From Halanaerobium kushneri (GTDB lineage Bacteria > Bacillota > Halanaerobiia > Halanaerobiales > Halanaerobiaceae), in assembly GCF_900156285.1 (NCBI RefSeq), contig NZ_FTNC01000011.1, positions 1-64,000 on the forward strand: 64,000 nucleotides of DNA. The letters run 5' to 3'. A program made the translations under genes and the position numbers. Shown here piece by piece: positions 1-64,000 of the stretch. Numbering within the stretch: the first letter of the stretch is position 1; every line of letters starts with the position of its first letter. Under the pieces are notes generated by a model. That model had not been told where the DNA came from. It worked only from the letters and a program-made list of their open reading frames with translations, and made no database searches.

Positions 1-180
1 ATTAGCTGCTTTTTGATAGCTAATATTATCTGAAATTAAAGATTTAAAATCTATACAGGATTTAGCAGCTTCCAGATAAGAAAAGGCTGGACAACTAGAC
101 ACAGTATCACTATCAAATTTAGCTGGAATATTTAATTTGTTAAAACTATTTATTTTATTGTTGTTTTGTGGTAAACTCAT
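1..180 (-). CDS. Putative transposase, N-terminal 60 residues (partial)
   Basis: An open frame begins with ATG at 180 and stays open to the window edge. The ATG is preceded by an AAAGGAGATT ribosome-binding site at about 8 bases. The protein starts MSLPQNNNKINSF, followed by a polar, Asn- and Ser-rich region containing two cysteines. This resembles the N-termini of DDE transposases from halanaerobial insertion sequences, but no catalytic residue lies in the visible part, so the family (for example IS1380-like or IS4-like) is not assigned. The context supports a transposase: a hairpin over the start region and a truncated neighbour. A different AT-rich accessory protein cannot be excluded. Confidence 0.45.
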   Translation of the reverse strand, partial: MSLPQNNNKINSFNKLNIPAKFDSDTVSSCPAFSYLEAAKSCIDFKSLISDNISYQKAAN

Positions 181-183
181 ATC

Positions 184-256
184 AGAATCTCCTTTTTGGT
201 TTTGGTATGGTTTTTTGTCCTAAAAACATTTTACCATAAAACCAAGAGGAGATTCT
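184..256 (-). promoter_or_regulatory. Inverted repeat that would sequester the transposase ribosome-binding site
   Basis: AGAATCTCCT (184-193) is perfectly complementary to AGGAGATTCT (247-256). Pairing continues inward with TTTTGG/CCAAAA-like segments and GGTATGG against CCATAAAACC, separated by a loop of roughly 25 bases. Read on the minus strand, the 3' arm contains the GGAG of the transposase ribosome-binding site. A transcript that enters from outside the element would fold the site into a stem, while one starting inside the loop would leave it free. This design is known for several insertion sequences such as IS10 and IS50; its use here is inferred. Confidence 0.6.
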
Positions 257-338
257 ATTTTTTTATTCAAAAAAATTTGAACTAGATTTACTGTTTAAAG
301 ACTATCATAACTGGATTCGGTATTTTTACTTGCCGAAT

Positions 339-959
339 TCAAGTTAATAAAAATTTTGCTTTAATAGGACTTTTTCGATATTCTTTTTCTCGAGTTAAAA
401 TTACTACAAGTTTCTGATAGCCGTCCGAAAGAGCTTTTTTAACTGGGATAGAATCTCTAATACCCCCATCAAGATACAAATTGCCGTCAATTTCTACAGG
501 ATTTGAAACTAATGGCAGACTGCTTGAAGCTTTAAAAATATTATCGATTTTGTCAATATCATCATAATTTTGCGGCTTAAAATATTCAATTTCTCCGCTG
601 CTGCATTCAGTAGCAGCAACTTTAAGAGTTGTCGATGAATTTTTGAATTCACTGTAGTCAAAGGGTAAAATTTCATGAGGAAGTTGATGAAAAAGAAAAT
701 CCATTCCAAAATAACTTCCATCTTTGATCAAATTTTTAAGACTCATATATCTCTCATCTTCAACCAGTTCTGTAAATATTTTTTTATTTCTAACTGACTG
801 TCTACTGGTATAATTGGCACCATTGTTAGCCCCAGCAGAGACTCCTATAGTATAATCAAAATAAATTTTATTTTCTAGAAAAAAATCAATAACTCCAGCA
901 GTAAAAGCACCACGCATACCGCCACCTTCAAGTACAAGCCCAAAATTTTTATGCTGCAA
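339..959 (-). CDS. Patatin-like phospholipase, C-terminally short
   Basis: This is a serine acyl hydrolase of the patatin/RssA family, predicted to cleave acyl esters of phospholipids in the cytoplasm or at the membrane. It has the oxyanion motif GGGMRG (residues 12-17), the nucleophile elbow GVSAG with Ser41, and the DGG motif with Asp164, so the catalytic dyad is intact. Bacterial relatives of this type usually run to about 280 residues; this one ends at 206, just after the TREKEYRK segment, where the insertion-sequence block begins. The C-terminal part is probably lost through that insertion. The start is a TTG preceded by GAGGTG. It lies 16 bases after yccF in the same direction. Activity of the shortened protein is uncertain. 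Confidence 0.75.
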   Translation of the reverse strand: MQHKNFGLVLEGGGMRGAFTAGVIDFFLENKIYFDYTIGVSAGANNGANYTSRQSVRNKKIFTELVEDERYMSLKNLIKDGSYFGMDFLFHQLPHEILPFDYSEFKNSSTTLKVAATECSSGEIEYFKPQNYDDIDKIDNIFKASSSLPLVSNPVEIDGNLYLDGGIRDSIPVKKALSDGYQKLVVILTREKEYRKSPIKAKFLLT

Positions 960-975
960 CTTAAAAACACCTCAT

Positions 976-1347
976 CTATTTAACTTTTTCTATATCTTTT
1001 CCGAAAGGCATCAGAGATAAATATGCAAGCTTCAGACTCTGCTTGGCAAATGGAATTCCAATAATAGTAATTCCAAAAATAAAGGCAGAAACCAAATTAG
1101 CAAAAGCCAGTTCCCAGCCAAACACAATAATCCAGATAATATTTGCAATTAAACCGATTGAAGAATTGTTTTTCTCTACAACTTTTTTGCCAAAAGGTGC
1201 AAGCTGCATTTTTGCCAGTTTAAAACACTGTTTGCCAACTGGTATTCCAATTATCGTAATTGACCAGAGCAGTCCAGCAAACCACCAGCCAATAGCATGA
1301 AATAAGCCACCAAAAATAAACCAAATAATATTTCCCAGTAGAGTCAT
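976..1347 (-). CDS. yccF: YccF-family small membrane protein
   Basis: This 123-residue integral membrane protein is made of two similar halves. Each half has a hydrophobic segment followed by a GIP-x-x-KQ-x-x-KLA and PFGK signature (about residues 35-54 and 97-116), the hallmark of the YccF domain (formerly DUF307). The molecular function of the family is unknown; it is a small inner-membrane protein. Length and both repeats match the family, so the gene looks intact. The start is ATG with GGGGG upstream. It sits between the prenyltransferase and patatin genes with short gaps and is probably co-transcribed with them. Confidence 0.85.
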   Translation of the reverse strand: MTLLGNIIWFIFGGLFHAIGWWFAGLLWSITIIGIPVGKQCFKLAKMQLAPFGKKVVEKNNSSIGLIANIIWIIVFGWELAFANLVSAFIFGITIIGIPFAKQSLKLAYLSLMPFGKDIEKVK

Positions 1348-1371
1348 AATAATTAACCCCCTATTTATATC

Positions 1372-2310
1372 TTAAAAAATAATTGCTATTACTAAAGTTA
1401 TGGCTGTAAAATAATTTATAATTACAAAATTCTTAACTGATAAAATAAACGTATCTTTTTTACTCTGATGTTTTTCAAACTGTTTTAAATTTTGTTCTAC
1501 TTTAAAAATTGACAGAAGTGAAAGCAAAGATACGGCAGGCAATATCTTGATCAAAACTGCTATCAAAATGCTAAAATAGGAAAAATAATATAACAATCTA
1601 AATAACTTAAGACTTTTACTGCGCGAAATATAAATTGGAAGAGTAAATCGTTTGTTTTCCAGATCATCATCAATATCACAGATATTATTTGCAAGCATAA
1701 TGTTGGCAATTCCAAAAATAAGAGGTAATGAATAAATAAATATTTTAATAATTTCTATATATTTTAATTTTGCTATTAATAAGTTACTATTAATAACTAA
1801 ATCTACTAAATCCAATTTATGGACATAAATTGACAGAAAAGTAATAAAAAACCCCATCGTAAAACCAGAAAAAATTTCTCCCAGAGGGGTTCGCGAAATT
1901 GGAACCGGACCAGAAGTATATAAAATACCAATTATAAATGAACTAACACCAATTATTAAGACTATAACATCAGTATTTTTATAAAGCAGTAAACCACTTA
2001 CTACTGCCAGGAAAAAAAGCAGTAAAATTATTATTTTTACATCTCTTTTACTTAAATTAAAGTTTACAACTGCATTATGTTCTTCATAATTATAACCCTG
2101 CTTTTTTTGAGCTCTAATAAAATCCTGATAATTATTAACTGCTGTTGTACCCATATCAACACAGAGCAAAGAAAAAAAGAGCAATAAGAAATTTAAAATA
2201 TTAAAATTTGAATAATGATAAAGAAGATATAAATTTCCCAGAACAAAGGGAGTAAAACTGGCAATTTTAGTTCTAATTTCTACCAGTTTAAAAAAGGCAG
2301 CTAATGACAA
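1372..2310 (-). CDS. UbiA-family prenyltransferase (MenA-like)
   Basis: This is a polytopic membrane protein of about 312 residues with roughly eight hydrophobic segments. It carries the two Asp-rich motifs of UbiA prenyltransferases: NNYQDF (about residue 60) and NNICDIDDD (about residue 205), which bind Mg-prenyl diphosphate. Relatives attach a polyprenyl chain to an aromatic acceptor, such as dihydroxynaphthoate in menaquinone synthesis (MenA) or heme in heme O synthesis. The acceptor cannot be read from this sequence, and no other quinone genes are nearby. The coaD stop overlaps the ribosome-binding site: AGGGG precedes a TTG at 2310 by 8 bases, preferred here over a GTG at 2319 that would overlap coaD by 4 bases. 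Confidence 0.75.
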   Translation of the reverse strand: MSLAAFFKLVEIRTKIASFTPFVLGNLYLLYHYSNFNILNFLLLFFSLLCVDMGTTAVNNYQDFIRAQKKQGYNYEEHNAVVNFNLSKRDVKIIILLLFFLAVVSGLLLYKNTDVIVLIIGVSSFIIGILYTSGPVPISRTPLGEIFSGFTMGFFITFLSIYVHKLDLVDLVINSNLLIAKLKYIEIIKIFIYSLPLIFGIANIMLANNICDIDDDLENKRFTLPIYISRSKSLKLFRLLYYFSYFSILIAVLIKILPAVSLLSLLSIFKVEQNLKQFEKHQSKKDTFILSVKNFVIINYFTAITLVIAIIF

Positions 2311-2315
2311 ATTAT

Positions 2316-2810
2316 TCACCCCTGATTTTCTACCGCAAATTTATTTCTCAGTTTTTTATAAACAAAATTAGGAACAAGTTCTTTGATATCTCCATCAAAA
2401 TAAGCTGCTTCTTTGATTACACTGGAACTCAAAAAAGCAAATTTAGTATCTGTCATTAAAAAGATTGTTTCGATTTCCTGATCCAAATGTTTGTTCATCG
2501 AAGCCATCTGAAACTCCCCTTCAAAATCGGAGACAGCCCGCAAACCTCGTAAAATGGCCTCACCACCAATAGAATGAACATATTTGGTTGTTAGACCAGA
2601 AAAAGAGTCTACTTTTACATTTTTAAACTTTTCAGTTGCTTTCTTTAACATCTCAACCCGTTCTTCCATAGAAAACACCGGTTCCTTATTAGGATTGCAA
2701 AATACAGATACAATAACCTCATCAAAAATATTGGCCGCTCTTTCAACTATATCAAGATGTCCATTTGTAACAGGATCAAAACTACCTGGATAAACAATTT
2801 TTTTACTCAT
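2316..2810 (-). CDS. coaD: Phosphopantetheine adenylyltransferase
   Basis: CoaD transfers AMP from ATP to 4'-phosphopantetheine to make dephospho-CoA, the fourth step of CoA synthesis, in the cytosol. The 164-residue length is typical. The nucleotidyltransferase signature PGSFDPVTNGH (T/HxGH type) is at residues 8-18, the substrate-binding GLRAVSDFEGE segment near residue 88, and the C-terminal SSSVIKE motif near residue 128. It follows rsmD, an association common in Firmicutes and many other bacteria (rsmD-coaD). CoaBC, which makes the substrate, is also in this window (28039-29223) but in another operon. Confidence 0.96.
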   Translation of the reverse strand: MSKKIVYPGSFDPVTNGHLDIVERAANIFDEVIVSVFCNPNKEPVFSMEERVEMLKKATEKFKNVKVDSFSGLTTKYVHSIGGEAILRGLRAVSDFEGEFQMASMNKHLDQEIETIFLMTDTKFAFLSSSVIKEAAYFDGDIKELVPNFVYKKLRNKFAVENQG

Positions 2811-2829
2811 ATTAACTACCCCTTATAAT

Positions 2830-3369
2830 TTATTTTAGTTTATAGATTGTTAATAATGAATTTCCGTAACGTTTATTTTTAAAAATACTCAATTCATTAA
2901 ATTCTTCAACTTCTTCAGCAGCTGATTTTTCGCTAATAATAAGACCATTTTCTTTTAATAACTTGTTGTCCAAAATCAATTTTATAGCTTCTGAAGTCAT
3001 ATTTTTTTCATAGGGAGGATCCATAAAAATCAAGTCATATTTTGTACTGCAATTTTTTAAATATAGATAAGCATCCTGTTTAAAAAGTTCTGCTTCATCA
3101 AAAAGCCTGGCCTTTTTTAGATTATCCTTTATTATATTAAGATGAGACTTATTAATTTCTACAAAGTCTGCCCGCCCTGCTCCTCGGCTCAAAGCTTCAA
3201 TACCAAGACTGCCAAAACCACTAAATAAATCCAGAACTTCAGCTCCTGGGAGATAAAATGCAATAATATTAAACATTGACTCTTTGACCCGATCGAGTGT
3301 TGGTCTAACATCTTTTCCCTTTAAACTTTTCAATTTTAAGCCACCAGCTTTACCGGCAATAATTCTCAT
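2830..3369 (-). CDS. rsmD: 16S rRNA (guanine966-N2)-methyltransferase RsmD
   Basis: This Rossmann-fold methyltransferase uses S-adenosylmethionine to methylate G966 of 16S rRNA in the assembled 30S subunit (E. coli numbering). The 179-residue length is normal. The SAM-binding loop DLFSGFGSLGIEALSRGA is near residue 47, the acidic FVEINKSH follows, and the catalytic DPPY motif is near residue 118. It lies between recG and coaD with gaps of about 20 bases, so it is part of the same leftward operon. The start is ATG with a GAGGAATT ribosome-binding site. Confidence 0.95.
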   Translation of the reverse strand: MRIIAGKAGGLKLKSLKGKDVRPTLDRVKESMFNIIAFYLPGAEVLDLFSGFGSLGIEALSRGAGRADFVEINKSHLNIIKDNLKKARLFDEAELFKQDAYLYLKNCSTKYDLIFMDPPYEKNMTSEAIKLILDNKLLKENGLIISEKSAAEEVEEFNELSIFKNKRYGNSLLTIYKLK

Positions 3370-3391
3370 TAAATAATTCCTCCAGATATAA

Positions 3392-5449
3392 TTAAATCTT
3401 TAATTCTATTTCCGAAATGTTCTTTGCTAATTTTTTATAATGCTGCTGCCAGTTATCAGCTTTAACAATTAGTTGTGCTTCCTCCCTTGCCTTAACCAGA
3501 AGTTCCTGATCTTCAGTTAAACTGGCCACCTTTAGATCATCAATTCCATGCTGTCTGGTACCGAAAAATTCGCCGGGTCCTCTCATTTTCAAATCTTCTT
3601 CCGCAATCAAAAAGCCATTATTGCTCTTACACATAATTTCCAGCCGATAAGCAGCATCCTCTCCTGGCGGATCAGAAATTAAAATACAGTATGATTGATG
3701 ACGTCCTCTCCCAACTCGACCCCGTAACTGATGCAGCTGGGCCAGCCCAAATCTTTCTGCATTTTCAATAATCATAATACTGGCATTACTGACATCCACC
3801 CCAACTTCAATTACAGTTGTTGCAACCAGTATATCAATTTTACCTTCTCTGAAACTCTCCATGATCTCCTTTTTTTCAGCTGCAGCAATCGAGCTGTGGA
3901 TTAAAGCAAGCTTCTGTTCTTTAAAAAAACCACTCTTTAAATCATTAAATAATTCTTCTGCAGATACAAGCCCTGGCATTTCTTCTGATTCCTCAATTAA
4001 GGGACAGACAATATAAGCCTGTCTGCCTGCTGCAATTTTTTCTTTTAAAAAAGAATAAATCTGCTGTCTTCTGTTTTCTCTTCTCCAGAAAGTAGCAATT
4101 TCCTTTCTTCCCGGTGGCATTTCATCAATAACCGAAAGATCAAGATCACCATAAATCAGCATTGCCATTGATCTTGGGATCGGAGTAGCAGTCATGATTA
4201 ACAAATCCGGACTGTCACCTTTTTCTTTTAAACTATGCCTCTGTTCTACACCAAAGCGGTGTTGTTCATCAATAACTATTAAACCGGGGTTATTATAATT
4301 CAAACCCTCCTGGAAAAGCGCATGAGTACCAATAATTAAATCTGTTTTGCCAGTTTCAATATCCGCTTCAATTTTCTTTCTGGCAGCTGTTTTGACACTG
4401 CCGGTTAATAAAATGATATTATAATTAAAATCACTTAAAAGTTCTTTAAAATTTAAAAAATGCTGTTCGGCAAGTATTTCTGTTGGAGCCATAAATATTC
4501 CCTGAAAACCATTGGCAATAGTCTGCAAAAGTGCCAGTGCAGCGACCACAGTTTTACCAGAGCCTACATCTCCCTGCAGTAATCGAGACATAGTTTTTTT
4601 GGATTCCATATCCCTTCTAATTTCTAAATTCACCCTTTTTTGAGCATCTGTCAGCTCAAAATCAAGCTCTGAAAGAAATTTTTTATTCTCTTCCGCCTTA
4701 AATTGATGCTGGATACCCTGAAGCTCATTATATTTTTTCTTTTCTTCCAGAGCATAAAGCTGGAGATAAAAAAACTCTTCAAAAGCAAGTCTGCGGCGAG
4801 AAAATTTTTGGTGTTTTTCATTTTTAGGATAGTGCATTCCCAAAATAGAAGTTTTAAGATCAGGAAAGTTATATTTTTTTAGAATTGATCCCGGTAATTG
4901 CTCCTCAATTAAAGCAGCATGACTTTTTAATGCATTAGCAATTACCCGACGTAATCTGCGCTGTGTTATTCCCTCAGTAAGTGAATAAATAGGCACAATT
5001 CTACCTGTATTCAATACAGACGCATCAGAATCCAATTTTTCATAAACTGGATTATTAATCTCTTTCCTTTTATATTTACGCCAATTTTTCTCGCTAATTT
5101 TACCGCTGATTATATATTGATCCCCTTTTTCAAATTGTTCGCTAAGATATGACTGATTATACCAGATTCCATTTACTACATCTGTGCCATCAGAAAAAGT
5201 TACCCGCAGGAGGTCAAGATTATATCGGATTTTCTGATATTCAGTCTTTAAAACTTCAACTTTAAAATTAGCCTGTTCTCCAACAGCAGTATACTTTATC
5301 TGACTGATCTGACTGCGGTCTTCATATTCTCTGGGAAAATAATATAAAAGATCTCGCACAGTTTTTATCCCTAATTTTGAAAGGCGCTCGGCCCACCTGG
5401 GCCCAACACCTTTAATAAATTGCACTTCATCTGAAAGTTTTTGCTTCAT
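3392..5449 (-). CDS. recG: ATP-dependent DNA helicase RecG
   Basis: RecG remodels stalled replication forks and branched DNA during repair and recombination. The 685-residue length is standard. An N-terminal wedge/OB-fold region (about 60-170) precedes a superfamily 2 helicase core with Walker A GDVGSGKT (about residue 293), the DEQH box (DEQHRFG, about 393), TATPIPRS, and motif VI QLRGRVGRG (about 575). The C-terminal region has the usual RecG arrangement. Its ATG overlaps the degV stop in TAATG, which implies translational coupling. All helicase motifs are intact, in contrast with PriA in this window. Confidence 0.97.
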   Translation of the reverse strand: MKQKLSDEVQFIKGVGPRWAERLSKLGIKTVRDLLYYFPREYEDRSQISQIKYTAVGEQANFKVEVLKTEYQKIRYNLDLLRVTFSDGTDVVNGIWYNQSYLSEQFEKGDQYIISGKISEKNWRKYKRKEINNPVYEKLDSDASVLNTGRIVPIYSLTEGITQRRLRRVIANALKSHAALIEEQLPGSILKKYNFPDLKTSILGMHYPKNEKHQKFSRRRLAFEEFFYLQLYALEEKKKYNELQGIQHQFKAEENKKFLSELDFELTDAQKRVNLEIRRDMESKKTMSRLLQGDVGSGKTVVAALALLQTIANGFQGIFMAPTEILAEQHFLNFKELLSDFNYNIILLTGSVKTAARKKIEADIETGKTDLIIGTHALFQEGLNYNNPGLIVIDEQHRFGVEQRHSLKEKGDSPDLLIMTATPIPRSMAMLIYGDLDLSVIDEMPPGRKEIATFWRRENRRQQIYSFLKEKIAAGRQAYIVCPLIEESEEMPGLVSAEELFNDLKSGFFKEQKLALIHSSIAAAEKKEIMESFREGKIDILVATTVIEVGVDVSNASIMIIENAERFGLAQLHQLRGRVGRGRHQSYCILISDPPGEDAAYRLEIMCKSNNGFLIAEEDLKMRGPGEFFGTRQHGIDDLKVASLTEDQELLVKAREEAQLIVKADNWQQHYKKLAKNISEIELKI

Positions 5450-6321
5450 TATTCCAGTAATTCTCCTCTGTAAATAACAATTCCATAGACAAGAGGACCG
5501 GTATGAGAACTTAAAACAGTTCCAATCTTGTTTTCAAGGATTTGATATTCAAAATTATTCTGAGCAGCTAATTCTGATTCAAAATTATTTTTTAACTGCT
5601 GGTAATTATCACTATCCTTACCATAAATATAAGCAAAATTAACACTGTCACTATCTACCGCAGCATTTAGTGCCAGATCTGTCATCTTCTGATTTGTTTT
5701 TTTATACCCTCTTATTTTTTCTTTGGGTATAATCTTACCTGTGTCAGCAGAAAGTTCTAAAATTGGATTAAAATTAAAGATACTACCTAAAAAAGCCTGG
5801 GCTTTACCAATCCTGCCTCCTTTTTCCAGATAAGTAAGTTCATTAACAGTAAAATATATTGTTATTTTTTCTCTTTCCTGTAAAATAATTTCTTTAATTT
5901 CCTCGATATCTTTACCTGCTTCTATCATTTTGGCAGCCAACAACACCATAAACCCCAGACCTGAACTTGTAGACTTAGAATCTATTATTTCAACCTCCAG
6001 TTCATCCAGCTGAGCAGCAGCAAGTCTTGCCGACTCGCAGGTCCCACTTAAAGCAGAAGATAAATGAATAGAAATCACCTGATCATAGTCTTCTGATAAC
6101 TTTTGATATCTATCCATAAATAATCCAACTGATGGCTGAGAAGTTGTTGGTAATTCAGCTGCAGATTCCATCATTTTATAAAACTCTTCACTTTCTAAAT
6201 CAACCTTATCATAGTAAGTGTCTTCTTCAAAATGAACAGTTAATGGAACAATCTCAATTTGATGTTTAGCAAGAATTTCTGCAGGTAAATCACAGGTGCT
6301 ATCTGTTACTAAAGCAATCAT
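5449..6321 (-). CDS. DegV-family fatty acid-binding protein (FakB-like)
   Basis: This is a DegV-fold protein of 290 residues. DegV/FakB proteins hold a fatty acid in a buried pocket and present its carboxylate to the kinase FakA for phosphorylation. Visible family features are the N-terminal VTDSTCDLP motif, the TSQPSVG segment (about residue 60) with the conserved Ser/Thr residues, the IHLSSALSGT motif (about residue 93) and the ARIGKAQAF-like segment (GGRIGKAQAF, about 165). It lies directly downstream of fakA (11-21 bases), so the pair would form one fatty-acid kinase unit. The preferred acyl chain cannot be read from sequence. Confidence 0.88.
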   Translation of the reverse strand: MIALVTDSTCDLPAEILAKHQIEIVPLTVHFEEDTYYDKVDLESEEFYKMMESAAELPTTSQPSVGLFMDRYQKLSEDYDQVISIHLSSALSGTCESARLAAAQLDELEVEIIDSKSTSSGLGFMVLLAAKMIEAGKDIEEIKEIILQEREKITIYFTVNELTYLEKGGRIGKAQAFLGSIFNFNPILELSADTGKIIPKEKIRGYKKTNQKMTDLALNAAVDSDSVNFAYIYGKDSDNYQQLKNNFESELAAQNNFEYQILENKIGTVLSSHTGPLVYGIVIYRGELLE

Positions 6322-6332
6322 ATTAACACATC

Positions 6333-8111
6333 CTATTCTAGGGAAATTATAAAGGGATAGAGTGGCTGTCCCCCTGGATAAATCTCTATCTCATCAAAAT
6401 CAAAATTTTCTTCCATAATATTTTTGACTTCTTCTGCTTCAGCCTCAGTAATGCCTTCTCCATAATAAATAGTAACTAATTCCTCATCTTCAGCAACTTT
6501 ATTCAATAAATTAATTACTGTTTCTCTTTCTGTTTCAGCACTAACTAAGATATCTCCATCCTTTAAACCAATATAATTATCTTTTTTTATTTCCAGTCCG
6601 TTAACCTTAGAATCTTTTACGGCCTGTGTTATTTCCAGTGTTTTTACATATTTAATTTCAGCTTCCATTCTTTCTTTGAGTTGTGAAGGAGAAGCCTGAT
6701 CATCATAAATCATTAAAGCTGTTACAGCCTGGGGAATAGACCGGGTTTCAATAATCTCAATATTTTTTTTACTCAATTCAGAAACCTGTTTAGCTGCAGA
6801 AATAATATTTTTATTATTAGGCAGAATAATTATTTGATCAGTATTCATTCGTTCTACTACCTCTAAAAAATCATTGGTAGAAGGATTCATTGACTGGCCA
6901 CCTTTTATAACATAGTCAACTCCTAACTCTTTCAGAATATTAACTACACCTTCGCCATTAGCTACAGAAATAATACCAGTGTTTTTCTCTACCACAATTT
7001 CTGAATCTTTTTGCTGATTGATTTCTTCTGCCTCTTTCCTGTCTTTATCTTCAGTCTCTGCAGGCTCGTTATCTTCTTTAATATCAGTGTCTGAAGCTGA
7101 TTTTTCACCCTGATGAAACTGAGAATGATCAAAGTCAGAGTCATTTTCCCGCTGTACTTTTTCCTGATTTTGCTTGCGCATATTATCAATTTTTATATCA
7201 AAAACTTTACCCTTTTTTAAACCATATTCTAATAAGACACCTGGATGATTGGTATGAACATGTATCTTAATTACATCATCACTGCCAACTACCATAATTG
7301 AATCGCCATAACTCTGCATGTCTTTTCTGATCTTATCAATCATACGATCAATATTTGATTTACGGCTGTCAATTTCAATTAACATCTGGGTACAGTAAGT
7401 AAACTTTATATCTTCTGCAAGTTCAGATTTTTTTCTTGTTTTAGCTTCAGCTGTTGCAGCCTGATATTCTATTTTTTCTCCTTTTAAACCTTTAAGCATT
7501 CCTTCAAGAATTGTTAGATATCCCTGTCCACCAGCATCTACTACTTCAGCCTCTTTTAAAGCAGCAAGTAACTCTGGAGTACGTTCTAACGATTCTTCCG
7601 CCGCTTTAATTGTTATTTCAAACAATTCTACTAAATCGGCAGCAGAATCTGCCTCCGCCAGAGCTTTTTCAGCCGCTTCTCTTGAAACAGTTAAAATCGT
7701 CCCTTCCACAGGTTTTAAAACACCATGATAGGCAACTTCAGAGGCTTTATTAAGAGCATTTGCTAAATCTTTAACTTTCAGTTTGCTTTTTCCTTTTAAG
7801 GCCTGTGCAAAGCCTCTAATTAACTGAGAAAGAATTACTCCTGAGTTTCCACGAGCACCCATTAAGGCACCTTTAGAAAGTGCAGAAGCAAGTTCGGAAA
7901 CACTTCTTGAGTTTTTATCCTCCAGAGTGGATACAGCTTCCTTAAAGGTTAAATACATATTTGTACCAGTATCACCATCTGGCACCGGAAAAACATTTAG
8001 AGAATCAATAAATGATTTTTGCTCTTTAAGCCAGTGTAGTGATGTAAACATCATATCTTTAAATTTCTCTGCATCTACTGCAGTAATTTTTTCTTTATTA
8101 TTAATTGGCAT
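6333..8111 (-). CDS. fakA: Fatty acid kinase catalytic subunit FakA (DAK2/YloV family)
   Basis: FakA phosphorylates FakB-bound fatty acids with ATP, feeding exogenous or recycled acyl chains into phospholipid synthesis. The N-terminal DAK2/DhaL-like domain carries PVPDGDTGTNM (about residues 45-55) and ARGNSGVILSQ, which bind Mg-ATP. The YloV middle domain follows. A charged, low-complexity linker (about 325-380, rich in Glu, Asp and Lys) separates these from a C-terminal DegV-like domain starting near GIISVANGEG. The total of about 592 residues is somewhat longer than usual because of the linker. ATG at 8111 with GAGGG 6 bases upstream is preferred over a TTG two codons earlier. The start overlaps the asp23 stop. 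Confidence 0.92.
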   Translation of the reverse strand: MPINNKEKITAVDAEKFKDMMFTSLHWLKEQKSFIDSLNVFPVPDGDTGTNMYLTFKEAVSTLEDKNSRSVSELASALSKGALMGARGNSGVILSQLIRGFAQALKGKSKLKVKDLANALNKASEVAYHGVLKPVEGTILTVSREAAEKALAEADSAADLVELFEITIKAAEESLERTPELLAALKEAEVVDAGGQGYLTILEGMLKGLKGEKIEYQAATAEAKTRKKSELAEDIKFTYCTQMLIEIDSRKSNIDRMIDKIRKDMQSYGDSIMVVGSDDVIKIHVHTNHPGVLLEYGLKKGKVFDIKIDNMRKQNQEKVQRENDSDFDHSQFHQGEKSASDTDIKEDNEPAETEDKDRKEAEEINQQKDSEIVVEKNTGIISVANGEGVVNILKELGVDYVIKGGQSMNPSTNDFLEVVERMNTDQIIILPNNKNIISAAKQVSELSKKNIEIIETRSIPQAVTALMIYDDQASPSQLKERMEAEIKYVKTLEITQAVKDSKVNGLEIKKDNYIGLKDGDILVSAETERETVINLLNKVAEDEELVTIYYGEGITEAEAEEVKNIMEENFDFDEIEIYPGGQPLYPFIISLE

Positions 8112-8463
8112 CGCCAACCCTCACTCCCCTTACATTAACATCTATCTTAACAACTTCAATTCCAACTTTATTTTCGAGGGTATAGCGAACTCTCTCCATT
8201 ACATTATGAGCTACTTCATGAATATTAGTTCCGTATTCAACAATTATATTTAAATCCAGATGAACCTTATCTTCACTAATATCAATACCAACACCCTTAC
8301 TAATATTGTCCCACCCTAGAAGATCAGCAAGACCATCCTGCATACTTCTGGAAGACATACCAACAAGACCATAGCATTCCATTACAGCAATACCTGCTGT
8401 CTTAGCTATTACCTCTTCATCAATAATTATTTTCCCAAGTTCATTTTTTAATTCTTTTTCCAT
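8101..8463 (-). CDS. Asp23/Gls24-family envelope stress protein (YloU-like)
   Basis: This 120-residue protein consists almost entirely of the Asp23/Gls24 domain: an N-terminal helix, the GKIIIDEEVIAKIAG-like start, the YGLVGM segment, the beta-rich HLDLNIIVEYG region and the closing KIDVNVRGV strand. The family forms membrane-associated oligomers linked to envelope homeostasis; its precise role is unclear. The asp23-fakA order, divergent from rpmB, is conserved in Firmicutes. It is the first gene of the leftward operon behind the promoter at 8491-8519, and its 3' end overlaps fakA by about 11 bases. Confidence 0.92.
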   Translation of the reverse strand: MEKELKNELGKIIIDEEVIAKTAGIAVMECYGLVGMSSRSMQDGLADLLGWDNISKGVGIDISEDKVHLDLNIIVEYGTNIHEVAHNVMERVRYTLENKVGIEVVKIDVNVRGVRVGDAN

Positions 8464-8490
8464 TCTTTACACCTCTTTTCATACATAATT

Positions 8491-8519
8491 ATTCTATCTT
8501 ATATAAAGTCTCTATGCAA
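8491..8519 (-). promoter_or_regulatory. Sigma-A-type promoter for asp23-fakA-degV-recG operon
   Basis: On the minus strand TTGCAT (-35, 8514-8519) and TAGAAT (-10, 8491-8496) are separated by 17 bases. The start of transcription would fall about 20 bases before the asp23 start, with GAGGTG as ribosome-binding site. Confidence 0.6.
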
Positions 8520-8625
8520 GAATAAAATCCATAGAAATAGTTAAATTAATACTCATTTATTATTTATTTCAAGATAAATTTATACTTTCCTGCATATATA
8601 GATTTATATTTTTTAGAATTGTAAC

Positions 8626-8655
8626 TTGCTAAAGGATGTTTATCTATGTTAAAAT
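8626..8655 (+). promoter_or_regulatory. Possible promoter for rpmB
   Basis: TTGCTA (8626-8631) and TAAAAT (8650-8655) lie 18 bases apart, with a TGT extended -10 just before the -10 box. This would give a leader of about 115 bases before rpmB. The boxes are imperfect, and a TATAAT at 8655-8660 overlaps, so the exact start is uncertain. Confidence 0.4.
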
Positions 8656-8660
8656 ATAAT

Positions 8661-8760
8661 CTGAGATAAATTTTATCAGAAAGCGCTCATAAACTTAATT
8701 ATTAAATTTTTAAAATCTATGGAGCGCCGCCCTTTTGGGTAAGTGCTGAAGTGAATAAAT
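8661..8760 (+). promoter_or_regulatory. Structured 5' leader of rpmB
   Basis: The leader can form three nested or consecutive stems: an AT-rich hairpin at 8661-8679 (GATAAA with TTTATC), a longer stem closed by GCGCTC (8683-8688) and GAGCGC (8722-8727), and a tight CCC-TTTT-GGG hairpin at about 8730-8739. The ribosome-binding site AAGGAGGTG follows at 8762. I do not recognise a known riboswitch class. Autoregulation by L28 is possible but is only an inference. Confidence 0.35.
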
Positions 8761-8777
8761 TAAGGAGGTGTTTTTCT

Positions 8778-9008
8778 ATGTCTAGAGTCTGCGAAATTTG
8801 TGGTAAAGGTGGAAATAAAGCCAATAGCATACAGCGACGTGGTAAAGCTAAGAAAAAAGGTGGAGTTGGTCGTAACATTACAAGTTCTACAAAAAGAACT
8901 CAGCGTCCAAATCTAAAAAAAGTTAAAGCAATTGTTGATGGTTCACCAAAAAGAATAAAAGTATGTACTCAGTGTCTTAAATCCGGTAAGGTTGAAAGAG
9001 CTTACTAA
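8778..9008 (+). CDS. rpmB: 50S ribosomal protein L28
   Basis: L28 is a small component of the large ribosomal subunit. The 76-residue basic protein starts MSRVCEICGKGG and carries two CxxC pairs (CEIC near the start and CTQC near the end), the zinc-ribbon form of L28. The family motif NRRGKAKKKGGVGRN-like segment follows (here SIQRRGKAKKK). The ATG at 8778 is chosen because AAGGAGGTG sits 7-8 bases upstream; an in-frame ATG at 8751 has no ribosome-binding site. As in Bacillus, rpmB is divergent from the asp23 operon. Confidence 0.96.
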   Translation: MSRVCEICGKGGNKANSIQRRGKAKKKGGVGRNITSSTKRTQRPNLKKVKAIVDGSPKRIKVCTQCLKSGKVERAY

Positions 9009-9027
9009 TTAAGATTTAAATTAGGAA

Positions 9028-9060
9028 GGGAGCAGCGATTTTAAAATTGCTGCTCCCTTT
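9028..9060. terminator. Hairpin between convergent rpmB and malic enzyme genes
   Basis: GGGAGCAGC (9028-9036) pairs with GCTGCTCCC (9049-9057) around an AT-rich 12-base centre that is itself partly self-complementary. It sits 20 bases after rpmB and 11 bases after the malic enzyme stop on the other strand, so it may end both transcripts. The T-run is short on both sides. Confidence 0.65.
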
Positions 9061-9067
9061 AGTACAT

Positions 9068-10300
9068 TTAGCTAGTTTTTTTCTCCAGCTTATTTTCGAT
9101 TTTTTGTTTTAATTCCTGCTCACTTAATTCTATCCGGGCCAGGTTATTTTTAATTGCATTTTTAGCAACTGCAAAAGCAACTGCTGGAACCACTCTCTGA
9201 TCAAAGGGATCTGGAATAATATATTCAGCCGAAAGATCATCAGCAACCAGTTCAGCTATAGCTTCCGCAGCAGCAATTTTCATCCCTTCACTGATCTCAG
9301 AAGCCCTGACATCGAGGGTGCCCCTAAAAACCCCGGGAAAAGCCAGCACATTATTAATCTGATTTGGATAATCTGATCTCCCTGTTGCAATTACTGCAGC
9401 ACCTGCATTTAAAGCAGATTCTGGATCAATTTCAGGAGTCGGATTTGCCATCGCAAAAATTAAAGGATCATCAGCCATTTCCTCTACCATTTCTGCCTTT
9501 AAAATATTACCTACAGACAATCCAATAAATAAATCAGCATCTTTAACCGCTTCCCTCAAACCTCCATTTAAATTATCTGGATTTGTCCTTTTTATTAAAT
9601 CCTGTCTTAAAGAATCATACTGGTCCAGATTGGATGAATTTAAAATCCCAATTTTATCGTTGATTATCAAATTCTGAGCTCCTGCATCCAAAAGCAGTTT
9701 TGATACTGCTGTTGCGGCTGCTCCAGCTCCATTAACAACTATTTTTATCTGATCAATGCTTTTATTTACAAGTTTTAAAGCATTGATTACTGCTGCTAAA
9801 ACAACAATTGCCGTTCCATGCTGATCATCATGAAAAATAGCCATCTCTGTTTCTTCTTTCAGCCTGGCCTCAATTTCAAAACATCTTGGAGCAGAAATGT
9901 CTTCTAAATTTATACCTGCAAAAGTGGGTTCCAGTAATTTAACAAAATCTACTATTTGGTCAACTTGCTTTGTGCCCACACACAAAGGAAAAGCATCTAC
10001 ATTGGCAAATTCCTTAAATAAGACTGCTTTCCCCTCCATAACAGGAAGAGCAGCTTTTGGGCCAATATCCCCCAGACCTAAAACTGCTGTACCAGAGGAG
10101 ACTACAGCAACCTGATTCCCGTAAGCTGTATATTGATAGAGCTTTTCTGGATCTTGATTAATTTTCCGACAGGGCTCTGCTACTCCCGGCGAATAAGCAA
10201 GGCTCAATTCCTCCCTGCTGCGTACCCTGACCTTTGACTTAACTGCAATCTTTCCCTGATGATCACTATGTAATTTTAATGCTTTTTGATAAATATCCAT
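9068..10300 (-). CDS. NAD(P)-dependent malic enzyme
   Basis: Malic enzyme oxidatively decarboxylates malate to pyruvate, making NAD(P)H and CO2 in the cytosol. The 410-residue protein is the short bacterial type without a phosphotransacetylase domain. The N-terminal part has the Tyr-containing [12 protein letters not shown] motif, and [10 protein letters not shown] and the metal-binding [11 protein letters not shown] segment (about residue 155) follow. The NAD(P)-binding GAGAAATA motif is near residue 190. ATG at 10300 is chosen because GGAGGT precedes it; an ATG four codons upstream would put that site inside the gene. It is the last gene of the priA-to-malic-enzyme run. The cofactor preference is not decided. 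Confidence 0.93.
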
Positions 10301-10326
10301 TATTACCTCCATTTACTCTCTGCTAT

Positions 10327-10989
10327 CTACTCTAATTTTTCTAATACATAAATCAACAAGCCACTTTTTAGTTCAATTAGTGCTCTTTCATCCTCAATTA
10401 AATTACTAATCCCCCGGCTTTGCGAACGGAAAATATCCTGATTTTCTAAACTATATTTACAGCCCTTAATAGTCAGACCACAAACTGTTTTACTTTGAGG
10501 AAGCAGAGAAAGACGATAACCTTTTTTTGATAAAAACTCTTTTTTTTCATTCTGACCAATTAAAGCAATTTCAAGATTCAATGAAATCATCTCTGCTCGC
10601 AAATTCAATTCATAAATATATTCTAAAAGATTTAAATTTGCCAGCTGCTGATCTATTCTACCGCCCAGAGCTGCAGTTAAATATAATTCTTCAAATCCAT
10701 TTTTTTGACAGTAATCAACTGCAATTTCCCCATCTGTCTGATCTTTTTCAACCGGATATTTTATTATATTGACATTATGCTGGTTAAAATATACTTTGTT
10801 TTGCTCAGTTAATGAATCCAGATCGCCGATAATTAAATCCGGTATTAGCTTTAAACCTCTTAGTTTATTAGCACCACCATCAACAGCAATAATACAATCT
10901 ATCTCTTTTTTTGAGATAAGCCGTTTTAAATCTGATTTCTTAAAATTTAGCTCACCATTAAGCACTAAAAGAGCCCTTTTTTTAGACAT
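10327..10989 (-). CDS. thiN: Thiamine pyrophosphokinase
   Basis: ThiN transfers pyrophosphate from ATP to thiamine, giving thiamine pyrophosphate directly for use by salvage. The 220-residue protein shows the family motifs IAVDGGANKL (about residue 38), PDLIIGDLDSL and the KDQTDGEIAVDY segment, followed by a C-terminal beta-sandwich thiamine-binding domain with SLLPQSKTVCGLTIKGCKY. ATG at 10989 overlaps the last codons of rpe by 8 bases and has GAGGAG about 11 bases upstream. rsgA-rpe-thiN is the conserved Firmicute order. Confidence 0.93.
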   Translation of the reverse strand: MSKKRALLVLNGELNFKKSDLKRLISKKEIDCIIAVDGGANKLRGLKLIPDLIIGDLDSLTEQNKVYFNQHNVNIIKYPVEKDQTDGEIAVDYCQKNGFEELYLTAALGGRIDQQLANLNLLEYIYELNLRAEMISLNLEIALIGQNEKKEFLSKKGYRLSLLPQSKTVCGLTIKGCKYSLENQDIFRSQSRGISNLIEDERALIELKSGLLIYVLEKLE

Positions 10990-11638
10990 CAGACGCAATA
11001 CTCCTCATTTCCAACAGTGCCCGGGCTGGATCAGCTGCACCAAAAATTGCAGAACCAGCAACTATTATATCGGCACCAGCATTTACAACTTCTTTTAAAT
11101 TATGTGTTTTTATCCCACCATCAACCTCTATCTGACAGCTGTAATTATTTCTTTCAATCATTCTCTTCAAACTAGCAATTTTTGCTGTCATCTGAGGAAT
11201 ATATGATTGCCCTCCAAAACCAGGATTAACTGACATAATTAAAACCTGATCAAGTTCGGGAAGAATATATTCTAAATTCTCTAATGGTGTGGCAGGATTT
11301 AGAGAAACACCAGCTTTTATTCCCTGTTCTTTTATCAGCTGAATTACTCGATGAATATGGTCTGTTGCTTCCAGATGGACTGTTAAAATATCAGAACCTG
11401 CTTCTGCAAATTCTTTAATGTATCTTTCGGGATTGCTAATCATTAAATGAGTATCAAAAGGAAGCTGACTGTGCTTTCTTATAGAACTAATTAAACCGGG
11501 GCCAAAAGTAATGTTGGGCACATAATGACCATCCATTACATCTAAATGTAAATAATCAGCATCTTTAACCAGCTGAATTTGATCTTTTAACTGACTAAAA
11601 TCAGATGCCAGCAGTGAAGGTGCAAATTCTGTTTTCAT
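10982..11638 (-). CDS. rpe: Ribulose-phosphate 3-epimerase
   Basis: Rpe interconverts ribulose 5-phosphate and xylulose 5-phosphate in the pentose phosphate pathway. The 218-residue TIM barrel shows the N-terminal APSLLASDF motif, metal ligands in HLDVMDGHYVPN and FDTHLMI, SVNPGFGGQ (about residue 140) and EVDGGI, all diagnostic. Its ATG overlaps the rsgA stop in TAATG, so the two are translationally coupled. Confidence 0.97.
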   Translation of the reverse strand: MKTEFAPSLLASDFSQLKDQIQLVKDADYLHLDVMDGHYVPNITFGPGLISSIRKHSQLPFDTHLMISNPERYIKEFAEAGSDILTVHLEATDHIHRVIQLIKEQGIKAGVSLNPATPLENLEYILPELDQVLIMSVNPGFGGQSYIPQMTAKIASLKRMIERNNYSCQIEVDGGIKTHNLKEVVNAGADIIVAGSAIFGAADPARALLEMRSIASDV

Positions 11639-12498
11639 TAGTATTTTCTCTCCTTTTCTTTTAATTCATTATATAATTGTTGATAACTCTGATACCTGCG
11701 GGCAGATATTTCACCAGCTTCTACTTTTTGCTGAACCACACATTGAGGTTCATGGAGATGAGTACAGCGATTAAATTTACATTGATTATTATATTCTGCA
11801 ATCTCCGGAAAATACCAGGATAAATTATCTGGCTCAATTTCTAAGTTTAGTTTTGACATTGAAGAAAAGCCTGGAGTATCTGCTACCCACCCCTTGTTTG
11901 GTAAAGATAATAATTCCACCATTCTTGTGGTGTGAACTCCTTTTTTTAGTTTTTTACTTACAGCAGCTGTTTTTAAATCAGCATCCTCTATAACTTTATT
12001 TAAAAATGAAGATTTACCTGCTCCTGATGGACCAGTTAAAACATTGATTTTGTTATTTAATTTTTTAAATAATCGATCTAGATTTTTATTTTCTTTAACA
12101 CTGATAAAATGAAGCTCATAGCCTGCATCCTGATATTCTCTAAACTTTTCTTTAAAACTGACTGCAGCCTGGTCAATCTTATTAATTACTATCAAAGGTT
12201 CAAATCCAGAACTTTCTACAAGTAACAAAAATCTATCCAGTAATGCAGGCTTAAAATCGGGATTTTTAAGAGAATGCATGATCACAACCTGATCTACATT
12301 TGCTACCTTTGGCCTTTTAAGTAAGTTTTTCCTGGAATAAAAGTCTTCCAGAATTTTATTTTTTTTATCTATTTCTACATAATCTCCAGGATAAATTTTT
12401 TCTCGTATTTTACCTCTTATTCTACACTGATAAATATTCTTTTCCTGATCAGCTACGAAGAAAAACCCCCCTATGGATTTAATTAAAATCCCTTTCAT
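11638..12498 (-). CDS. rsgA: Ribosome small-subunit-dependent GTPase RsgA
   Basis: RsgA is a late 30S maturation checkpoint GTPase. It shows the circularly permuted G-domain order: an N-terminal OB-fold, then G4 VINKID (about residue 107), then the P-loop GPSGAGKSSF (about 155) and G3 DTPGF (about 204). A zinc-binding knuckle of Cys and His residues (CKFNRCTHLHEPQC) is at the C-terminus. The 286-residue length is normal. The upstream prkC stop lies within its GGAGGCTGA ribosome-binding region. Neighbours PrkC and PrpC regulate such factors in Bacillus. Confidence 0.96.
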   Translation of the reverse strand: MKGILIKSIGGFFFVADQEKNIYQCRIRGKIREKIYPGDYVEIDKKNKILEDFYSRKNLLKRPKVANVDQVVIMHSLKNPDFKPALLDRFLLLVESSGFEPLIVINKIDQAAVSFKEKFREYQDAGYELHFISVKENKNLDRLFKKLNNKINVLTGPSGAGKSSFLNKVIEDADLKTAAVSKKLKKGVHTTRMVELLSLPNKGWVADTPGFSSMSKLNLEIEPDNLSWYFPEIAEYNNQCKFNRCTHLHEPQCVVQQKVEAGEISARRYQSYQQLYNELKEKERKY

Positions 12499-12506
12499 CT
12501 AAATTA

Positions 12507-14555
12507 TCAGCCTCCAAAGCTTTCTGACTTAATTAACTGATCATCAAAGTAAACTTTTATCTCTGTTTTTCCCTGACTTCTAATGTCTCTTACTATGTTA
12601 TCTCCAGGTTCATGAATAGCCTGATAAACCTGATCTCGCCCATTATCATCTTCAACTACAATTCGTACCTCTCTGCTTTCAGAACCTGTCACATTTACAG
12701 AAATTCTATTTAGAGTATAATTCTCGGTCACATTAGTCGCTCCACCTCTACTAACAACAAAATCAACAGCAATCCCCCTGGGAAGATATTCGCCGGCTTT
12801 TACACTCTGTGAGATTACCTGTCCATCTGCAAAACGCTCTGAAGTTTCCACACTAACCTGACCAATATTTAAACCTTTTTCTTTGATTAAATCAAAGGCT
12901 TCTGCCTGGGTTAAACCAGTCAAATCAGGCATACGAACAGATATATCTCGCTCTCCTCGGCTTACAAAAAGAGTGATTTCGCTTCCTTTTTCTACTTCAG
13001 CTCCGGCTGCTGGAATTTGATTGATAACTGTACCAGGTTCTTCTGATAACCTAAATATATACTGGATGTCTCCACTTTTTAAAGAAAGATTATCTAACTC
13101 AATTAAGGCCTCACGTAATGAATTACCGATAAATTCAGGTATTTCGATCAACTGGGGGCCTTTACTAACAGTAATATTTAAAGGACGACTCTGCTTAACC
13201 CTTTCTCCTGCAGCAGGCTGCTGACTAACAATATGTTCAGCCTCAATTTCTTCACTAAAAACCCTTTCTTCATTTTCAACCAGGTTAAGGCCTACTTCTG
13301 AAGCAAGTTTTCTGGCCTCAGTTAGGCTTTTACCCTCTATCTCTGGCACCTGAACAACCGGCACATTTGTATATTGATTGAAAAAGAAAACAACTCCACC
13401 CAGTGATATCAATAAAAATAATATAACCGCTCCTGTAATAAAAAGAGGTTTTTTATATTTTTCCTGATCACTATTATCTTCAGATCTGTCTTTCTTTGAA
13501 CCATTTTTCTTTTTAATTCTCGAATGTTTTTCATCCTGTTTGAGATCATTTTTATCTTTTAACCCTTTTTTATTTTTAACTGCTTCTTTATTTTCTTTGT
13601 TTTCATCGTTAGTTTTACTAACTTCTGCATTATTTTTGCTAGAATTATTTAAAAAATCAAAATCTGATTTTTTCATAACCCTTGTTTCATCAGCATTAAA
13701 ATCAGCTTTTTTTTCTGAATTTACAATATTAGATTTTAGATTTTTTAAGCAGTAGGTAATCTGCTGTCGCATTTCGTAAGCATCCTGAAAGCGATCTGCC
13801 GGATCTTTTGCTATTGCTTTCATAATCAGGTCATTAACCTCTTCTGGTATATCCTTATTAATTTTTGCAGCTTCAACCGGCTGCTGTTGTATATGTTTTA
13901 AAGCAACAGAGATTGGACTCTCTCCATGAAAAGGAAGTTCTCCAGTTGTCATTTCATATAAAACCACACCCAGTGAATAGATATCAGAATAGGCTTTAAT
14001 CTCTCCTCCTTTTGCCTGCTCAGGAGAAAAATAATGAGCACTTCCGACAACAGTTTCTGTAACCCTGACAGTTGAATTACTAACAGCTCTTGCAATTCCA
14101 AAGTCAGTAACCTTAACCTCATGGTCGTCATTTAAAATTATATTATGAGGCTTAATATCACAGTGTACAATCTGATTACCATGGGCAACAGAAAGCGCAG
14201 CAGCAATCTGTCTTGCTATCTCTAAAGATTCAGCAATAGATAGTTTTTTTCTTTCTTTTATTATATCTTTCAATGTTTTGCCTTCAACTATTTCCATTAC
14301 AAGATAAATTCTTTCCTCATCAACAACAATATCATAAATACTCACCACATTAGGATGAGATAATCTGGCTACAGCTCTCGCTTCCTGTCTGAATTTATCA
14401 ATAAATTCATCATCGGACTTATATTCCGGACGCAGCATTTTAATTGCCACTCGTCTTTCTAAAAGCGTATCACGAGCGGAGTAAACAATCGCCATTCCTC
14501 CACGTCCTATTTCCTTTATTATCTTATAACGGTTATTTAAAATCTTACCCTGCAT
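12507..14555 (-). CDS. prkC: PASTA-domain Ser/Thr protein kinase
   Basis: This is a membrane-anchored Hanks-type kinase that senses peptidoglycan fragments and regulates wall growth. The 682-residue protein has a cytoplasmic kinase domain (about 10-265) with GRGGMAIVY, the ATP lysine in VAIKML, the catalytic HCDIKPHN loop and DFGIAR. A charged Lys/Asp/Asn-rich juxtamembrane linker (about 270-370) and one membrane helix (about 375-393) follow. Three extracellular PASTA repeats (about 403-470, 471-540, 545-612) precede a non-PASTA C-terminal tail of about 70 residues. The linker is long and low-complexity. It follows prpC with a 33-base gap. Confidence 0.96.
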   Translation of the reverse strand: MQGKILNNRYKIIKEIGRGGMAIVYSARDTLLERRVAIKMLRPEYKSDDEFIDKFRQEARAVARLSHPNVVSIYDIVVDEERIYLVMEIVEGKTLKDIIKERKKLSIAESLEIARQIAAALSVAHGNQIVHCDIKPHNIILNDDHEVKVTDFGIARAVSNSTVRVTETVVGSAHYFSPEQAKGGEIKAYSDIYSLGVVLYEMTTGELPFHGESPISVALKHIQQQPVEAAKINKDIPEEVNDLIMKAIAKDPADRFQDAYEMRQQITYCLKNLKSNIVNSEKKADFNADETRVMKKSDFDFLNNSSKNNAEVSKTNDENKENKEAVKNKKGLKDKNDLKQDEKHSRIKKKNGSKKDRSEDNSDQEKYKKPLFITGAVILFLLISLGGVVFFFNQYTNVPVVQVPEIEGKSLTEARKLASEVGLNLVENEERVFSEEIEAEHIVSQQPAAGERVKQSRPLNITVSKGPQLIEIPEFIGNSLREALIELDNLSLKSGDIQYIFRLSEEPGTVINQIPAAGAEVEKGSEITLFVSRGERDISVRMPDLTGLTQAEAFDLIKEKGLNIGQVSVETSERFADGQVISQSVKAGEYLPRGIAVDFVVSRGGATNVTENYTLNRISVNVTGSESREVRIVVEDDNGRDQVYQAIHEPGDNIVRDIRSQGKTEIKVYFDDQLIKSESFGG

Positions 14556-14588
14556 AAATTCACCTCAATTATCATCAAACAATAATTA

Positions 14589-15302
14589 TTATTCATTAAA
14601 ACCAGCAACTATTAAAGTTATATTATCAAGACCACCACTGCTCAGTGCTTGCTGAAGAAGCTCATCTGCCACTTTTTCTACATTAGTATGTTTATTAAAA
14701 ACTGTTTTAATTTCTTCTTCTCTGATCATATCTGTTAAACCATCAGTGCAAATTAATATATACTCATCGCCAGAAATATCAAGCTGCCCTTTATCTAAAT
14801 CCAGTTCAGATTCTAATCCTAAAGCCTGAGTAACTATATTTTTTTTAGGATGATTAAAAGCTTCTTCTTTAGTGATTTTGCCTTTCCTTAATAAATCAGC
14901 AACAAGCGAATGATCCTCAGAAATTTTCTTTAAGGTTTTATTACTTTTATTATAAAGATAAATGCGGCTGTCACCTAAATTAACATAATAAAGCCTCTGG
15001 TTACAAACAATTACAGCAGCAAATGTAGTTCCCATCCCCTGATAATCAATTTTTTGCTTACTTTTTTTAATAATAGCCTGATTTATTTCAAAGGTCAAAT
15101 CGCTCAGACTTGCCAGTGGATTTGAAAGTTCAAAGTTAAAATCTGCTGCAAAATCCACTGCAGTCTGACTTGCCACTTCTCCAGCAGCATGTCCCCCCAT
15201 GCCATCAGCAACCATAAAAAAATCAATATCACTATTTATAAAATAATTATCTTCATTTGCGCTGCGTTTTTTCCCTTTATCAGTTAAAGCTTTAAACCGC
15301 AT
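14589..15302 (-). CDS. prpC: PP2C-family Ser/Thr protein phosphatase
   Basis: This metal-dependent phosphatase opposes PrkC by removing phosphate from Ser and Thr residues. The 237 residues hold the whole PP2C domain: NEDNYF near residue 16, VADGMGGHAAGE near residue 32, the GMGTTFAA segment, LGDSRIY, EDHSLV and ICTDGLTDM. The acidic residues that coordinate Mn or Mg are present. It immediately precedes prkC, the standard gene pair in Firmicutes, and follows rlmN by 17 bases. ATG has AAGGAGG upstream. Confidence 0.96.
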   Translation of the reverse strand: MRFKALTDKGKKRSANEDNYFINSDIDFFMVADGMGGHAAGEVASQTAVDFAADFNFELSNPLASLSDLTFEINQAIIKKSKQKIDYQGMGTTFAAVIVCNQRLYYVNLGDSRIYLYNKSNKTLKKISEDHSLVADLLRKGKITKEEAFNHPKKNIVTQALGLESELDLDKGQLDISGDEYILICTDGLTDMIREEEIKTVFNKHTNVEKVADELLQQALSSGGLDNITLIVAGFNE

Positions 15303-15319
15303 TTTTTTCCTCCTTAAAA

Positions 15320-16369
15320 TTATAAGCTATTTTCTTTTCTTTTAAGCTGACCGCAGGCTGCATCAATCTGAGTTCCCATTTCTCTTCTTAGAGTAACCTG
15401 AATACCATTATTAGCCAGAGTTTCATAAAATCTATCTATTACTTTCTGTACAGGTCTTTCAATACCCAGCTCTGGCACTGGATTCGCAGGAATCAAATTT
15501 ACATGACAGTTTATTCCTCTGAGTAATTCGGCCAGCTGAACAGAAAGCTCAGGACTATCATTAACACTGTCCATTAATACATATTCAAAAGTAACTCTTC
15601 TTCCTGTTTTTTCTATATACTCCAGAACTGCTGTCAATAACTGATTTATATTATATTTTTTATTGATCGGCATTATTTTATTACGAAGACGATCATTTGG
15701 GGCATGCAGAGAAACTGCAAGACCAATTTGATCGTTAACCCGGGCCAGCTTTTTTATTTCAGGCACCAGTCCGGCTGTCGAAATAGTCATTTTTCGCATC
15801 CCGATATTCAGTCCGTTATCAGCATTTAAAATTTCTACCGCTTTCATTAAATTATCAAAATTTGCCAGTGGCTCACCCATTCCCATAAATACAATATTGC
15901 TCAATCTTGGCTCAGCAAAATTTTGACCGCTTATATCCTTCTGTACTTTAATAACCTGATCAACTATCTCTCCAGTGCTTAAATTTCTCTTTAAACCATC
16001 AATTCCTGTGGCACAAAAAGAACATCCCAGGCCACAGCCAACCTGAGTCGAAATACAGGCACTGTGACGACCTGATTCTGGAAAAGGAAGATAAACCCCC
16101 TCAATATTTTGATCATCTTTTAACTGCCATAGATATTTAACTGTGCCGTCAACTGCTACACTTCTTTTGATTTCTTCAATATCTGTTAAAATGTAATTTT
16201 CATCAAGAAATTTACGCATTTTTTTTGGGATATTTTTCATTTCCTCAGTACTGGAAACTCCATTTTTATAAAGCCAGTTAAAAACCTGTTCGCCCCTATA
16301 TGAGGGAAAACCTGCATTTTTTAATTCATCTATTAGTTCACTTCTATTTAACTCTTTTAAATCCTTCAT
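15320..16369 (-). CDS. rlmN: Dual-specificity RNA methyltransferase RlmN
   Basis: RlmN is a radical-SAM enzyme that methylates C2 of A2503 in 23S rRNA and A37 of some tRNAs. About 349 residues. The radical-SAM cluster motif CGLGCSFCATG is near residue 110, MGMGEPLANFDN follows, and the conserved C-terminal LRREMGTQIDAACGQL contains the methyl-carrying cysteine. ATG at 16369 is chosen; a GTG five codons upstream (16384) overlaps rsmB and lies on top of the GGAG sequence, so it is less likely but possible. Confidence 0.95.
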   Translation of the reverse strand: MKDLKELNRSELIDELKNAGFPSYRGEQVFNWLYKNGVSSTEEMKNIPKKMRKFLDENYILTDIEEIKRSVAVDGTVKYLWQLKDDQNIEGVYLPFPESGRHSACISTQVGCGLGCSFCATGIDGLKRNLSTGEIVDQVIKVQKDISGQNFAEPRLSNIVFMGMGEPLANFDNLMKAVEILNADNGLNIGMRKMTISTAGLVPEIKKLARVNDQIGLAVSLHAPNDRLRNKIMPINKKYNINQLLTAVLEYIEKTGRRVTFEYVLMDSVNDSPELSVQLAELLRGINCHVNLIPANPVPELGIERPVQKVIDRFYETLANNGIQVTLRREMGTQIDAACGQLKRKENSL

Positions 16370-16376
16370 CTTAAAT

Positions 16377-17726
16377 TTAATCACTCTCCACTTTTTTTAA
16401 TAATGCAAAAAAGAAACCTTCCGAATCTACCTCTCCGGGTAAAAGTTCCAAATATTTATTTTTATTCTCTATTGTAAGACTGCTGATTTCATTTAATTTT
16501 ATATTCAAATCCATCAGTTTAAAATCACTATTTTCCTGCAGAATTCTTTCAATTAAATCTTGATTTTCTTCCCGCGTTAGAGTACAGGTAGAATATAATA
16601 ACTGCCCATTTTTTTTAAGTTTAGATAAATTATTATTAAGAATCCTGTATTGAAGATCTGCCATTTTTCTAATAACTGAGCGATCCTTTTCCCATTTAAT
16701 TTCAGGCTTTGAAGAAATAAGACCAAGTCCTGAACAAGGAAGATCTGCAAGAATTCTATCATATTTTTTATCATCTTCATATTTAGCAGCATCAGCAATT
16801 TTTAAGTTAACATTCGTTACTCCCAGTCTACTTAAATTATCACTTACCAAATTAAGACGATGTTGACTGATATCTAAAGCAGTAATTTCACCGGTATTAT
16901 TCATAATTTCAGCTAAATGAGTTGTTTTGCCACCTGGAGCAGCAGCAAGATCCAGAACCTGCATCCCCTCTTTTACATCCAGCAGTAAAGAGGCAAGTCC
17001 AGCAGATGTTCCCTGAATATACGCCCCACCTTTTTTAAATACTTGAGTCGCTGCAGGATTATTTATTTTTTTTAACCTAAAAAAAGAATCTAAAAAAGTT
17101 TTTTCGTATTCAATACCGTCAGCTTTCAAAAGCTGAAAAAATTCCTTTTCAGTCATTTTCAACGAATTATGACGGTAAGTTACCTCAGAACGTTTATTGC
17201 CAGCATTTAATATTGTTTCTGCACTTTCAAACCCATACTGTTGAACAAATTTATTAACCATCCAGATAGGATATGAATACTTAACTGATAAATATTTTTC
17301 GGGATTTTTAGCTTTAGCTGGAAGTGCCAATTTATCATGCTGACGGTTAATGTTTCTTAAAACTCCATTAGTAAAGGATACAGCTCCTTTTTTAGAGTTT
17401 GGAAGAATAGTCTTGACAGCCTCCACACTCTCATAAATAGCAGCTCTTGCAGGAACTTTATCAAGAAAAAAGAGCTGATAAACACCAATTCTCAGCCCCA
17501 TCAATACTTCTTTATCCATTTTAACCAGCGGGGTTTTTGAATAATTGTCAATTATAAAATCTAAATATAGTTTATTTCTAATTACCCCATAAAAAATTTC
17601 TGTAAAAAGACTTTTATCCCGCTGATCTTTTATTTTTTTCAATTCGGAATTCAGCAGCAAATTAGAATAACTGCCCTCTTCAACTCTAAGTAATGATTGT
17701 AAAATTTTCAATCTTAAATTTGACAA
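16377..17726 (-). CDS. rsmB: 16S rRNA (cytosine967-C5)-methyltransferase RsmB
   Basis: RsmB methylates C967 of 16S rRNA. The 449-residue protein has an N-terminal NusB-like RNA-binding domain (about 1-140), then a SAM-dependent methyltransferase domain. The latter has DLAAAPGGKTTHLAE (about residue 253), the DLPCSGLG motif with its active-site Cys (about 328) and the second Cys in YSTCTLTREEN (about 385). It abuts the metallopeptidase gene upstream without overlap and its end overlaps the rlmN ribosome-binding region, so the genes are surely co-transcribed. Confidence 0.96.
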   Translation of the reverse strand: MSNLRLKILQSLLRVEEGSYSNLLLNSELKKIKDQRDKSLFTEIFYGVIRNKLYLDFIIDNYSKTPLVKMDKEVLMGLRIGVYQLFFLDKVPARAAIYESVEAVKTILPNSKKGAVSFTNGVLRNINRQHDKLALPAKAKNPEKYLSVKYSYPIWMVNKFVQQYGFESAETILNAGNKRSEVTYRHNSLKMTEKEFFQLLKADGIEYEKTFLDSFFRLKKINNPAATQVFKKGGAYIQGTSAGLASLLLDVKEGMQVLDLAAAPGGKTTHLAEIMNNTGEITALDISQHRLNLVSDNLSRLGVTNVNLKIADAAKYEDDKKYDRILADLPCSGLGLISSKPEIKWEKDRSVIRKMADLQYRILNNNLSKLKKNGQLLYSTCTLTREENQDLIERILQENSDFKLMDLNIKLNEISSLTIENKNKYLELLPGEVDSEGFFFALLKKVESD

Positions 17727-18416
17727 TTAATCATCACCCAACCCTGCCAGTAGTAAAATTCTAAGCATATTGGCCAGTGCAACCAGAGTCGTGGCGACAT
17801 AAGTAAATGCAGCTGCTTTTAACACTTTTTTGGCACCTTTAATCTCTGTATCAGTTAACACATCAGTACTCTTTAAATTGCTAATCGCCCTATTGCTTGC
17901 ATTAAACTCAACCGGTAAGGTTACCAGGTGAAATAAAAACGCTGCCGAAAATAGTACAAATCCAGTCATGATCAAAAAATCTGCTCTGATAAAAAATCCA
18001 AATATTGCAAGTGGCAGTCCAAAACTGGAGCCTATATTTGCTGCTGGGACCAGGGAAGCTCTTAAAGAAAGTGGACGATAATTTTCCTTATCCTGAATTG
18101 CATGACCCACCTCATGAGCTGCCACACCTACAGCCGCTATGGAGCTATTATTATACACATCAGATGAAAGATTAAGTGTTTTATTTTTTGGATCATAATG
18201 ATCACTCAGTTTTCCATCACTTTTTCTGATTTCTATATTCTCCAGATTATTAAAGGCCAGAATTTTCCGAGCAGCCTCAGCACCGGTTAAATTAGCACTT
18301 AACTGAATTTCATTATATTTATTAAAAGTATTTTTAACTTTATATTGAGCATAAACCGCAATTAAAATAGCGGGTAAAATCACAATCATTGTTGGATCAA
18401 AGAAAAACGGATACAT
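17727..18416 (-). CDS. YugP-family membrane zinc metallopeptidase
   Basis: This 229-residue membrane protein is of the YugP (Zn-peptidase 2) family. It has an N-terminal membrane helix, a conserved GAEAARKIL segment, then the zinc-binding HEVGH motif (about residue 112, within GVAAHEVGHAIQ). Two further hydrophobic segments follow in the C-terminal half. Substrates of the family are unknown. The position between fmt and rsmB is often seen in clostridia, which suggests a housekeeping role. The catalytic motif is intact. Confidence 0.9.
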   Translation of the reverse strand: MYPFFFDPTMIVILPAILIAVYAQYKVKNTFNKYNEIQLSANLTGAEAARKILAFNNLENIEIRKSDGKLSDHYDPKNKTLNLSSDVYNNSSIAAVGVAAHEVGHAIQDKENYRPLSLRASLVPAANIGSSFGLPLAIFGFFIRADFLIMTGFVLFSAAFLFHLVTLPVEFNASNRAISNLKSTDVLTDTEIKGAKKVLKAAAFTYVATTLVALANMLRILLLAGLGDD

Positions 18417-18458
18417 AATAATAAACCTCCCTTTTTAAATTAACACTATAATTCAATT

Positions 18459-19403
18459 TTAATTAATTTCAAACTTATTATTTTCTTCAAGTTGATGTCC
18501 ATTTAAGAAATCATCAACATCAAGTCTTTTTCCTCCTGGCAGCTGCAGTTTTTCTAAAGATAAAACTCCATCAGCTGTCTGGACAAGAATACCATCACTT
18601 TGATTGGCTCTAATAATAGTGCCGGGCATAAAGTTAGAATCTTTATGCTCAGAAACACTGCTCTTCCAGATCTTTATTCGATCTCCGTTGAGCTCTGTAT
18701 AAGCACCAGGCCAGGGATTTACACCTCTAATCAAATTGTGAATATCCTCCGCACTCTGCTTCCAGTTAATTCTTCCCAGTGATTTATCAATTTTATAAGC
18801 AAATGTTGCCTCAGGATCATTCTGAGGAATTCTGGGTGCTTTACCAGCTACAATATCTTTTAAAGTTTTAACCAGCAAATCTGCTCCCTGCTCAGCCAAT
18901 TTATCATGCAGTTCACCTACAGTCTCATTATCTTTTATTTGAACCTGCTGCTGATAAATAATATCTCCTTCATCCCAACCTTCATCCATATACATTGTTG
19001 TATTACCGGTAAGCTTTTTACCATCTATTATTGCTCTATGGATTGGGCTGGAACCCCTATATTCAGGCAGTAGAGAAGCGTGCAGATTGATACATCCATA
19101 TTCAGGTATTTCAAGCAGTTCAGCACTTAATTTCTGACCAAAAGCAACTACTACTATAAAATCAGGTTCTATATCTTTTAATTTCTTTATAAAATCATCC
19201 TGATTAACATTTTCACTCTGCATAACATTTAAATTTAACGCAAGAGCTTTCTTTTTAACATCTGAATAGTGAACCTGCTGACCTCTCCCACTTTTTCTAT
19301 CAGGTTGAGTTACCACAGCTTCAATTTCGATCTGCTCATCATTATATAAAGCCTCTAGAGATGGAACTGCAAATTCGGGTGTTCCCATATAAACTATTTT
19401 CAT
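18459..19403 (-). CDS. fmt: Methionyl-tRNA formyltransferase
   Basis: Fmt formylates initiator Met-tRNA with 10-formyl-THF. The 314-residue length is normal. The start MKIVYMGTPEFAVPSL is typical, the HASLLPEYRGSSP motif (with catalytic Asn and His in the family) is near residue 108, and a C-terminal OB-fold domain follows from about residue 205. ATG at 19403 has GGAG 7 bases upstream; the def TGA stop is embedded in that site. Def removes the formyl group that Fmt adds, so the pair is functionally linked. Confidence 0.97.
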   Translation of the reverse strand: MKIVYMGTPEFAVPSLEALYNDEQIEIEAVVTQPDRKSGRGQQVHYSDVKKKALALNLNVMQSENVNQDDFIKKLKDIEPDFIVVVAFGQKLSAELLEIPEYGCINLHASLLPEYRGSSPIHRAIIDGKKLTGNTTMYMDEGWDEGDIIYQQQVQIKDNETVGELHDKLAEQGADLLVKTLKDIVAGKAPRIPQNDPEATFAYKIDKSLGRINWKQSAEDIHNLIRGVNPWPGAYTELNGDRIKIWKSSVSEHKDSNFMPGTIIRANQSDGILVQTADGVLSLEKLQLPGGKRLDVDDFLNGHQLEENNKFEIN

Positions 19404-19407
19404 CAAA

Positions 19408-19860
19408 TCACTCCACAATTTTTACAATTTTATCAACAAATAATACTCCATTCAAATGATCAATTTCATGTTGGATAGCTCTAGCTTCAAATCCTTCAGC
19501 CTCAAACTCTACCATCTCAGCATCTCTATCCAGGGTCCTTACTTTGATTTTTTCCGATCTAATAACATCACCGGTTTCTCCAGGAATACTCAAACAACCT
19601 TCTTCCATAATTGCTTTTCCTTCTTCTGCAATAATTTCTGGATTAATCAATACAATTTTGTTACCCTCTCTAATATCTACAACAGCAATTCTTTTTAAAA
19701 TTCCTACCTGAGGAGCTGCCAGACCAACTCCATCTTCTTCATACATTGTATCAAACATATTATCTATAAGTGCAAGGGTTTTTTCATTTATTTTATCTAT
19801 TTCCTTAGCTTTACTTCTTAATACTGGATCTCCAATTTCTCTAACCTTTAAAAGAGCCAT
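19408..19860 (-). CDS. def: Peptide deformylase
   Basis: Def removes the N-formyl group from nascent proteins. The 150-residue protein has all three metal and active-site motifs: GVGLAAPQ (about residue 45), EGCLSIPG (about 90) and QHEIDHLNG (about 132). The short form without a long C-terminal helix fits a Firmicute-type enzyme. It lies between priA and fmt, as in Bacillus, and its stop codon is within the fmt ribosome-binding site. Confidence 0.97.
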   Translation of the reverse strand: MALLKVREIGDPVLRSKAKEIDKINEKTLALIDNMFDTMYEEDGVGLAAPQVGILKRIAVVDIREGNKIVLINPEIIAEEGKAIMEEGCLSIPGETGDVIRSEKIKVRTLDRDAEMVEFEAEGFEARAIQHEIDHLNGVLFVDKIVKIVE

Positions 19861-19882
19861 AATATCTACCTCCTAAATTATA

Positions 19883-22108
19883 TTATAACATTTGATAGGG
19901 ATCTACATCAATACGAATTTCCAGTGATTGATCACCATTAATTTCCATAAATCTCTTTTCAATCAGCTGAATAATATATTCTCTATTTTTAATGGAACTG
20001 AATTTTAAAATTAACTGCCATCTGTATTTATTTCTAAGTCTGCTCAACACAGCAGGAGCTTCTCCAAATTTCTCTAAATATCTATCACTGTAATTATCCA
20101 AAAAAGCAGAAAGCTGCTGGCTGTATTGAGCAGTTTTTTCTTCGTCTTGACCACTGATAATAATATTTAAAAGTCTACAATAAGGAGGATAATTCCTGTT
20201 TTCCCTAACTGTATTCTCTTTCTGATAAAATATTTTGTTATCTGATTCTAAAACAGTATTAATACTATAATGTTCCGGCTCATAGCTTTGAATAATAAAA
20301 TTACTTTCCTTACTATTTACAGATAAATTTTTTAATTGTTTTAATAAAAAGTAATTGTTTTCGGCTGCCCGGAAATCAGCACTATTTAAAGCAGTATCAG
20401 CAGAAATTACAGCTAAACATTTTAATTGATCATAAAACTGATTTTTTATCAAAATTGAGGTCCCAACTAAAATATCAATTTTCCCTTTTTTAAATAAATT
20501 AAGTCTTTTTTTAACTTCACTGCCAGTCAGATCGCTATCTACTCTGGAAATTCTTGCCTTTGAATATAATTCTTTTAATTCTACCATAATTTTTTCTGTT
20601 CCAATCCCGGCCTGCGAAATAAAGCTGCTTCCACATTCCGGACATTTATCAGGCAACTCTTTTTCCATTCCACAGTGATGACAGAGTAATTTTTGCTGTT
20701 CCTGATGATAGTTTAAAGAAATATCACAGCTGTCGCATTTAATTACATGTCCACATTTTCTGCAAATTATATAATTGGCTGAACCCCGTCTATTTAAAAA
20801 CAAAATAACTTTATTGTTATCAGTAAGTTCTTTTGTTATTTGCTGTTTTAATTTTTGACTAATATCACTAAGATTTCCTTTTTCAATCTCTTTTCTCATG
20901 TCAATAATTTCTGTTTTAAGCTGACTCTTTTCAGCTTTAAAATTCAAATAATTATACTTGCCTTTTTGGGCAAGATATTTGCTTTCCAGTGAAGGAATGG
21001 TTGATTCTAAAACCAATAATGAATCCGAATTTTTAAGTCTTTTAACTGCCAGCTGACGAGCATGGTAAAGTGGATGTTCCTGTGATTTATAACTTTCATT
21101 ATTTTCTTCCATTATGATTACGGCATCAACACGTTTAAAAGGAGCAAAAATAGCAGACCTGGCACCAGCAGCAATCTGAACCTTAGCTTTTTTTATTTGC
21201 TGCCACTGATCAAATCTCTCAGCCGGAGAAAGACTGCTGTGTAAAAAAGCAATTTTATCTGCAAAAAAATCATTTAATTGTTCTAAAAAAATATGATCTT
21301 TTTCGATTTCCGGTACTAGCAAAATAATATTTTTTTCGGCTGCAATTAATTCCTGCACCAATTTTATTATAAATATATATCTTCTTCGATTATTATTGGT
21401 CTCAAGTAGAAATGAATTATTATTTTGATGATCTTCTAAAATTTTTGACAGTATTGATTTTTCCTCTTTATTTAACGAAATATCAATTTTTGCTTCTGCT
21501 TTCAAATTACTATTAATGTTTATCTTTCTCAGCTTATTATCAGTATATAATTTAATTAAACCTCTGTCTATTAAACGGTAAACAGTTTGTCTAGAAGTTT
21601 CAGCAATATCTAAAACTGCCTTTAATTTATGATCTTGATTCTTATTCTCCAGCAGATACTTGAGAATTAAATACTGTTTTGGAGCTCTTCTTTCAATTTT
21701 CTTAAGTTCAGATTTAAAATCACTAACTTCTGGATTCAATTTAAGCATCTCAATCTGCTTTTTTTTGATTTTACCGTCAGTTATCCCTGGTGGCAAAGCA
21801 CTTTTAATAACCTGAGCTAGATAAGCATGATAATAAGAAGCAGTCCAATAAAAAAGTTCCAGTAAATTCTGGTCAAAAAAACTTTCTTGATAAAGTAGAG
21901 ATTCAACTTTTTTTAATTTTGACTTATCTACATCGGATCTGGCATCCGTTTCCACCACAAAAGCTGTAAGTTTACGTCTTCCGAATGGAACCCGAACCAG
22001 CTGCCCAATTTTAATCTTTGAATTTAATTCCTCAGGCAGCAGATAATCAAACTCTTTATTTAGTTTCTTTAAAGGTAAATCAACTACAACCTTGATTATT
22101 TGCTCCAT
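19883..22108 (-). CDS. priA: Primosomal protein N' (PriA) with degenerate helicase motifs
   Basis: PriA normally recognises stalled forks and reloads the replicative helicase. The 741-residue protein has the usual layout: N-terminal 3'-DNA-end-binding and winged-helix regions (1-200), split helicase lobes, and a Cys-rich zinc-binding insert with eight Cys (residues 449-492). The helicase core is decayed. The Walker A position (about 233-244) reads FLLETNNNRRRY with no GSGKT, the DEEH box is MEEN (333-336), and the QVAGRAGR motif VI is QLKNLSVN (591-598). DFRAAE (578-583) is retained. The protein is probably unable to hydrolyse ATP but may still act as a structural fork-binding or loading factor. 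ATG at 22108 has AAAGGG upstream. Confidence 0.93.
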   Translation of the reverse strand: MEQIIKVVVDLPLKKLNKEFDYLLPEELNSKIKIGQLVRVPFGRRKLTAFVVETDARSDVDKSKLKKVESLLYQESFFDQNLLELFYWTASYYHAYLAQVIKSALPPGITDGKIKKKQIEMLKLNPEVSDFKSELKKIERRAPKQYLILKYLLENKNQDHKLKAVLDIAETSRQTVYRLIDRGLIKLYTDNKLRKININSNLKAEAKIDISLNKEEKSILSKILEDHQNNNSFLLETNNNRRRYIFIIKLVQELIAAEKNIILLVPEIEKDHIFLEQLNDFFADKIAFLHSSLSPAERFDQWQQIKKAKVQIAAGARSAIFAPFKRVDAVIIMEENNESYKSQEHPLYHARQLAVKRLKNSDSLLVLESTIPSLESKYLAQKGKYNYLNFKAEKSQLKTEIIDMRKEIEKGNLSDISQKLKQQITKELTDNNKVILFLNRRGSANYIICRKCGHVIKCDSCDISLNYHQEQQKLLCHHCGMEKELPDKCPECGSSFISQAGIGTEKIMVELKELYSKARISRVDSDLTGSEVKKRLNLFKKGKIDILVGTSILIKNQFYDQLKCLAVISADTALNSADFRAAENNYFLLKQLKNLSVNSKESNFIIQSYEPEHYSINTVLESDNKIFYQKENTVRENRNYPPYCRLLNIIISGQDEEKTAQYSQQLSAFLDNYSDRYLEKFGEAPAVLSRLRNKYRWQLILKFSSIKNREYIIQLIEKRFMEINGDQSLEIRIDVDPYQML

Positions 22109-22145
22109 GAAATTCCCTTTCTTAAACTTTATGAATTTAATATTT

Positions 22146-22172
22146 AAAAAGCCGAAGGCGGAAACCTTCGGC
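22146..22172 (-). terminator. Rho-independent terminator of metK
   Basis: GCCGAAGG (22151-22158) pairs with CCTTCGGC (22165-22172) around a six-base loop. On the minus strand it is followed by CTTTTTAAA. It lies 26 bases after the metK stop and only about 40 bases before priA, so priA must rely on read-through or a promoter that I cannot see. Confidence 0.88.
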
Positions 22173-22198
22173 AGCAAATCAAAAATTTTCTTTATAAT

Positions 22199-23383
22199 TT
22201 ATTCTAAACCAGCTTTTTTCCTTAAGTTATCCACTCTATCAACTTTTTCCCATGGTAGTTTGAGATCATGTCGACCAAAATGACCATAAGCAGCTACCTG
22301 TTTATAGATTGGGTTTCTTAAATTTAGATTTTTAATAATCTGAGCCGGCCTTAAATCAAATTCATCTTTTACTATCTTTTCAAGTTGAGCTTCAGATATT
22401 ACTGAGCTTCCAAAAGTATCGATCATAACAGAAAGTGGTTGAGCAACCCCTATTGCATAAGCAATTTGAACTTCACACCTTTCTGCCAGCTCTGCTGCGA
22501 CAATGTTTTTGGCAATATATCGAGCAGCATAAGAAGCTGAACGATCAACTTTCGTTGGGTCTTTACCGGAAAAAGCCCCTCCACCGTGGTGAGCAGTTCC
22601 ACCATATGTATCTACAATAATTTTTCTGCCTGTTAATCCAGTATCTCCATTTGGTCCTCCAATAACAAATCTACCGGTTGGATTAACCAGAATTTCAGTC
22701 TCTTCCTTTAGTAAGTCTGGGTCTATAATTTCCTTAATAACATGTTTAGTTATATCCTCTTTGATCTGATCCTGAGTCACTTTAGGATGATGCTGAGTAG
22801 AAACTAATACTTTATCAACATAAGCAGGTTTGTCATCTTCATAAGCTACTGTCACCTGAGTCTTTCCATCAGGCCTCAGATATTTAAGGGGTCCATTTTT
22901 CCTAACCTCAGCTAGTCTGCGAGCCAGCTTATGAGAAAGCATAATTGGCAGAGGCATTAATTCTTCTGTTTCATTAGAAGCATAACCAAACATTAACCCC
23001 TGATCTCCTGCTCCTAAGTCAAATTCTGATTTACCCTCTTTTTCTTCCAGAGAATGATCTACCCCCATTGCAATATCTCCGGACTGCTCATCAATAGCTG
23101 TTAAAACTGCACAGGTTTCACCATCAAACCCATATTTTGCTCTGGTATAACCGATTTCTTTGACCGTCTCTCGAGCAATCTTTTTTAAATCAACATAACA
23201 GGAGGTCGTTATTTCTCCTGCAATTAATATTAAACCTGTAGTAACCATAGTCTCACAGGCTACCCGTGCATCTGGATCTTTTTCAATTATTGCATCCAGG
23301 ACAGCATCAGAGATCTGATCAGCAACCTTATCAGGATGGCCTTCAGTAACAGATTCTGAGCTAAACAAATATTTCCGTGTCAT
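22199..23383 (-). CDS. metK: S-adenosylmethionine synthetase
   Basis: MetK makes S-adenosylmethionine from ATP and methionine. The 394-residue protein has [16 protein letters not shown] at the N-terminus, the [12 protein letters not shown] hexapeptide region (about residue 117), and the P-loop-like [15 protein letters not shown] (about 255). ATG at 23383 is supported by AAAGGTG upstream; an ATG five codons earlier lies on that site. It is a single-gene unit between its own promoter and terminator. No SAM riboswitch is visible in the short leader. Confidence 0.97.
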
Positions 23384-23451
23384 AATATCACCTTTCATCT
23401 ATACTTATTCAAATCTAAAAGCAAATTTTGCTAAATATAATCAATAAATTT

Positions 23452-23480
23452 AGTTTAGCATATAAAATTTGAGCTGTCAA
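23452..23480 (-). promoter_or_regulatory. Sigma-A-type promoter of metK
   Basis: On the minus strand TTGACA (23475-23480) and TAAACT (23452-23457) are separated by 17 bases, with a TGC extended -10. The predicted leader is about 65 bases and includes a small palindrome (AGCAAATTTTGCT). Confidence 0.75.
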
Positions 23481-23490
23481 TTTTGCTGGA

Positions 23491-24273
23491 TTAATTTGAT
23501 TTTCTAACTTTTCTAATGTAGTAAATCAAGGAAACTCCAATGAAGATAAGTAATAAACTTATTAGCCTGGCAACCTGAAAATCAAAAATTATCAAACTAT
23601 CTGTTCGCTGTTCTTCTATTAAAAATCTAAAAACAGAATAAATTATTAAATAAAGCGAAAATACTTCACCATTTTTTTTATAATCAGAACGCAAATAAAA
23701 GAACAATATCAGAAAAAGGAAAAAATCTACTATCGATTCATAAAGAAAAGTTGCTTCCCTATATGCTCCTTTAATATACATCTGCTTTTTTATAAATTCT
23801 GGAAAAAAATTATAATAACTTTCAGCAACAATCTTGCCATATGCTTCCTGATTAATAAAGTTACCCCAGCGTCCTATTGATTGAGCTAAAGCCGTTAAAG
23901 GAGCGAGATAATCCAGAGCCAAAAAAAAGTTTTTATTTCTCTTTTTAGTCAACAGATAAAGAATCAAAACCCCTACTATTATACCCCCATGAATTGCCAG
24001 ACCACCTTCATTAATGGCTATAATCTTTTCAGGGTAGTTTAAATAATAATCCAGATTAAAGATCACATAATAAAGCCTTGCGCCTAAAACACCAAGGGGA
24101 AAAGCTATTATTATGAAATCAAGGAAAAATTCGAAATCAAATTCTTTTTCACTTCTCAATAATAAGTTTAAAATAAAAAGCGAGATTATTAAGGCAGACA
24201 CAATCAAAAAACCGTACCATCTTACTTCTAAAGAAAAGAATCTTATCAAAACTGGATCAATAATTTTTATCAC
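23491..24273 (-). CDS. lgt: Prolipoprotein diacylglyceryl transferase
   Basis: Lgt transfers diacylglycerol from phosphatidylglycerol to the lipobox cysteine of prolipoproteins, the first step of lipoprotein maturation, in the inner membrane. The 260-residue polytopic protein has the family signature GRWGNFINQEAYG (about residues 126-138, with the conserved Arg and Asn), GGLAIHGG with the essential His (about 90), and a C-terminal RFLIEEQR segment. The GTG start is 13 bases after the permease gene, so it is the last gene of the peptide transporter operon. LspA and an Lnt homologue are encoded at 38344 and 32264. Confidence 0.95.
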   Translation of the reverse strand: MIKIIDPVLIRFFSLEVRWYGFLIVSALIISLFILNLLLRSEKEFDFEFFLDFIIIAFPLGVLGARLYYVIFNLDYYLNYPEKIIAINEGGLAIHGGIIVGVLILYLLTKKRNKNFFLALDYLAPLTALAQSIGRWGNFINQEAYGKIVAESYYNFFPEFIKKQMYIKGAYREATFLYESIVDFFLFLILFFYLRSDYKKNGEVFSLYLIIYSVFRFLIEEQRTDSLIIFDFQVARLISLLLIFIGVSLIYYIRKVRKSN

Positions 24274-24286
24274 CTATCTTAATAGC

Positions 24287-25168
24287 TTAAACATTCTTCA
24301 TTTTTGGATCCAGTGCATCTCTTAAGCCATCACCCAGTAAATTAAAACCTAAAACACCAAAAATAATTGCCAGCCCGGGAAAAGTTGCCACCCAGGGAGC
24401 CCGCTGCAGAGAACTTCGGGCATCACTCAACATTGCTCCCCATTCTGGAGAAGGTGGTTGAGCTCCAAGTCCCAGAAAACTTAAAGCTGCAGCTTCTAAA
24501 ATAGCTGTAGCAATACTCAGTGTTGTCTGGACAATTAAAGGTGCCATTGCATTTGGAAGTAAATGTTTAAAAACAATCCTTAAATCTCCTGCCCCTAATG
24601 CTTTTGCAGCACTTATATATTCGCTTTCTTTAATCGAAAGCACTGATGACCTTACAATTCTTGCAAAACGAGGAACATTAATAATTCCAATAGCAAGCAT
24701 TGCATTTTTCAACTGTGGCCCTAAAATAGCAACAATTCCAATCGCAAGTAAAATACTGGGGAAAGCCAGCATAATATCCATAAATCGCATAATAACCATG
24801 TCTATTTTACCACCATAATAACCAGCAAGAAGACCAAACCCCACTCCAAAAACCAGAGCCAGTGATACTGAAACAAGGCCAACCTGAAGTGAAATTCGGG
24901 AACCATAAATAATACGACTCAAAATATCTCTTCCCATTTCATCTGTTCCCAGTAAATGTTCAGAAGATGGTGCTTTGTATCTTGCCAGAATGTTCTGCTC
25001 AAAAGGGTTATATGGGGCTAAAACTGGCGCCAGAACAGCTACCAAAATTAAAAATATTATAATACCCAGTCCTGCAATCCCAATCTTACTCTGTAATAAT
25101 CTTCGCCAGGCTTCAAACCAGGGATTGGTATTCTTTTTCATTACTTTATTCTTTTTACTATCTGACAT
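24287..25168 (-). CDS. Oligopeptide/dipeptide ABC transporter permease (DppC/OppC type)
   Basis: This is an inner-membrane permease of the peptide/nickel ABC importer family. The 293-residue protein starts with a basic cytoplasmic tail and the OppC_N segment containing FEQNILARYKAPSSEHLLGTDEMGRD-type motif (here LLGTDEMGRDILSR). Six predicted membrane helices follow, and the EAA loop is EYISAAKALGAGD (about residue 190), which contacts the ATPase. It is paired with the DppB-type gene upstream. No ATPase subunits (DppD, DppF) lie next to it, so they must be encoded elsewhere. Confidence 0.93.
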   Translation of the reverse strand: MSDSKKNKVMKKNTNPWFEAWRRLLQSKIGIAGLGIIIFLILVAVLAPVLAPYNPFEQNILARYKAPSSEHLLGTDEMGRDILSRIIYGSRISLQVGLVSVSLALVFGVGFGLLAGYYGGKIDMVIMRFMDIMLAFPSILLAIGIVAILGPQLKNAMLAIGIINVPRFARIVRSSVLSIKESEYISAAKALGAGDLRIVFKHLLPNAMAPLIVQTTLSIATAILEAAALSFLGLGAQPPSPEWGAMLSDARSSLQRAPWVATFPGLAIIFGVLGFNLLGDGLRDALDPKMKNV

Positions 25169-25185
25169 CTCGATAATCTCCTCTC

Positions 25186-26190
25186 CTACTCATACTGAAT
25201 CCTTGGATCTACTAAAGCATATGATAAATCAACAATTAAATTTACAATTACAAAAACTCCTGCAAAAAATAAGATTCCTCCCTGTACTATCGGAAAATCT
25301 CTGGCATAAATTGCATCAACCAAGTATTTACCAAGTCCAGGCCAGGAAAAAATTGTCTCGGTCATTACAGCTCCACCAAGTAAAACTCCAAACTGAAGTC
25401 CCACAACTGTAATAATTGGTACCATAGCATTTTTTAGAGCATGCTTAAAAATTACAACTTTCCTCTTTAAACCTTTAGCATAAGCAGTCCGAATAAAATC
25501 TTTTCTCAAGACTTCCAGCATAGATGAACGAGTCATTCGGGCTATAATTGCCATCGGGATTGTACCCAGTGCAACTGCCGGTAAGACAAGATGATGTAAA
25601 ATATCTTTTAAAGCTGAAAAATTCAACTGGAGAATGCTGTCAATAACATACAAGTTTGTTATTGGAGTAAAATCAAGCCCTACACCAATTCTTGATGAAG
25701 GTGGAAACCAGCCCAACTCAACCGCAAAAAGCCAGATAAACATCAATCCAAGCCAGAAAATTGGCATTGAAACTCCCATTAAAGCTATTAACATACTTAA
25801 GTTATCAAACCAGGAATTCTGGTTAATAGATGCAAAAATTCCGGCCGGTATCCCCACCAGAACTGCAAACATTATAGCAAAAAAAGATAATTCTAAAGTT
25901 GCCGGAAATCTCTGTGCTAATTCTGCACTAACAGGATTATTACTCATTATTGATCTACCTAAATCTCCTCTTAATAGATCTTTAACATAACGCCAAAACT
26001 GTACCGGTAGAGGATCATTTAAACCCATCTGTTCTCTCAGCCGCTGTAAAGCCTCATCGGTAGCCCTCTCTCCCAGCATAGTCTGAGCAGGATCACCAGG
26101 AATTAAATGAACAATTAAAAAAACTATAACTGCTACTCCAATTAAAATTGGAATTAAAGCTAGTAATCTTTTGATAATATAGTTAATCAT
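25186..26190 (-). CDS. Oligopeptide/dipeptide ABC transporter permease (DppB/OppB type)
   Basis: This 334-residue permease has the OppB N-terminus (MINYIIKRLLALIPILIGVAV), the HLIPGDPAQTMLGERA segment that follows helix 1, six predicted membrane helices and an EAA loop DFIRTAYAKGLKRK (about residue 233). It would form a heterodimer with the DppC-type protein encoded next. It follows the binding protein gene after an intercistronic hairpin, the usual layout for strongly expressed binding proteins and less expressed permeases. Confidence 0.94.
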   Translation of the reverse strand: MINYIIKRLLALIPILIGVAVIVFLIVHLIPGDPAQTMLGERATDEALQRLREQMGLNDPLPVQFWRYVKDLLRGDLGRSIMSNNPVSAELAQRFPATLELSFFAIMFAVLVGIPAGIFASINQNSWFDNLSMLIALMGVSMPIFWLGLMFIWLFAVELGWFPPSSRIGVGLDFTPITNLYVIDSILQLNFSALKDILHHLVLPAVALGTIPMAIIARMTRSSMLEVLRKDFIRTAYAKGLKRKVVIFKHALKNAMVPIITVVGLQFGVLLGGAVMTETIFSWPGLGKYLVDAIYARDFPIVQGGILFFAGVFVIVNLIVDLSYALVDPRIQYE

Positions 26191-26219
26191 TTCCTAATTA
26201 CACCTTCCTATTCAAAGTT

Positions 26220-26245
26220 AATCTGCGGCTTTCCAGCCGCAGATT
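26220..26245 (-). promoter_or_regulatory. Intercistronic hairpin between binding-protein and permease genes
   Basis: AATCTGCGGCT (26220-26230) pairs with AGCCGCAGATT (26235-26245) around a four-base loop. On the minus strand only TTAACTTT follows, a poor T-run, so it is more likely a partial terminator or an mRNA-stabilising stem than a full stop. Confidence 0.65.
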
Positions 26246-26271
26246 AATTTTTTGATTCAATTTTAATTTCT

Positions 26272-27831
26272 TTATTCTTCTAACCAAACTCTGTGTAACT
26301 TTTCAGTTCCTGTTGGGTTTGGTACATAATTTTCAACATTTGATTTTAAAGCAATTGGTGGTGTTGAGTGAACTAAAGGTACCCAGGGAGCATCCTTATG
26401 GATGATTTCCTGTGCTTCCATATAAAGCTCAACTCGTCTATCCTGATCCATTGTTTTTTGTGCTTCAACTAATACCTCATGCAGTTCTTCACTTTCATAT
26501 GCATTATTACTATTAGTTTTATCTAAGAGCACATATAAGAAATTATCTGGATCACCATTGTCACCTGTCCATCCCAACATGTATGTTGGAGCTTCCTGAT
26601 GTTCAGTCTTATCAAGGTAGGTACTCCAGTCATAAGTTACCAGATTAGCTGTAACACCAATTTCACTTAAATAACTTTGAATAGCCTGACCAATAAATTT
26701 ACCCTGTGGAATATATGGTCTTGGTACCGGTAAATACCAGAGATCAAATTCAAAACCATCTTCATAACCAGCTTCAGCTAATAATTCTTTTGCTTTTTCT
26801 GGATCATATTCATAAGGTTCTATATTATCATTATAACCCCAGATAGAAGGTGGCATTGGGTTCTTTGCTGGTTCAGCTAAACCAGCATAAAAAGCATCAA
26901 TAATTGCCTGCTTATCAATTGCATGGTTAAAGGCTCTTCTAACTCTTACATCATCAAAAGGTTCAAACTTAAAGTTCATTGCAAAATAACCAACATTCAT
27001 ACTTGGTCTTAAGGATAGTTTTAACCCATCAGAACTTTTCACTGCTTCTACATCTTCTGGACTTACTCCATCCATCATATCAATAGTTCCGGACTGTAAT
27101 TCCATAAAACGAGCTGAGTTATCAGGTATTGAACGGAAAACAATTTCATCCAGATAAGCTCTTTCTCTCCAGTAATTTTCGTTTGCCTTCAGGATTACTC
27201 TATCTCCCTGACGCCATTCTTCAAGAGTATAAGCACCAGTACCTACAGGATGTTTAAAATAATTTTCCCCATATTCTTTGACAGCTTCCGGACTGGCAAT
27301 TCCAAAAGGAACCATAGCCAGGTTGTTTAAAAATGGAGCCTGTTTTTCAGAAAGAACGAATTCTACTGTATATTCGTCTACTACATTAACTTCCTGAATA
27401 ATTCCCGGGAAACCCTGGAACATATAACCATAATAGGTGAATTCTCCACCAATATGATAGGGATGATCTTCCAGACGCCAGCGATCAAAATTCCATTTTA
27501 CAGCTTCTGCATTAAATGGATTTCCATCATGAAACTTTACGCCTTCACGTAAATTAAAAGTCCAGGTTAATCCATCTTCAGATACTTCCCAGTCTGTTGC
27601 CAGAGCTGGTTCTACTTCGGTTGTGCCAGGAGTATAATCAACAAGGGTATCATAAATCTGCTGAGTTACTTTAAAAGATTCTCCATCAGTCACCTGAATT
27701 GGATCTAAACCTACTGTATCTCCTCCACGGCCAAAAACAAGAGTTCCACCCTGTTCCTGTGCCATTACCCCTGTTACAAATACCGACATTACTACTAAAA
27801 TAATAAAAGTTGTTAAAATTAATTTTCTCAT
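26272..27831 (-). CDS. Peptide ABC transporter substrate-binding protein (family 5)
   Basis: This extracytoplasmic solute-binding protein of the DppA/OppA family has 519 residues. A signal peptide (about 1-25) ends VFVTGVMA before QEQGG, consistent with signal peptidase I cleavage; there is no lipobox cysteine, unlike most Firmicute binding proteins, which suggests a freely soluble periplasmic protein. The SBP_bac_5 core includes WTFNLREGVKFHDGNPFNAEAVK. ATG at 27831 is chosen because GAGGAGGAAG lies upstream; an ATG seven codons earlier overlaps that site. First gene of the transporter-lgt operon. Dipeptides or oligopeptides are the likely ligands, but the specificity is not visible. Confidence 0.93.
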   Translation of the reverse strand: MRKLILTTFIILVVMSVFVTGVMAQEQGGTLVFGRGGDTVGLDPIQVTDGESFKVTQQIYDTLVDYTPGTTEVEPALATDWEVSEDGLTWTFNLREGVKFHDGNPFNAEAVKWNFDRWRLEDHPYHIGGEFTYYGYMFQGFPGIIQEVNVVDEYTVEFVLSEKQAPFLNNLAMVPFGIASPEAVKEYGENYFKHPVGTGAYTLEEWRQGDRVILKANENYWRERAYLDEIVFRSIPDNSARFMELQSGTIDMMDGVSPEDVEAVKSSDGLKLSLRPSMNVGYFAMNFKFEPFDDVRVRRAFNHAIDKQAIIDAFYAGLAEPAKNPMPPSIWGYNDNIEPYEYDPEKAKELLAEAGYEDGFEFDLWYLPVPRPYIPQGKFIGQAIQSYLSEIGVTANLVTYDWSTYLDKTEHQEAPTYMLGWTGDNGDPDNFLYVLLDKTNSNNAYESEELHEVLVEAQKTMDQDRRVELYMEAQEIIHKDAPWVPLVHSTPPIALKSNVENYVPNPTGTEKLHRVWLEE

Positions 27832-27954
27832 ACTAAGCTTCTTCCTCCTCATTTTTGTCTGTAATATCTTATTTTCGGGCCTTACAAAATGTTTTTATCA
27901 CCTCCAAAAATTAATTGAAAGAATTTTTACAATAATAAATCTATACTTATATTT

Positions 27955-27983
27955 ATTATATTTGATTTTTTGAATTAAGTCAA
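27955..27983 (-). promoter_or_regulatory. Sigma-A-type promoter of the peptide transporter operon
   Basis: On the minus strand TTGACT (27978-27983) and TATAAT (27955-27960) are separated by exactly 17 bases, close to consensus. The predicted leader is about 115 bases. Confidence 0.82.
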
Positions 27984-28038
27984 TTATTTCGCAATAATAT
28001 TTTCAATTAAATATAATAAATGTAAATTAAAATTACAT

Positions 28039-29223
28039 TTATTTCCTTTCTGCATCAATTATATAATCAAATATTTTATGAGCCAGTTTTCCTTTTTCAA
28101 GCAGAGGTAATTTAGCACTTCCCTCTTCGCTTAATATAATAACCTGATTTTTATCACTGCCAAAAGCAATATTTTTATCACTAATATCATTTGCAATAAT
28201 ATAATCAGCCTGTTTTTTACTCAATTTAGCCTGGGCATTATCTAACAAATTTTCACTTTCAGCAGCAAAACCAATTAATAGCTGGTTTTTATTTTTGTTT
28301 TTGCCCAGTTCCGCCAGAATATCAGTTGTTCTTTCCAGTTCGAGTTTTAAACTGCCTTTTTCTTTCTTGATCTTCTGCGGGTTATACTTCTGAGGACGGT
28401 AGTCTGCTACTGCTGCAGCCATAATTATTATATCAGCACTCTCAGCTTCTTTAAATACCTCTTCTTTCATATCAGCAGCGCTTTCTACTCTGATAAGTTC
28501 AACACCTAGAGGTGATTTAAGTTCAGTTGGGCCAGAAATCAATTTAACCGCAGCACCTCGATAAGAAGCAGCCTGGGCCAGAGCGTAACCCATTTTGCCA
28601 CTGGAATGATTAGTTAAAAAACGGACCGGATCTATCGACTCCCGAGTTGGACCAGCAGTAATAAGAATTTTTTTGTTTTTAAGATCCTTTTTTAAAAGTT
28701 CCCGTTTGATTTCTTCAACTAAACGTTCAGGATCAGGCAATCTTCCCTGTCCAGTATAACCACAGGCTAGATAACCGGCATCAGGGGTAATAATTTTATA
28801 ACCTAAATCCTCTAAAGTCTGCATATTTCTCTGTACCACAGGATTCTCAAACATATGCACATTCATAGAAGGTGCAATCATTATTGGAGCTTCTGTAGCC
28901 AGAATTACTGTTGTCAGCAAATCATCTGCAATACCTGCCGCTGCCTTAGCAATAAAGTTTGCTGTTGCCGGTGCAATCAAAAACAAATCCGCTTTATCGG
29001 CCAGACCAATATGTTTTACTTCACTGGTAGTTGTGCTGAATAATTTACTTTCCACCGGTAAATGTGTTAAAGAATGAAATGTAATTGGTTTAATAAATTC
29101 AGTTGCCGATTCAGTCATAATTGTATAAACATTATGATTTAACTTGGTTAAACTGCTTGCAACCTGCAGTGATTTATAAGCTGCTATTCCTCCGGTTACT
29201 CCCAAAACAATATTTGCAGACAT
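28039..29223 (-). CDS. coaBC: Bifunctional phosphopantothenoylcysteine decarboxylase / phosphopantothenate-cysteine ligase
   Basis: This bifunctional enzyme catalyses steps 2 and 3 of CoA synthesis. The N-terminal flavoprotein CoaC domain (about 1-180) shows VTGGIAAYK, the catalytic His region, and APSMNVHMFENP with YLACGYTGQGRLPDPE. The C-terminal CoaB domain (about 185-394) begins KKILITAGPTRESIDPVRF and has the NHSSGKMGYALA and AAAVADYRP motifs. The 394-residue length is normal. It is the last gene of remA-gmk-rpoZ-coaBC. In Bacillus priA follows directly; here the transporter, lgt and metK intervene. Confidence 0.97.
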   Translation of the reverse strand: MSANIVLGVTGGIAAYKSLQVASSLTKLNHNVYTIMTESATEFIKPITFHSLTHLPVESKLFSTTTSEVKHIGLADKADLFLIAPATANFIAKAAAGIADDLLTTVILATEAPIMIAPSMNVHMFENPVVQRNMQTLEDLGYKIITPDAGYLACGYTGQGRLPDPERLVEEIKRELLKKDLKNKKILITAGPTRESIDPVRFLTNHSSGKMGYALAQAASYRGAAVKLISGPTELKSPLGVELIRVESAADMKEEVFKEAESADIIIMAAAVADYRPQKYNPQKIKKEKGSLKLELERTTDILAELGKNKNKNQLLIGFAAESENLLDNAQAKLSKKQADYIIANDISDKNIAFGSDKNQVIILSEEGSAKLPLLEKGKLAHKIFDYIIDAERK

Positions 29224-29280
29224 TTTTCTACCCCTTTGTTTTTAAATATGTTTAGTCAAATTTTTTATAATTTTCAGGTG

Positions 29281-29490
29281 CTAGACTAAATTATTTCTCT
29301 TTTCATAAGTGATTTTATCTTTTTCAATTTCTTCTAAACTTTGAGAAACTAATTTATGACTGCGGTATTCTTCTAATATTTTCTGACCGCTTTCATTGAG
29401 ATGTCTTGCTCTTTTTGCCGCTAGGATAATAACTGTATATAAACTATCGGCTTTATCTACCAACTGTTCTGCAGAGGGTTCAGTAATCAT
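29281..29490 (-). CDS. rpoZ: DNA-directed RNA polymerase omega subunit
   Basis: Omega helps assemble RNA polymerase by chaperoning beta prime. The 69-residue protein contains the family core in which a helix (YTVIILAAKRARHLNE, about residues 18-33) is followed by a short hinge and a second helix. Its start overlaps the gmk stop in ATGA, and coaBC follows at 57 bases. gmk-rpoZ is a near-universal bacterial pair, which supports the call for such a small protein. Confidence 0.93.
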   Translation of the reverse strand: MITEPSAEQLVDKADSLYTVIILAAKRARHLNESGQKILEEYRSHKLVSQSLEEIEKDKITYEKRNNLV

Positions 29491-30062
29491 TTTGAATCTC
29501 TCCTTTTTTGTTCCTTTATAATAATTTTTTTTATTTCTCTAACTGCATCTGATAAGCTATCATTAATAACTTCATAATCGTATTTATGTACTTCTTTTAA
29601 TTCCTGGCGTGCATTTTTCAAACGTAGACTTTTACTTTTATCACTCTCTGAACCACGTTTATCAAGTCTATTCTCTAATTCTTCCAGAGAGGGTGGGACC
29701 AAAAAGATATAAACAGCTTCCGGATATTTATCTCGAACCTGTTTTGCACCCTGGGTATCAATTTCCAGAATGATATCTTCTCCATCTTCTAATTTTTGAT
29801 CGACAAATTTTTTGGGAGTCCCATAATAGTGACCGTGTACCAGAGCACTTTCTATAAAACCATCATTTTCTTCAATTTCTTCAAATTCTGCTTCCGAAAT
29901 AAAGAAATAATCCTCTCCCTCAATCTCACCCTTTCTTCTTTCGCGGGTGGTTGCAGAAACAGAATAGGAAACCCCATCAAAATTTCTAAACAGTTCGTCA
30001 AGCACAGTATTTTTCCCCACACCTGATGGCCCGGATAATACAAATAATAACCCCTTTGACAT
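29487..30062 (-). CDS. gmk: Guanylate kinase
   Basis: Gmk phosphorylates GMP to GDP. The 191-residue protein has the P-loop GPSGVGKNT (residues 11-19), the GMP-binding SVSATTRERRKGEIEGEDYFF segment (conserved Ser, Arg and Tyr residues) and the ILEIDTQGAKQVR motif (about residue 98), followed by the lid. It is preceded by remA and overlaps rpoZ by 4 bases. Confidence 0.97.
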   Translation of the reverse strand: MSKGLLFVLSGPSGVGKNTVLDELFRNFDGVSYSVSATTRERRKGEIEGEDYFFISEAEFEEIEENDGFIESALVHGHYYGTPKKFVDQKLEDGEDIILEIDTQGAKQVRDKYPEAVYIFLVPPSLEELENRLDKRGSESDKSKSLRLKNARQELKEVHKYDYEVINDSLSDAVREIKKIIIKEQKRRDSK

Positions 30063-30079
30063 TAATTTATACCTCCACT

Positions 30080-30325
30080 TTATTTTTCGTCTTCTAAACG
30101 GTGTGAGACAGTTTCTGGCTGAATTGCAGACAGGACTACATGATCACTATCTGTAATAATAACCGCTCGTGTACGACGTCCATAGGTAGCATCGATTAAC
30201 ATTCCTCTTTCACGTGCTTCCTGAATAATTCTTTTTATAGGTGCTGATTCTGGACTAACTACTGCAATCACTCTATTTGCTGCAATAATATTACCAAAAC
30301 CAATATTGATCAAGTTGACATCCAT
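30080..30325 (-). CDS. remA: RemA-family regulatory protein (DUF370)
   Basis: RemA-type proteins are small DNA-binding ring-forming regulators; in Bacillus subtilis RemA activates biofilm matrix and osmoprotection genes. The 81-residue protein shows the typical [20 protein letters not shown]-like start (here [15 protein letters not shown]), ESAPIKRII and the [12 protein letters not shown] motif with its DNA-contacting Arg residues. The remA-gmk-rpoZ order divergent from rqcH matches Bacillus yloA-remA-gmk. The osmotic role in Bacillus is worth noting for a presumed halophile. It has its own promoter at 30384-30412. Confidence 0.93.
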
Positions 30326-30383
30326 TATTTATACCCCCTAAAGTCTTATTTATCTAAAATAACTTCGCTCCTTATCTTTATTA

Positions 30384-30412
30384 ATGATACCACAGCATTA
30401 CTTTTTTGACAA
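30384..30412 (-). promoter_or_regulatory. Sigma-A-type promoter of remA-gmk-rpoZ-coaBC
   Basis: On the minus strand TTGTCA (30407-30412) and TATCAT (30384-30389) are separated by 17 bases, with a TGG extended -10. Confidence 0.68.
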
Positions 30413-30453
30413 GGGTTGAGCTGAGTCTTTGCTGCAAACGATTGTTTATTTAA

Positions 30454-30482
30454 TTGACTCTCAGCTGAGTTTCTTTTATACT
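30454..30482 (+). promoter_or_regulatory. Sigma-A-type promoter of rqcH
   Basis: TTGACT (30454-30459) and TATACT (30477-30482) are separated by 17 bases. The spacer contains the 10-base palindrome CTCAGCTGAG, and AGCTGAGT is repeated directly at 30419-30426 next to the divergent remA promoter, so a shared operator is possible. Confidence 0.75.
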
Positions 30483-30515
30483 TAAATAAATATATTAAAG
30501 ATTGGAGTGATCTGT

Positions 30516-32267
30516 ATGGCCTTTGATGGAATTATGTTATCTGCTCTTAAGGATAATTTAAAGCAAAAAATCATCGGCGCCAGAATTGAAAAGGCTTATC
30601 AAATAGATAAAAAATATTTAATTATTCGTTTAAGAAATAATAATCAAAACTTAGAACTTTTAATTTCTACTGATCCTCAGGGAGCAAGAATCAATTTAAC
30701 TGAGCTTGATTTTGACTTTCCTTCCTATCCACCTGATTTTTGTATGATGCTCAGAAAATATTTAAAAAATTCATATATTCAGGATATAATACAGCCGGAT
30801 TTTGAAAGAATGATTAAAATTGAGATTGAAAAAAGAGGAAAAAAATACTCGTTAATTGCTGAACTAATGGGGAAATACAGTAATGTCATTCTTCTGGATG
30901 ATAATGAAATGGTACTGGATGCAATGAAAAGAATTACTGAAAAACAAAATTCAGAACGACAGCTATATCCGGGTATAAAATATGAAAAACCTCCAGCACA
31001 GGATAAATTAAATCCTCTTAGTCTTACCAGTAAAGAAGAATTCCGGCAAATTATAAGCGAAGACTTTTCTCAAGCTGCTTTTAGAGCGGTAATGTACAAT
31101 TTTAGAGGTATTGGACCATATTCAGCCCGCGAAATTGTCCATCGAGCTGGAATAGACCCTGCAGAAAATTATAATAATCTAATTAATTCTAAAAAAGATA
31201 AAATTGCCGAATCAATGCTGAATCTTTTTAGCGAATTTAAAAAAGGAGTCTACAGGCCAGTAATTGCCACTAAGACAGGTGAGGTAGACTACATTTCTGC
31301 CTTTATTCTTAATCACAGAAACCCCGAAAAAATTGAGGAGTTTGATGATCTTGATCAAATGATGGATTATTATTTTGAGGAATTTTTAAAGGATAAAGAA
31401 CTAAATAAAAATATTAGAGAATTAAATAAAGTAGTTAATACTTATCTAAACAAAAATCTTAAGAAACAAAAAAAATTAAAAAAACAGCTTAAAGAAAGTA
31501 AAAATGCTAAAAAATATAAAAAAATGGGAGAACTGATAACCGCCAATATTTATCAGATTAATCGGGGAGATAAAAAAGCTGTGGTAAATGATTATTATAG
31601 TGAAGATCAGAACCAGATAGAAATAAAACTTGATCCTGCAAAATCTCCTTCCGAAAATGCTCAAAAATATTTTAAGAAATATAATAAATTGAAAAAAAGC
31701 GTAAAACATTTAAAAAGAGAAATAGCCAAACTAAGGCATGAAGAAAAATATTTAAAACAGGTAAGTATGAATATTGAGCAGGCTGAAACTTTAGATGATC
31801 TGGCAGAGATAAAAGAAGAATTAAAAGAAGAAAAGTATATTAAAAAGCAGAAACAAAACAAAAGAAATAAAGGAAGTAAAAAACTACCCCCACGTAAATT
31901 CATTTCCAGTGATGGATATCAGATATTGGTGGGAAGGAATAACAAACAGAATGATAGGTTAACTAAAAAAATGGCTAATAATGGTGATATCTGGCTGCAT
32001 ACCAAAGTTATTGCAGGCTCGCATGTGATAATAAAAAGAGACACCGATAAAAACCTCCCCGATAAAACTCTGAGACAGGCAGCAGCCATTGCTGCTTATT
32101 TTAGCAAAGCAAGAGAATCCACAAATGTTCCTATAGATTACACGCCTGTGGAAAATGTCAATAAACCTAAAGGGGCTAAACCCGGACTGGTCTATTATGA
32201 AAAGTATCAGACAATCTACATCGATCCAGCTGACAAAGAATTATTAAAACAATTAGCAGCAGATTAA
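30516..32267 (+). CDS. rqcH: Rqc2/RqcH-type ribosome quality control protein (NFACT family)
   Basis: RqcH binds stalled 50S-peptidyl-tRNA complexes and drives C-terminal alanine tailing of stalled nascent chains; older annotations call it fibronectin-binding protein. The 583-residue protein starts MAFDGIMLSAL and has the NFACT-N domain with MLRKYLKN (about residue 76), a helix-hairpin-helix region, and a long Lys-rich coiled-coil middle (about 290-430). The C-terminal NFACT-R (DUF814) domain has GYQILVGRNNKQND and GDIWLHTKVIAGSHV. ATG at 30516 has GGAG 9 bases upstream. Divergent from remA and convergent with lnt, whose stop overlaps its own. Confidence 0.95.
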   Translation: MAFDGIMLSALKDNLKQKIIGARIEKAYQIDKKYLIIRLRNNNQNLELLISTDPQGARINLTELDFDFPSYPPDFCMMLRKYLKNSYIQDIIQPDFERMIKIEIEKRGKKYSLIAELMGKYSNVILLDDNEMVLDAMKRITEKQNSERQLYPGIKYEKPPAQDKLNPLSLTSKEEFRQIISEDFSQAAFRAVMYNFRGIGPYSAREIVHRAGIDPAENYNNLINSKKDKIAESMLNLFSEFKKGVYRPVIATKTGEVDYISAFILNHRNPEKIEEFDDLDQMMDYYFEEFLKDKELNKNIRELNKVVNTYLNKNLKKQKKLKKQLKESKNAKKYKKMGELITANIYQINRGDKKAVVNDYYSEDQNQIEIKLDPAKSPSENAQKYFKKYNKLKKSVKHLKREIAKLRHEEKYLKQVSMNIEQAETLDDLAEIKEELKEEKYIKKQKQNKRNKGSKKLPPRKFISSDGYQILVGRNNKQNDRLTKKMANNGDIWLHTKVIAGSHVIIKRDTDKNLPDKTLRQAAAIAAYFSKARESTNVPIDYTPVENVNKPKGAKPGLVYYEKYQTIYIDPADKELLKQLAAD

Positions 32268-32278
32268 TTTCTGCTGCT
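32255..32278. terminator. Bidirectional hairpin containing both stop codons of rqcH and lnt
   Basis: AGCAGCAGA (32255-32263) and TCTGCTGCT (32270-32278) form a perfect nine-base-pair stem with a TTAATT loop. The loop holds the rqcH TAA on one strand and the lnt TAA on the other. T-rich sequence follows in both directions. Confidence 0.75.
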
Positions 32279-33769
32279 CCATTTATTTTTAATTACTGCA
32301 ATTGACTTAATGATAACAATTAATATAAAAATGGCAATAATTATTTTTATAATTCTCAGAGGATATTTCTGATAATAACTTGTTTCTTTCCTTAAAGTTA
32401 AATTAATCGGCAGAATATCATTTACAAGCTCTGTCTTTGCCAGCACCTTTCCTCGTTCATTTATATAGCCGCTTAAACCTCCACTTACTGTTCTAATTAA
32501 ATCTGTTCTGCTTTCTGCAGCCCTGAAAACAGCAGCTGCAAAGCTTAAATTATTATATACCTTAGAAGCAGCTTTTTCTTCGGCAGCTACGTTAACAATT
32601 AAATTCATATCCTGAATCTGGTTGTTTTTTTTATTAACAACTGGAATAAAAATTTCTTCAGCAAAAAGATTAATGTAAGCTATATTTTTCACATCAATTT
32701 CAGCAGCTGAAACTGGCTGTTTTAATAAGTCAGGTTTATAGTTTAAATAATCAGCCATCAGCCTATTTATTTCTTTAAGATAGGGAAAATTAATTCCTGA
32801 CATAATATTGCCCTGCTTATTAGTTCTTTTAATCATTTTCATATCTCCGGAAAATAAAAACAGAGAATTAAATACTTCTGCCTGATAATTTTGATCTTTA
32901 GCAGCTGCTGCTCCTAACTGAAGATAGGAAGTACCCAAACTCTCTTTTAATCTGGAAAAAAGCTGATCTCTATAATAATTATTTCTAATCAGATCAAAGC
33001 TGATACTCTTCTCTGGCATAAATATAACTTCATTTTTACTTTTTTTAACTAAATCTGTTAGATTATCAATTTCTTTTGCTATTTTATCAAAAAAACTGTC
33101 ATCTCTAACAGAATCCGCTACCAGTAAATCAACTTTCTGTCTACTGATGTTTGCTTCCAGATCTGTTTTGGTAAAAAAAGGAACAGCTGCCACCACTATA
33201 AAAATCAAGATTAAGGGCACAATTTTTTTCCAGGCTGGCTCCAGATAAATTTTAACCAGATAAGAGGCAAATAAAACTGTAATAAATGAGACCAAAAAAA
33301 CCCCACCATAACCAGCATACTGAACAACTAAAGGAAAAGCACTCTGGGTATAGGCAAAATAATTAAAGGGATTAAAATTAAAAAATTCAAATCGAAAATA
33401 CTCCAGCACAGTCCAGCTTAAAGCAGCAATAAATGGACTGTAGGAATTTTGTGGCTGTAGAAATTTGTTTATAATCACCCAGCCAGCAAGCGGAAGTGCT
33501 GAAAATAAAAAATAAATAAATAAAATAACTAAATTAAAAGAAAAGGGCATTTTAAGAGCTGTATTAAGAGGTTGATAAAGCCAGTGCAGTGAAAAAACTG
33601 AATTCAAAAAACCAATCAATAAAGCAATTATAAAAGAATGACTGTAATCATAATCATTAACAAGATAAATTAGTGGTATAAAAGCAAACCAGCTCAAGAA
33701 AAATAAAGCTGGATAATAATATGGTGCTGTAAATAAAATTGATGATAAAATAATTAAAATAAATTCCAT
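32264..33769 (-). CDS. lnt: Apolipoprotein N-acyltransferase homologue lacking the catalytic cysteine
   Basis: Lnt normally transfers a third acyl chain to the N-terminal Cys of lipoproteins in diderm bacteria. This 501-residue protein has the correct layout: about six N-terminal membrane helices (1-200), a periplasmic nitrilase-like domain (about 212-450) and a final helix (about 470-488). The nitrilase fold is recognisable through MPEKSISF (putative base Glu253) and FRAAESRTDLIRTVSGGLSGYI. The usual ICYE motif is replaced by INLFAEE (about 366-372), and the protein contains no cysteine at all. It is therefore probably not an Lnt with normal chemistry. ATG at 33769 has GGAGG upstream. It overlaps convergent rqcH by 4 bases. 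Confidence 0.85.
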   Translation of the reverse strand: MEFILIILSSILFTAPYYYPALFFLSWFAFIPLIYLVNDYDYSHSFIIALLIGFLNSVFSLHWLYQPLNTALKMPFSFNLVILFIYFLFSALPLAGWVIINKFLQPQNSYSPFIAALSWTVLEYFRFEFFNFNPFNYFAYTQSAFPLVVQYAGYGGVFLVSFITVLFASYLVKIYLEPAWKKIVPLILIFIVVAAVPFFTKTDLEANISRQKVDLLVADSVRDDSFFDKIAKEIDNLTDLVKKSKNEVIFMPEKSISFDLIRNNYYRDQLFSRLKESLGTSYLQLGAAAAKDQNYQAEVFNSLFLFSGDMKMIKRTNKQGNIMSGINFPYLKEINRLMADYLNYKPDLLKQPVSAAEIDVKNIAYINLFAEEIFIPVVNKKNNQIQDMNLIVNVAAEEKAASKVYNNLSFAAAVFRAAESRTDLIRTVSGGLSGYINERGKVLAKTELVNDILPINLTLRKETSYYQKYPLRIIKIIIAIFILIVIIKSIAVIKNKWSSRN

Positions 33770-33806
33770 ATTTCTGCCTCCAGAAATCATTATATAATAT
33801 AAACTG

Positions 33807-33833
33807 AAAAAAGGCCAGCTATAATAGCCGGCC
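33807..33833 (-). terminator. Terminator after the EF-G-like gene
   Basis: GGCCGGCTAT and ATAGCTGGCC pair on the minus strand with one internal mismatch (stem about 33813-33833). The stem is followed by TTTTTT and CAG. It lies 34 bases after the EF-G-like stop and just upstream of lnt. Confidence 0.85.
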
Positions 33834-33866
33834 TCATGCATTCGAGCTGATTTTATTTACTTATGT

Positions 33867-35936
33867 TTAAGACTTTTCTCTCTTAACCTGTTCTATTATT
33901 TTATCACTGATATCTCCCGGAACTTTGTCATAATGAGAAAATTCCATATCAAAAGAACCATAACCACCTGTAATTGATTTCAATTCTACAGCATAATTAA
34001 ACATTTCTGCCTGTGGTACTTTTGCTTTAATTATCTGTACTCCATCCTGAGGATCCATACCTTCAATTCTACCACGACGAGAATTAAAATCTCCCATTAT
34101 ATCTCCCATAAAGTCTTGAGGTACTGTAACTTTAACGGACATAATTGGTTCCAGTAAAACAGATCTGGCCTGTTCTAGCGCTTTTCTAAAAGCTTTTGAA
34201 GAAGCGATTTTAAAAGCCATTTCGGAAGAGTCAACATCATGATAGGAGCCATCATATAAGACTACTTTAAAGTCTACAACTGGATAACCTGCCAGAGCTC
34301 CCTCTTCTTTTGCATCTACAATTCCTTTTTCCACTGCAGGAATATACTGACCTGGAATTGCACCACCAAATATTTCTTCTTCAAATTCAAATCCTCTTCC
34401 ACGAGGCAATGGTTCAACCCGCATTAGCACATGACCATACTGTCCACGTCCTCCGGATTGCTTTTTATATTTTTCTTCTACATCGGCTTTTTTCTGAATA
34501 GTTTCCCGGTAAGCAACCTTTGGTTCCTGAGTTGTAAAATCAACATCATATTTGCGCTGACATTCTTCTTTGATCATAATAAAATGAATAGTTCCCATAC
34601 CATCACAAATTAATTCTTTTGTCACTTTATTATAATTAACTTTAAAAGTTGGATCAGAATCACTGTAGCGCTGTAAAGCAGAAGCCATTTTTTCTTCATC
34701 TATGCCGTCAGCTGGATATGCTGCTCTGCTGTACATTGGCTTTGGAAATTCAAGCTCATGATAATAAATATCTGTTTCAGGATCACGCATTGTATAAGAG
34801 GTAACCAGCTCATCCAATTTAGCCACAGCGCCAATTTCTCCTGCTGTAAGATCATCAACATTATCCTGATCTTTACCATTAAGTTTATAAAGTTTGGTAA
34901 CTTTAATTTCTTCATCAATATTTGGAATATAAATCATATCATCCCGCTCTAATTTACCTGAAAAAATTCTAAAAATCGATAGTTTACCAATATAAGGATC
35001 CACCATTGTTTTGCAGACCTGAGCACTAAATTTGCTTTCTGGTTCAGGGCTGAGAACTTCTCCAGATTTAACTAGATGATCGGAATGAACTTCAGATGCT
35101 GACGGGAAAATCCTTGTTAAATCATCCAGGAATTTAGCTACTCCACAATTTTGTAACGCTGAACCTGCAAAAACTGGAACTAATTCCTCACCAGCAACTT
35201 CTTCTTCAAAAGCTTTAGTTAACTCTTTAATGGTTATTTTCTCGCCATCAAGATATTTAATCATCAAATCTTCTTTTAATTCAACTATTTCTTCGGTCAG
35301 TTTTAATTCATAATCCTCAACTCTCTCTTTTTCGGAATCCGGAACGGGAAAAGATTTTAATTCCCCATCAATATTTTTATAAAGTTTCTCATCTAATAAG
35401 TCAATGATACCTTCAAATTTACCATTTTCATAATAAGGAATAGTAACAATTGCAAAACTGTCATCATATGTAGACCGAAGTTCTTCGACAACTCGATCAA
35501 AATCAGCATCTTCCTTATCTACTTTATTTATAAACACAGCTTTTGCCAGATCATTTTTATCCGCTAATTCCCAGACATAACCTGTATTAACTTCAATACC
35601 GGCTGCAGCATCAACCAGCAAGACAGCACTTTCCACCATTCTCAGTGCACTGATAACCTCGCTGCGGAAATCTGCATAACCAGGGGTGTCAATAAAATGA
35701 AATAATTTATTATGCCATTCAAAATTAAAGTAACTGTTGTGAACTGAGTGTTTATGTTCTTTTTCAACTGCATTAAAATCAGAATGAGAATTTCCTTTAT
35801 CAACACTGCCTGGTTCATCAATTACACCTGCATTATAAAGCAGCATTTCAGTCAGTGTTGATTTACCCGCACCTCCATGTGATATAAAGCAAAAGTTTCT
35901 AATGTCTTTACTAGTAATTTTACTCAATTTTTCCAC
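33867..35936 (-). CDS. EF-G-like translation factor GTPase
   Basis: This 689-residue protein has the full five-domain EF-G architecture. The GTPase domain has SHGGAGKSTL (G1, about residues 19-28), DTPGYADF (G3, about 80) and NKVDKED (G4, about 134). Domain II, then domains III-V with GRGQYGHV, GGAIPGQYIPAVEKGI and GGYGSFDMEFSHYDKVP follow. The divergent G1 (SHGGAGKST rather than GHIDAGKTT) and the position outside a str operon mark it as the EF-G-like paralogue family rather than the main elongation factor; its job is unknown, possibly ribosome recycling or stress translation. No tet(M)-type resistance motif is recognised. The GTG start has a weak ribosome-binding site. Confidence 0.88.
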   Translation of the reverse strand: MEKLSKITSKDIRNFCFISHGGAGKSTLTEMLLYNAGVIDEPGSVDKGNSHSDFNAVEKEHKHSVHNSYFNFEWHNKLFHFIDTPGYADFRSEVISALRMVESAVLLVDAAAGIEVNTGYVWELADKNDLAKAVFINKVDKEDADFDRVVEELRSTYDDSFAIVTIPYYENGKFEGIIDLLDEKLYKNIDGELKSFPVPDSEKERVEDYELKLTEEIVELKEDLMIKYLDGEKITIKELTKAFEEEVAGEELVPVFAGSALQNCGVAKFLDDLTRIFPSASEVHSDHLVKSGEVLSPEPESKFSAQVCKTMVDPYIGKLSIFRIFSGKLERDDMIYIPNIDEEIKVTKLYKLNGKDQDNVDDLTAGEIGAVAKLDELVTSYTMRDPETDIYYHELEFPKPMYSRAAYPADGIDEEKMASALQRYSDSDPTFKVNYNKVTKELICDGMGTIHFIMIKEECQRKYDVDFTTQEPKVAYRETIQKKADVEEKYKKQSGGRGQYGHVLMRVEPLPRGRGFEFEEEIFGGAIPGQYIPAVEKGIVDAKEEGALAGYPVVDFKVVLYDGSYHDVDSSEMAFKIASSKAFRKALEQARSVLLEPIMSVKVTVPQDFMGDIMGDFNSRRGRIEGMDPQDGVQIIKAKVPQAEMFNYAVELKSITGGYGSFDMEFSHYDKVPGDISDKIIEQVKREKS

Positions 35937-35971
35937 CAGCCTTTCATATTATTGAAGTTTATTTGATTTGT

Positions 35972-36002
35972 TGTCAGGATAATTGATTTAAATATTCTGA
36001 CA
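35972..36002. promoter_or_regulatory. Inverted repeat upstream of the EF-G-like gene
   Basis: TGTCAG-g-ATA (35972-35981) is mirrored by TAT-t-CTGACA (35993-36002) across an AT-rich centre of 11 bases. It sits about 36 bases upstream of the EF-G-like start. It could be a regulator-binding site or an mRNA hairpin. The rest of the 235-base gap before the flavodiiron gene is AT-rich with no gene. Confidence 0.35.
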
Positions 36003-36084
36003 TTATGCTTTAAAAAATTTTCTGTATTTTATTACTTCTACAATAGTTATTTAAATTCCTTTAATTTTGTGAATATTATTTTAA

Positions 36085-36141
36085 AAAATTAATCTACTCT
36101 GGCTATTTATTTTAAATTATAAAACAGCTGCAGAGTAGATT
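36085..36141 (-). terminator. Terminator after the flavodiiron protein gene
   Basis: AATCTACTCTG (36091-36101) pairs with CAGAGTAGATT (36131-36141). The minus-strand stem is followed by AATTTTTTAAAA. The loop is large (about 29 bases) but the stem is extended by AGCT/AGCC pairing. Confidence 0.72.
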
Positions 36142-36172
36142 ATTTATTTTTAATTTAAAGCCTATTTAACAG

Positions 36173-37375
36173 TTAATTATTTTCCTTTACCTTACTAGCT
36201 ACATTCTCTCCCAACAAATAACATTTTTCCAGAATATCGCCACTCGGTGCAAATTGAGATTCAATTACAGGTTCTACCAGATTGCAGTTAACTTTTTCTT
36301 TAAAATCTTTAAGACGATCCAGAGCTCCACCACTCCAGCTGTAGGAACCAAAAATTCCAAGTACACGATTTCTCAAATTTCTACTTTCTAAACTTTTTAG
36401 TAAATATTCCATGGGAGGAAAAATCTCGGTGTTATAAGTACAGCTTCCCAAAACAATACCATTATACTTCCATATATCATTAATGATATATGAAATATCT
36501 TTCCGAGAAACATCAAATAATCTAATCTGTTCAATACCATTTTCCGATAAGGATCTCGCTACAGTTTCGGCCATAATTTTTGTATTACCATACATTGACC
36601 CATAAACAACAACTACCCCATTTTCTGTCTGCTGCTGGCTCCATTTATCATACTCATCAATAATATGAGCAGGATCCTCTCGCCATACCAGTCCGTGAGT
36701 AGTAGCGACCATTCCAATCTGATCAATTTCCTTGCGCAATCTGGAAATTGTTTTATGAACAACCGGACCATATTTACCAATAATATTGGAAAAATATCTT
36801 CTAATTTCATCTTCAAAATACTCAATATTTACCTCATCATCAAAGAGGTAACCATTTAGAGAACCAAAGCCTCCAAAAGCATCTCCTGCAAATAAAATTT
36901 TATCTTTTTGATCAAAGGTCATCATAGTTTCAGGCCAGTGAACCATTGGTGTCAGATAAAATTTAAGTGTTCTTGAGCCTAAGTTAAGTTCATCTCCATC
37001 TTCAATTACCATTGTCCCTTCGGTAATTCCATAAAAGCCTTCTAAAAAGTTCATAGTCTTGGCATTACCAACAATTTTCATTTCTGGAAACGCTTCTCGC
37101 ATTGACTTAATAGAACCGGAATGATCAGGTTCCATATGATTAATAATTAAATAATCAACTTTTTTATCACCAATCACATCTTTAACTTTCTCCAGATATG
37201 TATCTGTATAATTAATTTTAACTGTGTCAATTAAAGCAACTTTATCATCATTAATCACATAAGAATTATAAGATATTCCTTCTGGCAGAGGCCACAAAGA
37301 CTCAAATAAGTCAGTTTCTTTATCATTTACTCCAACCCAGTGAACATTTTCGCTAAGCTTAATTGAATTATACAA
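36173..37375 (-). CDS. A-type flavodiiron protein (FprA family)
   Basis: Flavodiiron proteins reduce O2 to water or NO to N2O using electrons from rubredoxin or related carriers, protecting anaerobes. The 400-residue protein has an N-terminal metallo-beta-lactamase-like domain with the diiron ligands H80-x-E82-x-D84-H85 (NHMEPDH), a further His in MVHWPETM, Asp in FAGDAFGG and His in TTHGLVW. A C-terminal flavodoxin domain (about 253-400) has VYGSMYGNT for FMN. There is no rubredoxin or NADH-reductase fusion. The TTG start is supported by AGGAGG 8 bases upstream. It follows rluD by 56 bases. Confidence 0.94.
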   Translation of the reverse strand: MYNSIKLSENVHWVGVNDKETDLFESLWPLPEGISYNSYVINDDKVALIDTVKINYTDTYLEKVKDVIGDKKVDYLIINHMEPDHSGSIKSMREAFPEMKIVGNAKTMNFLEGFYGITEGTMVIEDGDELNLGSRTLKFYLTPMVHWPETMMTFDQKDKILFAGDAFGGFGSLNGYLFDDEVNIEYFEDEIRRYFSNIIGKYGPVVHKTISRLRKEIDQIGMVATTHGLVWREDPAHIIDEYDKWSQQQTENGVVVVYGSMYGNTKIMAETVARSLSENGIEQIRLFDVSRKDISYIINDIWKYNGIVLGSCTYNTEIFPPMEYLLKSLESRNLRNRVLGIFGSYSWSGGALDRLKDFKEKVNCNLVEPVIESQFAPSGDILEKCYLLGENVASKVKENN

Positions 37376-37431
37376 AATAACCGCCTCCTAAATTAATTTT
37401 CTTCTAAAATTGAATTTTTCCTGCAGTAAAG

Positions 37432-38343
37432 TTAATTTTCTTTTCTTAATTCAGCCAGAACATCTTTAAAATCAGATTTCAGTTCAGCTTCAAACTCCAT
37501 TTTTTCCCCACTTACTGGGTGGTTAATAATTAATCTCTTTGCATGCAAAAGCTGCCTTTCAGCTTTAAGACTATTTTTAGAACCATATTTTTTATCCCCA
37601 ACAATTGGATGTCCAAGATAAGAAAAATGAACCCTAATCTGATGAGTTCTACCGGTTTCAATCTTTACTTCAACCAGCGTATAATTTTTAAACTCTTCAA
37701 TGATTTTGAAACGACTAACAGCATTTTTACTGTTTCGTTTACGAACAGCCATTTTTTTGCGATCATTTGGATCTCTTCCAATTGGAGCATCTATCTTACC
37801 TTTTTCATAGGCCAGATTTCCTTCAATAAGTGCATAATAATATTTTTCTACCCTTCTTTTTTTAAATTGCTGGGCCAAATTTTTATGGCTCCTATCATTT
37901 TTAGCAACAATTAACAGCCCTGAGGTGTCCTTATCAAGTCTGTGAACAATCCCGGGTCTTTTTACTCCATTAATTGCTGATAAGTTATCGACATAAGCCA
38001 GCAGTGCATTAACAACTGTATCATTGTAGTGACCTGGTGCAGGATGTACAACTCGATCAACCTCTTTATTAATCACTATTATATCCTGGTCTTCATAAAC
38101 TATATCCAGCTCCATTTCGACCGCTTTAACTTTAGCATCTTTTTCTTTAACCTTAACTTTTACAAAATCCCCCACATTGATCCCATAACTTTTTTCAACT
38201 GAATGACCATTTACAGTGATCTCTTCTGCTTCAATCAATTTTTGAATAAATGATCGCGATAACTCAGAAATTTCCGCTGTTAAATATTTATCAATTCTTT
38301 TCCCCTGATCCTTTTTTTCTACTTCTAAACTGTATTCTTTCAT
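37432..38343 (-). CDS. RluD-family 23S rRNA pseudouridine synthase
   Basis: This enzyme isomerises uridine to pseudouridine in RNA. The 303-residue protein has an N-terminal S4 RNA-binding domain (about 12-75) and a RluA/RluD catalytic domain with the HRLDKDTSGLLIVAKN motif, whose Asp is the nucleophile (about residue 137), and GRTHQIRVH (about 225). The lspA-rluD order is common in Firmicutes and many other bacteria. Its start directly follows the lspA stop with no gap. The exact uridine targets cannot be read from the sequence; RluD is the closest named member. Confidence 0.93.
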   Translation of the reverse strand: MKEYSLEVEKKDQGKRIDKYLTAEISELSRSFIQKLIEAEEITVNGHSVEKSYGINVGDFVKVKVKEKDAKVKAVEMELDIVYEDQDIIVINKEVDRVVHPAPGHYNDTVVNALLAYVDNLSAINGVKRPGIVHRLDKDTSGLLIVAKNDRSHKNLAQQFKKRRVEKYYYALIEGNLAYEKGKIDAPIGRDPNDRKKMAVRKRNSKNAVSRFKIIEEFKNYTLVEVKIETGRTHQIRVHFSYLGHPIVGDKKYGSKNSLKAERQLLHAKRLIINHPVSGEKMEFEAELKSDFKDVLAELRKEN

Positions 38344-38802
38344 TTAAACACCTCTATCTTCGTCGATCATTAATTGAAAAATCAAAATTAAGACTCCAAA
38401 AAATATAAATATATCTGCAATATTGATAACTGGCAGCTGGTAAAAATCAAATAAATCTACAGCAATAAAGTCCGTCACATAATGCATTAACATACGGTCA
38501 ATCAAATTCCCCAGACTTCCCCCAAATAAAAAACTAAGAGCTATTTTTACAGAGAGTGAATCTGATAATTCCCATTTATAAAGATAAATAATAAATATTA
38601 AAAATAATACTGTAATCAGAATAAAAAATCTGTGCTGACCGCTTAAAATACCAAAGGCAGCTCCCCTATTTTTAACAAAAGTTAAATATAGATAATCTCT
38701 GATCAAAAATATTTTTTGAAACTGCTCAAAATTACTTCGAATTAAATATTTACTTAACTGATCAATTAAGATAATTACTGTAGATAAAATGACAATGAAC
38801 AT
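38344..38802 (-). CDS. lspA: Lipoprotein signal peptidase (signal peptidase II)
   Basis: LspA cleaves the signal peptide of diacylated prolipoproteins in the inner membrane. The 152-residue protein has four predicted membrane helices and the two catalytic Asp motifs: GNLIDR (about residue 103) and NIADIFIFFG (about 130), and the N-terminal DQLSKYL segment. ATG at 38802 is chosen because GGAG lies 8 bases upstream; an upstream in-frame start 16 codons earlier would run through the promoter region. It acts after Lgt, encoded at 23491. Confidence 0.95.
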   Translation of the reverse strand: MFIVILSTVIILIDQLSKYLIRSNFEQFQKIFLIRDYLYLTFVKNRGAAFGILSGQHRFFILITVLFLIFIIYLYKWELSDSLSVKIALSFLFGGSLGNLIDRMLMHYVTDFIAVDLFDFYQLPVINIADIFIFFGVLILIFQLMIDEDRGV

Positions 38803-38821
38803 AAGCTCAACTCCAAATATA

Positions 38822-38850
38822 ATTTTAACATATTGAAATAACTTAGACAA
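38822..38850 (-). promoter_or_regulatory. Probable promoter of lspA-rluD
   Basis: On the minus strand TTGTCT (38845-38850) and TAAAAT (38822-38827) are separated by 17 bases, with a TGT extended -10. The palindrome TTCGCGAA (about 38871-38878) lies upstream, between this promoter and the divergent MATE gene. Confidence 0.6.
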
Positions 38851-38962
38851 TTACTAATTACTCTTTTATATTCGCGAATTATATGCTAAGATAAGAATTG
38901 GATGATTATTTTTGTGTCCTCTCAAATCCAAATATATAAATATAAACAAAGGATGAAAGATT

Positions 38963-40327
38963 ATGAAATTAAAATTAACTAAAAACAGCAGCAGAAGAGC
39001 AAAAGCTATTTTTGTACTTGCTCTACCAGCAATGTTGGAGATGTCTTTAAATACTCTGGTAGGAATGGCTGATACAATAATGATTAGCCGTTTTATAGGC
39101 AAGGAAGCACTGGCAGCAGTTGGCTTTGCTAATCAAATTATTTTTACTCTGATTTTTGTTTTTTCTGCTTTTAATGCAGGTGCAACTGCAATGGTTTCTC
39201 GCAGTTATGGTGAAGGTAATAAAAACCGGATGAATAAAATTATGAATGAAAATTTAACCCTGAATTTAATTTTGGGAATAATTGTTACTTTGTTCACCTT
39301 CTTTTTTGCAGACCTAATTTTGAATGTATACGACATAACCTCAGTTGTTAAAGCATTTGGAACTACTTATCTAAAATACATTGCTATTGGACAGGTATTC
39401 ATGTTCATTTCTTTTGCTTCGGCAGCTTCTTTAAGAGGGGCCGGGGATACCAAAACACCAATGTATATAACAGGAATTGCTAATCTTTTAAATATAATTG
39501 GAAACTATATTTTGATTACAGGATTCTGGATTTTCCCAGAACTTGGTATAGCAGGTGCAGCAATTTCAACAGCTTTCGCCCGCTTTATTGCGGCAGCACT
39601 TTATTTAGTTTTATTTGCCAGCAACAGAGGAGTTTTAAAACTACACCCTGGCTGGATGAGAATAACAAGTAAAATATTTAAACCTCTAATCAGTTTAAGT
39701 TATGCCGCCGGTATTGAACAGCTTTTTATGCAGGTAGCTTTTTTTGTTAATGGAATTTTCATCTCTAAACTGGATACTACTGCAGAGGCATCATTTAGAA
39801 TTCTCTTAAATATAGAATCTCTGTCATTTATGCCGGCAATTGGGATTGCCATAGCCGCTACCACAATTGTTGGTAAGCATCTAGGAGAAGATAATCCTGA
39901 GGAATCATTAAAAAGTGGTTTGACTGCTGCAGTTATGGGGGCATTACTGGGAACAACACTGGCCCTAATTTATCTTATTTTCCCTGTCTTTGCACTCAAA
40001 ATTTTCACAACAGAAGCTCAGGTCATTAATTACTCAGTTCCTGTTTTAAGAATTGTGGCTTTAAACCAGGCTTTTCTCGCCTTTGTAGTGATTATGGTAG
40101 GTGCATTAAGAGGTGCAGGAGACACAAAAGGTGCTATGTATATTACAATTATTAGACTCTGGCTCATCTTTATTCCGCTTTCTTATTACTTAATTGTTGT
40201 CTCAAATTACGGTGTAGCAGGGGTATGGATTGCCGAAATTATCTCCTTTATAATTGTGGCTTTAATAGTAATTAGAAGATTTATTAAAATGGAATGGGCT
40301 GAAATTGAATTTTTTGCAGAAACTTAA
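38963..40327 (+). CDS. MATE-family efflux transporter
   Basis: This 454-residue polytopic inner-membrane protein of the MATE (NorM/DinF) family exports organic cations or drugs in exchange for Na+ or H+. It has about twelve hydrophobic segments in two homologous halves, each with the family segment (LPAMLEMSLNTLVGMADTIMIS near the start and the paired GAG/GDT motifs SLRGAGDTKTPM and ALRGAGDTKGAM). It stands alone on the plus strand, divergent from lspA. A weak extended -10 (TGCTAAGAT, about 38884-38892) may drive it. The substrate and coupling ion are not known. Confidence 0.93.
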   Translation: MKLKLTKNSSRRAKAIFVLALPAMLEMSLNTLVGMADTIMISRFIGKEALAAVGFANQIIFTLIFVFSAFNAGATAMVSRSYGEGNKNRMNKIMNENLTLNLILGIIVTLFTFFFADLILNVYDITSVVKAFGTTYLKYIAIGQVFMFISFASAASLRGAGDTKTPMYITGIANLLNIIGNYILITGFWIFPELGIAGAAISTAFARFIAAALYLVLFASNRGVLKLHPGWMRITSKIFKPLISLSYAAGIEQLFMQVAFFVNGIFISKLDTTAEASFRILLNIESLSFMPAIGIAIAATTIVGKHLGEDNPEESLKSGLTAAVMGALLGTTLALIYLIFPVFALKIFTTEAQVINYSVPVLRIVALNQAFLAFVVIMVGALRGAGDTKGAMYITIIRLWLIFIPLSYYLIVVSNYGVAGVWIAEIISFIIVALIVIRRFIKMEWAEIEFFAET

Positions 40328-40339
40328 AATATTAAAATA

Positions 40340-40379
40340 AACCTCTCCCGGGCAGTACATCCGAGAGAGGTTGTTTTTT
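40340..40379. terminator. Bidirectional terminator between the MATE gene and the V-ATPase operon
   Basis: AACCTCTCCCGG (40340-40351) pairs with CCGAGAGAGGTT (40361-40372) with one mismatch around a nine-base loop. TTTTTT follows on the plus strand and TTTATTTTAAT on the minus strand. It separates convergent genes and overlaps the end of the V-ATPase D subunit gene by two bases. Confidence 0.9.
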
Positions 40380-40998
40380 ATAACTTTTTTTTAAGCAGCT
40401 TTATTCTAAAAAACTCTTCTCTTTCTTTTTCTTCCAGCCGTTCTTCTATAAATTTCACTGTATTTTTATAACGAGGAATTAAAATATTATCTAAAGCATT
40501 TGCTCTTTTTTGAGTCTTTTTAATTGAAGTTGCAAGTCTGTAAACAGAGGTTTCAATTTCGGCGAGTCTACTGATTAAATAGACCACTCTTTGGAAATTT
40601 TTATAGGCTCTATCTAAAGCCAGATTAGTTTTATAAAAACTATAGTGAGGTGATATTTCTTCTGATAGTTCCTCCACTTCCGGTATTTCAACCCCCATTA
40701 CACTGTAAGTTCTGATCTTTAAATTATCTATTAAATCAATACCGGCCGCGATTTCTTCAACAGTTTTTATACCCTGAGTAATATCCACAATTTGCAGTGC
40801 CTCATAAGCATTATAAAAATACTGATTGATCTGAGATTGTATTTCTTTTGCTTCATCTATTCTTTCCATCATCTCTTTAATTAAAACATTTCTTTTCTTA
40901 TCTAAAAGTTCATATCCTTCTTCCGCCAGCTCAAGAGAATTTTTTGTAGATAAAAGATTGCTTTTAGTTGGAGATATTTTAAGTTTCTCCATTTTCAT
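40378..40998 (-). CDS. ntpD: V/A-type ATPase subunit D (central stalk)
   Basis: Subunit D forms the coiled-coil central rotor shaft with subunit F. The 206-residue protein begins with the family signature ISPTKSNLL and continues as long heptad-rich helices (about 15-90 and 130-200) with a conserved Lys/Arg-rich C-terminal segment ([19 protein letters not shown]). It is the last gene of the operon, and its start overlaps the B gene end by 20 bases. The ATG has AGGAGG upstream. Confidence 0.95.
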
Positions 40999-42373
40999 CT
41001 TTCCTCCTGTAATATTTGTCGATTAACTCTTCTGATAATCTATCCAACTCATGTTCTGGAAGCTCTGAAACAAGATCCCAGGCTAAAGAAAGAGTTTTTT
41101 CAATGTTACGACTGGTATTTTTATCCTGATTGAGGAACTCCTCTTCAAATTCACTGCCAAATTCAAGGTATTTTTGATCTATTTCTGAAAGCTCATCTTC
41201 TCCAATTACAGAGGCTAATGACTTTACTTCATTAACATGCGAATAAGCGGCATATAATTGACTTGATATATCTGCGTGATCTTCTCGAGTATATTCAGCT
41301 CCAATACCATCCTTCATCAGACGAGAAAGAGAAGGTAAAATATTAATTGGTGGATAAATATCTCTTTGAAATAAATCTCTTTCTAAGACTATCTGACCTT
41401 CTGTTATATAACCAGTTAGATCAGGTATTGGATGAGTTATATCATCATTGGGCATTGTTAAAATTGGGATTTGGGTTATTGAACCATCCCGTCCTTTAAT
41501 CATACCAGCTCTTTCATAAAGACTGGCTAGATCACTGTAAAGATAACCTGGATAACCCTTTCTCCCGGGCACCTCTCCCCTTCTTGATGACAGCTCTCTT
41601 AAAGCTTCAGAGTAACTTGTCATATCAGTCATTACAACTAAAATATGCATATTTTCTTCAAAGGCCAGGTATTCAGCGGCAGTCAGTGCCACTCTGGGGG
41701 CAATAATTCTTTCTACAGAAGGATCATCTGCTAAGTTGACATACATAACAACATTCTGCAGTACTCCGCTTTCTTCAAAACTATTAATAAAATATCTGGC
41801 TTCATCATGTTTTATTCCCATTGCCACAAATACAATTGCGAATTTTTCATCTTCTTTACCCAATTTTGCCTGTCTTGTTATCTGGGCAGCAAGCTGATTA
41901 TGAGGCAGACCATTACCAGAAAAAATCGGTAATTTTTGACCCCTAATTAATGTCATCAATCCATCAATTGCTGACACTCCTGTCTGAATATAATTTCTTG
42001 GATACTGTCGCGAATAGGGGTTCATTGGTTTAGAGTTTATATCATATTTATTCTCCGAGTAAATCTGTCCACCATCATCAGTTGCTTCACCAACACCATT
42101 AAAAACTCTGCCTAAAATATCCTTACTCAAAGCTATTTTCATTGGTTCCTGCAGAAATTTAACTCTACTTTCGTTAATATTTAAACCCGTACTACCTTCA
42201 AAAACCTGAACTACAGCTCTATTTGAACCCACCTGTAAAACTCGCCCTTTTCTCACCTCACCATCGGGAGCAGTCACTTCTACCATTTCATCATAAGCTA
42301 CATCATCTACATTTTCTACAACAATTAGTGGACCATTAATATTAGCAAGTCCAGTATATTCTTTTTTTAACAT
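40979..42373 (-). CDS. ntpB: V/A-type ATPase subunit B (regulatory)
   Basis: Subunit B is the non-catalytic nucleotide-site subunit of the A3B3 head. The 464-residue protein has the beta-barrel N-terminus, lacks a Walker A P-loop (it reads [14 protein letters not shown] in place of GxxxxGKT), and shows [22 protein letters not shown] and [21 protein letters not shown]. These are diagnostic of B rather than A. ATG at 42373 has GGGGGAG upstream. It follows A with an 18-base gap. Confidence 0.96.
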
Positions 42374-42390
42374 TATATACTCCCCCACTA

Positions 42391-44160
42391 TTATTGATAA
42401 TCATCAGCAAGCTGCTGATAAAAATCATCTATTTCATTCTGAAAATCTTTTATTTTATCTACTTCATCATTAGCGACTGTACTCTTTAACCTTAATAATT
42501 TGTTAAACAACTCATTATTTTTTAACTGACTGATTGGAACACTTTTCTTCACCAGCGGCTTTGCCTGATCATAAAGATAAAGTATTATTTTTAAAAGCCA
42601 GTACTGTTTTTTTATATCAGAATATCTGTCAATATCATCAAAAGCATTCTGCTGTAAAAAACCAATTTTTATCAGTTTTGCTACTTCTAAAATTAAACGC
42701 TGATTATCGGGTAATACATCTTCTCCCACCAGCTGAACTATATCCTGCAATCTTGATTCTTCTTTCAATAAAGACATTGCCCGGCTTCTTAACTCAAGCC
42801 ATTCCTGATTCACGTTGTCTTTAAACCAGGGCTCAAGGTCTGTTAAATATTCGCTATAACTATCAAGCCAGCTTACTGCCGGAAAATGTCTGGAAGCTGC
42901 CAGCGATTTATCGAGAGCCCAGAAACAACGAACAAATCTTTTTGTATTCTGAGTAACCGGTTCTGAAAAGTCTGCACCTGGAGGAGATACTGCTCCAATT
43001 AATGATATTGAACCTTCATTTTCACCGGCAAGAGTTTTTACGTAACCTGCTCTTTCATAAAATTCTGCTAGTCGAGTTGGAAGATAAGCTGGAAAACCCT
43101 CTTCAGCAGGCATTTCTTCCAAACGCCCCGAAATTTCTCTCAAAGCTTCCGCCCATCTCGACGTAGAATCAGCCATAATTGCTACATTATACCCCATATC
43201 GCGATAATATTCTCCTAGAGTAATTCCGGTATAAATACTGGCCTCTCTTGCAGAAACAGGCATATTTGATGTATTAGCAATTAAAACTGTCCTTTCCATC
43301 ATTGATTTACCAGTTTTGGGGTCTGTTAATTCTGGAAATTCTTCTAAAACATCCGTCATTTCATTTCCACGTTCTCCACACCCAATATAGATAATTAAAT
43401 CTGCATCTGACCATTTGGCCAGCTGATGTTGAGTCATTGTTTTACCGGCTCCAAAACCTCCGGGAATAGCAGCTGTACCACCTTTAGCAATTGGAAAAAA
43501 AGTATCAAGTACCCGCTGACCTGTAAGTAATGGTTCTCCTAATTCAAGTCTGTCACTATAAGGCCTTGGTTTTCTAATCGGCCATTCCTGATAAAGTTTT
43601 ATTTCAGTTATATTTTCTTCTTCATCCTTTATTTTAGCGATTACATGATCAATAGAATATCTACCATCAGGTACCAGATCAATGATTTCTCCTTCTTTGC
43701 CTGGGGGAACCATAATTTTATGAACAATAACTGAAGTCTCATCAATTTCTGCTATTATCTGACCTGACTCAAGATAATCACCTTCTTCAACCAAAACTTT
43801 CAATTCCCACTCTTTATCCGGATTTAAAGCACTGACTTTGGCACCTCTTTCTATAAAGGGGCCACTTTTTTTCTCTAAAAAAGGCAGAGGTCTCTGAATA
43901 CCATCAAATATATTTCCAATTATACCTGGACCAAGCTGAACTGAAAGTGGATGGCCGGTAGAAAACACTGGTTCACCCGGCTTCATTCCACTCGTTTCTT
44001 CATAAACCTGAATAGTAGCCGAATCTCCATCAAGTTCAATTATTTCGCCAACCAATTTTAATTCTCCAACATAAACAAGCTCTCGCATAATATAACCGGA
44101 CATACCTTCAGCCTCAACAACCGGGCCATTTATAAAAGTTATTTTTCCCTGTTTTTCCAT
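42391..44160 (-). CDS. ntpA: V/A-type ATPase catalytic subunit A
   Basis: Subunit A hydrolyses or makes ATP. The 589-residue protein has the N-terminal barrel, the extra non-homologous region typical of A subunits (about 110-190), Walker [19 protein letters not shown] (about residue 230), the [13 protein letters not shown] motif and [30 protein letters not shown]. All catalytic residues are present. ATG at 44160 has GGAG 9 bases upstream; nearby TTG and GTG codons are less well placed. Confidence 0.97.
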
Positions 44161-44186
44161 ACTCACCAACTCCTAATCCATTTATC

Positions 44187-44804
44187 CTACTTCTGTGTTA
44201 AAATATTATTCTTTAATTCTATGGCTATCTCTTCCCTAAATGAATCAATTAAAGCCGCAAAAGTATTTTCTATCATCTGCTGATTGTTTTTTGCTTTAAT
44301 TATAAAGCCTCCGGATTTAATTTTCTCAGTTAGTCTCATCTCGAATTGGTAATCATCCATTTCTTTTTCCAGCAATTCCTCTAAATCAGACTTGAATTCA
44401 CTGTCCTTTTCTCTCAATAAAACAGTAAACTCCTGATCTGGCAATTCTTTAGCGGCTGCTTTTATAGAATTAAAAATAAATAAACAATAATCTTTTTCAG
44501 CTGTAAACTCATCCAGTTTTTCATGTAATTCCTGAATAAAGTTATTAATCGAATCATTTAGTTTTTTTCTCTTGAGATTTTTTTTCTCCAAAATTGCTCT
44601 TGAGATTATTTGTTCTCTTTTTTGCTCCGCCATATTTTCATAATTATTTATAATATTTTTCTGTTTATTATCCAGCTCTTCTTGAAAATTATCGTATCTT
44701 TTCTGTAATTCTTTACGTTTCTTTTCAATCTGATTGTTATTTTCCTGCTTAACTTCATCAATAATCTCAGTTTTAATGGCCATAATTTTTTCTGCAATAT
44801 CCAC
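44187..44804 (-). CDS. ntpE: V/A-type ATPase subunit E (peripheral stalk)
   Basis: Subunit E pairs with subunit G/H to form the peripheral stalk. The 205-residue protein starts with a long charged coiled coil (about 1-90, rich in Lys, Glu, Gln and Asn) and ends with a mixed alpha/beta head domain, with the family segment SGGFIIKAKNNQQMIENTF (about residue 165). The start is GTG with GAGGTG about 10 bases upstream. The sequence is poorly conserved in this family, so the call rests on length, structure and position before A. Confidence 0.88.
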   Translation of the reverse strand: MDIAEKIMAIKTEIIDEVKQENNNQIEKKRKELQKRYDNFQEELDNKQKNIINNYENMAEQKREQIISRAILEKKNLKRKKLNDSINNFIQELHEKLDEFTAEKDYCLFIFNSIKAAAKELPDQEFTVLLREKDSEFKSDLEELLEKEMDDYQFEMRLTEKIKSGGFIIKAKNNQQMIENTFAALIDSFREEIAIELKNNILTQK

Positions 44805-44821
44805 TCATCTCTCACCTCTTT

Positions 44822-44934
44822 TGCTGAGTTTTCTTTTATAGACGAAAGGTTAACTCTGCATTAATGAATCGAGCATGTCATGCTGAGTTTTCTTTTATAG
44901 ACGAAAGGTTAACTCTGCATTAATGCATTGAGCA
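44822..44934. repeat. Two tandem copies of a 54-base repeat inside the V-ATPase operon
   Basis: The segment starting TGCTGAGTTTTCTTTTATAG occurs at 44822 and again at 44881. Forty-five bases are identical and the match extends to 54 bases with two differences, so the period is 59. On the minus strand each copy can fold: GAGTT pairs with AACTC and CTTT with AAAG. The copies fill most of the 147-base gap between the F and E genes, an unusually large gap for this operon. No protein is encoded. Confidence 0.9.
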
Positions 44935-44951
44935 AAGAATGTTAATCCTTA

Positions 44952-45263
44952 TTAAATCTTAATACCAATCGATTCCTGGACATATTTTGTAATATATTCT
45001 GGCTCTTCCTCAGGATCAACATGTCGATCAGGAATCTCCAGCACCAGAGGAAGTTCTGCAGATAATTTCAGTTCATCAATTAAATCAGGTACCAGCTCTG
45101 CTAATTTCCTTGTAATTAAAAGAACACCTATATCATTTTTTTTCCTAACCCTGTTAATCTCTTCTATAACTTTTTCTTTTTCATGAATAACAACTCCATT
45201 TATTCCAACTAATCTTAAACCTATATTTGTGTCAATATTATCGCTAATACAGTATATTTTCAT
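44952..45263 (-). CDS. V/A-type ATPase subunit F (central stalk)
   Basis: Subunit F is the small Rossmann-like regulator that binds subunit D in the rotor. The 103-residue protein shows the family pattern: a short strand at the N-terminus (MKIYCISD), GLRLVGINGV, the GVLLITRKLAE segment (about residue 50) and PLVLEIPD (about 75). It lies 11 bases after K. The following gap to E holds the tandem repeats. Confidence 0.92.
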   Translation of the reverse strand: MKIYCISDNIDTNIGLRLVGINGVVIHEKEKVIEEINRVRKKNDIGVLLITRKLAELVPDLIDELKLSAELPLVLEIPDRHVDPEEEPEYITKYVQESIGIKI

Positions 45264-45273
45264 ACTATATCAC

Positions 45274-45693
45274 CTATAATCTTCCCAGAATCATAATTGA
45301 AATTATTAATCCATAAATTGCAATTCCCTCTCCTAAACCAATAATAATTAAGGCTCGACCTAAAATTTCAGGTTTTTCACTAATTGCTCCAATAGCAGCT
45401 GAGCCAGCAATTCCAACCGCAATACCGGCACCAATTGAAGCAATACCTACTGCAAGTCCTGCTGCAAGATATCCTAGACCTAAGTTAGAAGATGTATTAA
45501 CAGCTGTATCAGCAGCATATACTCTTGCTGGTAGAGCTAAATTTGAGCCCAGAATCACCAGAGTAAATAATAAAATTAAATTAATACTTAAAATTGAATA
45601 CTTCAACCATTTCTTATTTGTTTTCTTAAACATAATTATTCCCCCTATAAGTGCTGTAATAAATAAACTTAATAAAGTTAATGTTAAAATCAT
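45274..45693 (-). CDS. ntpK: V/A-type ATPase subunit K (membrane rotor ring)
   Basis: Subunit K forms the ion-carrying ring. The 139-residue protein has four hydrophobic segments. The second pair (about 71-137) is the recognisable c-type hairpin: GASIGAGIAVG-like repeats, the SEKPE polar loop and the carboxylate Glu122 in GEGIAIYG. The first pair (1-60) has no ion-site signature. Residues that bind Na+ in c/K subunits, such as the Gln in the first helix and Thr after the Glu, are not evident, so proton coupling is possible; this is inference. ATG at 45693 has GGGAGG upstream. Confidence 0.93.
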   Translation of the reverse strand: MILTLTLLSLFITALIGGIIMFKKTNKKWLKYSILSINLILLFTLVILGSNLALPARVYAADTAVNTSSNLGLGYLAAGLAVGIASIGAGIAVGIAGSAAIGAISEKPEILGRALIIIGLGEGIAIYGLIISIMILGRL

Positions 45694-45768
45694 TTTATTT
45701 CCTCCCATCATAATATTTATAATTTTAACGAGTTATTTTAAAATCAAGAGCTTAAATAACTCCTAAAA

Positions 45769-47688
45769 TTATTCAATCTTAAGTGGTTTTAATTCTCTTC
45801 CACTGCCACTGTAGAATTTTGCAAATATCTCAAAAAACTCTAATCTTAAAATTTGAATTCCTACAACAACACCTTCCAGGACCATAATAACAATATTCCC
45901 GACAACTAAAACCAGCAGGCTACCGGCATTATTATTTATCATTTCTGACAAAATAATTACTGCCATTGACAGTCCAACATGATTTAAAGTAAAAGCTCCA
46001 ACCCTCAAAAAAGACAGGGTATTACTCAAATAACTTAAAACTGTATCAAAAAGTTCAAATGCAGATTCCAGTATATACTCAGATATTTTTTTATCAATAC
46101 TAAACTTCTGCTCTGTCAACAAATTACCAAGTGGTTCTTTAAGAAAGATAAGCAGTAATAATATTATAAAGACTGCTGCGATCACAGGTGCTGGCATTAG
46201 AAGTTTATTCTGAATCCCATAATAGGCTAAATTGCTAAGTAAAAATAGATATAATATTAAACCACTTAAACCACTATCAGAAAATAATGCTTCTGTATAA
46301 TCTTTGTTTTTAAAAGTATTAAATAAGTTGAAAATCATAGAAGTAATTAAAAGGAAAATACCAATCATTACAGTAAAACCAAGCCAAAACATAATATTAT
46401 CCATTGGTCTAATTATAAGAGCAGGTATCAGGTCCTCAAGCCCAAAAAGACTTCCATAAAATGTACCAAAGACCATTGAAGAAAATCCAATTGAAATTAA
46501 AATATAGGCAGCATCCTTGTTTTTAATAAAATCTATTTTATTTTTATAAATAGCAAAGCCCAGACTTACAAAAACAAAACCCTGGCCTAAGTCTCCAAAC
46601 ATTATCCCAAATAATAAAATATAACTCAGAGCAAAAAATAGTGATGGATCAATTTCCCCGTATTTAGGCAGACCGTAAAGCTTAACCAGAGATGTGAAAG
46701 ATTTTATCCACTCTGGATTTTCAATAATTGTTGGGGGATTTTCCTCTTCAGCATTTTTTACTTCCTGGCTGCTGTATATTACTTTTGTATAATTATCTGA
46801 AATCAGTTTTTCAAATTCTTTTTCATTTTCTTCACTTATCCAGCCAGTTGTAATGAAAAAATAATTGCTTTCCCCATAATAACTATTATTAACATCTGTA
46901 ATTTTATTAAAAACCAGCATCTGCTGATAATAATCTAACAGCTGATTTTGATGACGATGCTTCAGTTTTTTAAATTCTAAATTTATTTGGTCTCTAATAA
47001 TTTCTATTTTATCAAGCCTGTGTCTGGCCTGATTTAATATCTCTTTTGGCGATTCTTTTACTCTATCAGGTAATTCAATTCTCTGGAAATTTGCTGAGTT
47101 CAAAATATCAAGTGCTTTTTGTTGATAATTCTTTTTAGCAAATGTAAAAAACCAGACTCGATCCTGATCTCGATTAACTTCCAGAACAAGCACCGGTACT
47201 TCCGTAACATTCTCAATTAATCGCTCATATCTTTCCTGACTTAAACTACCAAAAATAAGAGTGATATAGGATAGATTCTTTAGGCTCTGAAGTTCAATAT
47301 CAATATTTCTCATAACATAAACATGTTTAATCAGATTATTTAAGCGTTTTTCTTCTGCATCGAGTTTTTTGGTTATTCTTTCCAGCTTATTAATCTTTTT
47401 CTGAATCGGTTGAACAAAATCCTTGAATTTCTCTAGATTAACTTTATTGAGCTGATCAAAATCAATATTTTCAATTGTTTTACTTAAATTCAAACTATCA
47501 AGCATCCGATCCAATTCATTAAAGCAAGACTTATAAGAGTTTTTTATTTGACTGCTTTTAAAATTTTTATGATATTTTTCAGTTTTCAAAAGTTCTATCT
47601 CACTATTTCTCATCATCTCCTCAGTTATAGAATCAATATCTCTTTTTAAACCGAGAATCTGAAACTTTTTCATTTTTTTAATTCCCAA
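45769..47688 (-). CDS. ntpI: V/A-type ATPase subunit I (membrane stator)
   Basis: Subunit I is the stator homologue of V-ATPase subunit a; it forms the ion half-channels beside the K ring. The 639-residue protein has a cytoplasmic, coiled-coil-rich N-terminal half (about 1-320) and a membrane half with about seven to eight helices. The latter has FGIMFGDLGQG (about residue 357) and a C-terminal SFLRVGAFTLNHVGLS segment with the conserved Arg that works opposite the K-ring Glu. The TTG at 47688 is preferred: GGAGG lies 7 bases upstream, while a GTG at 47694 lies on that site. Confidence 0.94.
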   Translation of the reverse strand: MGIKKMKKFQILGLKRDIDSITEEMMRNSEIELLKTEKYHKNFKSSQIKNSYKSCFNELDRMLDSLNLSKTIENIDFDQLNKVNLEKFKDFVQPIQKKINKLERITKKLDAEEKRLNNLIKHVYVMRNIDIELQSLKNLSYITLIFGSLSQERYERLIENVTEVPVLVLEVNRDQDRVWFFTFAKKNYQQKALDILNSANFQRIELPDRVKESPKEILNQARHRLDKIEIIRDQINLEFKKLKHRHQNQLLDYYQQMLVFNKITDVNNSYYGESNYFFITTGWISEENEKEFEKLISDNYTKVIYSSQEVKNAEEENPPTIIENPEWIKSFTSLVKLYGLPKYGEIDPSLFFALSYILLFGIMFGDLGQGFVFVSLGFAIYKNKIDFIKNKDAAYILISIGFSSMVFGTFYGSLFGLEDLIPALIIRPMDNIMFWLGFTVMIGIFLLITSMIFNLFNTFKNKDYTEALFSDSGLSGLILYLFLLSNLAYYGIQNKLLMPAPVIAAVFIILLLLIFLKEPLGNLLTEQKFSIDKKISEYILESAFELFDTVLSYLSNTLSFLRVGAFTLNHVGLSMAVIILSEMINNNAGSLLVLVVGNIVIMVLEGVVVGIQILRLEFFEIFAKFYSGSGRELKPLKIE

Positions 47689-47690
47689 AA

Positions 47691-48746
47691 TCACACCTCC
47701 TTTCGAATTAAGAAATTTTTAATCCTGTCTTTAGGAAGTGAATATCTAATTCCCTCCAGAACAGTAATTATATCTCTTAATTCATATTCTCTAATATATA
47801 AATAAGCCAGTATATTAGAGATCGTAAAAAAGCTTTCTGTTTTAATCTGCTGTAATTTTTTAAAAATATGGTTCAAAAAGAATCTTTCAAAAATAACATT
47901 TTCATCTTTAATAGCTTTCTCTAAAAGCTGCTGATATGGTTGATAAGCAATATGTTTTACTAAATTTTCCGACTTATTTTCCTGACTCATATTTTGCAGT
48001 TCTTTTCTTTTAACTTTAAAATGATAAGGAATAATATAATTTAAAATTTCACCTGATGATAAATTATAATATCTTTTAATTCTATAAACCCACTGGATAT
48101 TAAGTAAATCAATGTGGGTTCCAATGATTTCCTCAAAATACTTTTTATCTTTACTGGAAAAGTTCTCAGCCAGTTTATTAAGTTCCGAAAAATAATAAAA
48201 ATCTAAAGTCATTTCAATTGGAAATAAATTTTTGTTTTTCTGATACTGATCCGAAAATTCATCTAAAATTTCGGAATAATGAAGATTTTTTAGTACTTTT
48301 TTAATCTCATTGTAAGAAGACGCCTGAATAAGATTATTAAAATCAATTTTTTTATTTCGATCTATATATATTAAATTATCAGTAAGATAACTCTCTTCAC
48401 TATCCATTAAAATAGTTCTTAAAATGATTTTTAAATCTTCGATTTCAAATTTTTTAAAATAATGCTCAATAAAACTTTTCAAGTCAGAGCTTACATATTT
48501 TTTCAGAAAATCTTCTGAAAGCACAAGACTTTTCTTAAGATTAAGTTCAAGCTGCCGCCTGTGAATTTCCTGACCTGAAAATTCTTCTAAATGTTTTTGA
48601 TAATAGGTATTGTTATAAAGATAATTAAAAGCTTCCTGAACAGAGTTTAACTCTATTAACTTTTGAAAGTCTTTTTCTTTAAGCATACTGCTACTTAAAG
48701 CTTTTAATTTTGCATTTACAGCCGGATACTGAAAAAAAGCTGGCAT
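47691..48746 (-). CDS. ntpC: V/A-type ATPase subunit C
   Basis: Subunit C (homologous to eukaryotic d) sits as a socket between the rotor ring and the central shaft. The 351-residue, largely helical protein has the family N-terminus (YPAVNAKLKALSSSML) and a C-terminal NILAYLYIREYELRDIITVLEGIRY segment typical of the family. ATG at 48746 has GGAAGG 8 bases upstream, within which the preceding stop TGA is embedded. Its own stop lies inside the ribosome-binding site of the I gene. Confidence 0.92.
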   Translation of the reverse strand: MPAFFQYPAVNAKLKALSSSMLKEKDFQKLIELNSVQEAFNYLYNNTYYQKHLEEFSGQEIHRRQLELNLKKSLVLSEDFLKKYVSSDLKSFIEHYFKKFEIEDLKIILRTILMDSEESYLTDNLIYIDRNKKIDFNNLIQASSYNEIKKVLKNLHYSEILDEFSDQYQKNKNLFPIEMTLDFYYFSELNKLAENFSSKDKKYFEEIIGTHIDLLNIQWVYRIKRYYNLSSGEILNYIIPYHFKVKRKELQNMSQENKSENLVKHIAYQPYQQLLEKAIKDENVIFERFFLNHIFKKLQQIKTESFFTISNILAYLYIREYELRDIITVLEGIRYSLPKDRIKNFLIRKEV

Positions 48747-48751
48747 TATTT

Positions 48752-49072
48752 TCACCTTCCTGAACTAATTATTTTATCAAAATATTTCTTTAATAAATCA
48801 GCTTTCACTTTTTGATAGTCATTTTCAATCTTTTTGATCTCATTTTTACTTTCTTCTTCCAAATTTGCCGCAAATCTTTCTGCTCCAGCTTTACTTTCTG
48901 CGAGTATCTCTTCCCCTTCCTTTTTACTTTCTTCAATCTTCACTTTTTCTTCCCGAGCCATTCTTTTTTCATATTTTTCTTCTAATTCTTTAATTTCCTC
49001 TGCCAGATCATCTTTCAAACCCTGTGCCTGCTGCTCAATGTTTATAACTTTTTCGATTAATTCTTCCTGCAA
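48752..49072 (-). CDS. V/A-type ATPase subunit G/H (peripheral stalk coiled coil)
   Basis: This 106-residue protein is almost entirely one charged coiled coil rich in Glu, Lys and Ala (for example EEIKELEEKYEKRMARE), the form of the stalk subunit called G, H or AhaH. It would pair with E. The family is defined mainly by this shape and by position at the head of the operon, which both fit. The TTG start at 49072 has GGAGG 7 bases upstream; a GTG at 49081 overlaps that site. It lies 14 bases after the histidine kinase stop. Confidence 0.85.
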   Translation of the reverse strand: MQEELIEKVINIEQQAQGLKDDLAEEIKELEEKYEKRMAREEKVKIEESKKEGEEILAESKAGAERFAANLEEESKNEIKKIENDYQKVKADLLKKYFDKIISSGR

Positions 49073-49086
49073 ATTAATCACCTCCC

Positions 49087-50472
49087 TTATTTTTTAGGTA
49101 ACATTACCCTGAATTTAGTACCATTTCTAAGAGAGCTTTCAACATTTATTTCTCCCCCATGAACTTTAACGATCCAGCTGCAGATTGAAAGTCCAAGACC
49201 GGTACCACCATAATCTCTTGACCTGGATTTATCAACTCTATAAAAACGTTTAAAGATATTATTCAAATCTTTTTTAGGAATTCCTATCCCATTATCAAGG
49301 ATATTAATTTCATAATAATTATCAAGATTTTTTAAAGTGATTTTAATTTTCCCTTCATTAGGGGTATACTTTATTGCATTATCTACCAGATTTAATAATA
49401 ACTGAGTAATCAAACTCAAATCAGCTTTGATTCTAAAATTGTTTTCTCCAATTATTTTTTTTGTAATTAAAATATTTTTTTCAGCAGCTAAATTATTCAT
49501 TTCTTCTATTACTGTATCAATAACAATCTCCAGATCAAATTTTTCTTTTTCCAGAGTAAAATTTTTTTCATCTGCCTTGGCCAAAATTAGCATCTGAGAA
49601 ATCAAATTATTTAACTGATCAATTTGTTTTTTTATTGTAGTCAAAATATCCTTTTGTTCAGAAGTTAATTTTTGATCTGAATCCAGTGCTTCCTCAACCT
49701 GAGCTCTAATAACAGAAATTGGGGTCTTTAATTCGTGGGAAACATCTGCATTAAATTGTTTCTGCCTGAAAAAAGATGTCTCAAGTCTGTCCAGTAAGTT
49801 ATTTAATGTTTTACCCAGCCTTCCTATTTCATCTTCACGACTTTCTGGAATATCTATTCTCTGGGAGAGATTGTTCTGACTTATCTTTTCAGCAGTTGAG
49901 GAGATTATATCAATTGCTTTTAAAGCCTGCCTTGCCAAAAAATATCCACCCCCACTGGCAAAAAGTAGAGTCAGTGGAATCATAAATATTAAAATTATTA
50001 TTAACTTATCCAGCATTTTATCTTCCTTATTAAAAGAATAAAGAAGAGTAATATAACCATTAGAAGCGGAAGATTTAGAATTATCTAAATTATAAGCCTC
50101 AGTCAGCAGCGCCCACTTTTGATCTTTATATTCTTTAATTGTAAATTTTTCATTATAGTCAGCAGAAATAATATTATTAATTAAGCCCTCTTTAGAGTTA
50201 TCATTTAGCAACTCTCCCTGATTATTATAAAAAAAGGCTTTAATATTTTGATCACCAGTATTATTTAATATTTTATCATCATTTATAAAATCTGCCTTTA
50301 TTTTGGTTATTTCGATTTCTAATAAATTATATACTTCTTCTTTTAACTGGTCTTCTAAATAAAAATACAAGATTGAGCTAAAAATGATTAAGACCAGAAA
50401 CAAAATGATCATATACCAGACTGTTAAATTAAATTTTAAGGAATAATTTTTATAAGTAAAAGTCTTATTCAT
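49087..50472 (-). CDS. Sensor histidine kinase
   Basis: This 461-residue membrane sensor kinase has two membrane helices (about 17-37 and 158-180) enclosing an extracytoplasmic sensor of about 120 residues, then a HAMP linker (about 181-235). The HisKA dimerisation domain follows with the phosphorylated His in SHELKTPISVIRA (about residue 248). The ATPase domain has NLVDNAIKYTPNEG, DNGIGIPKKD and GGTGLGLSI. It overlaps the response regulator gene by 8 bases and is followed after 14 bases by the V-ATPase operon. The sensor domain resembles no family that I can name, so the signal is unknown. Confidence 0.95.
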   Translation of the reverse strand: MNKTFTYKNYSLKFNLTVWYMIILFLVLIIFSSILYFYLEDQLKEEVYNLLEIEITKIKADFINDDKILNNTGDQNIKAFFYNNQGELLNDNSKEGLINNIISADYNEKFTIKEYKDQKWALLTEAYNLDNSKSSASNGYITLLYSFNKEDKMLDKLIIILIFMIPLTLLFASGGGYFLARQALKAIDIISSTAEKISQNNLSQRIDIPESREDEIGRLGKTLNNLLDRLETSFFRQKQFNADVSHELKTPISVIRAQVEEALDSDQKLTSEQKDILTTIKKQIDQLNNLISQMLILAKADEKNFTLEKEKFDLEIVIDTVIEEMNNLAAEKNILITKKIIGENNFRIKADLSLITQLLLNLVDNAIKYTPNEGKIKITLKNLDNYYEINILDNGIGIPKKDLNNIFKRFYRVDKSRSRDYGGTGLGLSICSWIVKVHGGEINVESSLRNGTKFRVMLPKK

Positions 50473-51145
50473 CTTTGATAACCTTCATTCTATATCCACG
50501 ACCTCGAACAGTCTCCAGCAGCTTTATCTCGTGCTGATCATCAATTTTTTTTCTTAAAAATCTTATATAAACATCAACAATGTTGGTGTTATTACCACTC
50601 ATATAACCCCAGACATGTTCTTCTATCTGAGATCTACTTAATATATGGCCTCGATTTCTCATTAAATATTCTAAAACAGCATATTCTTTGCTGGTAAGTT
50701 CAATTACTTTATCTGCTCTCTTAACTGAATAGTCAATAGTATTTAAAATCAAATCTCCATTTTTTAAAATATTACTGTGTTCTTTAACCCCTCTTCTAAA
50801 AATTGTTTTTATTCTCGCAGTAAGTTCTTCAAAAGCAAAAGGTTTGGTTAAATAATCATCTGCTCCCATATTTAAGCCTTTAACCTTATCTTCCAGACTA
50901 TCTCTGGCAGTTAAAATAAGTACAGGGGTTTTATCCTCCCAATCCCTTAATTCTCTTAATACTTCCAGTCCACTTTTTTTAGGAATCATAATATCTAAAA
51001 TAATTAGATCATACTCATTAACAATAGTTTTATCAATTGCTTCTTCACCATCATAAACAATATCAGCTGTATAGTTTTCTCTTTCTAATCTTTTTTTTAT
51101 TATTTTAGCTAAATCTTTTTCATCCTCTACAATAAGAATTTTCAT
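50465..51145 (-). CDS. OmpR/PhoB-family response regulator
   Basis: This 226-residue two-domain regulator has a receiver domain (about 1-120) with the acidic pocket EDE (residues 7-9), phospho-acceptor Asp in LIILDIMIPKKSG (about residue 51), Thr in LILTARD and Lys in YLTKPF. A winged-helix DNA-binding domain (about 128-222) has SKEYAVLEYLMRNRG and TVRGRGYRM. It is the first gene of a likely unit continuing through the kinase into the V-ATPase genes. The 262-base gap upstream is AT-rich with no clear promoter. Confidence 0.96.
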   Translation of the reverse strand: MKILIVEDEKDLAKIIKKRLERENYTADIVYDGEEAIDKTIVNEYDLIILDIMIPKKSGLEVLRELRDWEDKTPVLILTARDSLEDKVKGLNMGADDYLTKPFAFEELTARIKTIFRRGVKEHSNILKNGDLILNTIDYSVKRADKVIELTSKEYAVLEYLMRNRGHILSRSQIEEHVWGYMSGNNTNIVDVYIRFLRKKIDDQHEIKLLETVRGRGYRMKVIKDE

Positions 51146-51346
51146 TAAAACACTTCCTTCAATCTAAAGTTTACAATTTTTATAAATGACTGGAATAAAG
51201 TATCCCTTATTATTAATTTATACTTTTAGATAATAAATCCTTTATCTCAAAAGACAAATCTTAACATTTTATTTAAAACATGTTATATTTTTTTGATTTC
51301 CTATTTATTATTTAATGAGTATAGCAGCGGAATATTAAAAAATGAT

Positions 51347-51378
51347 TAAAAAAAACAGCCCTATAATTAGGGCTGTTT
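51347..51378 (-). terminator. Rho-independent terminator of ileS
   Basis: AACAGCCCTA (51355-51364) and TAGGGCTGTT (51369-51378) form a perfect stem with a four-base loop, followed on the minus strand by eight T residues. It lies about 30 bases after the ileS stop. Confidence 0.94.
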
Positions 51379-51407
51379 AAAAACAATTATTTTAGTCTGC
51401 TATTTTT

Positions 51408-54203
51408 CTATTTTTCAGCTTCAATAACGTCAGCACATCTCTGACAGATATCTTCATGTTCTTCTATTTCACCAACTGTTTCGTCATATTTCCAGCAGCG
51501 ATCACATTTTTCTCCTTTTGCCTCACTAACTCTAACTAAAACAGAACTTTCCTCGCCCTGATGAGAATTTTCAGCAGTTAGTTGGTCATTAAGTTCAGCC
51601 TGAGAAACTATAAATAAATCTGCAAGCTGATCTATTTCTGCTCCCAGAAGTTCCTGCTGCTCTTCATTAGCAGCTTTTAATTCGACCATGGCTTCTAGAG
51701 AATTCCCAATTTTTTTGTCAGCTCTTGCAAGTTCAAGAGCCTTCGAAACATCTTTTCTTAAAGCAAGTAATTGATCCCATTTATCAATTAGCTCCTGATC
51801 ATAAAAACTTTCCTTTATTTCCGGCCAGTCAGTTAAAAACACACTTTCTTCAGCTTTCATTTGTTCTGGTAGGAACTGCCATACTTCTTCTGAGGTATGA
51901 GGAAGTACAGGTGCTAGAATAACCACCAGACCCATCATGATATCATATAAAGTACTCTGAGCTGAACGGCGGCTTAAAGAATCTGTCCCATCTGTATACA
52001 GTCGGTCTTTTGTGATGTCCATATAAAGTGAACTCATCTCAACTGTACAGAAGTTATGAACATCATGATAAACTCTATGATATTCATAGTTTTCAAAAGC
52101 AGAGGTTACCTTTTTAATCAGATCCTGTAAACGAATCATAATCCAGCGGTCTAATTCTCTGCGGTCTTCATATTCTACATAATTTTCGTCACTATCAAAA
52201 TCACTTATATTTCCCAGGATAAAGCGGTAAGTATTCCGAATTCTTCTATATGCTTCAGAATTCTGCTTTAAAATATTATCTGATACTTTAATATCATTTT
52301 TAAAATCAGAAGATGCAACCCACAGCCTCAAAATATCAGCACCGTATTGATCAATAACTTTATGGGGAGAAACTACATTCCCCTGTGACTTGGACATCTT
52401 ATTTCCTTTTTTATCAACAGTAAAGCCATTGGTAATTACCTCATTATATGGTGCTCTGCCTTCAGTAGCCACTGCAGTAAGTAAAGAAGAATTAAACCAG
52501 CCGCGGTACTGGTCAGTACCCTCAAGATATACCTGGGCTGGCCAGGATAAATTATCGCGAGTCTCCAAAACAGCCTTGTGACTGGAACCAGAATCAAACC
52601 AGACATCCATTATATCTTCTTCTTTAGAAAAATTATTACTATCACAGTGAGGACAGCTGTATCCTGCTGGCAGTAAATCCGCTGCATCTTTTTCATACCA
52701 GGCAGCTGATCCTTCTTCTGCAAAAATAGCTTTAACAGAATCTAAAGTATCATCATTAATTATTGCTTCACCACATTCATCACAGTAGAAAATAGGAATT
52801 GGTACTCCCCATTTTTTCTGGCGTGAAATACACCAGTCTGAACGCTCAGAAATCATATTGCTCATTCTTTCTTCACCCCAGGCTGGATACCATTCCACAT
52901 CTGCAATAGCCTGCAGTGCTTCTTCTTTAATTGCATCAATAGAAGCAAACCACTGATCTGTCGCTCTAAAGATTAAATTACCCTTACAGCGCCAGCAGTG
53001 TGGATACTGATGGTCAATAAAATCAAGATTCATTAACAAATTCTTTTCTTTTAATTTATCAGTAACCATAATATTAGCTTCATCATAATGTTTGCCTGCA
53101 AATTCTCCAGCTTCTTCAGTAAAATGACCCTTGTTATCCATAGGTGCATAAACATCTAAATCATATTCCTGACCAACTACAAAATCATCATGTCCGTGTC
53201 CAGGTGCAGTATGTACACAACCTGAACCCTGTTCTAAAGTAACATGCTCTCCCAAAATTAAAAGTGATTCACGGTCAACTATTGGATGCTGCGCTTTTTT
53301 ATTTTCCAACTCTTTGCCGCTAAATTCTTCACTTATGATTTCGTAATCTTCAATATCAGATTGAGACATTACTGAATCTACTAGTTCTTTTGCCATAACC
53401 AGCTTTTCACCTTCTGCCTCAACTACTACATAAGGATAATCAGGATGAAGAGCAATTGCCATATTAGATGGAATAGTCCAGGGAGTAGTTGTCCAGATAA
53501 CTATATAGCTGTCTTCATTGCTCAGCTTTACCCCACCAACTTCGACCTCATCAATCATCGGAAATTTAACAAAGATTGAAGGTGCTCGATCTTCACCATA
53601 TTCAACCTCTGCTTCAGCCAGTGCTGTCTCACAGTGAGGACACCAATGTACAGGTTTTTTACCTCGATAAAATAAATCTTTTTTTGCCATTTCTCCGAAA
53701 ACTTCTATCTGTTTTACTTCATATTCTTTATTTAGGGTTAAATATGGATTTTCCCATTCTCCCCAGACACCAAGACGCTTAAACTGTTCTCTCTGGCGAT
53801 CAACATATTTTAAAGCATAGTTAGTACATTTTTCTCTCAATTCAGAGATAGAAAGATCTGCTCGTTCCTGATCACTCATTTCACTTGTAACCTGATGTTC
53901 GATTGGCAGACCATGGGTATCCCAGCCAGGTACATAGGGAGAATAATAACCTCTTAAGGTTGCAAATCTGGTTACAAAATCCTTTAGAATTTTATTTAAG
54001 GCATGACCAATATGAATATCTCCATTGGCATATGGAGGACCATCATGCAAAATAAAGGATTCATTACCCTCTCTATTTTCCACTGCTTTTTCATAAATTT
54101 CTTTTTCCCGCCAAAGTTTTTGAAAATCAACTTCTCTTTCACTCAGATTTGCCCGCATTGGGAAATCTGTATCAGGTAAATTAATTGTCTCCTTATAACT
54201 CAT
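51408..54203 (-). CDS. ileS: Isoleucyl-tRNA synthetase
   Basis: IleRS charges tRNA-Ile and edits Val. The 931-residue class I enzyme has the HIGH motif in [15 protein letters not shown] (about residue 60), the editing domain with [10 protein letters not shown] (about 240), the KMSKS motif in [12 protein letters not shown] (about 600) and a C-terminal zinc-binding region with CDRCWKYDE and CQRCADV. This bacterial type 1 architecture includes the Zn finger. It is preceded by an Ile T-box leader. The position next to divIVA matches Bacillus. Confidence 0.97.
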
Positions 54204-54240
54204 TTACTTATATAACCTCCTGTAAAAATATATTAAAAAT

Positions 54241-54500
54241 AAAAAAAGTCTCCTGTCCTGGAAGGGACGAGAGACCGCGGTACCACCCTAATTAAAATAA
54301 GTAAGCAGATAAATTTTTTATTTTTAAGCTCACTAATTTTATCTCAGCAATCTTTAACGCAGAAATACGGGTATACTACTGAATTCATATACCGACTCCA
54401 GGGTGATCTTCTCAATTTTCAGTTTCCCGGCTTCCACCATCCCCGGTTCGCTGTAAACTATTAAAAATTGATACTCTCCCTTTCAAAATCAATTTATTTA
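54241..54500 (-). promoter_or_regulatory. T-box riboswitch controlling ileS (isoleucine specifier)
   Basis: The conserved T-box AGGGTGGTACCGCGG is at 54275-54289 on the minus strand. It is followed by the terminator stem (GTCTCTCGTCC with GGACAGGAGAC, 54248-54275) and a seven-T run (54241-54247). In Stem I the strand CAATTTT pairs with AAAATTG; after it comes GAAG, then ATC, then A, which matches the specifier-loop pattern, so the specifier is ATC (Ile) at 54405-54407. Uncharged tRNA-Ile would pair with it and with the T-box to allow read-through into ileS. Confidence 0.96.
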
Positions 54501-54516
54501 TATAGCATTTTTATCA

Positions 54517-54545
54517 ATTATAAACTATCACTCTAAATAAGTCAA
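54517..54545 (-). promoter_or_regulatory. Sigma-A-type promoter of ileS
   Basis: On the minus strand TTGACT (54540-54545) and TATAAT (54517-54522) are separated by 17 bases. It lies just upstream of the T-box leader and about 52 bases after the divIVA gene end, so ileS is transcribed separately from the division cluster. Confidence 0.85.
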
Positions 54546-54596
54546 GTTCTAAAAATAAAGATAACTTTTTGCAATAACTAATACCAGCAAGCTGAT

Positions 54597-55127
54597 TTAA
54601 TTATTTTCTTCCAAATCAGTTTTGCCTTCTCTTCCTGCTTCAACTTCAAAACTAGAATCATCGAAATTTCCTCTCAATGATTCTTCACCTTCTTCATTCA
54701 ACATCTCAAGATGGCTTTCCAGAAGTGTCTGAAAGCGGATCTTAAAGAAATTTCTCTGCTCTCTCAACTGCTCAAGTTTCCGTTTCTCTGAAGCAACCTG
54801 ATCACGCGCATTTTCTTTTATTTTTTCTGCTTTTATTCTTGCTTCTTTAATAATCATTCGAGCTTCATTATCTGCCTGCTCTATTCTTTCAGAAATAGTA
54901 CCCTGGATAGAATCAAGAGTATTCTGCAGCTTATCTTCCATATCTTCATAGTTTTCTATTTTTTCATTCAAAGCTTTATTTTCTTCCTGAAGATTGTTCA
55001 AATCTTTAAGCAGTCTTTCATAAGCAACGCCCACATCATCCAAAAATTCATCAACCTGAGTGGTATTATAACCAAATGTTGACTTTTTAAATTCCTTATT
55101 ATATATATCAAGTGGGTTTAACTTCAA
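54597..55127 (-). CDS. divIVA: Cell division protein DivIVA
   Basis: DivIVA binds negatively curved membrane at poles and septa and recruits division or wall factors. The 176-residue protein has the N-terminal membrane-binding domain (LNPLDIYNKEFKKSTFGYNTTQVDEFLDDV, with the conserved F-x-x-x-x-x-GY region) and two coiled-coil stretches (about 35-75 and 80-140). An acidic tail follows. The start is TTG with AGGAGGG 6 bases upstream. It is the last gene of the division operon, directly before the ileS unit. Confidence 0.94.
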   Translation of the reverse strand: MKLNPLDIYNKEFKKSTFGYNTTQVDEFLDDVGVAYERLLKDLNNLQEENKALNEKIENYEDMEDKLQNTLDSIQGTISERIEQADNEARMIIKEARIKAEKIKENARDQVASEKRKLEQLREQRNFFKIRFQTLLESHLEMLNEEGEESLRGNFDDSSFEVEAGREGKTDLEENN

Positions 55128-55146
55128 AATATCCCTCCTTCTAAAA

Positions 55147-55935
55147 TCAGGTTAATCTTTTTAAAGTTAACTTGATTCTTCCTTTATTCGAAATACCTCT
55201 TTCGGCTTCAACCTTAACTCTACCCCGGCCCCTCACAGAAATGAGATCCCCTATTTCTACCTCTGCAGCCGGATCAGTTTCTATTTTCCAGTTTAATTTA
55301 ACTTTTTCATTCTCTATATCTCTTGACATTTTACTGCGGGAATCACCAAAACCAGAACTGGCTACTGAATCCAACCTCATAGAAGCAACAGTAGTTAAAA
55401 TTTCTTTCTCATGTTGTACAGGTTTAACAATTTCAGACTCTTTAATCTCTTTAACTTCTATGGGTACCTGATGTACTTTATCCAGCTTCAATTCAATAAT
55501 ATCTTCAATTTCAGCTGCCACTATAATCTGAGCAAAATCTGAATGAACAAGAATATCACCAATCATTTTGCGCTTAAGTCCCAGCCCCATTAGAGCCCCT
55601 AAAAAATCTCTGTGACTAAGTTTTTGAAATGCAAAATTACCATTTAGTTGATAAATTTTTATCTGCTTTTCTACTAGGTCTGGAAACAAATATTCTGGAA
55701 AAATAACCAGTCTTTTTCTTTCTGCTCCAGGATAGCCTCCCTCTTTTTTAAAATTGATTTCAGCAATCTGTTCAATTAAAGGAATCGCAATCTCAATCTG
55801 ATAGGGGTTTAAAAAATCTGTTGCCTGAGTTTTATGATATTTTAAAACCTGTTCACATTTATCTAAAATATGTGAACCCAGTATTCTATCTTCTTCTCTA
55901 TATAAATGATTTAATAGTTTATCTTCGTCAAACAT
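55147..55935 (-). CDS. YlmH-family S4-domain RNA-binding protein
   Basis: This 262-residue protein has a YlmH N-terminal region (about 1-170) with PEYLFPDLVEKQIKIYQL and the HRDFLGALMGLGLKRKMIGDI motif, followed by an S4 RNA-binding domain (about 180-255) with LDSVASSGFGDSRSKM. In Bacillus YlmH is reported to bind ribosomes stalled with peptidyl-tRNA and to act in a back-up quality control path. It lies between yggT and divIVA as in Firmicutes. Together with RqcH in this window it would give two rescue-related factors. Confidence 0.93.
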   Translation of the reverse strand: MFDEDKLLNHLYREEDRILGSHILDKCEQVLKYHKTQATDFLNPYQIEIAIPLIEQIAEINFKKEGGYPGAERKRLVIFPEYLFPDLVEKQIKIYQLNGNFAFQKLSHRDFLGALMGLGLKRKMIGDILVHSDFAQIIVAAEIEDIIELKLDKVHQVPIEVKEIKESEIVKPVQHEKEILTTVASMRLDSVASSGFGDSRSKMSRDIENEKVKLNWKIETDPAAEVEIGDLISVRGRGRVKVEAERGISNKGRIKLTLKRLT

Positions 55936-55946
55936 ATGTCCCCACC

Positions 55947-56219
55947 TTAAATTACAATATTAATCAAAAAATTTCTAATTATTGAAAGTGCAAACAGAGC
56001 AATTAAGGGTGAAATATCAATACCTAAAATTCCACCTCTGGGCAGCAACTCTCTAATCGGTCCCAGAATTGGTTCAGTTACATCATAAATAAACTTAATT
56101 ATTTTGCGCCAGCGCATATCACCAGGATTAGGTCTAACCCAGGAAATAATAACTCGAGCGATAATCAATAAATTTAAAATTTCAAAAATAGCGCTAATTG
56201 TTCTTGCTAAAATAAACAT
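55947..56219 (-). CDS. YggT-family membrane protein (YlmG)
   Basis: This 90-residue protein has two hydrophobic segments (about 5-27 and 63-85) with the YggT signature between them: ARVIISWVRPNPGDMRWRKIIKFIYDVTEPILGPIRELLP contains VISWVRPNP, TEPILGPIR and the DISPLIAL segment that follows. The function is unknown; plant and bacterial relatives affect membrane or division processes. It sits between yggS and ylmH in the conserved ylm order. Confidence 0.93.
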   Translation of the reverse strand: MFILARTISAIFEILNLLIIARVIISWVRPNPGDMRWRKIIKFIYDVTEPILGPIRELLPRGGILGIDISPLIALFALSIIRNFLINIVI

Positions 56220-56236
56220 TATTCTTCCTCCAGATT

Positions 56237-56941
56237 CTAATATTCTCTTTCGCCAAATATTGCTGAGCCAACCCGGACAATGGTAGCCCCTTCTTCCACA
56301 GCAAGCTGATAATCATTTGACATGCCCATTGAAAGTTCTTTAAGAGGAATAACCTCTTTTGAAAGCTGATCAAATAATTTTTTCATATCTTTAAAATATG
56401 AACGTAATTTTTCAGCATCATCTAAATATGGTAAAACGGTCATTAGACCTTCAACTTTAAGATAATCGAAATTAGTTATTTTCTTTAAAAAGTCTTCAGC
56501 TTTTTCAGGGGTTATTCCAAATTTATTTTCATCCCCTGCAATATTAATTTCAATCAAAACAGGTATCTCTCTTTTATTTTTTTTAGCTCTTTTGTTAACT
56601 TCTTTGGCCAGTCTAAAACTATCAATTGACTCTATCATCTTACAATTTTTCATTCTCATTAGATATTTTACTTTATTTCTCTGCAAATGTCCAATAAAAT
56701 GCCAGTCCAGGGTAATATTTTCCGCTGTTAACATTTCATTTTTTTCTTCCAGCTCCTGAACTCGATTTTCACCAAAAAAATTGATGCCTGCTTCAGCTAA
56801 AATTTTAATGTCGTCTAAACTCTGATTTTTACTTACAGCAAGTAGAGTTATATCCTGATAATTCCTGTTAGCTCTACCGGCTGCTGCTTTTATATTTTCT
56901 TTAACCTGATTAAAGTTAGAAATCAACTTTTCTTTCTCCAT
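56237..56941 (-). CDS. YggS-family PLP-binding protein (YlmE)
   Basis: YggS-type proteins bind pyridoxal phosphate and maintain PLP balance; they have no proven catalytic reaction. The 234-residue single TIM-barrel protein has the PLP lysine in LLAVSKNQ (about residue 36), the FGENRVQE motif, WHFIGHLQRNK and the phosphate-binding SMGMSNDYQLAVEEGATIVRVGSAIFG. ATG at 56941 has GGGAGG 9 bases upstream, partly over the previous stop. In Bacillus sepF follows this gene; here yggT follows and no sepF is seen. Confidence 0.95.
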   Translation of the reverse strand: MEKEKLISNFNQVKENIKAAAGRANRNYQDITLLAVSKNQSLDDIKILAEAGINFFGENRVQELEEKNEMLTAENITLDWHFIGHLQRNKVKYLMRMKNCKMIESIDSFRLAKEVNKRAKKNKREIPVLIEINIAGDENKFGITPEKAEDFLKKITNFDYLKVEGLMTVLPYLDDAEKLRSYFKDMKKLFDQLSKEVIPLKELSMGMSNDYQLAVEEGATIVRVGSAIFGEREY

Positions 56942-56945
56942 TAAC

Positions 56946-57848
56946 CTAAGCCTCCCTACCATAATCAAAGTCCTCAGGATTTGTAATTATTTCCTCACCT
57001 ATATCCAGACCATTAACTATTACATACTGAGAATTTCCATTTAAAATTACTACTTTCTGAAATTCATATTTGTTATAACCACTGACTTTAAGTACTCCCT
57101 GACCCGAAGGTTGATTAAAAACTGCTTTCCTGGGAATTTTAATACCACGATAAATATTTTTAATAATATTTATATTAATTCTTCTTCTATTAATCCAGCG
57201 AGAAATAAATTGATCTAATTCAATAACAAAAAAGGTATTATTTAAATTATGACGAATATCAACAATTTTTGCCTCAATAAGTTTATCAGAATTTTTCTGT
57301 TCTAAAAAGATCAACTCATTAGTTCGAAATCTTTTTACCTGAGAATTTGGGATTTGGGCTACTAAATAAAGTTTAAAATTATTAATAATTCTGTATAATG
57401 GCTCTTCTTTTTTTATTCGGTCACCGGACAACAGATGTCTATAATTTCCCTTTAATTCTTCAAAATTACTTAAATTTATTTGTTTTAAATCATTAGCATT
57501 AACTTTATTTTCCAGTCCATCAACCGCAAAACTAACTATCCCTGCCTCTTTATTAAATATCTTCTGCAGCTGATTAGAAGATTTAATTTCTGCCAATTTA
57601 ATTCCCGAAGCAAGTCGATCACCTTCTCCAACCATAAGTTTGACTTTCCCTGATACTGGGGATTTTATAACTTCTTCATCCCGGACTATTAAGGCATCAG
57701 ACCAGAAACCATCAATAACTTCCCCCTGGGCAGCCAGTATCGTCTCAAATCTAGCTGCACCAAAAAGCTGGATTCCAATAATTAAAGTAATTACTAATAT
57801 AAATATTATAACAAAGGGTTTAAAACTTGTAGAACTTTTTTTTGCCAT
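56946..57848 (-). CDS. HlyD-like membrane-fusion/adaptor protein
   Basis: This 300-residue protein has one N-terminal membrane helix (about 10-30) and a long extracytoplasmic region. The latter has the barrel-sandwich pattern of HlyD-type adaptors: SPVSGKVKLMVGEGDRLASG (about residue 60), PLYRIINNFKLYLVAQIPNS, and the C-terminal IPRKAVFNQ plus VLNGNSQYVIVNGLDIGEEI segments. No partner transporter is next to it. It lies between ftsZ and yggS. Similar genes occur in division clusters of some clostridia and halanaerobia. The role is unknown. ATG at 57848 has AAGGTG upstream. Confidence 0.75.
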   Translation of the reverse strand: MAKKSSTSFKPFVIIFILVITLIIGIQLFGAARFETILAAQGEVIDGFWSDALIVRDEEVIKSPVSGKVKLMVGEGDRLASGIKLAEIKSSNQLQKIFNKEAGIVSFAVDGLENKVNANDLKQINLSNFEELKGNYRHLLSGDRIKKEEPLYRIINNFKLYLVAQIPNSQVKRFRTNELIFLEQKNSDKLIEAKIVDIRHNLNNTFFVIELDQFISRWINRRRININIIKNIYRGIKIPRKAVFNQPSGQGVLKVSGYNKYEFQKVVILNGNSQYVIVNGLDIGEEIITNPEDFDYGREA

Positions 57849-57876
57849 CAGCATCACCTTAAAAGAAAAAGATAAT

Positions 57877-57908
57877 TTAAATCCTGATGTTGCAACATCA
57901 GGATTTAA
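57877..57908 (-). terminator. 32-base perfect palindrome after ftsZ
   Basis: TTAAATCCTGATGTTG is followed directly by its exact reverse complement. As RNA it would form a strong hairpin with a very small loop 7 bases after the ftsZ stop, followed only by a weak T-run (ATTATCTTTTTC). It may partly terminate transcription or stabilise the ftsZ end of the mRNA. It overlaps no gene. Confidence 0.7.
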
Positions 57909-57914
57909 TTATTA

Positions 57915-59000
57915 TTATCCTTTTTTATTTCTTAAAAAAGCTGGTATATCAAGATCATCACCAGAAAAACTTTCCATTTCAAAGTCTTCTTCTGGCATTT
58001 CTTCTCCCGCGGAACTGGAGTTATTCTCAACTCTCTTTTTAGGAGAACCAGCATCAAAACCAGTTGCAATAACTGTAACCTTAACCTCACTATCAAATTC
58101 TTCGTCTATTACAGCGCCCAGAATAATATTTGCATCCGGGTCAGCTACTTCCTGAATAACTCTAGCGGCTTCGTTGGCTTCGTGAATACCTAAATCCATT
58201 CCACCTGTTATATTTAATAATACACCTCTGGCTCCATCAATAGAAGCCTCCAGCAAAGGAGAAGCAATAGCAAGTTTAGCCGCCTCTGTTGCTCTATTAT
58301 CACCATCAGCTCTACCAATTCCCATTAAAGCAGAACCAGCATCAGTCATAATAGTCTTAACATCAGCGAAATCCAGGTTAATAATACCGGTAATTGTAAT
58401 TAAATCGGAAATACCCTGTACACCCTGCCTCAAAACATTATCAGCAATTTTAAAGGCATCCATTAGGCTTGTTTGTTTTTCAGCAACCTCAAGCAAACGA
58501 TCATTTGGAATTACAATTAAGGTATCAACCTTATTTTTTAACTCTTCAATCCCTGAAATAGCATTGTTCATTCGTTTTTTACCTTCAACTGTCAGCGGTT
58601 TGGTTACAACTCCAACTGTTAGCGCTCCCTGCTTTTTTGCTGCTTCTGCAACTACAGGAGCTGCTCCAGTACCTGTTCCTCCACCCATACCTGCAGTTAT
58701 AAAAACCATATCTGCTCCATCTATAGCCTGGGAAATTTCTTCCTTATTTTCTTCTGCAGCCTCAAAACCAATTTGCGGATCTGAACCTGCCCCCAGCCCT
58801 CGGGTTATTTTTTCCCCAATTCTGATTGTAACACCTGCATTAGATGCCATTAAGGCCTGAGCATCAGTATTTACAGCTATAAACTCAACTCCATCCAGTC
58901 CCTCTTCTATCATTCTATTTACGGCGTTATTACCGCCTCCACCTACACCAACTACTTTTATATTTGCAAACTGTTCAATTTCTGTTCCAATATCAAACAC
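57915..59000 (-). CDS. ftsZ: Cell division protein FtsZ
   Basis: FtsZ is the tubulin-like GTPase of the Z-ring. The 361-residue protein has [14 protein letters not shown] (about residue 16), the tubulin signature [10 protein letters not shown] (about 104), [11 protein letters not shown] (about 205, T7 loop and catalytic Asp) and the C-terminal partner-binding tail [11 protein letters not shown] that follows a short acidic linker. Everything needed for polymerisation and FtsA binding is visible. ftsA precedes it by 58 bases. Confidence 0.98.
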
Positions 59001-59058
59001 TAATTTTCCCTCCCCGTTAAGGATAATATGTAAGCTTTAAGAATACTTCCAGCTGGCA

Positions 59059-60345
59059 TTAGAAAAATTCACTAAACCAGTTTTTTAATTTACTAAAAAA
59101 CCCACTTACAATTTCTTTGCTATTATTACTATTATTACTACTTAACTTACTATTCTTTGCATCTTCATTTTCTAAAGCAAATTCAATTAAACCAACAGCT
59201 GTAGAGAATATAGCTCGTGGTATAGTATCACCCTTTTTTATATATACGGGATTATCAATAACATTAGACAGTCCACTAACGTAATCAGGCTCACCAATTC
59301 TTACAGGTAATTCTGTAATATCAGAAGCTAACTTTTCAGATCCTTCCAATAAAGAAGCTCCACCTGTTAAAATCATTCCAGCCGGTGTAAGATCAGCCGA
59401 TCCTGCACTATTTAATTCCTTTTTTACCATTGAAAATACTTCTGTCATCCGCGGCTCAATTACCTGACACAACATTTTACGAGATAATTTTTTTCTTTCC
59501 TTACCACTAGCTGCCAGAACTTCAATTTTCTCCTGTTCATCAATTTCGGCCGGTAAGACTGAACCATGCATAATTTTAATTTTCTCAGCTTCAGAAACCG
59601 GCGTTCTTAAGCCTACAGCAATATCATTACTTACATGATTACCTCCAACAGGTAAAACTGAAGTGTGAGCTATACTGCCTTCATGAAAAACAATTACATC
59701 AGTAGTTCCCCCACCAATATCAACCAGAACGGCACCCAGATCCTTCTCATCATCTGATAACACAGCCTGACTGGAAGCCAGCGGTTCTAAAACCACCTCA
59801 TCCACACTTAAACCAGCTCTTAAAACACTTTTTACCAGATTTTGAATTGAAGTAGAAGCTCCTTTAATTATATGAGTTTCCACTTCCAGACGCACCCCTG
59901 ACATCCCCAGAGGGTCCTGAATCCCGGGACTTCCATCTACAATAAATTCTCTGGGAAGTACATGTAATATATCTTCCTCAGCTGATACCGGAACAATTCG
60001 GGCTGCATCAATTACTCTTTTTATATCACTTTCTTTTATTTCTTTCTCGTCTCCAGTTACTGCAACTACTCCATGACTGTTGATAGACTTGATATGTGAA
60101 CCAGCAATACCAACATAAGCAGAGTCAACCTTTTGACCGGCCATTCTTTCTGCTTTTTGAACAGCACTTTTTATTGCATGGCTGGTTTTATCTATATCAA
60201 CTACAATTCCTTTGCGGAGGCCGTTAGATGGAGCTAAACCAATCCCGACAATCTCTATATTATTTTCTCCACTTACTTCTGCTATTAATGCACAAATCTT
60301 GGTAGTACCGATATCAAGTCCGGTAACTATTTTTCTTCTTTTCAC
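59059..60345 (-). CDS. ftsA: Cell division protein FtsA
   Basis: FtsA is the actin-like membrane tether of FtsZ. The 428-residue protein has GLDIGTTKICALIAE at the N-terminus, the SHMA-type 1C domain (about 85-165), the phosphate-binding DIGGGTTDV (about 210), and GGASLLEG (about 335). A C-terminal amphipathic helix (FFSKLKNWFSEFF) is expected to bind the membrane. The start is GTG with AAAGGAGG 9 bases upstream. Confidence 0.97.
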   Translation of the reverse strand: MKRRKIVTGLDIGTTKICALIAEVSGENNIEIVGIGLAPSNGLRKGIVVDIDKTSHAIKSAVQKAERMAGQKVDSAYVGIAGSHIKSINSHGVVAVTGDEKEIKESDIKRVIDAARIVPVSAEEDILHVLPREFIVDGSPGIQDPLGMSGVRLEVETHIIKGASTSIQNLVKSVLRAGLSVDEVVLEPLASSQAVLSDDEKDLGAVLVDIGGGTTDVIVFHEGSIAHTSVLPVGGNHVSNDIAVGLRTPVSEAEKIKIMHGSVLPAEIDEQEKIEVLAASGKERKKLSRKMLCQVIEPRMTEVFSMVKKELNSAGSADLTPAGMILTGGASLLEGSEKLASDITELPVRIGEPDYVSGLSNVIDNPVYIKKGDTIPRAIFSTAVGLIEFALENEDAKNSKLSSNNSNNSKEIVSGFFSKLKNWFSEFF

Positions 60346-60380
60346 AACAGTCTACCTCCTTTCTTATCCAAACACTTATT

Positions 60381-60410
60381 ATTATAAACTTTTTTATTAA
60401 TTAGGCTCAA
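60381..60410 (-). promoter_or_regulatory. Probable promoter of ftsA-ftsZ
   Basis: On the minus strand TTGAGC (60405-60410) and TATAAT (60381-60386) are separated by 18 bases, within the 119-base gap between ftsQ and ftsA. It would give ftsAZ transcription independent of the wall-synthesis genes. Confidence 0.62.
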
Positions 60411-60464
60411 TTTAAATAATTCAATATAAAATATATTATTCCTTTATTATAAAGAAAATAATAT

Positions 60465-61160
60465 TTATTTTAGTTTAATCACAGGGTGTTTAGTGACCTG
60501 CAAATTTATATAATCAATTTCTTTATCCTGATTATTTTCTAATATAGAGTTCAAAATAGCAAACTTCTCTTCCAGCTTGTTATTTCTGCCCAGATTAACT
60601 CCGCCTCCCTTTCGCAGATAAAGTCTATAAATATCATCTCTAAAATCTACTTTTTTTATCTTTTTTAAATAATTTGATTCCAGATCATTTAATACTTTAA
60701 TCATGTCATCTGTATAATGAGGAAATTTTATTTTATTACCGGAAAAATAATAAGGGAAATTTTCGAATTGAGGAACAGATAGTTCTTTATCCAATTTTTT
60801 TTCTCCTAAAATAATCCCGTCGGCAGAAAAAATTAACTTGTGCTCATTATTCTTAAGCCAGGCAATAGCCGTTCTTTCCTCTATGACAACATGTACTGTT
60901 GAAGGAAATGATTTTTCTATTCGAACAGATGAAATCAAATTATGTTTTAATAAACTTTTTTTTAATTCTTCTTCATTTAAAAATAATAAATTTTTACCAT
61001 AGAATTTATTGATATTAGTCCTCAATTCATTTTTATCAATTTCTGTCCTGGAATGAAAAACAAAATCCCTGACATCAAAAAAAGGAGAAAAAAGAAATGA
61101 AATGAATGTTAAAAGTATAAAAAACAAAATTAATAATACTATTTGATATTTTTTCTCCAT
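60465..61160 (-). CDS. ftsQ: Cell division protein FtsQ/DivIB
   Basis: FtsQ/DivIB is a single-pass divisome protein that scaffolds FtsL and FtsB. The 231-residue protein has an N-terminal membrane helix (about 6-25), then a POTRA domain starting FDVRDFVFHSRTEI and running through LKHNLISSVRIEKSFPSTVHVVIEERTAIAW. This last segment is the most conserved part of the family. An FtsQ-type beta domain follows. It lies between murC and ftsA; murB, which often sits just before ftsQ, is absent here. Confidence 0.92.
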   Translation of the reverse strand: MEKKYQIVLLILFFILLTFISFLFSPFFDVRDFVFHSRTEIDKNELRTNINKFYGKNLLFLNEEELKKSLLKHNLISSVRIEKSFPSTVHVVIEERTAIAWLKNNEHKLIFSADGIILGEKKLDKELSVPQFENFPYYFSGNKIKFPHYTDDMIKVLNDLESNYLKKIKKVDFRDDIYRLYLRKGGGVNLGRNNKLEEKFAILNSILENNQDKEIDYINLQVTKHPVIKLK

Positions 61161-61195
61161 TAATATCCCTCACATGATTAAGAATCAACACTGGA

Positions 61196-62560
61196 TTAAT
61201 TCTTTTCTAATAGTTGATCTGAAAGCTCAGTAATATCTCCTGCTCCAACAGTCAAAATAATATCTCCAGCTTCAGCCTCAGTTAATAGTTTATCTTTGAT
61301 TTTCTTAAAGTCAGAACAATACTGACATTCTACATCTGAATTTTTAGCAATTTTGGCAGCAAATTCAGTCAGAGAAATTGGGTGAGATTTCTTTTCAGAG
61401 GCAGAAAAAATATCTGTTAAATATACCTGATCTGCATTAATAAAAGAAAAAGAAAATTCATCTAAAAATTTCCTGGTTCTGCTGTATCTGTGAGGCTGAA
61501 AAACAACTCTAATTTTTTTATAATTCATTTTTTTTACTGCTTTTAAAAGTTCTCTGATTTCAGTAGGATGGTGAGCATAATCATCTACCAGATCAACTTG
61601 AGAATTTTTTATTTTTCCTTTTAACTCAAACCTGCGGCCAACTCCACTAAAATCTTTTAAAGCCAATTTAATTGCTTCAATATCAATATTTAGTCTGTAA
61701 GCTGCTGCCGCTGCCCCAAGAGCATTGTAAAGATTGTATTCTCCAGGAACAGAAAGTTCAATTTGAGCTATAAAGTTATCCTGATAATAAAAATCAAAAG
61801 AACTCTCAAAGTTATTATATTCAATATTTTTACCAGTAAACTCTCCATCTGATAGAGAAAAAGTGCTGATTTTTCTTCTTTTTGCAAAGAGGGAATTCAA
61901 ATTATTATCGTCTTTATTATATAATAGAATTGACTGCTTGTCATTCTTATCGGCAAATCTTTTAAAAATATTCATAAATTCATCCAAATCCTGATAAAAA
62001 TCAGGGTGATCCAGTTCCAAATTATTTAATAAAAGTAAATAGGGATCAAAATAAAGAAAAGAGCCATCACTTTCATCAGCCTCAGTAATAAAATATTCTC
62101 CTTTACCATCTGCTATATTACCATTAAGTTCTTTAAGAAAACCTCCCACCATAACTGCGGGGTCTTTTTTAGCTTTTTTGAAAATTGCAGCAATCATTGC
62201 TGTCACTGTTGTTTTGCCATGAGTCCCAGCAACAGCAATAGTTTTTTTATCTCTCATCAGATAGGCAAGCATTTCTGCTCTCTTTACAATTTTTATCCCC
62301 GCTTTTTTAGCTGCTTTAATTTCGGGGTTATCAGCTGGAATAGCACTGGTTTTTACTATTAAATCTGCTCCTTCAATATTAGCGGCTGCATGACCAATAA
62401 ACAGCTCAACATCATATTTTTTTAATAAGTCCAGATATTTGCTGTATTTTAAATCTGAACCACTTACTTTATAACCTCTTTCAGCCAGGATTTCTGCAAT
62501 ACCACTCATAGAAACCCCACCAATACCAATTAAGTGAATATGCGAATTTTTATTAAGCAA
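61196..62560 (-). CDS. murC: UDP-N-acetylmuramate-L-alanine ligase
   Basis: MurC adds L-Ala to UDP-MurNAc in peptidoglycan precursor synthesis. About 454 residues. The Rossmann domain starts HLIGIGGVSMSGIAEIL, the central ATP-binding GTHGKTTVTAMIA motif is near residue 110, EADESDGSFL follows, and the C-terminal domain has DDYAHHPTEI (about 335) and FQPHRYSRT. The TTG start at 62560 has AGGG 8 bases upstream; a GTG at 62569 lies on that sequence. It follows murG. Confidence 0.96.
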   Translation of the reverse strand: MLNKNSHIHLIGIGGVSMSGIAEILAERGYKVSGSDLKYSKYLDLLKKYDVELFIGHAAANIEGADLIVKTSAIPADNPEIKAAKKAGIKIVKRAEMLAYLMRDKKTIAVAGTHGKTTVTAMIAAIFKKAKKDPAVMVGGFLKELNGNIADGKGEYFITEADESDGSFLYFDPYLLLLNNLELDHPDFYQDLDEFMNIFKRFADKNDKQSILLYNKDDNNLNSLFAKRRKISTFSLSDGEFTGKNIEYNNFESSFDFYYQDNFIAQIELSVPGEYNLYNALGAAAAAYRLNIDIEAIKLALKDFSGVGRRFELKGKIKNSQVDLVDDYAHHPTEIRELLKAVKKMNYKKIRVVFQPHRYSRTRKFLDEFSFSFINADQVYLTDIFSASEKKSHPISLTEFAAKIAKNSDVECQYCSDFKKIKDKLLTEAEAGDIILTVGAGDITELSDQLLEKN

Positions 62561-62611
62561 AATAATCACCCTAAACTATATATTATATAAAAATATTGAA
62601 TAAAAGTATTC

Positions 62612-63715
62612 TTATTCTGATGTTAATTTTTCAATTACTTTAATTAATTTTTTGAGAGAATCTTCTTGAGAAAGAGCCCCAGCTGCCTCTGACATTGAGC
62701 GCAGCTTTTCCTCATCTTCAATAATCTCCCTAACTTTATCTAACAAAATCCTCCCACTAAGCTCTGATTCTTCCAGCAAAACTGCAGCACCATTTTTTTG
62801 TAGTGCCTGAGCATTAAGCAGCTGATGATTTTCTGCTGCTCCTGCAAAAGGAATTAAAATTGACGCTTTTTTTGAACTAGTAATCTCAGAAAGACCTGTT
62901 GCCCCCGCTCTAGCTATAATTATATCAGCAGCTGTTAAAGCATATTCCATCTCATCTAAATAATCAATAATCTTTAGCTGAGGTTTTTCGGGATCAATAC
63001 CCCATTTTTTAAGCTGATCAATAAGCAAGCTGTAATTTTTTTTACCACTTAGATGAATAATTTGAATGTTGTTTTGAAGCGCATATTGGTAAAGTTCTAC
63101 AACATTCTGATTAATCACTTCAGCTCCCAGGCTGCCTCCAGTTATTAAAATTGTTTTTAACTCAGTCTGTAAATTTAATTCCTGATGAGCACGCTCCGAA
63201 TCTACATTAAATATTCGAGGACGGACAGGATTACCTGTAATTCTTATTTTTTTTTGGCTAATATTAAAATATTCACCTGCTTCTGGGAAATTCAAACAAA
63301 CTCGGTCAACCACCCTGGCCAGTAATTTATTTGTAATTCCAGGATAGGCGTTCTGTTCATGGATTACTGTTTTTTTCCCTAACAGAGCTCCAGCTAAAAC
63401 AACTGGTCCAGCTACAAAGCCTCCAGTACCAATTATAACATCTGGCTTAAACTCTAAAATTAATTTAATAGCTCTAAAAAAAGCCTTAGAATTATAAAAT
63501 ATTGAAGATATAATTTTAGTTGAAATTTTACGAGGAAGTGGTCTCACAGCAAGCCCTTCAAAATTAAAATTTGCTGCTGGAACAATTTCTGATTCCATCC
63601 GATAATCAGATCCAAGATATAAAATTTCCCAATCTTTATTTTTTAATTCTTCAGCAACAGCAAGAGCTGGATAGATATGTCCACCTGTTCCACCACCTGT
63701 AATAATTGCTTTCAT
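62612..63715 (-). CDS. murG: Undecaprenyl-PP-MurNAc-pentapeptide GlcNAc transferase
   Basis: MurG adds GlcNAc to lipid I to make lipid II at the inner membrane face. The 367-residue GT-B glycosyltransferase has the GGGTGGHIYPALAVAEEL loop at the N-terminus, HEQNAYPGITN (about residue 121), TGGSLGAEVIN (about 190) and the UDP-GlcNAc-binding ARAGATGLSEI (about 265). ATG at 63715 has AAGGATGAG upstream; an in-frame ATG seven codons earlier overlaps ftsW. It is preceded by ftsW with a gap of 7 bases. Confidence 0.97.
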   Translation of the reverse strand: MKAIITGGGTGGHIYPALAVAEELKNKDWEILYLGSDYRMESEIVPAANFNFEGLAVRPLPRKISTKIISSIFYNSKAFFRAIKLILEFKPDVIIGTGGFVAGPVVLAGALLGKKTVIHEQNAYPGITNKLLARVVDRVCLNFPEAGEYFNISQKKIRITGNPVRPRIFNVDSERAHQELNLQTELKTILITGGSLGAEVINQNVVELYQYALQNNIQIIHLSGKKNYSLLIDQLKKWGIDPEKPQLKIIDYLDEMEYALTAADIIIARAGATGLSEITSSKKASILIPFAGAAENHQLLNAQALQKNGAAVLLEESELSGRILLDKVREIIEDEEKLRSMSEAAGALSQEDSLKKLIKVIEKLTSE

Positions 63716-63722
63716 AAATTTC

Positions 63723-64000
63723 TCATCCTTCAACATAACATGATATATTTAACAATAAACTTAATGCCACTAAGTTAATAACAAGTGAAGAACCACCATA
63801 ACTAATAAGCGGCAGAGTAATTCCGGTAACTGGCATCAAAGAGGTTACGACTGCCATATTTATTAAAGCCTGAATAACTATCATTGAAGTTATTCCTACA
63901 GCCAGCATTGATCCAAAAACATCATCAACTTTAGCTGCAATTTTCAAACCACGCCAGGCCAGCAAAAAATACAAACTTATAATAAACAAAGTCCCCAGCA
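63723..64000 (-). CDS. ftsW: SEDS-family peptidoglycan polymerase FtsW (C-terminal part, cut by window edge)
   Basis: The C-terminal 91 residues of a SEDS protein are visible. They include the last three to four membrane helices and the diagnostic motifs GITSMIVIQALINMAVVTSLMPVTGITLPLISYGGSSL, of which PVTGITLPLISYGGSS is the FtsW/RodA/SpoVE signature. The frame continues to the window edge, so the N-terminus lies outside. FtsW rather than RodA is inferred from its place before murG in the division cluster. Confidence 0.93.
   Translation of the reverse strand, partial: LGTLFIISLYFLLAWRGLKIAAKVDDVFGSMLAVGITSMIVIQALINMAVVTSLMPVTGITLPLISYGGSSLVINLVALSLLLNISCYVEG

Follow-up and report, generated by a model that had tools for sequence, protein, structure and literature searches.

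PriA is the bacterial protein that restarts stalled DNA replication, and its need for a motor is an old question, for which the answers so far have come mainly from engineered E. coli mutants and one natural case. In Deinococcus radiodurans, a PriA with defective Walker A and Walker B motifs has neither ATPase nor helicase activity, and binds ssDNA, forks and DnaB (PMC4504706). When the E. coli protein binds a fork, its cysteine-rich region swings and a pore opens for the lagging-strand ssDNA, framed by lobe 2, the C-terminal domain and the cysteine-rich region itself; the 3'-DNA-binding domain (3'BD) and lobe 1 add further contacts. The PriA-PriB restart route of this species does not need the PriA ATPase, and K230A variants were used in a DnaB-loading assay (PMC10175261). 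In Staphylococcus aureus, DnaD binds PriA with a Kd of 2 nM and stimulates its ATPase (PMC4909229), while B. subtilis PriA is essential and acts through DnaD and DnaB, apparently as the exclusive route, no other having been described (PMC13220808).

The gene studied here lies in the window, by which we mean the whole 64,000-nucleotide stretch of Halanaerobium kushneri DNA that was analysed. Its features are as follows.

22146 to 22172, minus strand: apparent intrinsic terminator, GCCGAAGG..CCTTCGGC plus a T run, separating priA from the preceding gene, which was read as metK; found by reading the sequence.
19883 to 22108, minus strand: priA coding sequence, motorless PriA of 741 aa plus stop (TIGR00595 match, Pfam domains, phmmer).
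21791 to 22108, minus strand: 3'-DNA-binding domain, residues 1-106, conserved (PF17764, E 2.6e-28), carrying W88 and Y92.
21473 to 21790, minus strand: winged-helix region, residues 107-212, boundaries approximate (alignment and model).
20864 to 21472, minus strand: motor lobe 1, residues 213-415, boundaries approximate, relaxed (rate ratio; 35 of 65 invariant columns kept).
21461 to 21463, minus strand: Q-motif position, Q replaced by E216 (Q invariant in 18 active PriAs; E, D or L in the genus).
21368 to 21409, minus strand: remnant of motif I (Walker A), LLETNNNRRRYIFI replacing LLHGVTGSGKTEVY (alignment).
21305 to 21328, minus strand: motif Ia, IILLVPEI, kept (alignment).
21140 to 21166, minus strand: motif Ib, GARSAIFAP, kept (residues 315-319, 321 and 323 do not vary among the active and the degenerate Halanaerobium sequences).
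21101 to 21112, minus strand: motif II, DEEH changed to MEEN, residues 333-336 (column-aligned with DEEH).
20993 to 21007, minus strand: motif III, GSATP changed to ESTIP (alignment).
20783 to 20800, minus strand: motif IV, FLNRRG, kept (alignment).
20633 to 20764, minus strand: cysteine-rich region, eight zinc-binding Cys kept (PF18319; all eight in 10 of 10).
20435 to 20470, minus strand: motif V, GT kept, KGHD changed to KNQF (alignment).
20315 to 20338, minus strand: motif VI, QVAGRxGR changed to QLKNLSVN, residues 591-598, both Arg gone (alignment).
19886 to 20188, minus strand: C-terminal domain, residues 641-741, conserved (PF18074, E 2.1e-18), with K694 and Q698 at SSB-tail pocket positions.

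The start codon is the ATG at 22108, which is preceded by AAAGGGA and agrees with the start of the homologues; the TTG at 22177 that opens the longest frame was rejected on that account and because it sits at the apparent terminator hairpin, so that automatic start calls for this gene may be wrong. The protein scores 441 bits against the curated TIGR00595 priA model, well over the cut-off of 230.35, matches the Pfam families PriA_3primeBD, Zn_ribbon_PriA and PriA_C above their cut-offs and in the expected order, as well as Helicase_C, and aligns by phmmer with the Klebsiella and E. coli PriA crystal chains over nearly its whole length (E 2e-90). Its best match is to the PRK05580.1-3 models (590 bits), and not to the PRK14873 models, which we take to be those of the actinobacterial-type PriA (at most 165 bits), both scores lying below the models' own strict cut-offs. 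Horizontal acquisition from another PriA type is ruled out by the tree and by these model scores. The gene branches with the PriAs of its order and is the sole copy: a priA profile search of the genome gave no second PriA-level match, the remaining hits falling far under the cut-off, with a RecG gene and an Mfd-sized frame as the strongest of them.

We aligned the protein column for column with 18 intact PriAs of the Halanaerobiales. Motif I reads ETNNNRRRY, and FLLETNNNRRRY (residues 233-244, positions 21377-21412) stands in the columns occupied by GVTGSGKT; GRxGR of motif VI is replaced by KNLSV; and the losses extend to the Q-motif Gln, to SAT in motif III and to KGHD in motif V. Motifs Ia, Ib and IV, GxGT, the GT of motif V and the eight cysteines are kept. 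Such a pattern is not due to chance, because the lost columns are invariant in 18/18 intact PriAs of the order. As SF2 helicase motifs are generally assigned, those lost are the ones predicted to contact ATP, and most of those expected at the DNA are retained. The protein thus lacks the signature of an active PriA helicase (GxGKT, DEEH, SAT and GRxGR), and we file it as a PriA orthologue rather than a PriA helicase because the SF2 motor motifs are absent; by comparison with PMC4504706 it is a PriA pseudohelicase. An earlier note on this DNA had claimed the loss of Walker A, DEEH and motif VI, without frameshift or stop and with the PriA fold and eight zinc cysteines kept, and had asked for a search for an intact second PriA. 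All of this held: the three sets of coordinates are exact against the 18 intact PriAs, ten close relatives are in the same state with open frames of the same length, Pfam domains, predicted fold and cysteines (all eight in 10/10) agree, and the profile search found no second copy.

The distribution of the loss points to a single origin. Our sample of the order comprised 38 genomes, 36 of which gave a PriA match, and 29 full-length PriAs were compared. The motifs are missing in ten Halanaerobium genomes with a full-length PriA and in one genome of a sister genus (L017), and intact in the other 18, including one from the same family (L018), which is why an order-wide loss, raised as a check by the same note, was rejected. 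In the tree, the degenerate PriAs group together with a support of 100; L018 is their sister and the others fall outside. Because this single clade is nested among intact relatives, one loss explains them all. The L017 protein is intermediate: it has lost the P-loop and motif VI but still has Arg 584, the motif III Thr, the Q-motif Gln and, in DEEH, the Asp and the His, which suggests that the P-loop and motif VI would have been lost first.

Very probably, in our view, the window gene encodes the sole PriA of this bacterium, a pseudohelicase kept as a fork-recognising scaffold for helicase loading by DnaD and DnaI. The ATP pocket would have been lost a single time, before Halanaerobium and its sister genus diverged, and from this we infer a protein incapable of ATP hydrolysis and of DNA unwinding. 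Its most likely task is to find abandoned forks, where it would presumably hold the lagging-strand ssDNA in the manner of E. coli PriA, between lobe 2, the cysteine-rich region and the C-terminal domain. It would then hand over to DnaD, to the loader of DnaI type and to the replicative helicase, whose genes lie side by side at another locus. Where the lagging arm is duplex, a different enzyme would first have to expose ssDNA, and for this RecG and PcrA are resident candidates. No result here conflicts directly with this reading; the loss was probably costly, because DnaD stimulates the S. aureus ATPase and because ATPase/helicase activity, going by the title of a 1999 report by Masai, reportedly matters for inducible stable replication.

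The proposed scaffold role fits the retention of the fork-binding parts together with an intact DnaD/DnaI set. A dnaD-like gene, a DnaI-type AAA+ loader and a DnaB-type replicative helicase are clustered at G000:C14, the loader with intact Walker motifs (GPIGSGKS, LLIDDLG) and the DnaD-like protein with YxxxIxxxW; the same trio is found in the nine other genus members examined, in the L017 genome and in the intact sister. One genome (G005, with L102) has dnaD and dnaB-type genes, and the adjoining DnaI-like GxxGSGK frame of the other genomes examined was not found there. The alternative loader DciA is absent in 37 of the 38 genomes of the order, the sole match being L097 (G030). A lower number of detectable DnaD C-terminal repeats in the degenerate clade was considered and dropped, several genomes with an intact PriA being alike in this. 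Many Halanaerobium genomes also carry several IS21-type istB copies, some interrupted by stops (G000:C12, C19, C28 and many contigs of the genus).

As to the helicases, RecG has intact motifs (GDVGSGKT, DEEH/DEQH, QLRGRVGR) in all ten genus members and L017, and is equally common in relatives with an intact PriA; a UvrD-family protein of PcrA size is present in every member of the family, and the UvrD-family search showed no gain matching the PriA motor loss. RecQ is a weak candidate as replacement, being absent in G011, G012, G018 and the sister G022. In the families tested (RecG, UvrD/PcrA and RecQ), no helicase was seen to have been gained alongside the loss.

Could PriA instead have left replication restart for another DNA-binding job, with restart proceeding by another route? 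The motor columns themselves give this idea some substance. The 18 active PriAs have 163 invariant columns. All ten genus members preserve 87 of these, and 48, clustered in and around the ATP motifs, are essentially lost; 12 of the lost columns now carry a different residue that is fixed in nine or more of the ten (for example K270, V310, E368 and L592). Such residues in the dead pocket could be the sign of a new function or a new partner. The positions K270, V310, E368, Y446 and L592 share this history, invariant in active PriAs, changed, and invariant again in the genus. Re-fixation hints at a new structural constraint in the pocket, which may possibly have been rebuilt at these five positions. 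Against a new job, the protein still has the surfaces expected at DNA, and W88, Y92, K694 and Q698 at the SSB-pocket positions; DnaD and DnaI are still encoded, the alternative loader DciA is absent, and restart in Bacillus apparently runs exclusively through PriA-DnaD-DnaB (PMC13220808); we therefore regard it as improbable. The pocket match is itself a soft point: W88 and Y92 of the 3'BD, equivalents of two SSB-tail pocket residues of Klebsiella PriA, are invariant in the degenerate clade, and three of the five Klebsiella residues are matched (W88, Y92, Q698) with K694 replacing an Arg, but S. aureus PriA is without most of these residues (PMC5531588).

Still less probable is a motor that continues to work with rebuilt motifs around an unconventional ATP site. 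The AlphaFold model of the window PriA (29-sequence alignment; mean pLDDT 85, pTM 0.85) has PriA structures as its best Foldseek matches (4nl4, E 7.6e-52), and a second structural aligner also gives 4nl4 (Z 30.0 over 680 residues, rmsd 5.3), with Mfd motor domains tying over about 340-370 residues. By this prediction the RecA-like helicase lobes continue to fold, and the EE pair of motif II is kept in nearly all sequences, which together with the newly fixed K270, V310, E368 and L592 is what such a site would have in its favour. However, the P-loop glycines and catalytic Lys are not conserved, a Lys occupying the catalytic column in one genus member of ten, the Asp of the DEAH box and both motif VI arginines are gone, and a single K-to-R change abolishes the ATPase of E. 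coli PriA, according to a statement quoted in PMC4504706.

The domains and motifs expected to contact and grip fork DNA are under purifying selection. In the four closest degenerate pairs of the genus, dN/dS is 0.12-0.19 for the whole protein and 0.11-0.16 for lobe 1, against 0.06-0.12 and 0.04-0.10 in active pairs, values that are approximate because some synonymous distances are near saturation. A more robust measure is the protein distance divided by the RecG distance in the same genomes, taken over five independent pairs per set. On this measure, the degenerate/active rate ratio is 0.69 (95% CI 0.50-0.98) for the 3'BD, 1.15 (0.83-1.50) for the winged helix and 1.13 (0.80-1.55) for the C-terminal domain, compared to 2.69 (2.12-3.41) for lobe 1, 2.97 (2.26-3.92) for lobe 2 and 1.72 (1.19-2.59) for the cysteine-rich region. 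The motor is therefore relaxed and the DNA-binding and assembly domains are not; with its faster-evolving motor lobes, the protein is thus partly under relaxed constraint. Tree, dN/dS and domain rates together bear out the earlier proposal of a long-standing ATPase loss with selection on the rest, and its dN/dS check returned purifying selection with relaxed motor lobes. The decay of a dispensable PriA towards a pseudogene, for which motor lobes evolving 2.7-3.0 times faster than in active PriAs and a somewhat raised dN/dS might speak, is the least credible alternative and is largely refuted by the dN/dS of 0.12-0.19, since the frame is open and free of stops in all 11 full-length genus and sister copies, the rates of the DNA-binding and C-terminal domains do not exceed those of active PriAs, 87 of the 163 order-invariant residues, every zinc Cys among them, are kept in 10/10, and 12 columns are re-fixed in at least nine of ten.

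Loss of the motor is not confined to this clade. Our survey of the phylum covered 299 genomes in 214 genera, low scorers being chosen by the best E-value per genome among the matches listed, and is blind to mild losses such as K to R. Full-length PriAs among these matches align to the priA model from position 1 or 2. Two full-length PriAs (L125, L128) are without P-loop and motif VI, and four other low scorers (L126, L127, L129, L130) were discarded as contig-end fragments. In family f116, all three matched genomes (L125, L140, L141), and in the order of G267 all 16 (L128, L142-L156), have as their only detected PriA one without P-loop, KGxD and motif VI, and four PriAs of f127, sister family to f116 in the same order, are intact. 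In a tree with the motif columns excluded, Halanaerobium stands clearly apart from both groups, so that sequence comparison puts the number of losses in the phylum at no less than two, and the intact f127 within the order of f116 favours two losses rather than one for f116 and the G267 order. Two further genomes carry two PriA-type genes (L118 with L131 and L135 in G232; L119 with L132 in G317), a recognisable P-loop being kept in both; the second copy of G317 matches only part of the priA model.

The f116 and G267-order proteins resemble that of Halanaerobium in having lost P-loop, KGxD and motif VI while keeping all eight Cys and the core of motifs Ib and IV, as all three lineages do; they differ in forming a separate clade or clades, in being mostly shorter (open frames of about 650-780 aa) and, for several, in retaining a partial DEEH. 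In 29 intact PriAs, 103 columns are conserved to 95% or more; of these the three lineages have lost 25, 25 and 31, with 12 lost in all three, including the Q-motif Gln, the T and GKT of the P-loop, the G and D of KGxD and the G and R of GRxGR. The overlap is far from random (P of 7e-5 for Halanaerobium and f116, 4e-8 for Halanaerobium and the G267 order, 6e-7 for f116 and the G267 order), somewhat optimistically so because columns were treated as independent. The other two groups thus appear to have lost the same motor residues separately from Halanaerobium. We consider it rather likely that motor loss is recurrent in the phylum, in at least two and probably three independent lineages that gave up the same ATP-site residues and kept the fork-gripping body, so that PriA would be essential to DnaD-type restart for recognition and assembly rather than for unwinding.

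Natural losses that struck the same residues independently reveal what selection preserves in PriA and what it can do without. Degenerate and intact pairs offer a clean comparison for compensating changes in DnaD, SSB, RecG and PcrA, and cultured Halanaerobium species allow one to ask what prepares forks when PriA cannot unwind them. PriA pseudohelicases were already known; the Halanaerobium-type lineages and their convergence appear to be new, as we found in the open-licence literature no report of motor loss in Halanaerobium PriA and no paper linking the two.

In its domain order, its zinc region and its DnaD and DnaI-like partners, the Halanaerobium system has much in common with the PriA-DnaD-DnaB/DnaI primosome of Bacillus and Staphylococcus, but S. 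aureus PriA works as an ATPase, which DnaD stimulates (PMC4909229), whereas the Halanaerobium protein has no recognisable ATP site. The E. coli K230A variant (PMC10175261) is likewise a motor-dead scaffold for helicase loading, a role that Halanaerobium PriA would share; it is, however, engineered, with a pocket otherwise intact and PriB/DnaT as partner in place of DnaD. The Deinococcus parallel drawn by the earlier note is apt, D. radiodurans having a natural PriA pseudohelicase (PMC4504706) in which Walker A and B are defective as they are in Halanaerobium, where inactivity is read from motifs. The extent differs: in D. radiodurans the Walker A Lys is changed to Arg and Walker B is poor, whereas in Halanaerobium the whole P-loop, DEEH, motif III, KGHD and both motif VI arginines are gone. 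The two losses are also separate, the Halanaerobium clade being nested in the Halanaerobiales and its loader context being DnaD/DnaI. As judged from these alignments, the PriA motor of Halanaerobium was lost separately and more completely, in an organism of the DnaD/DnaI type.
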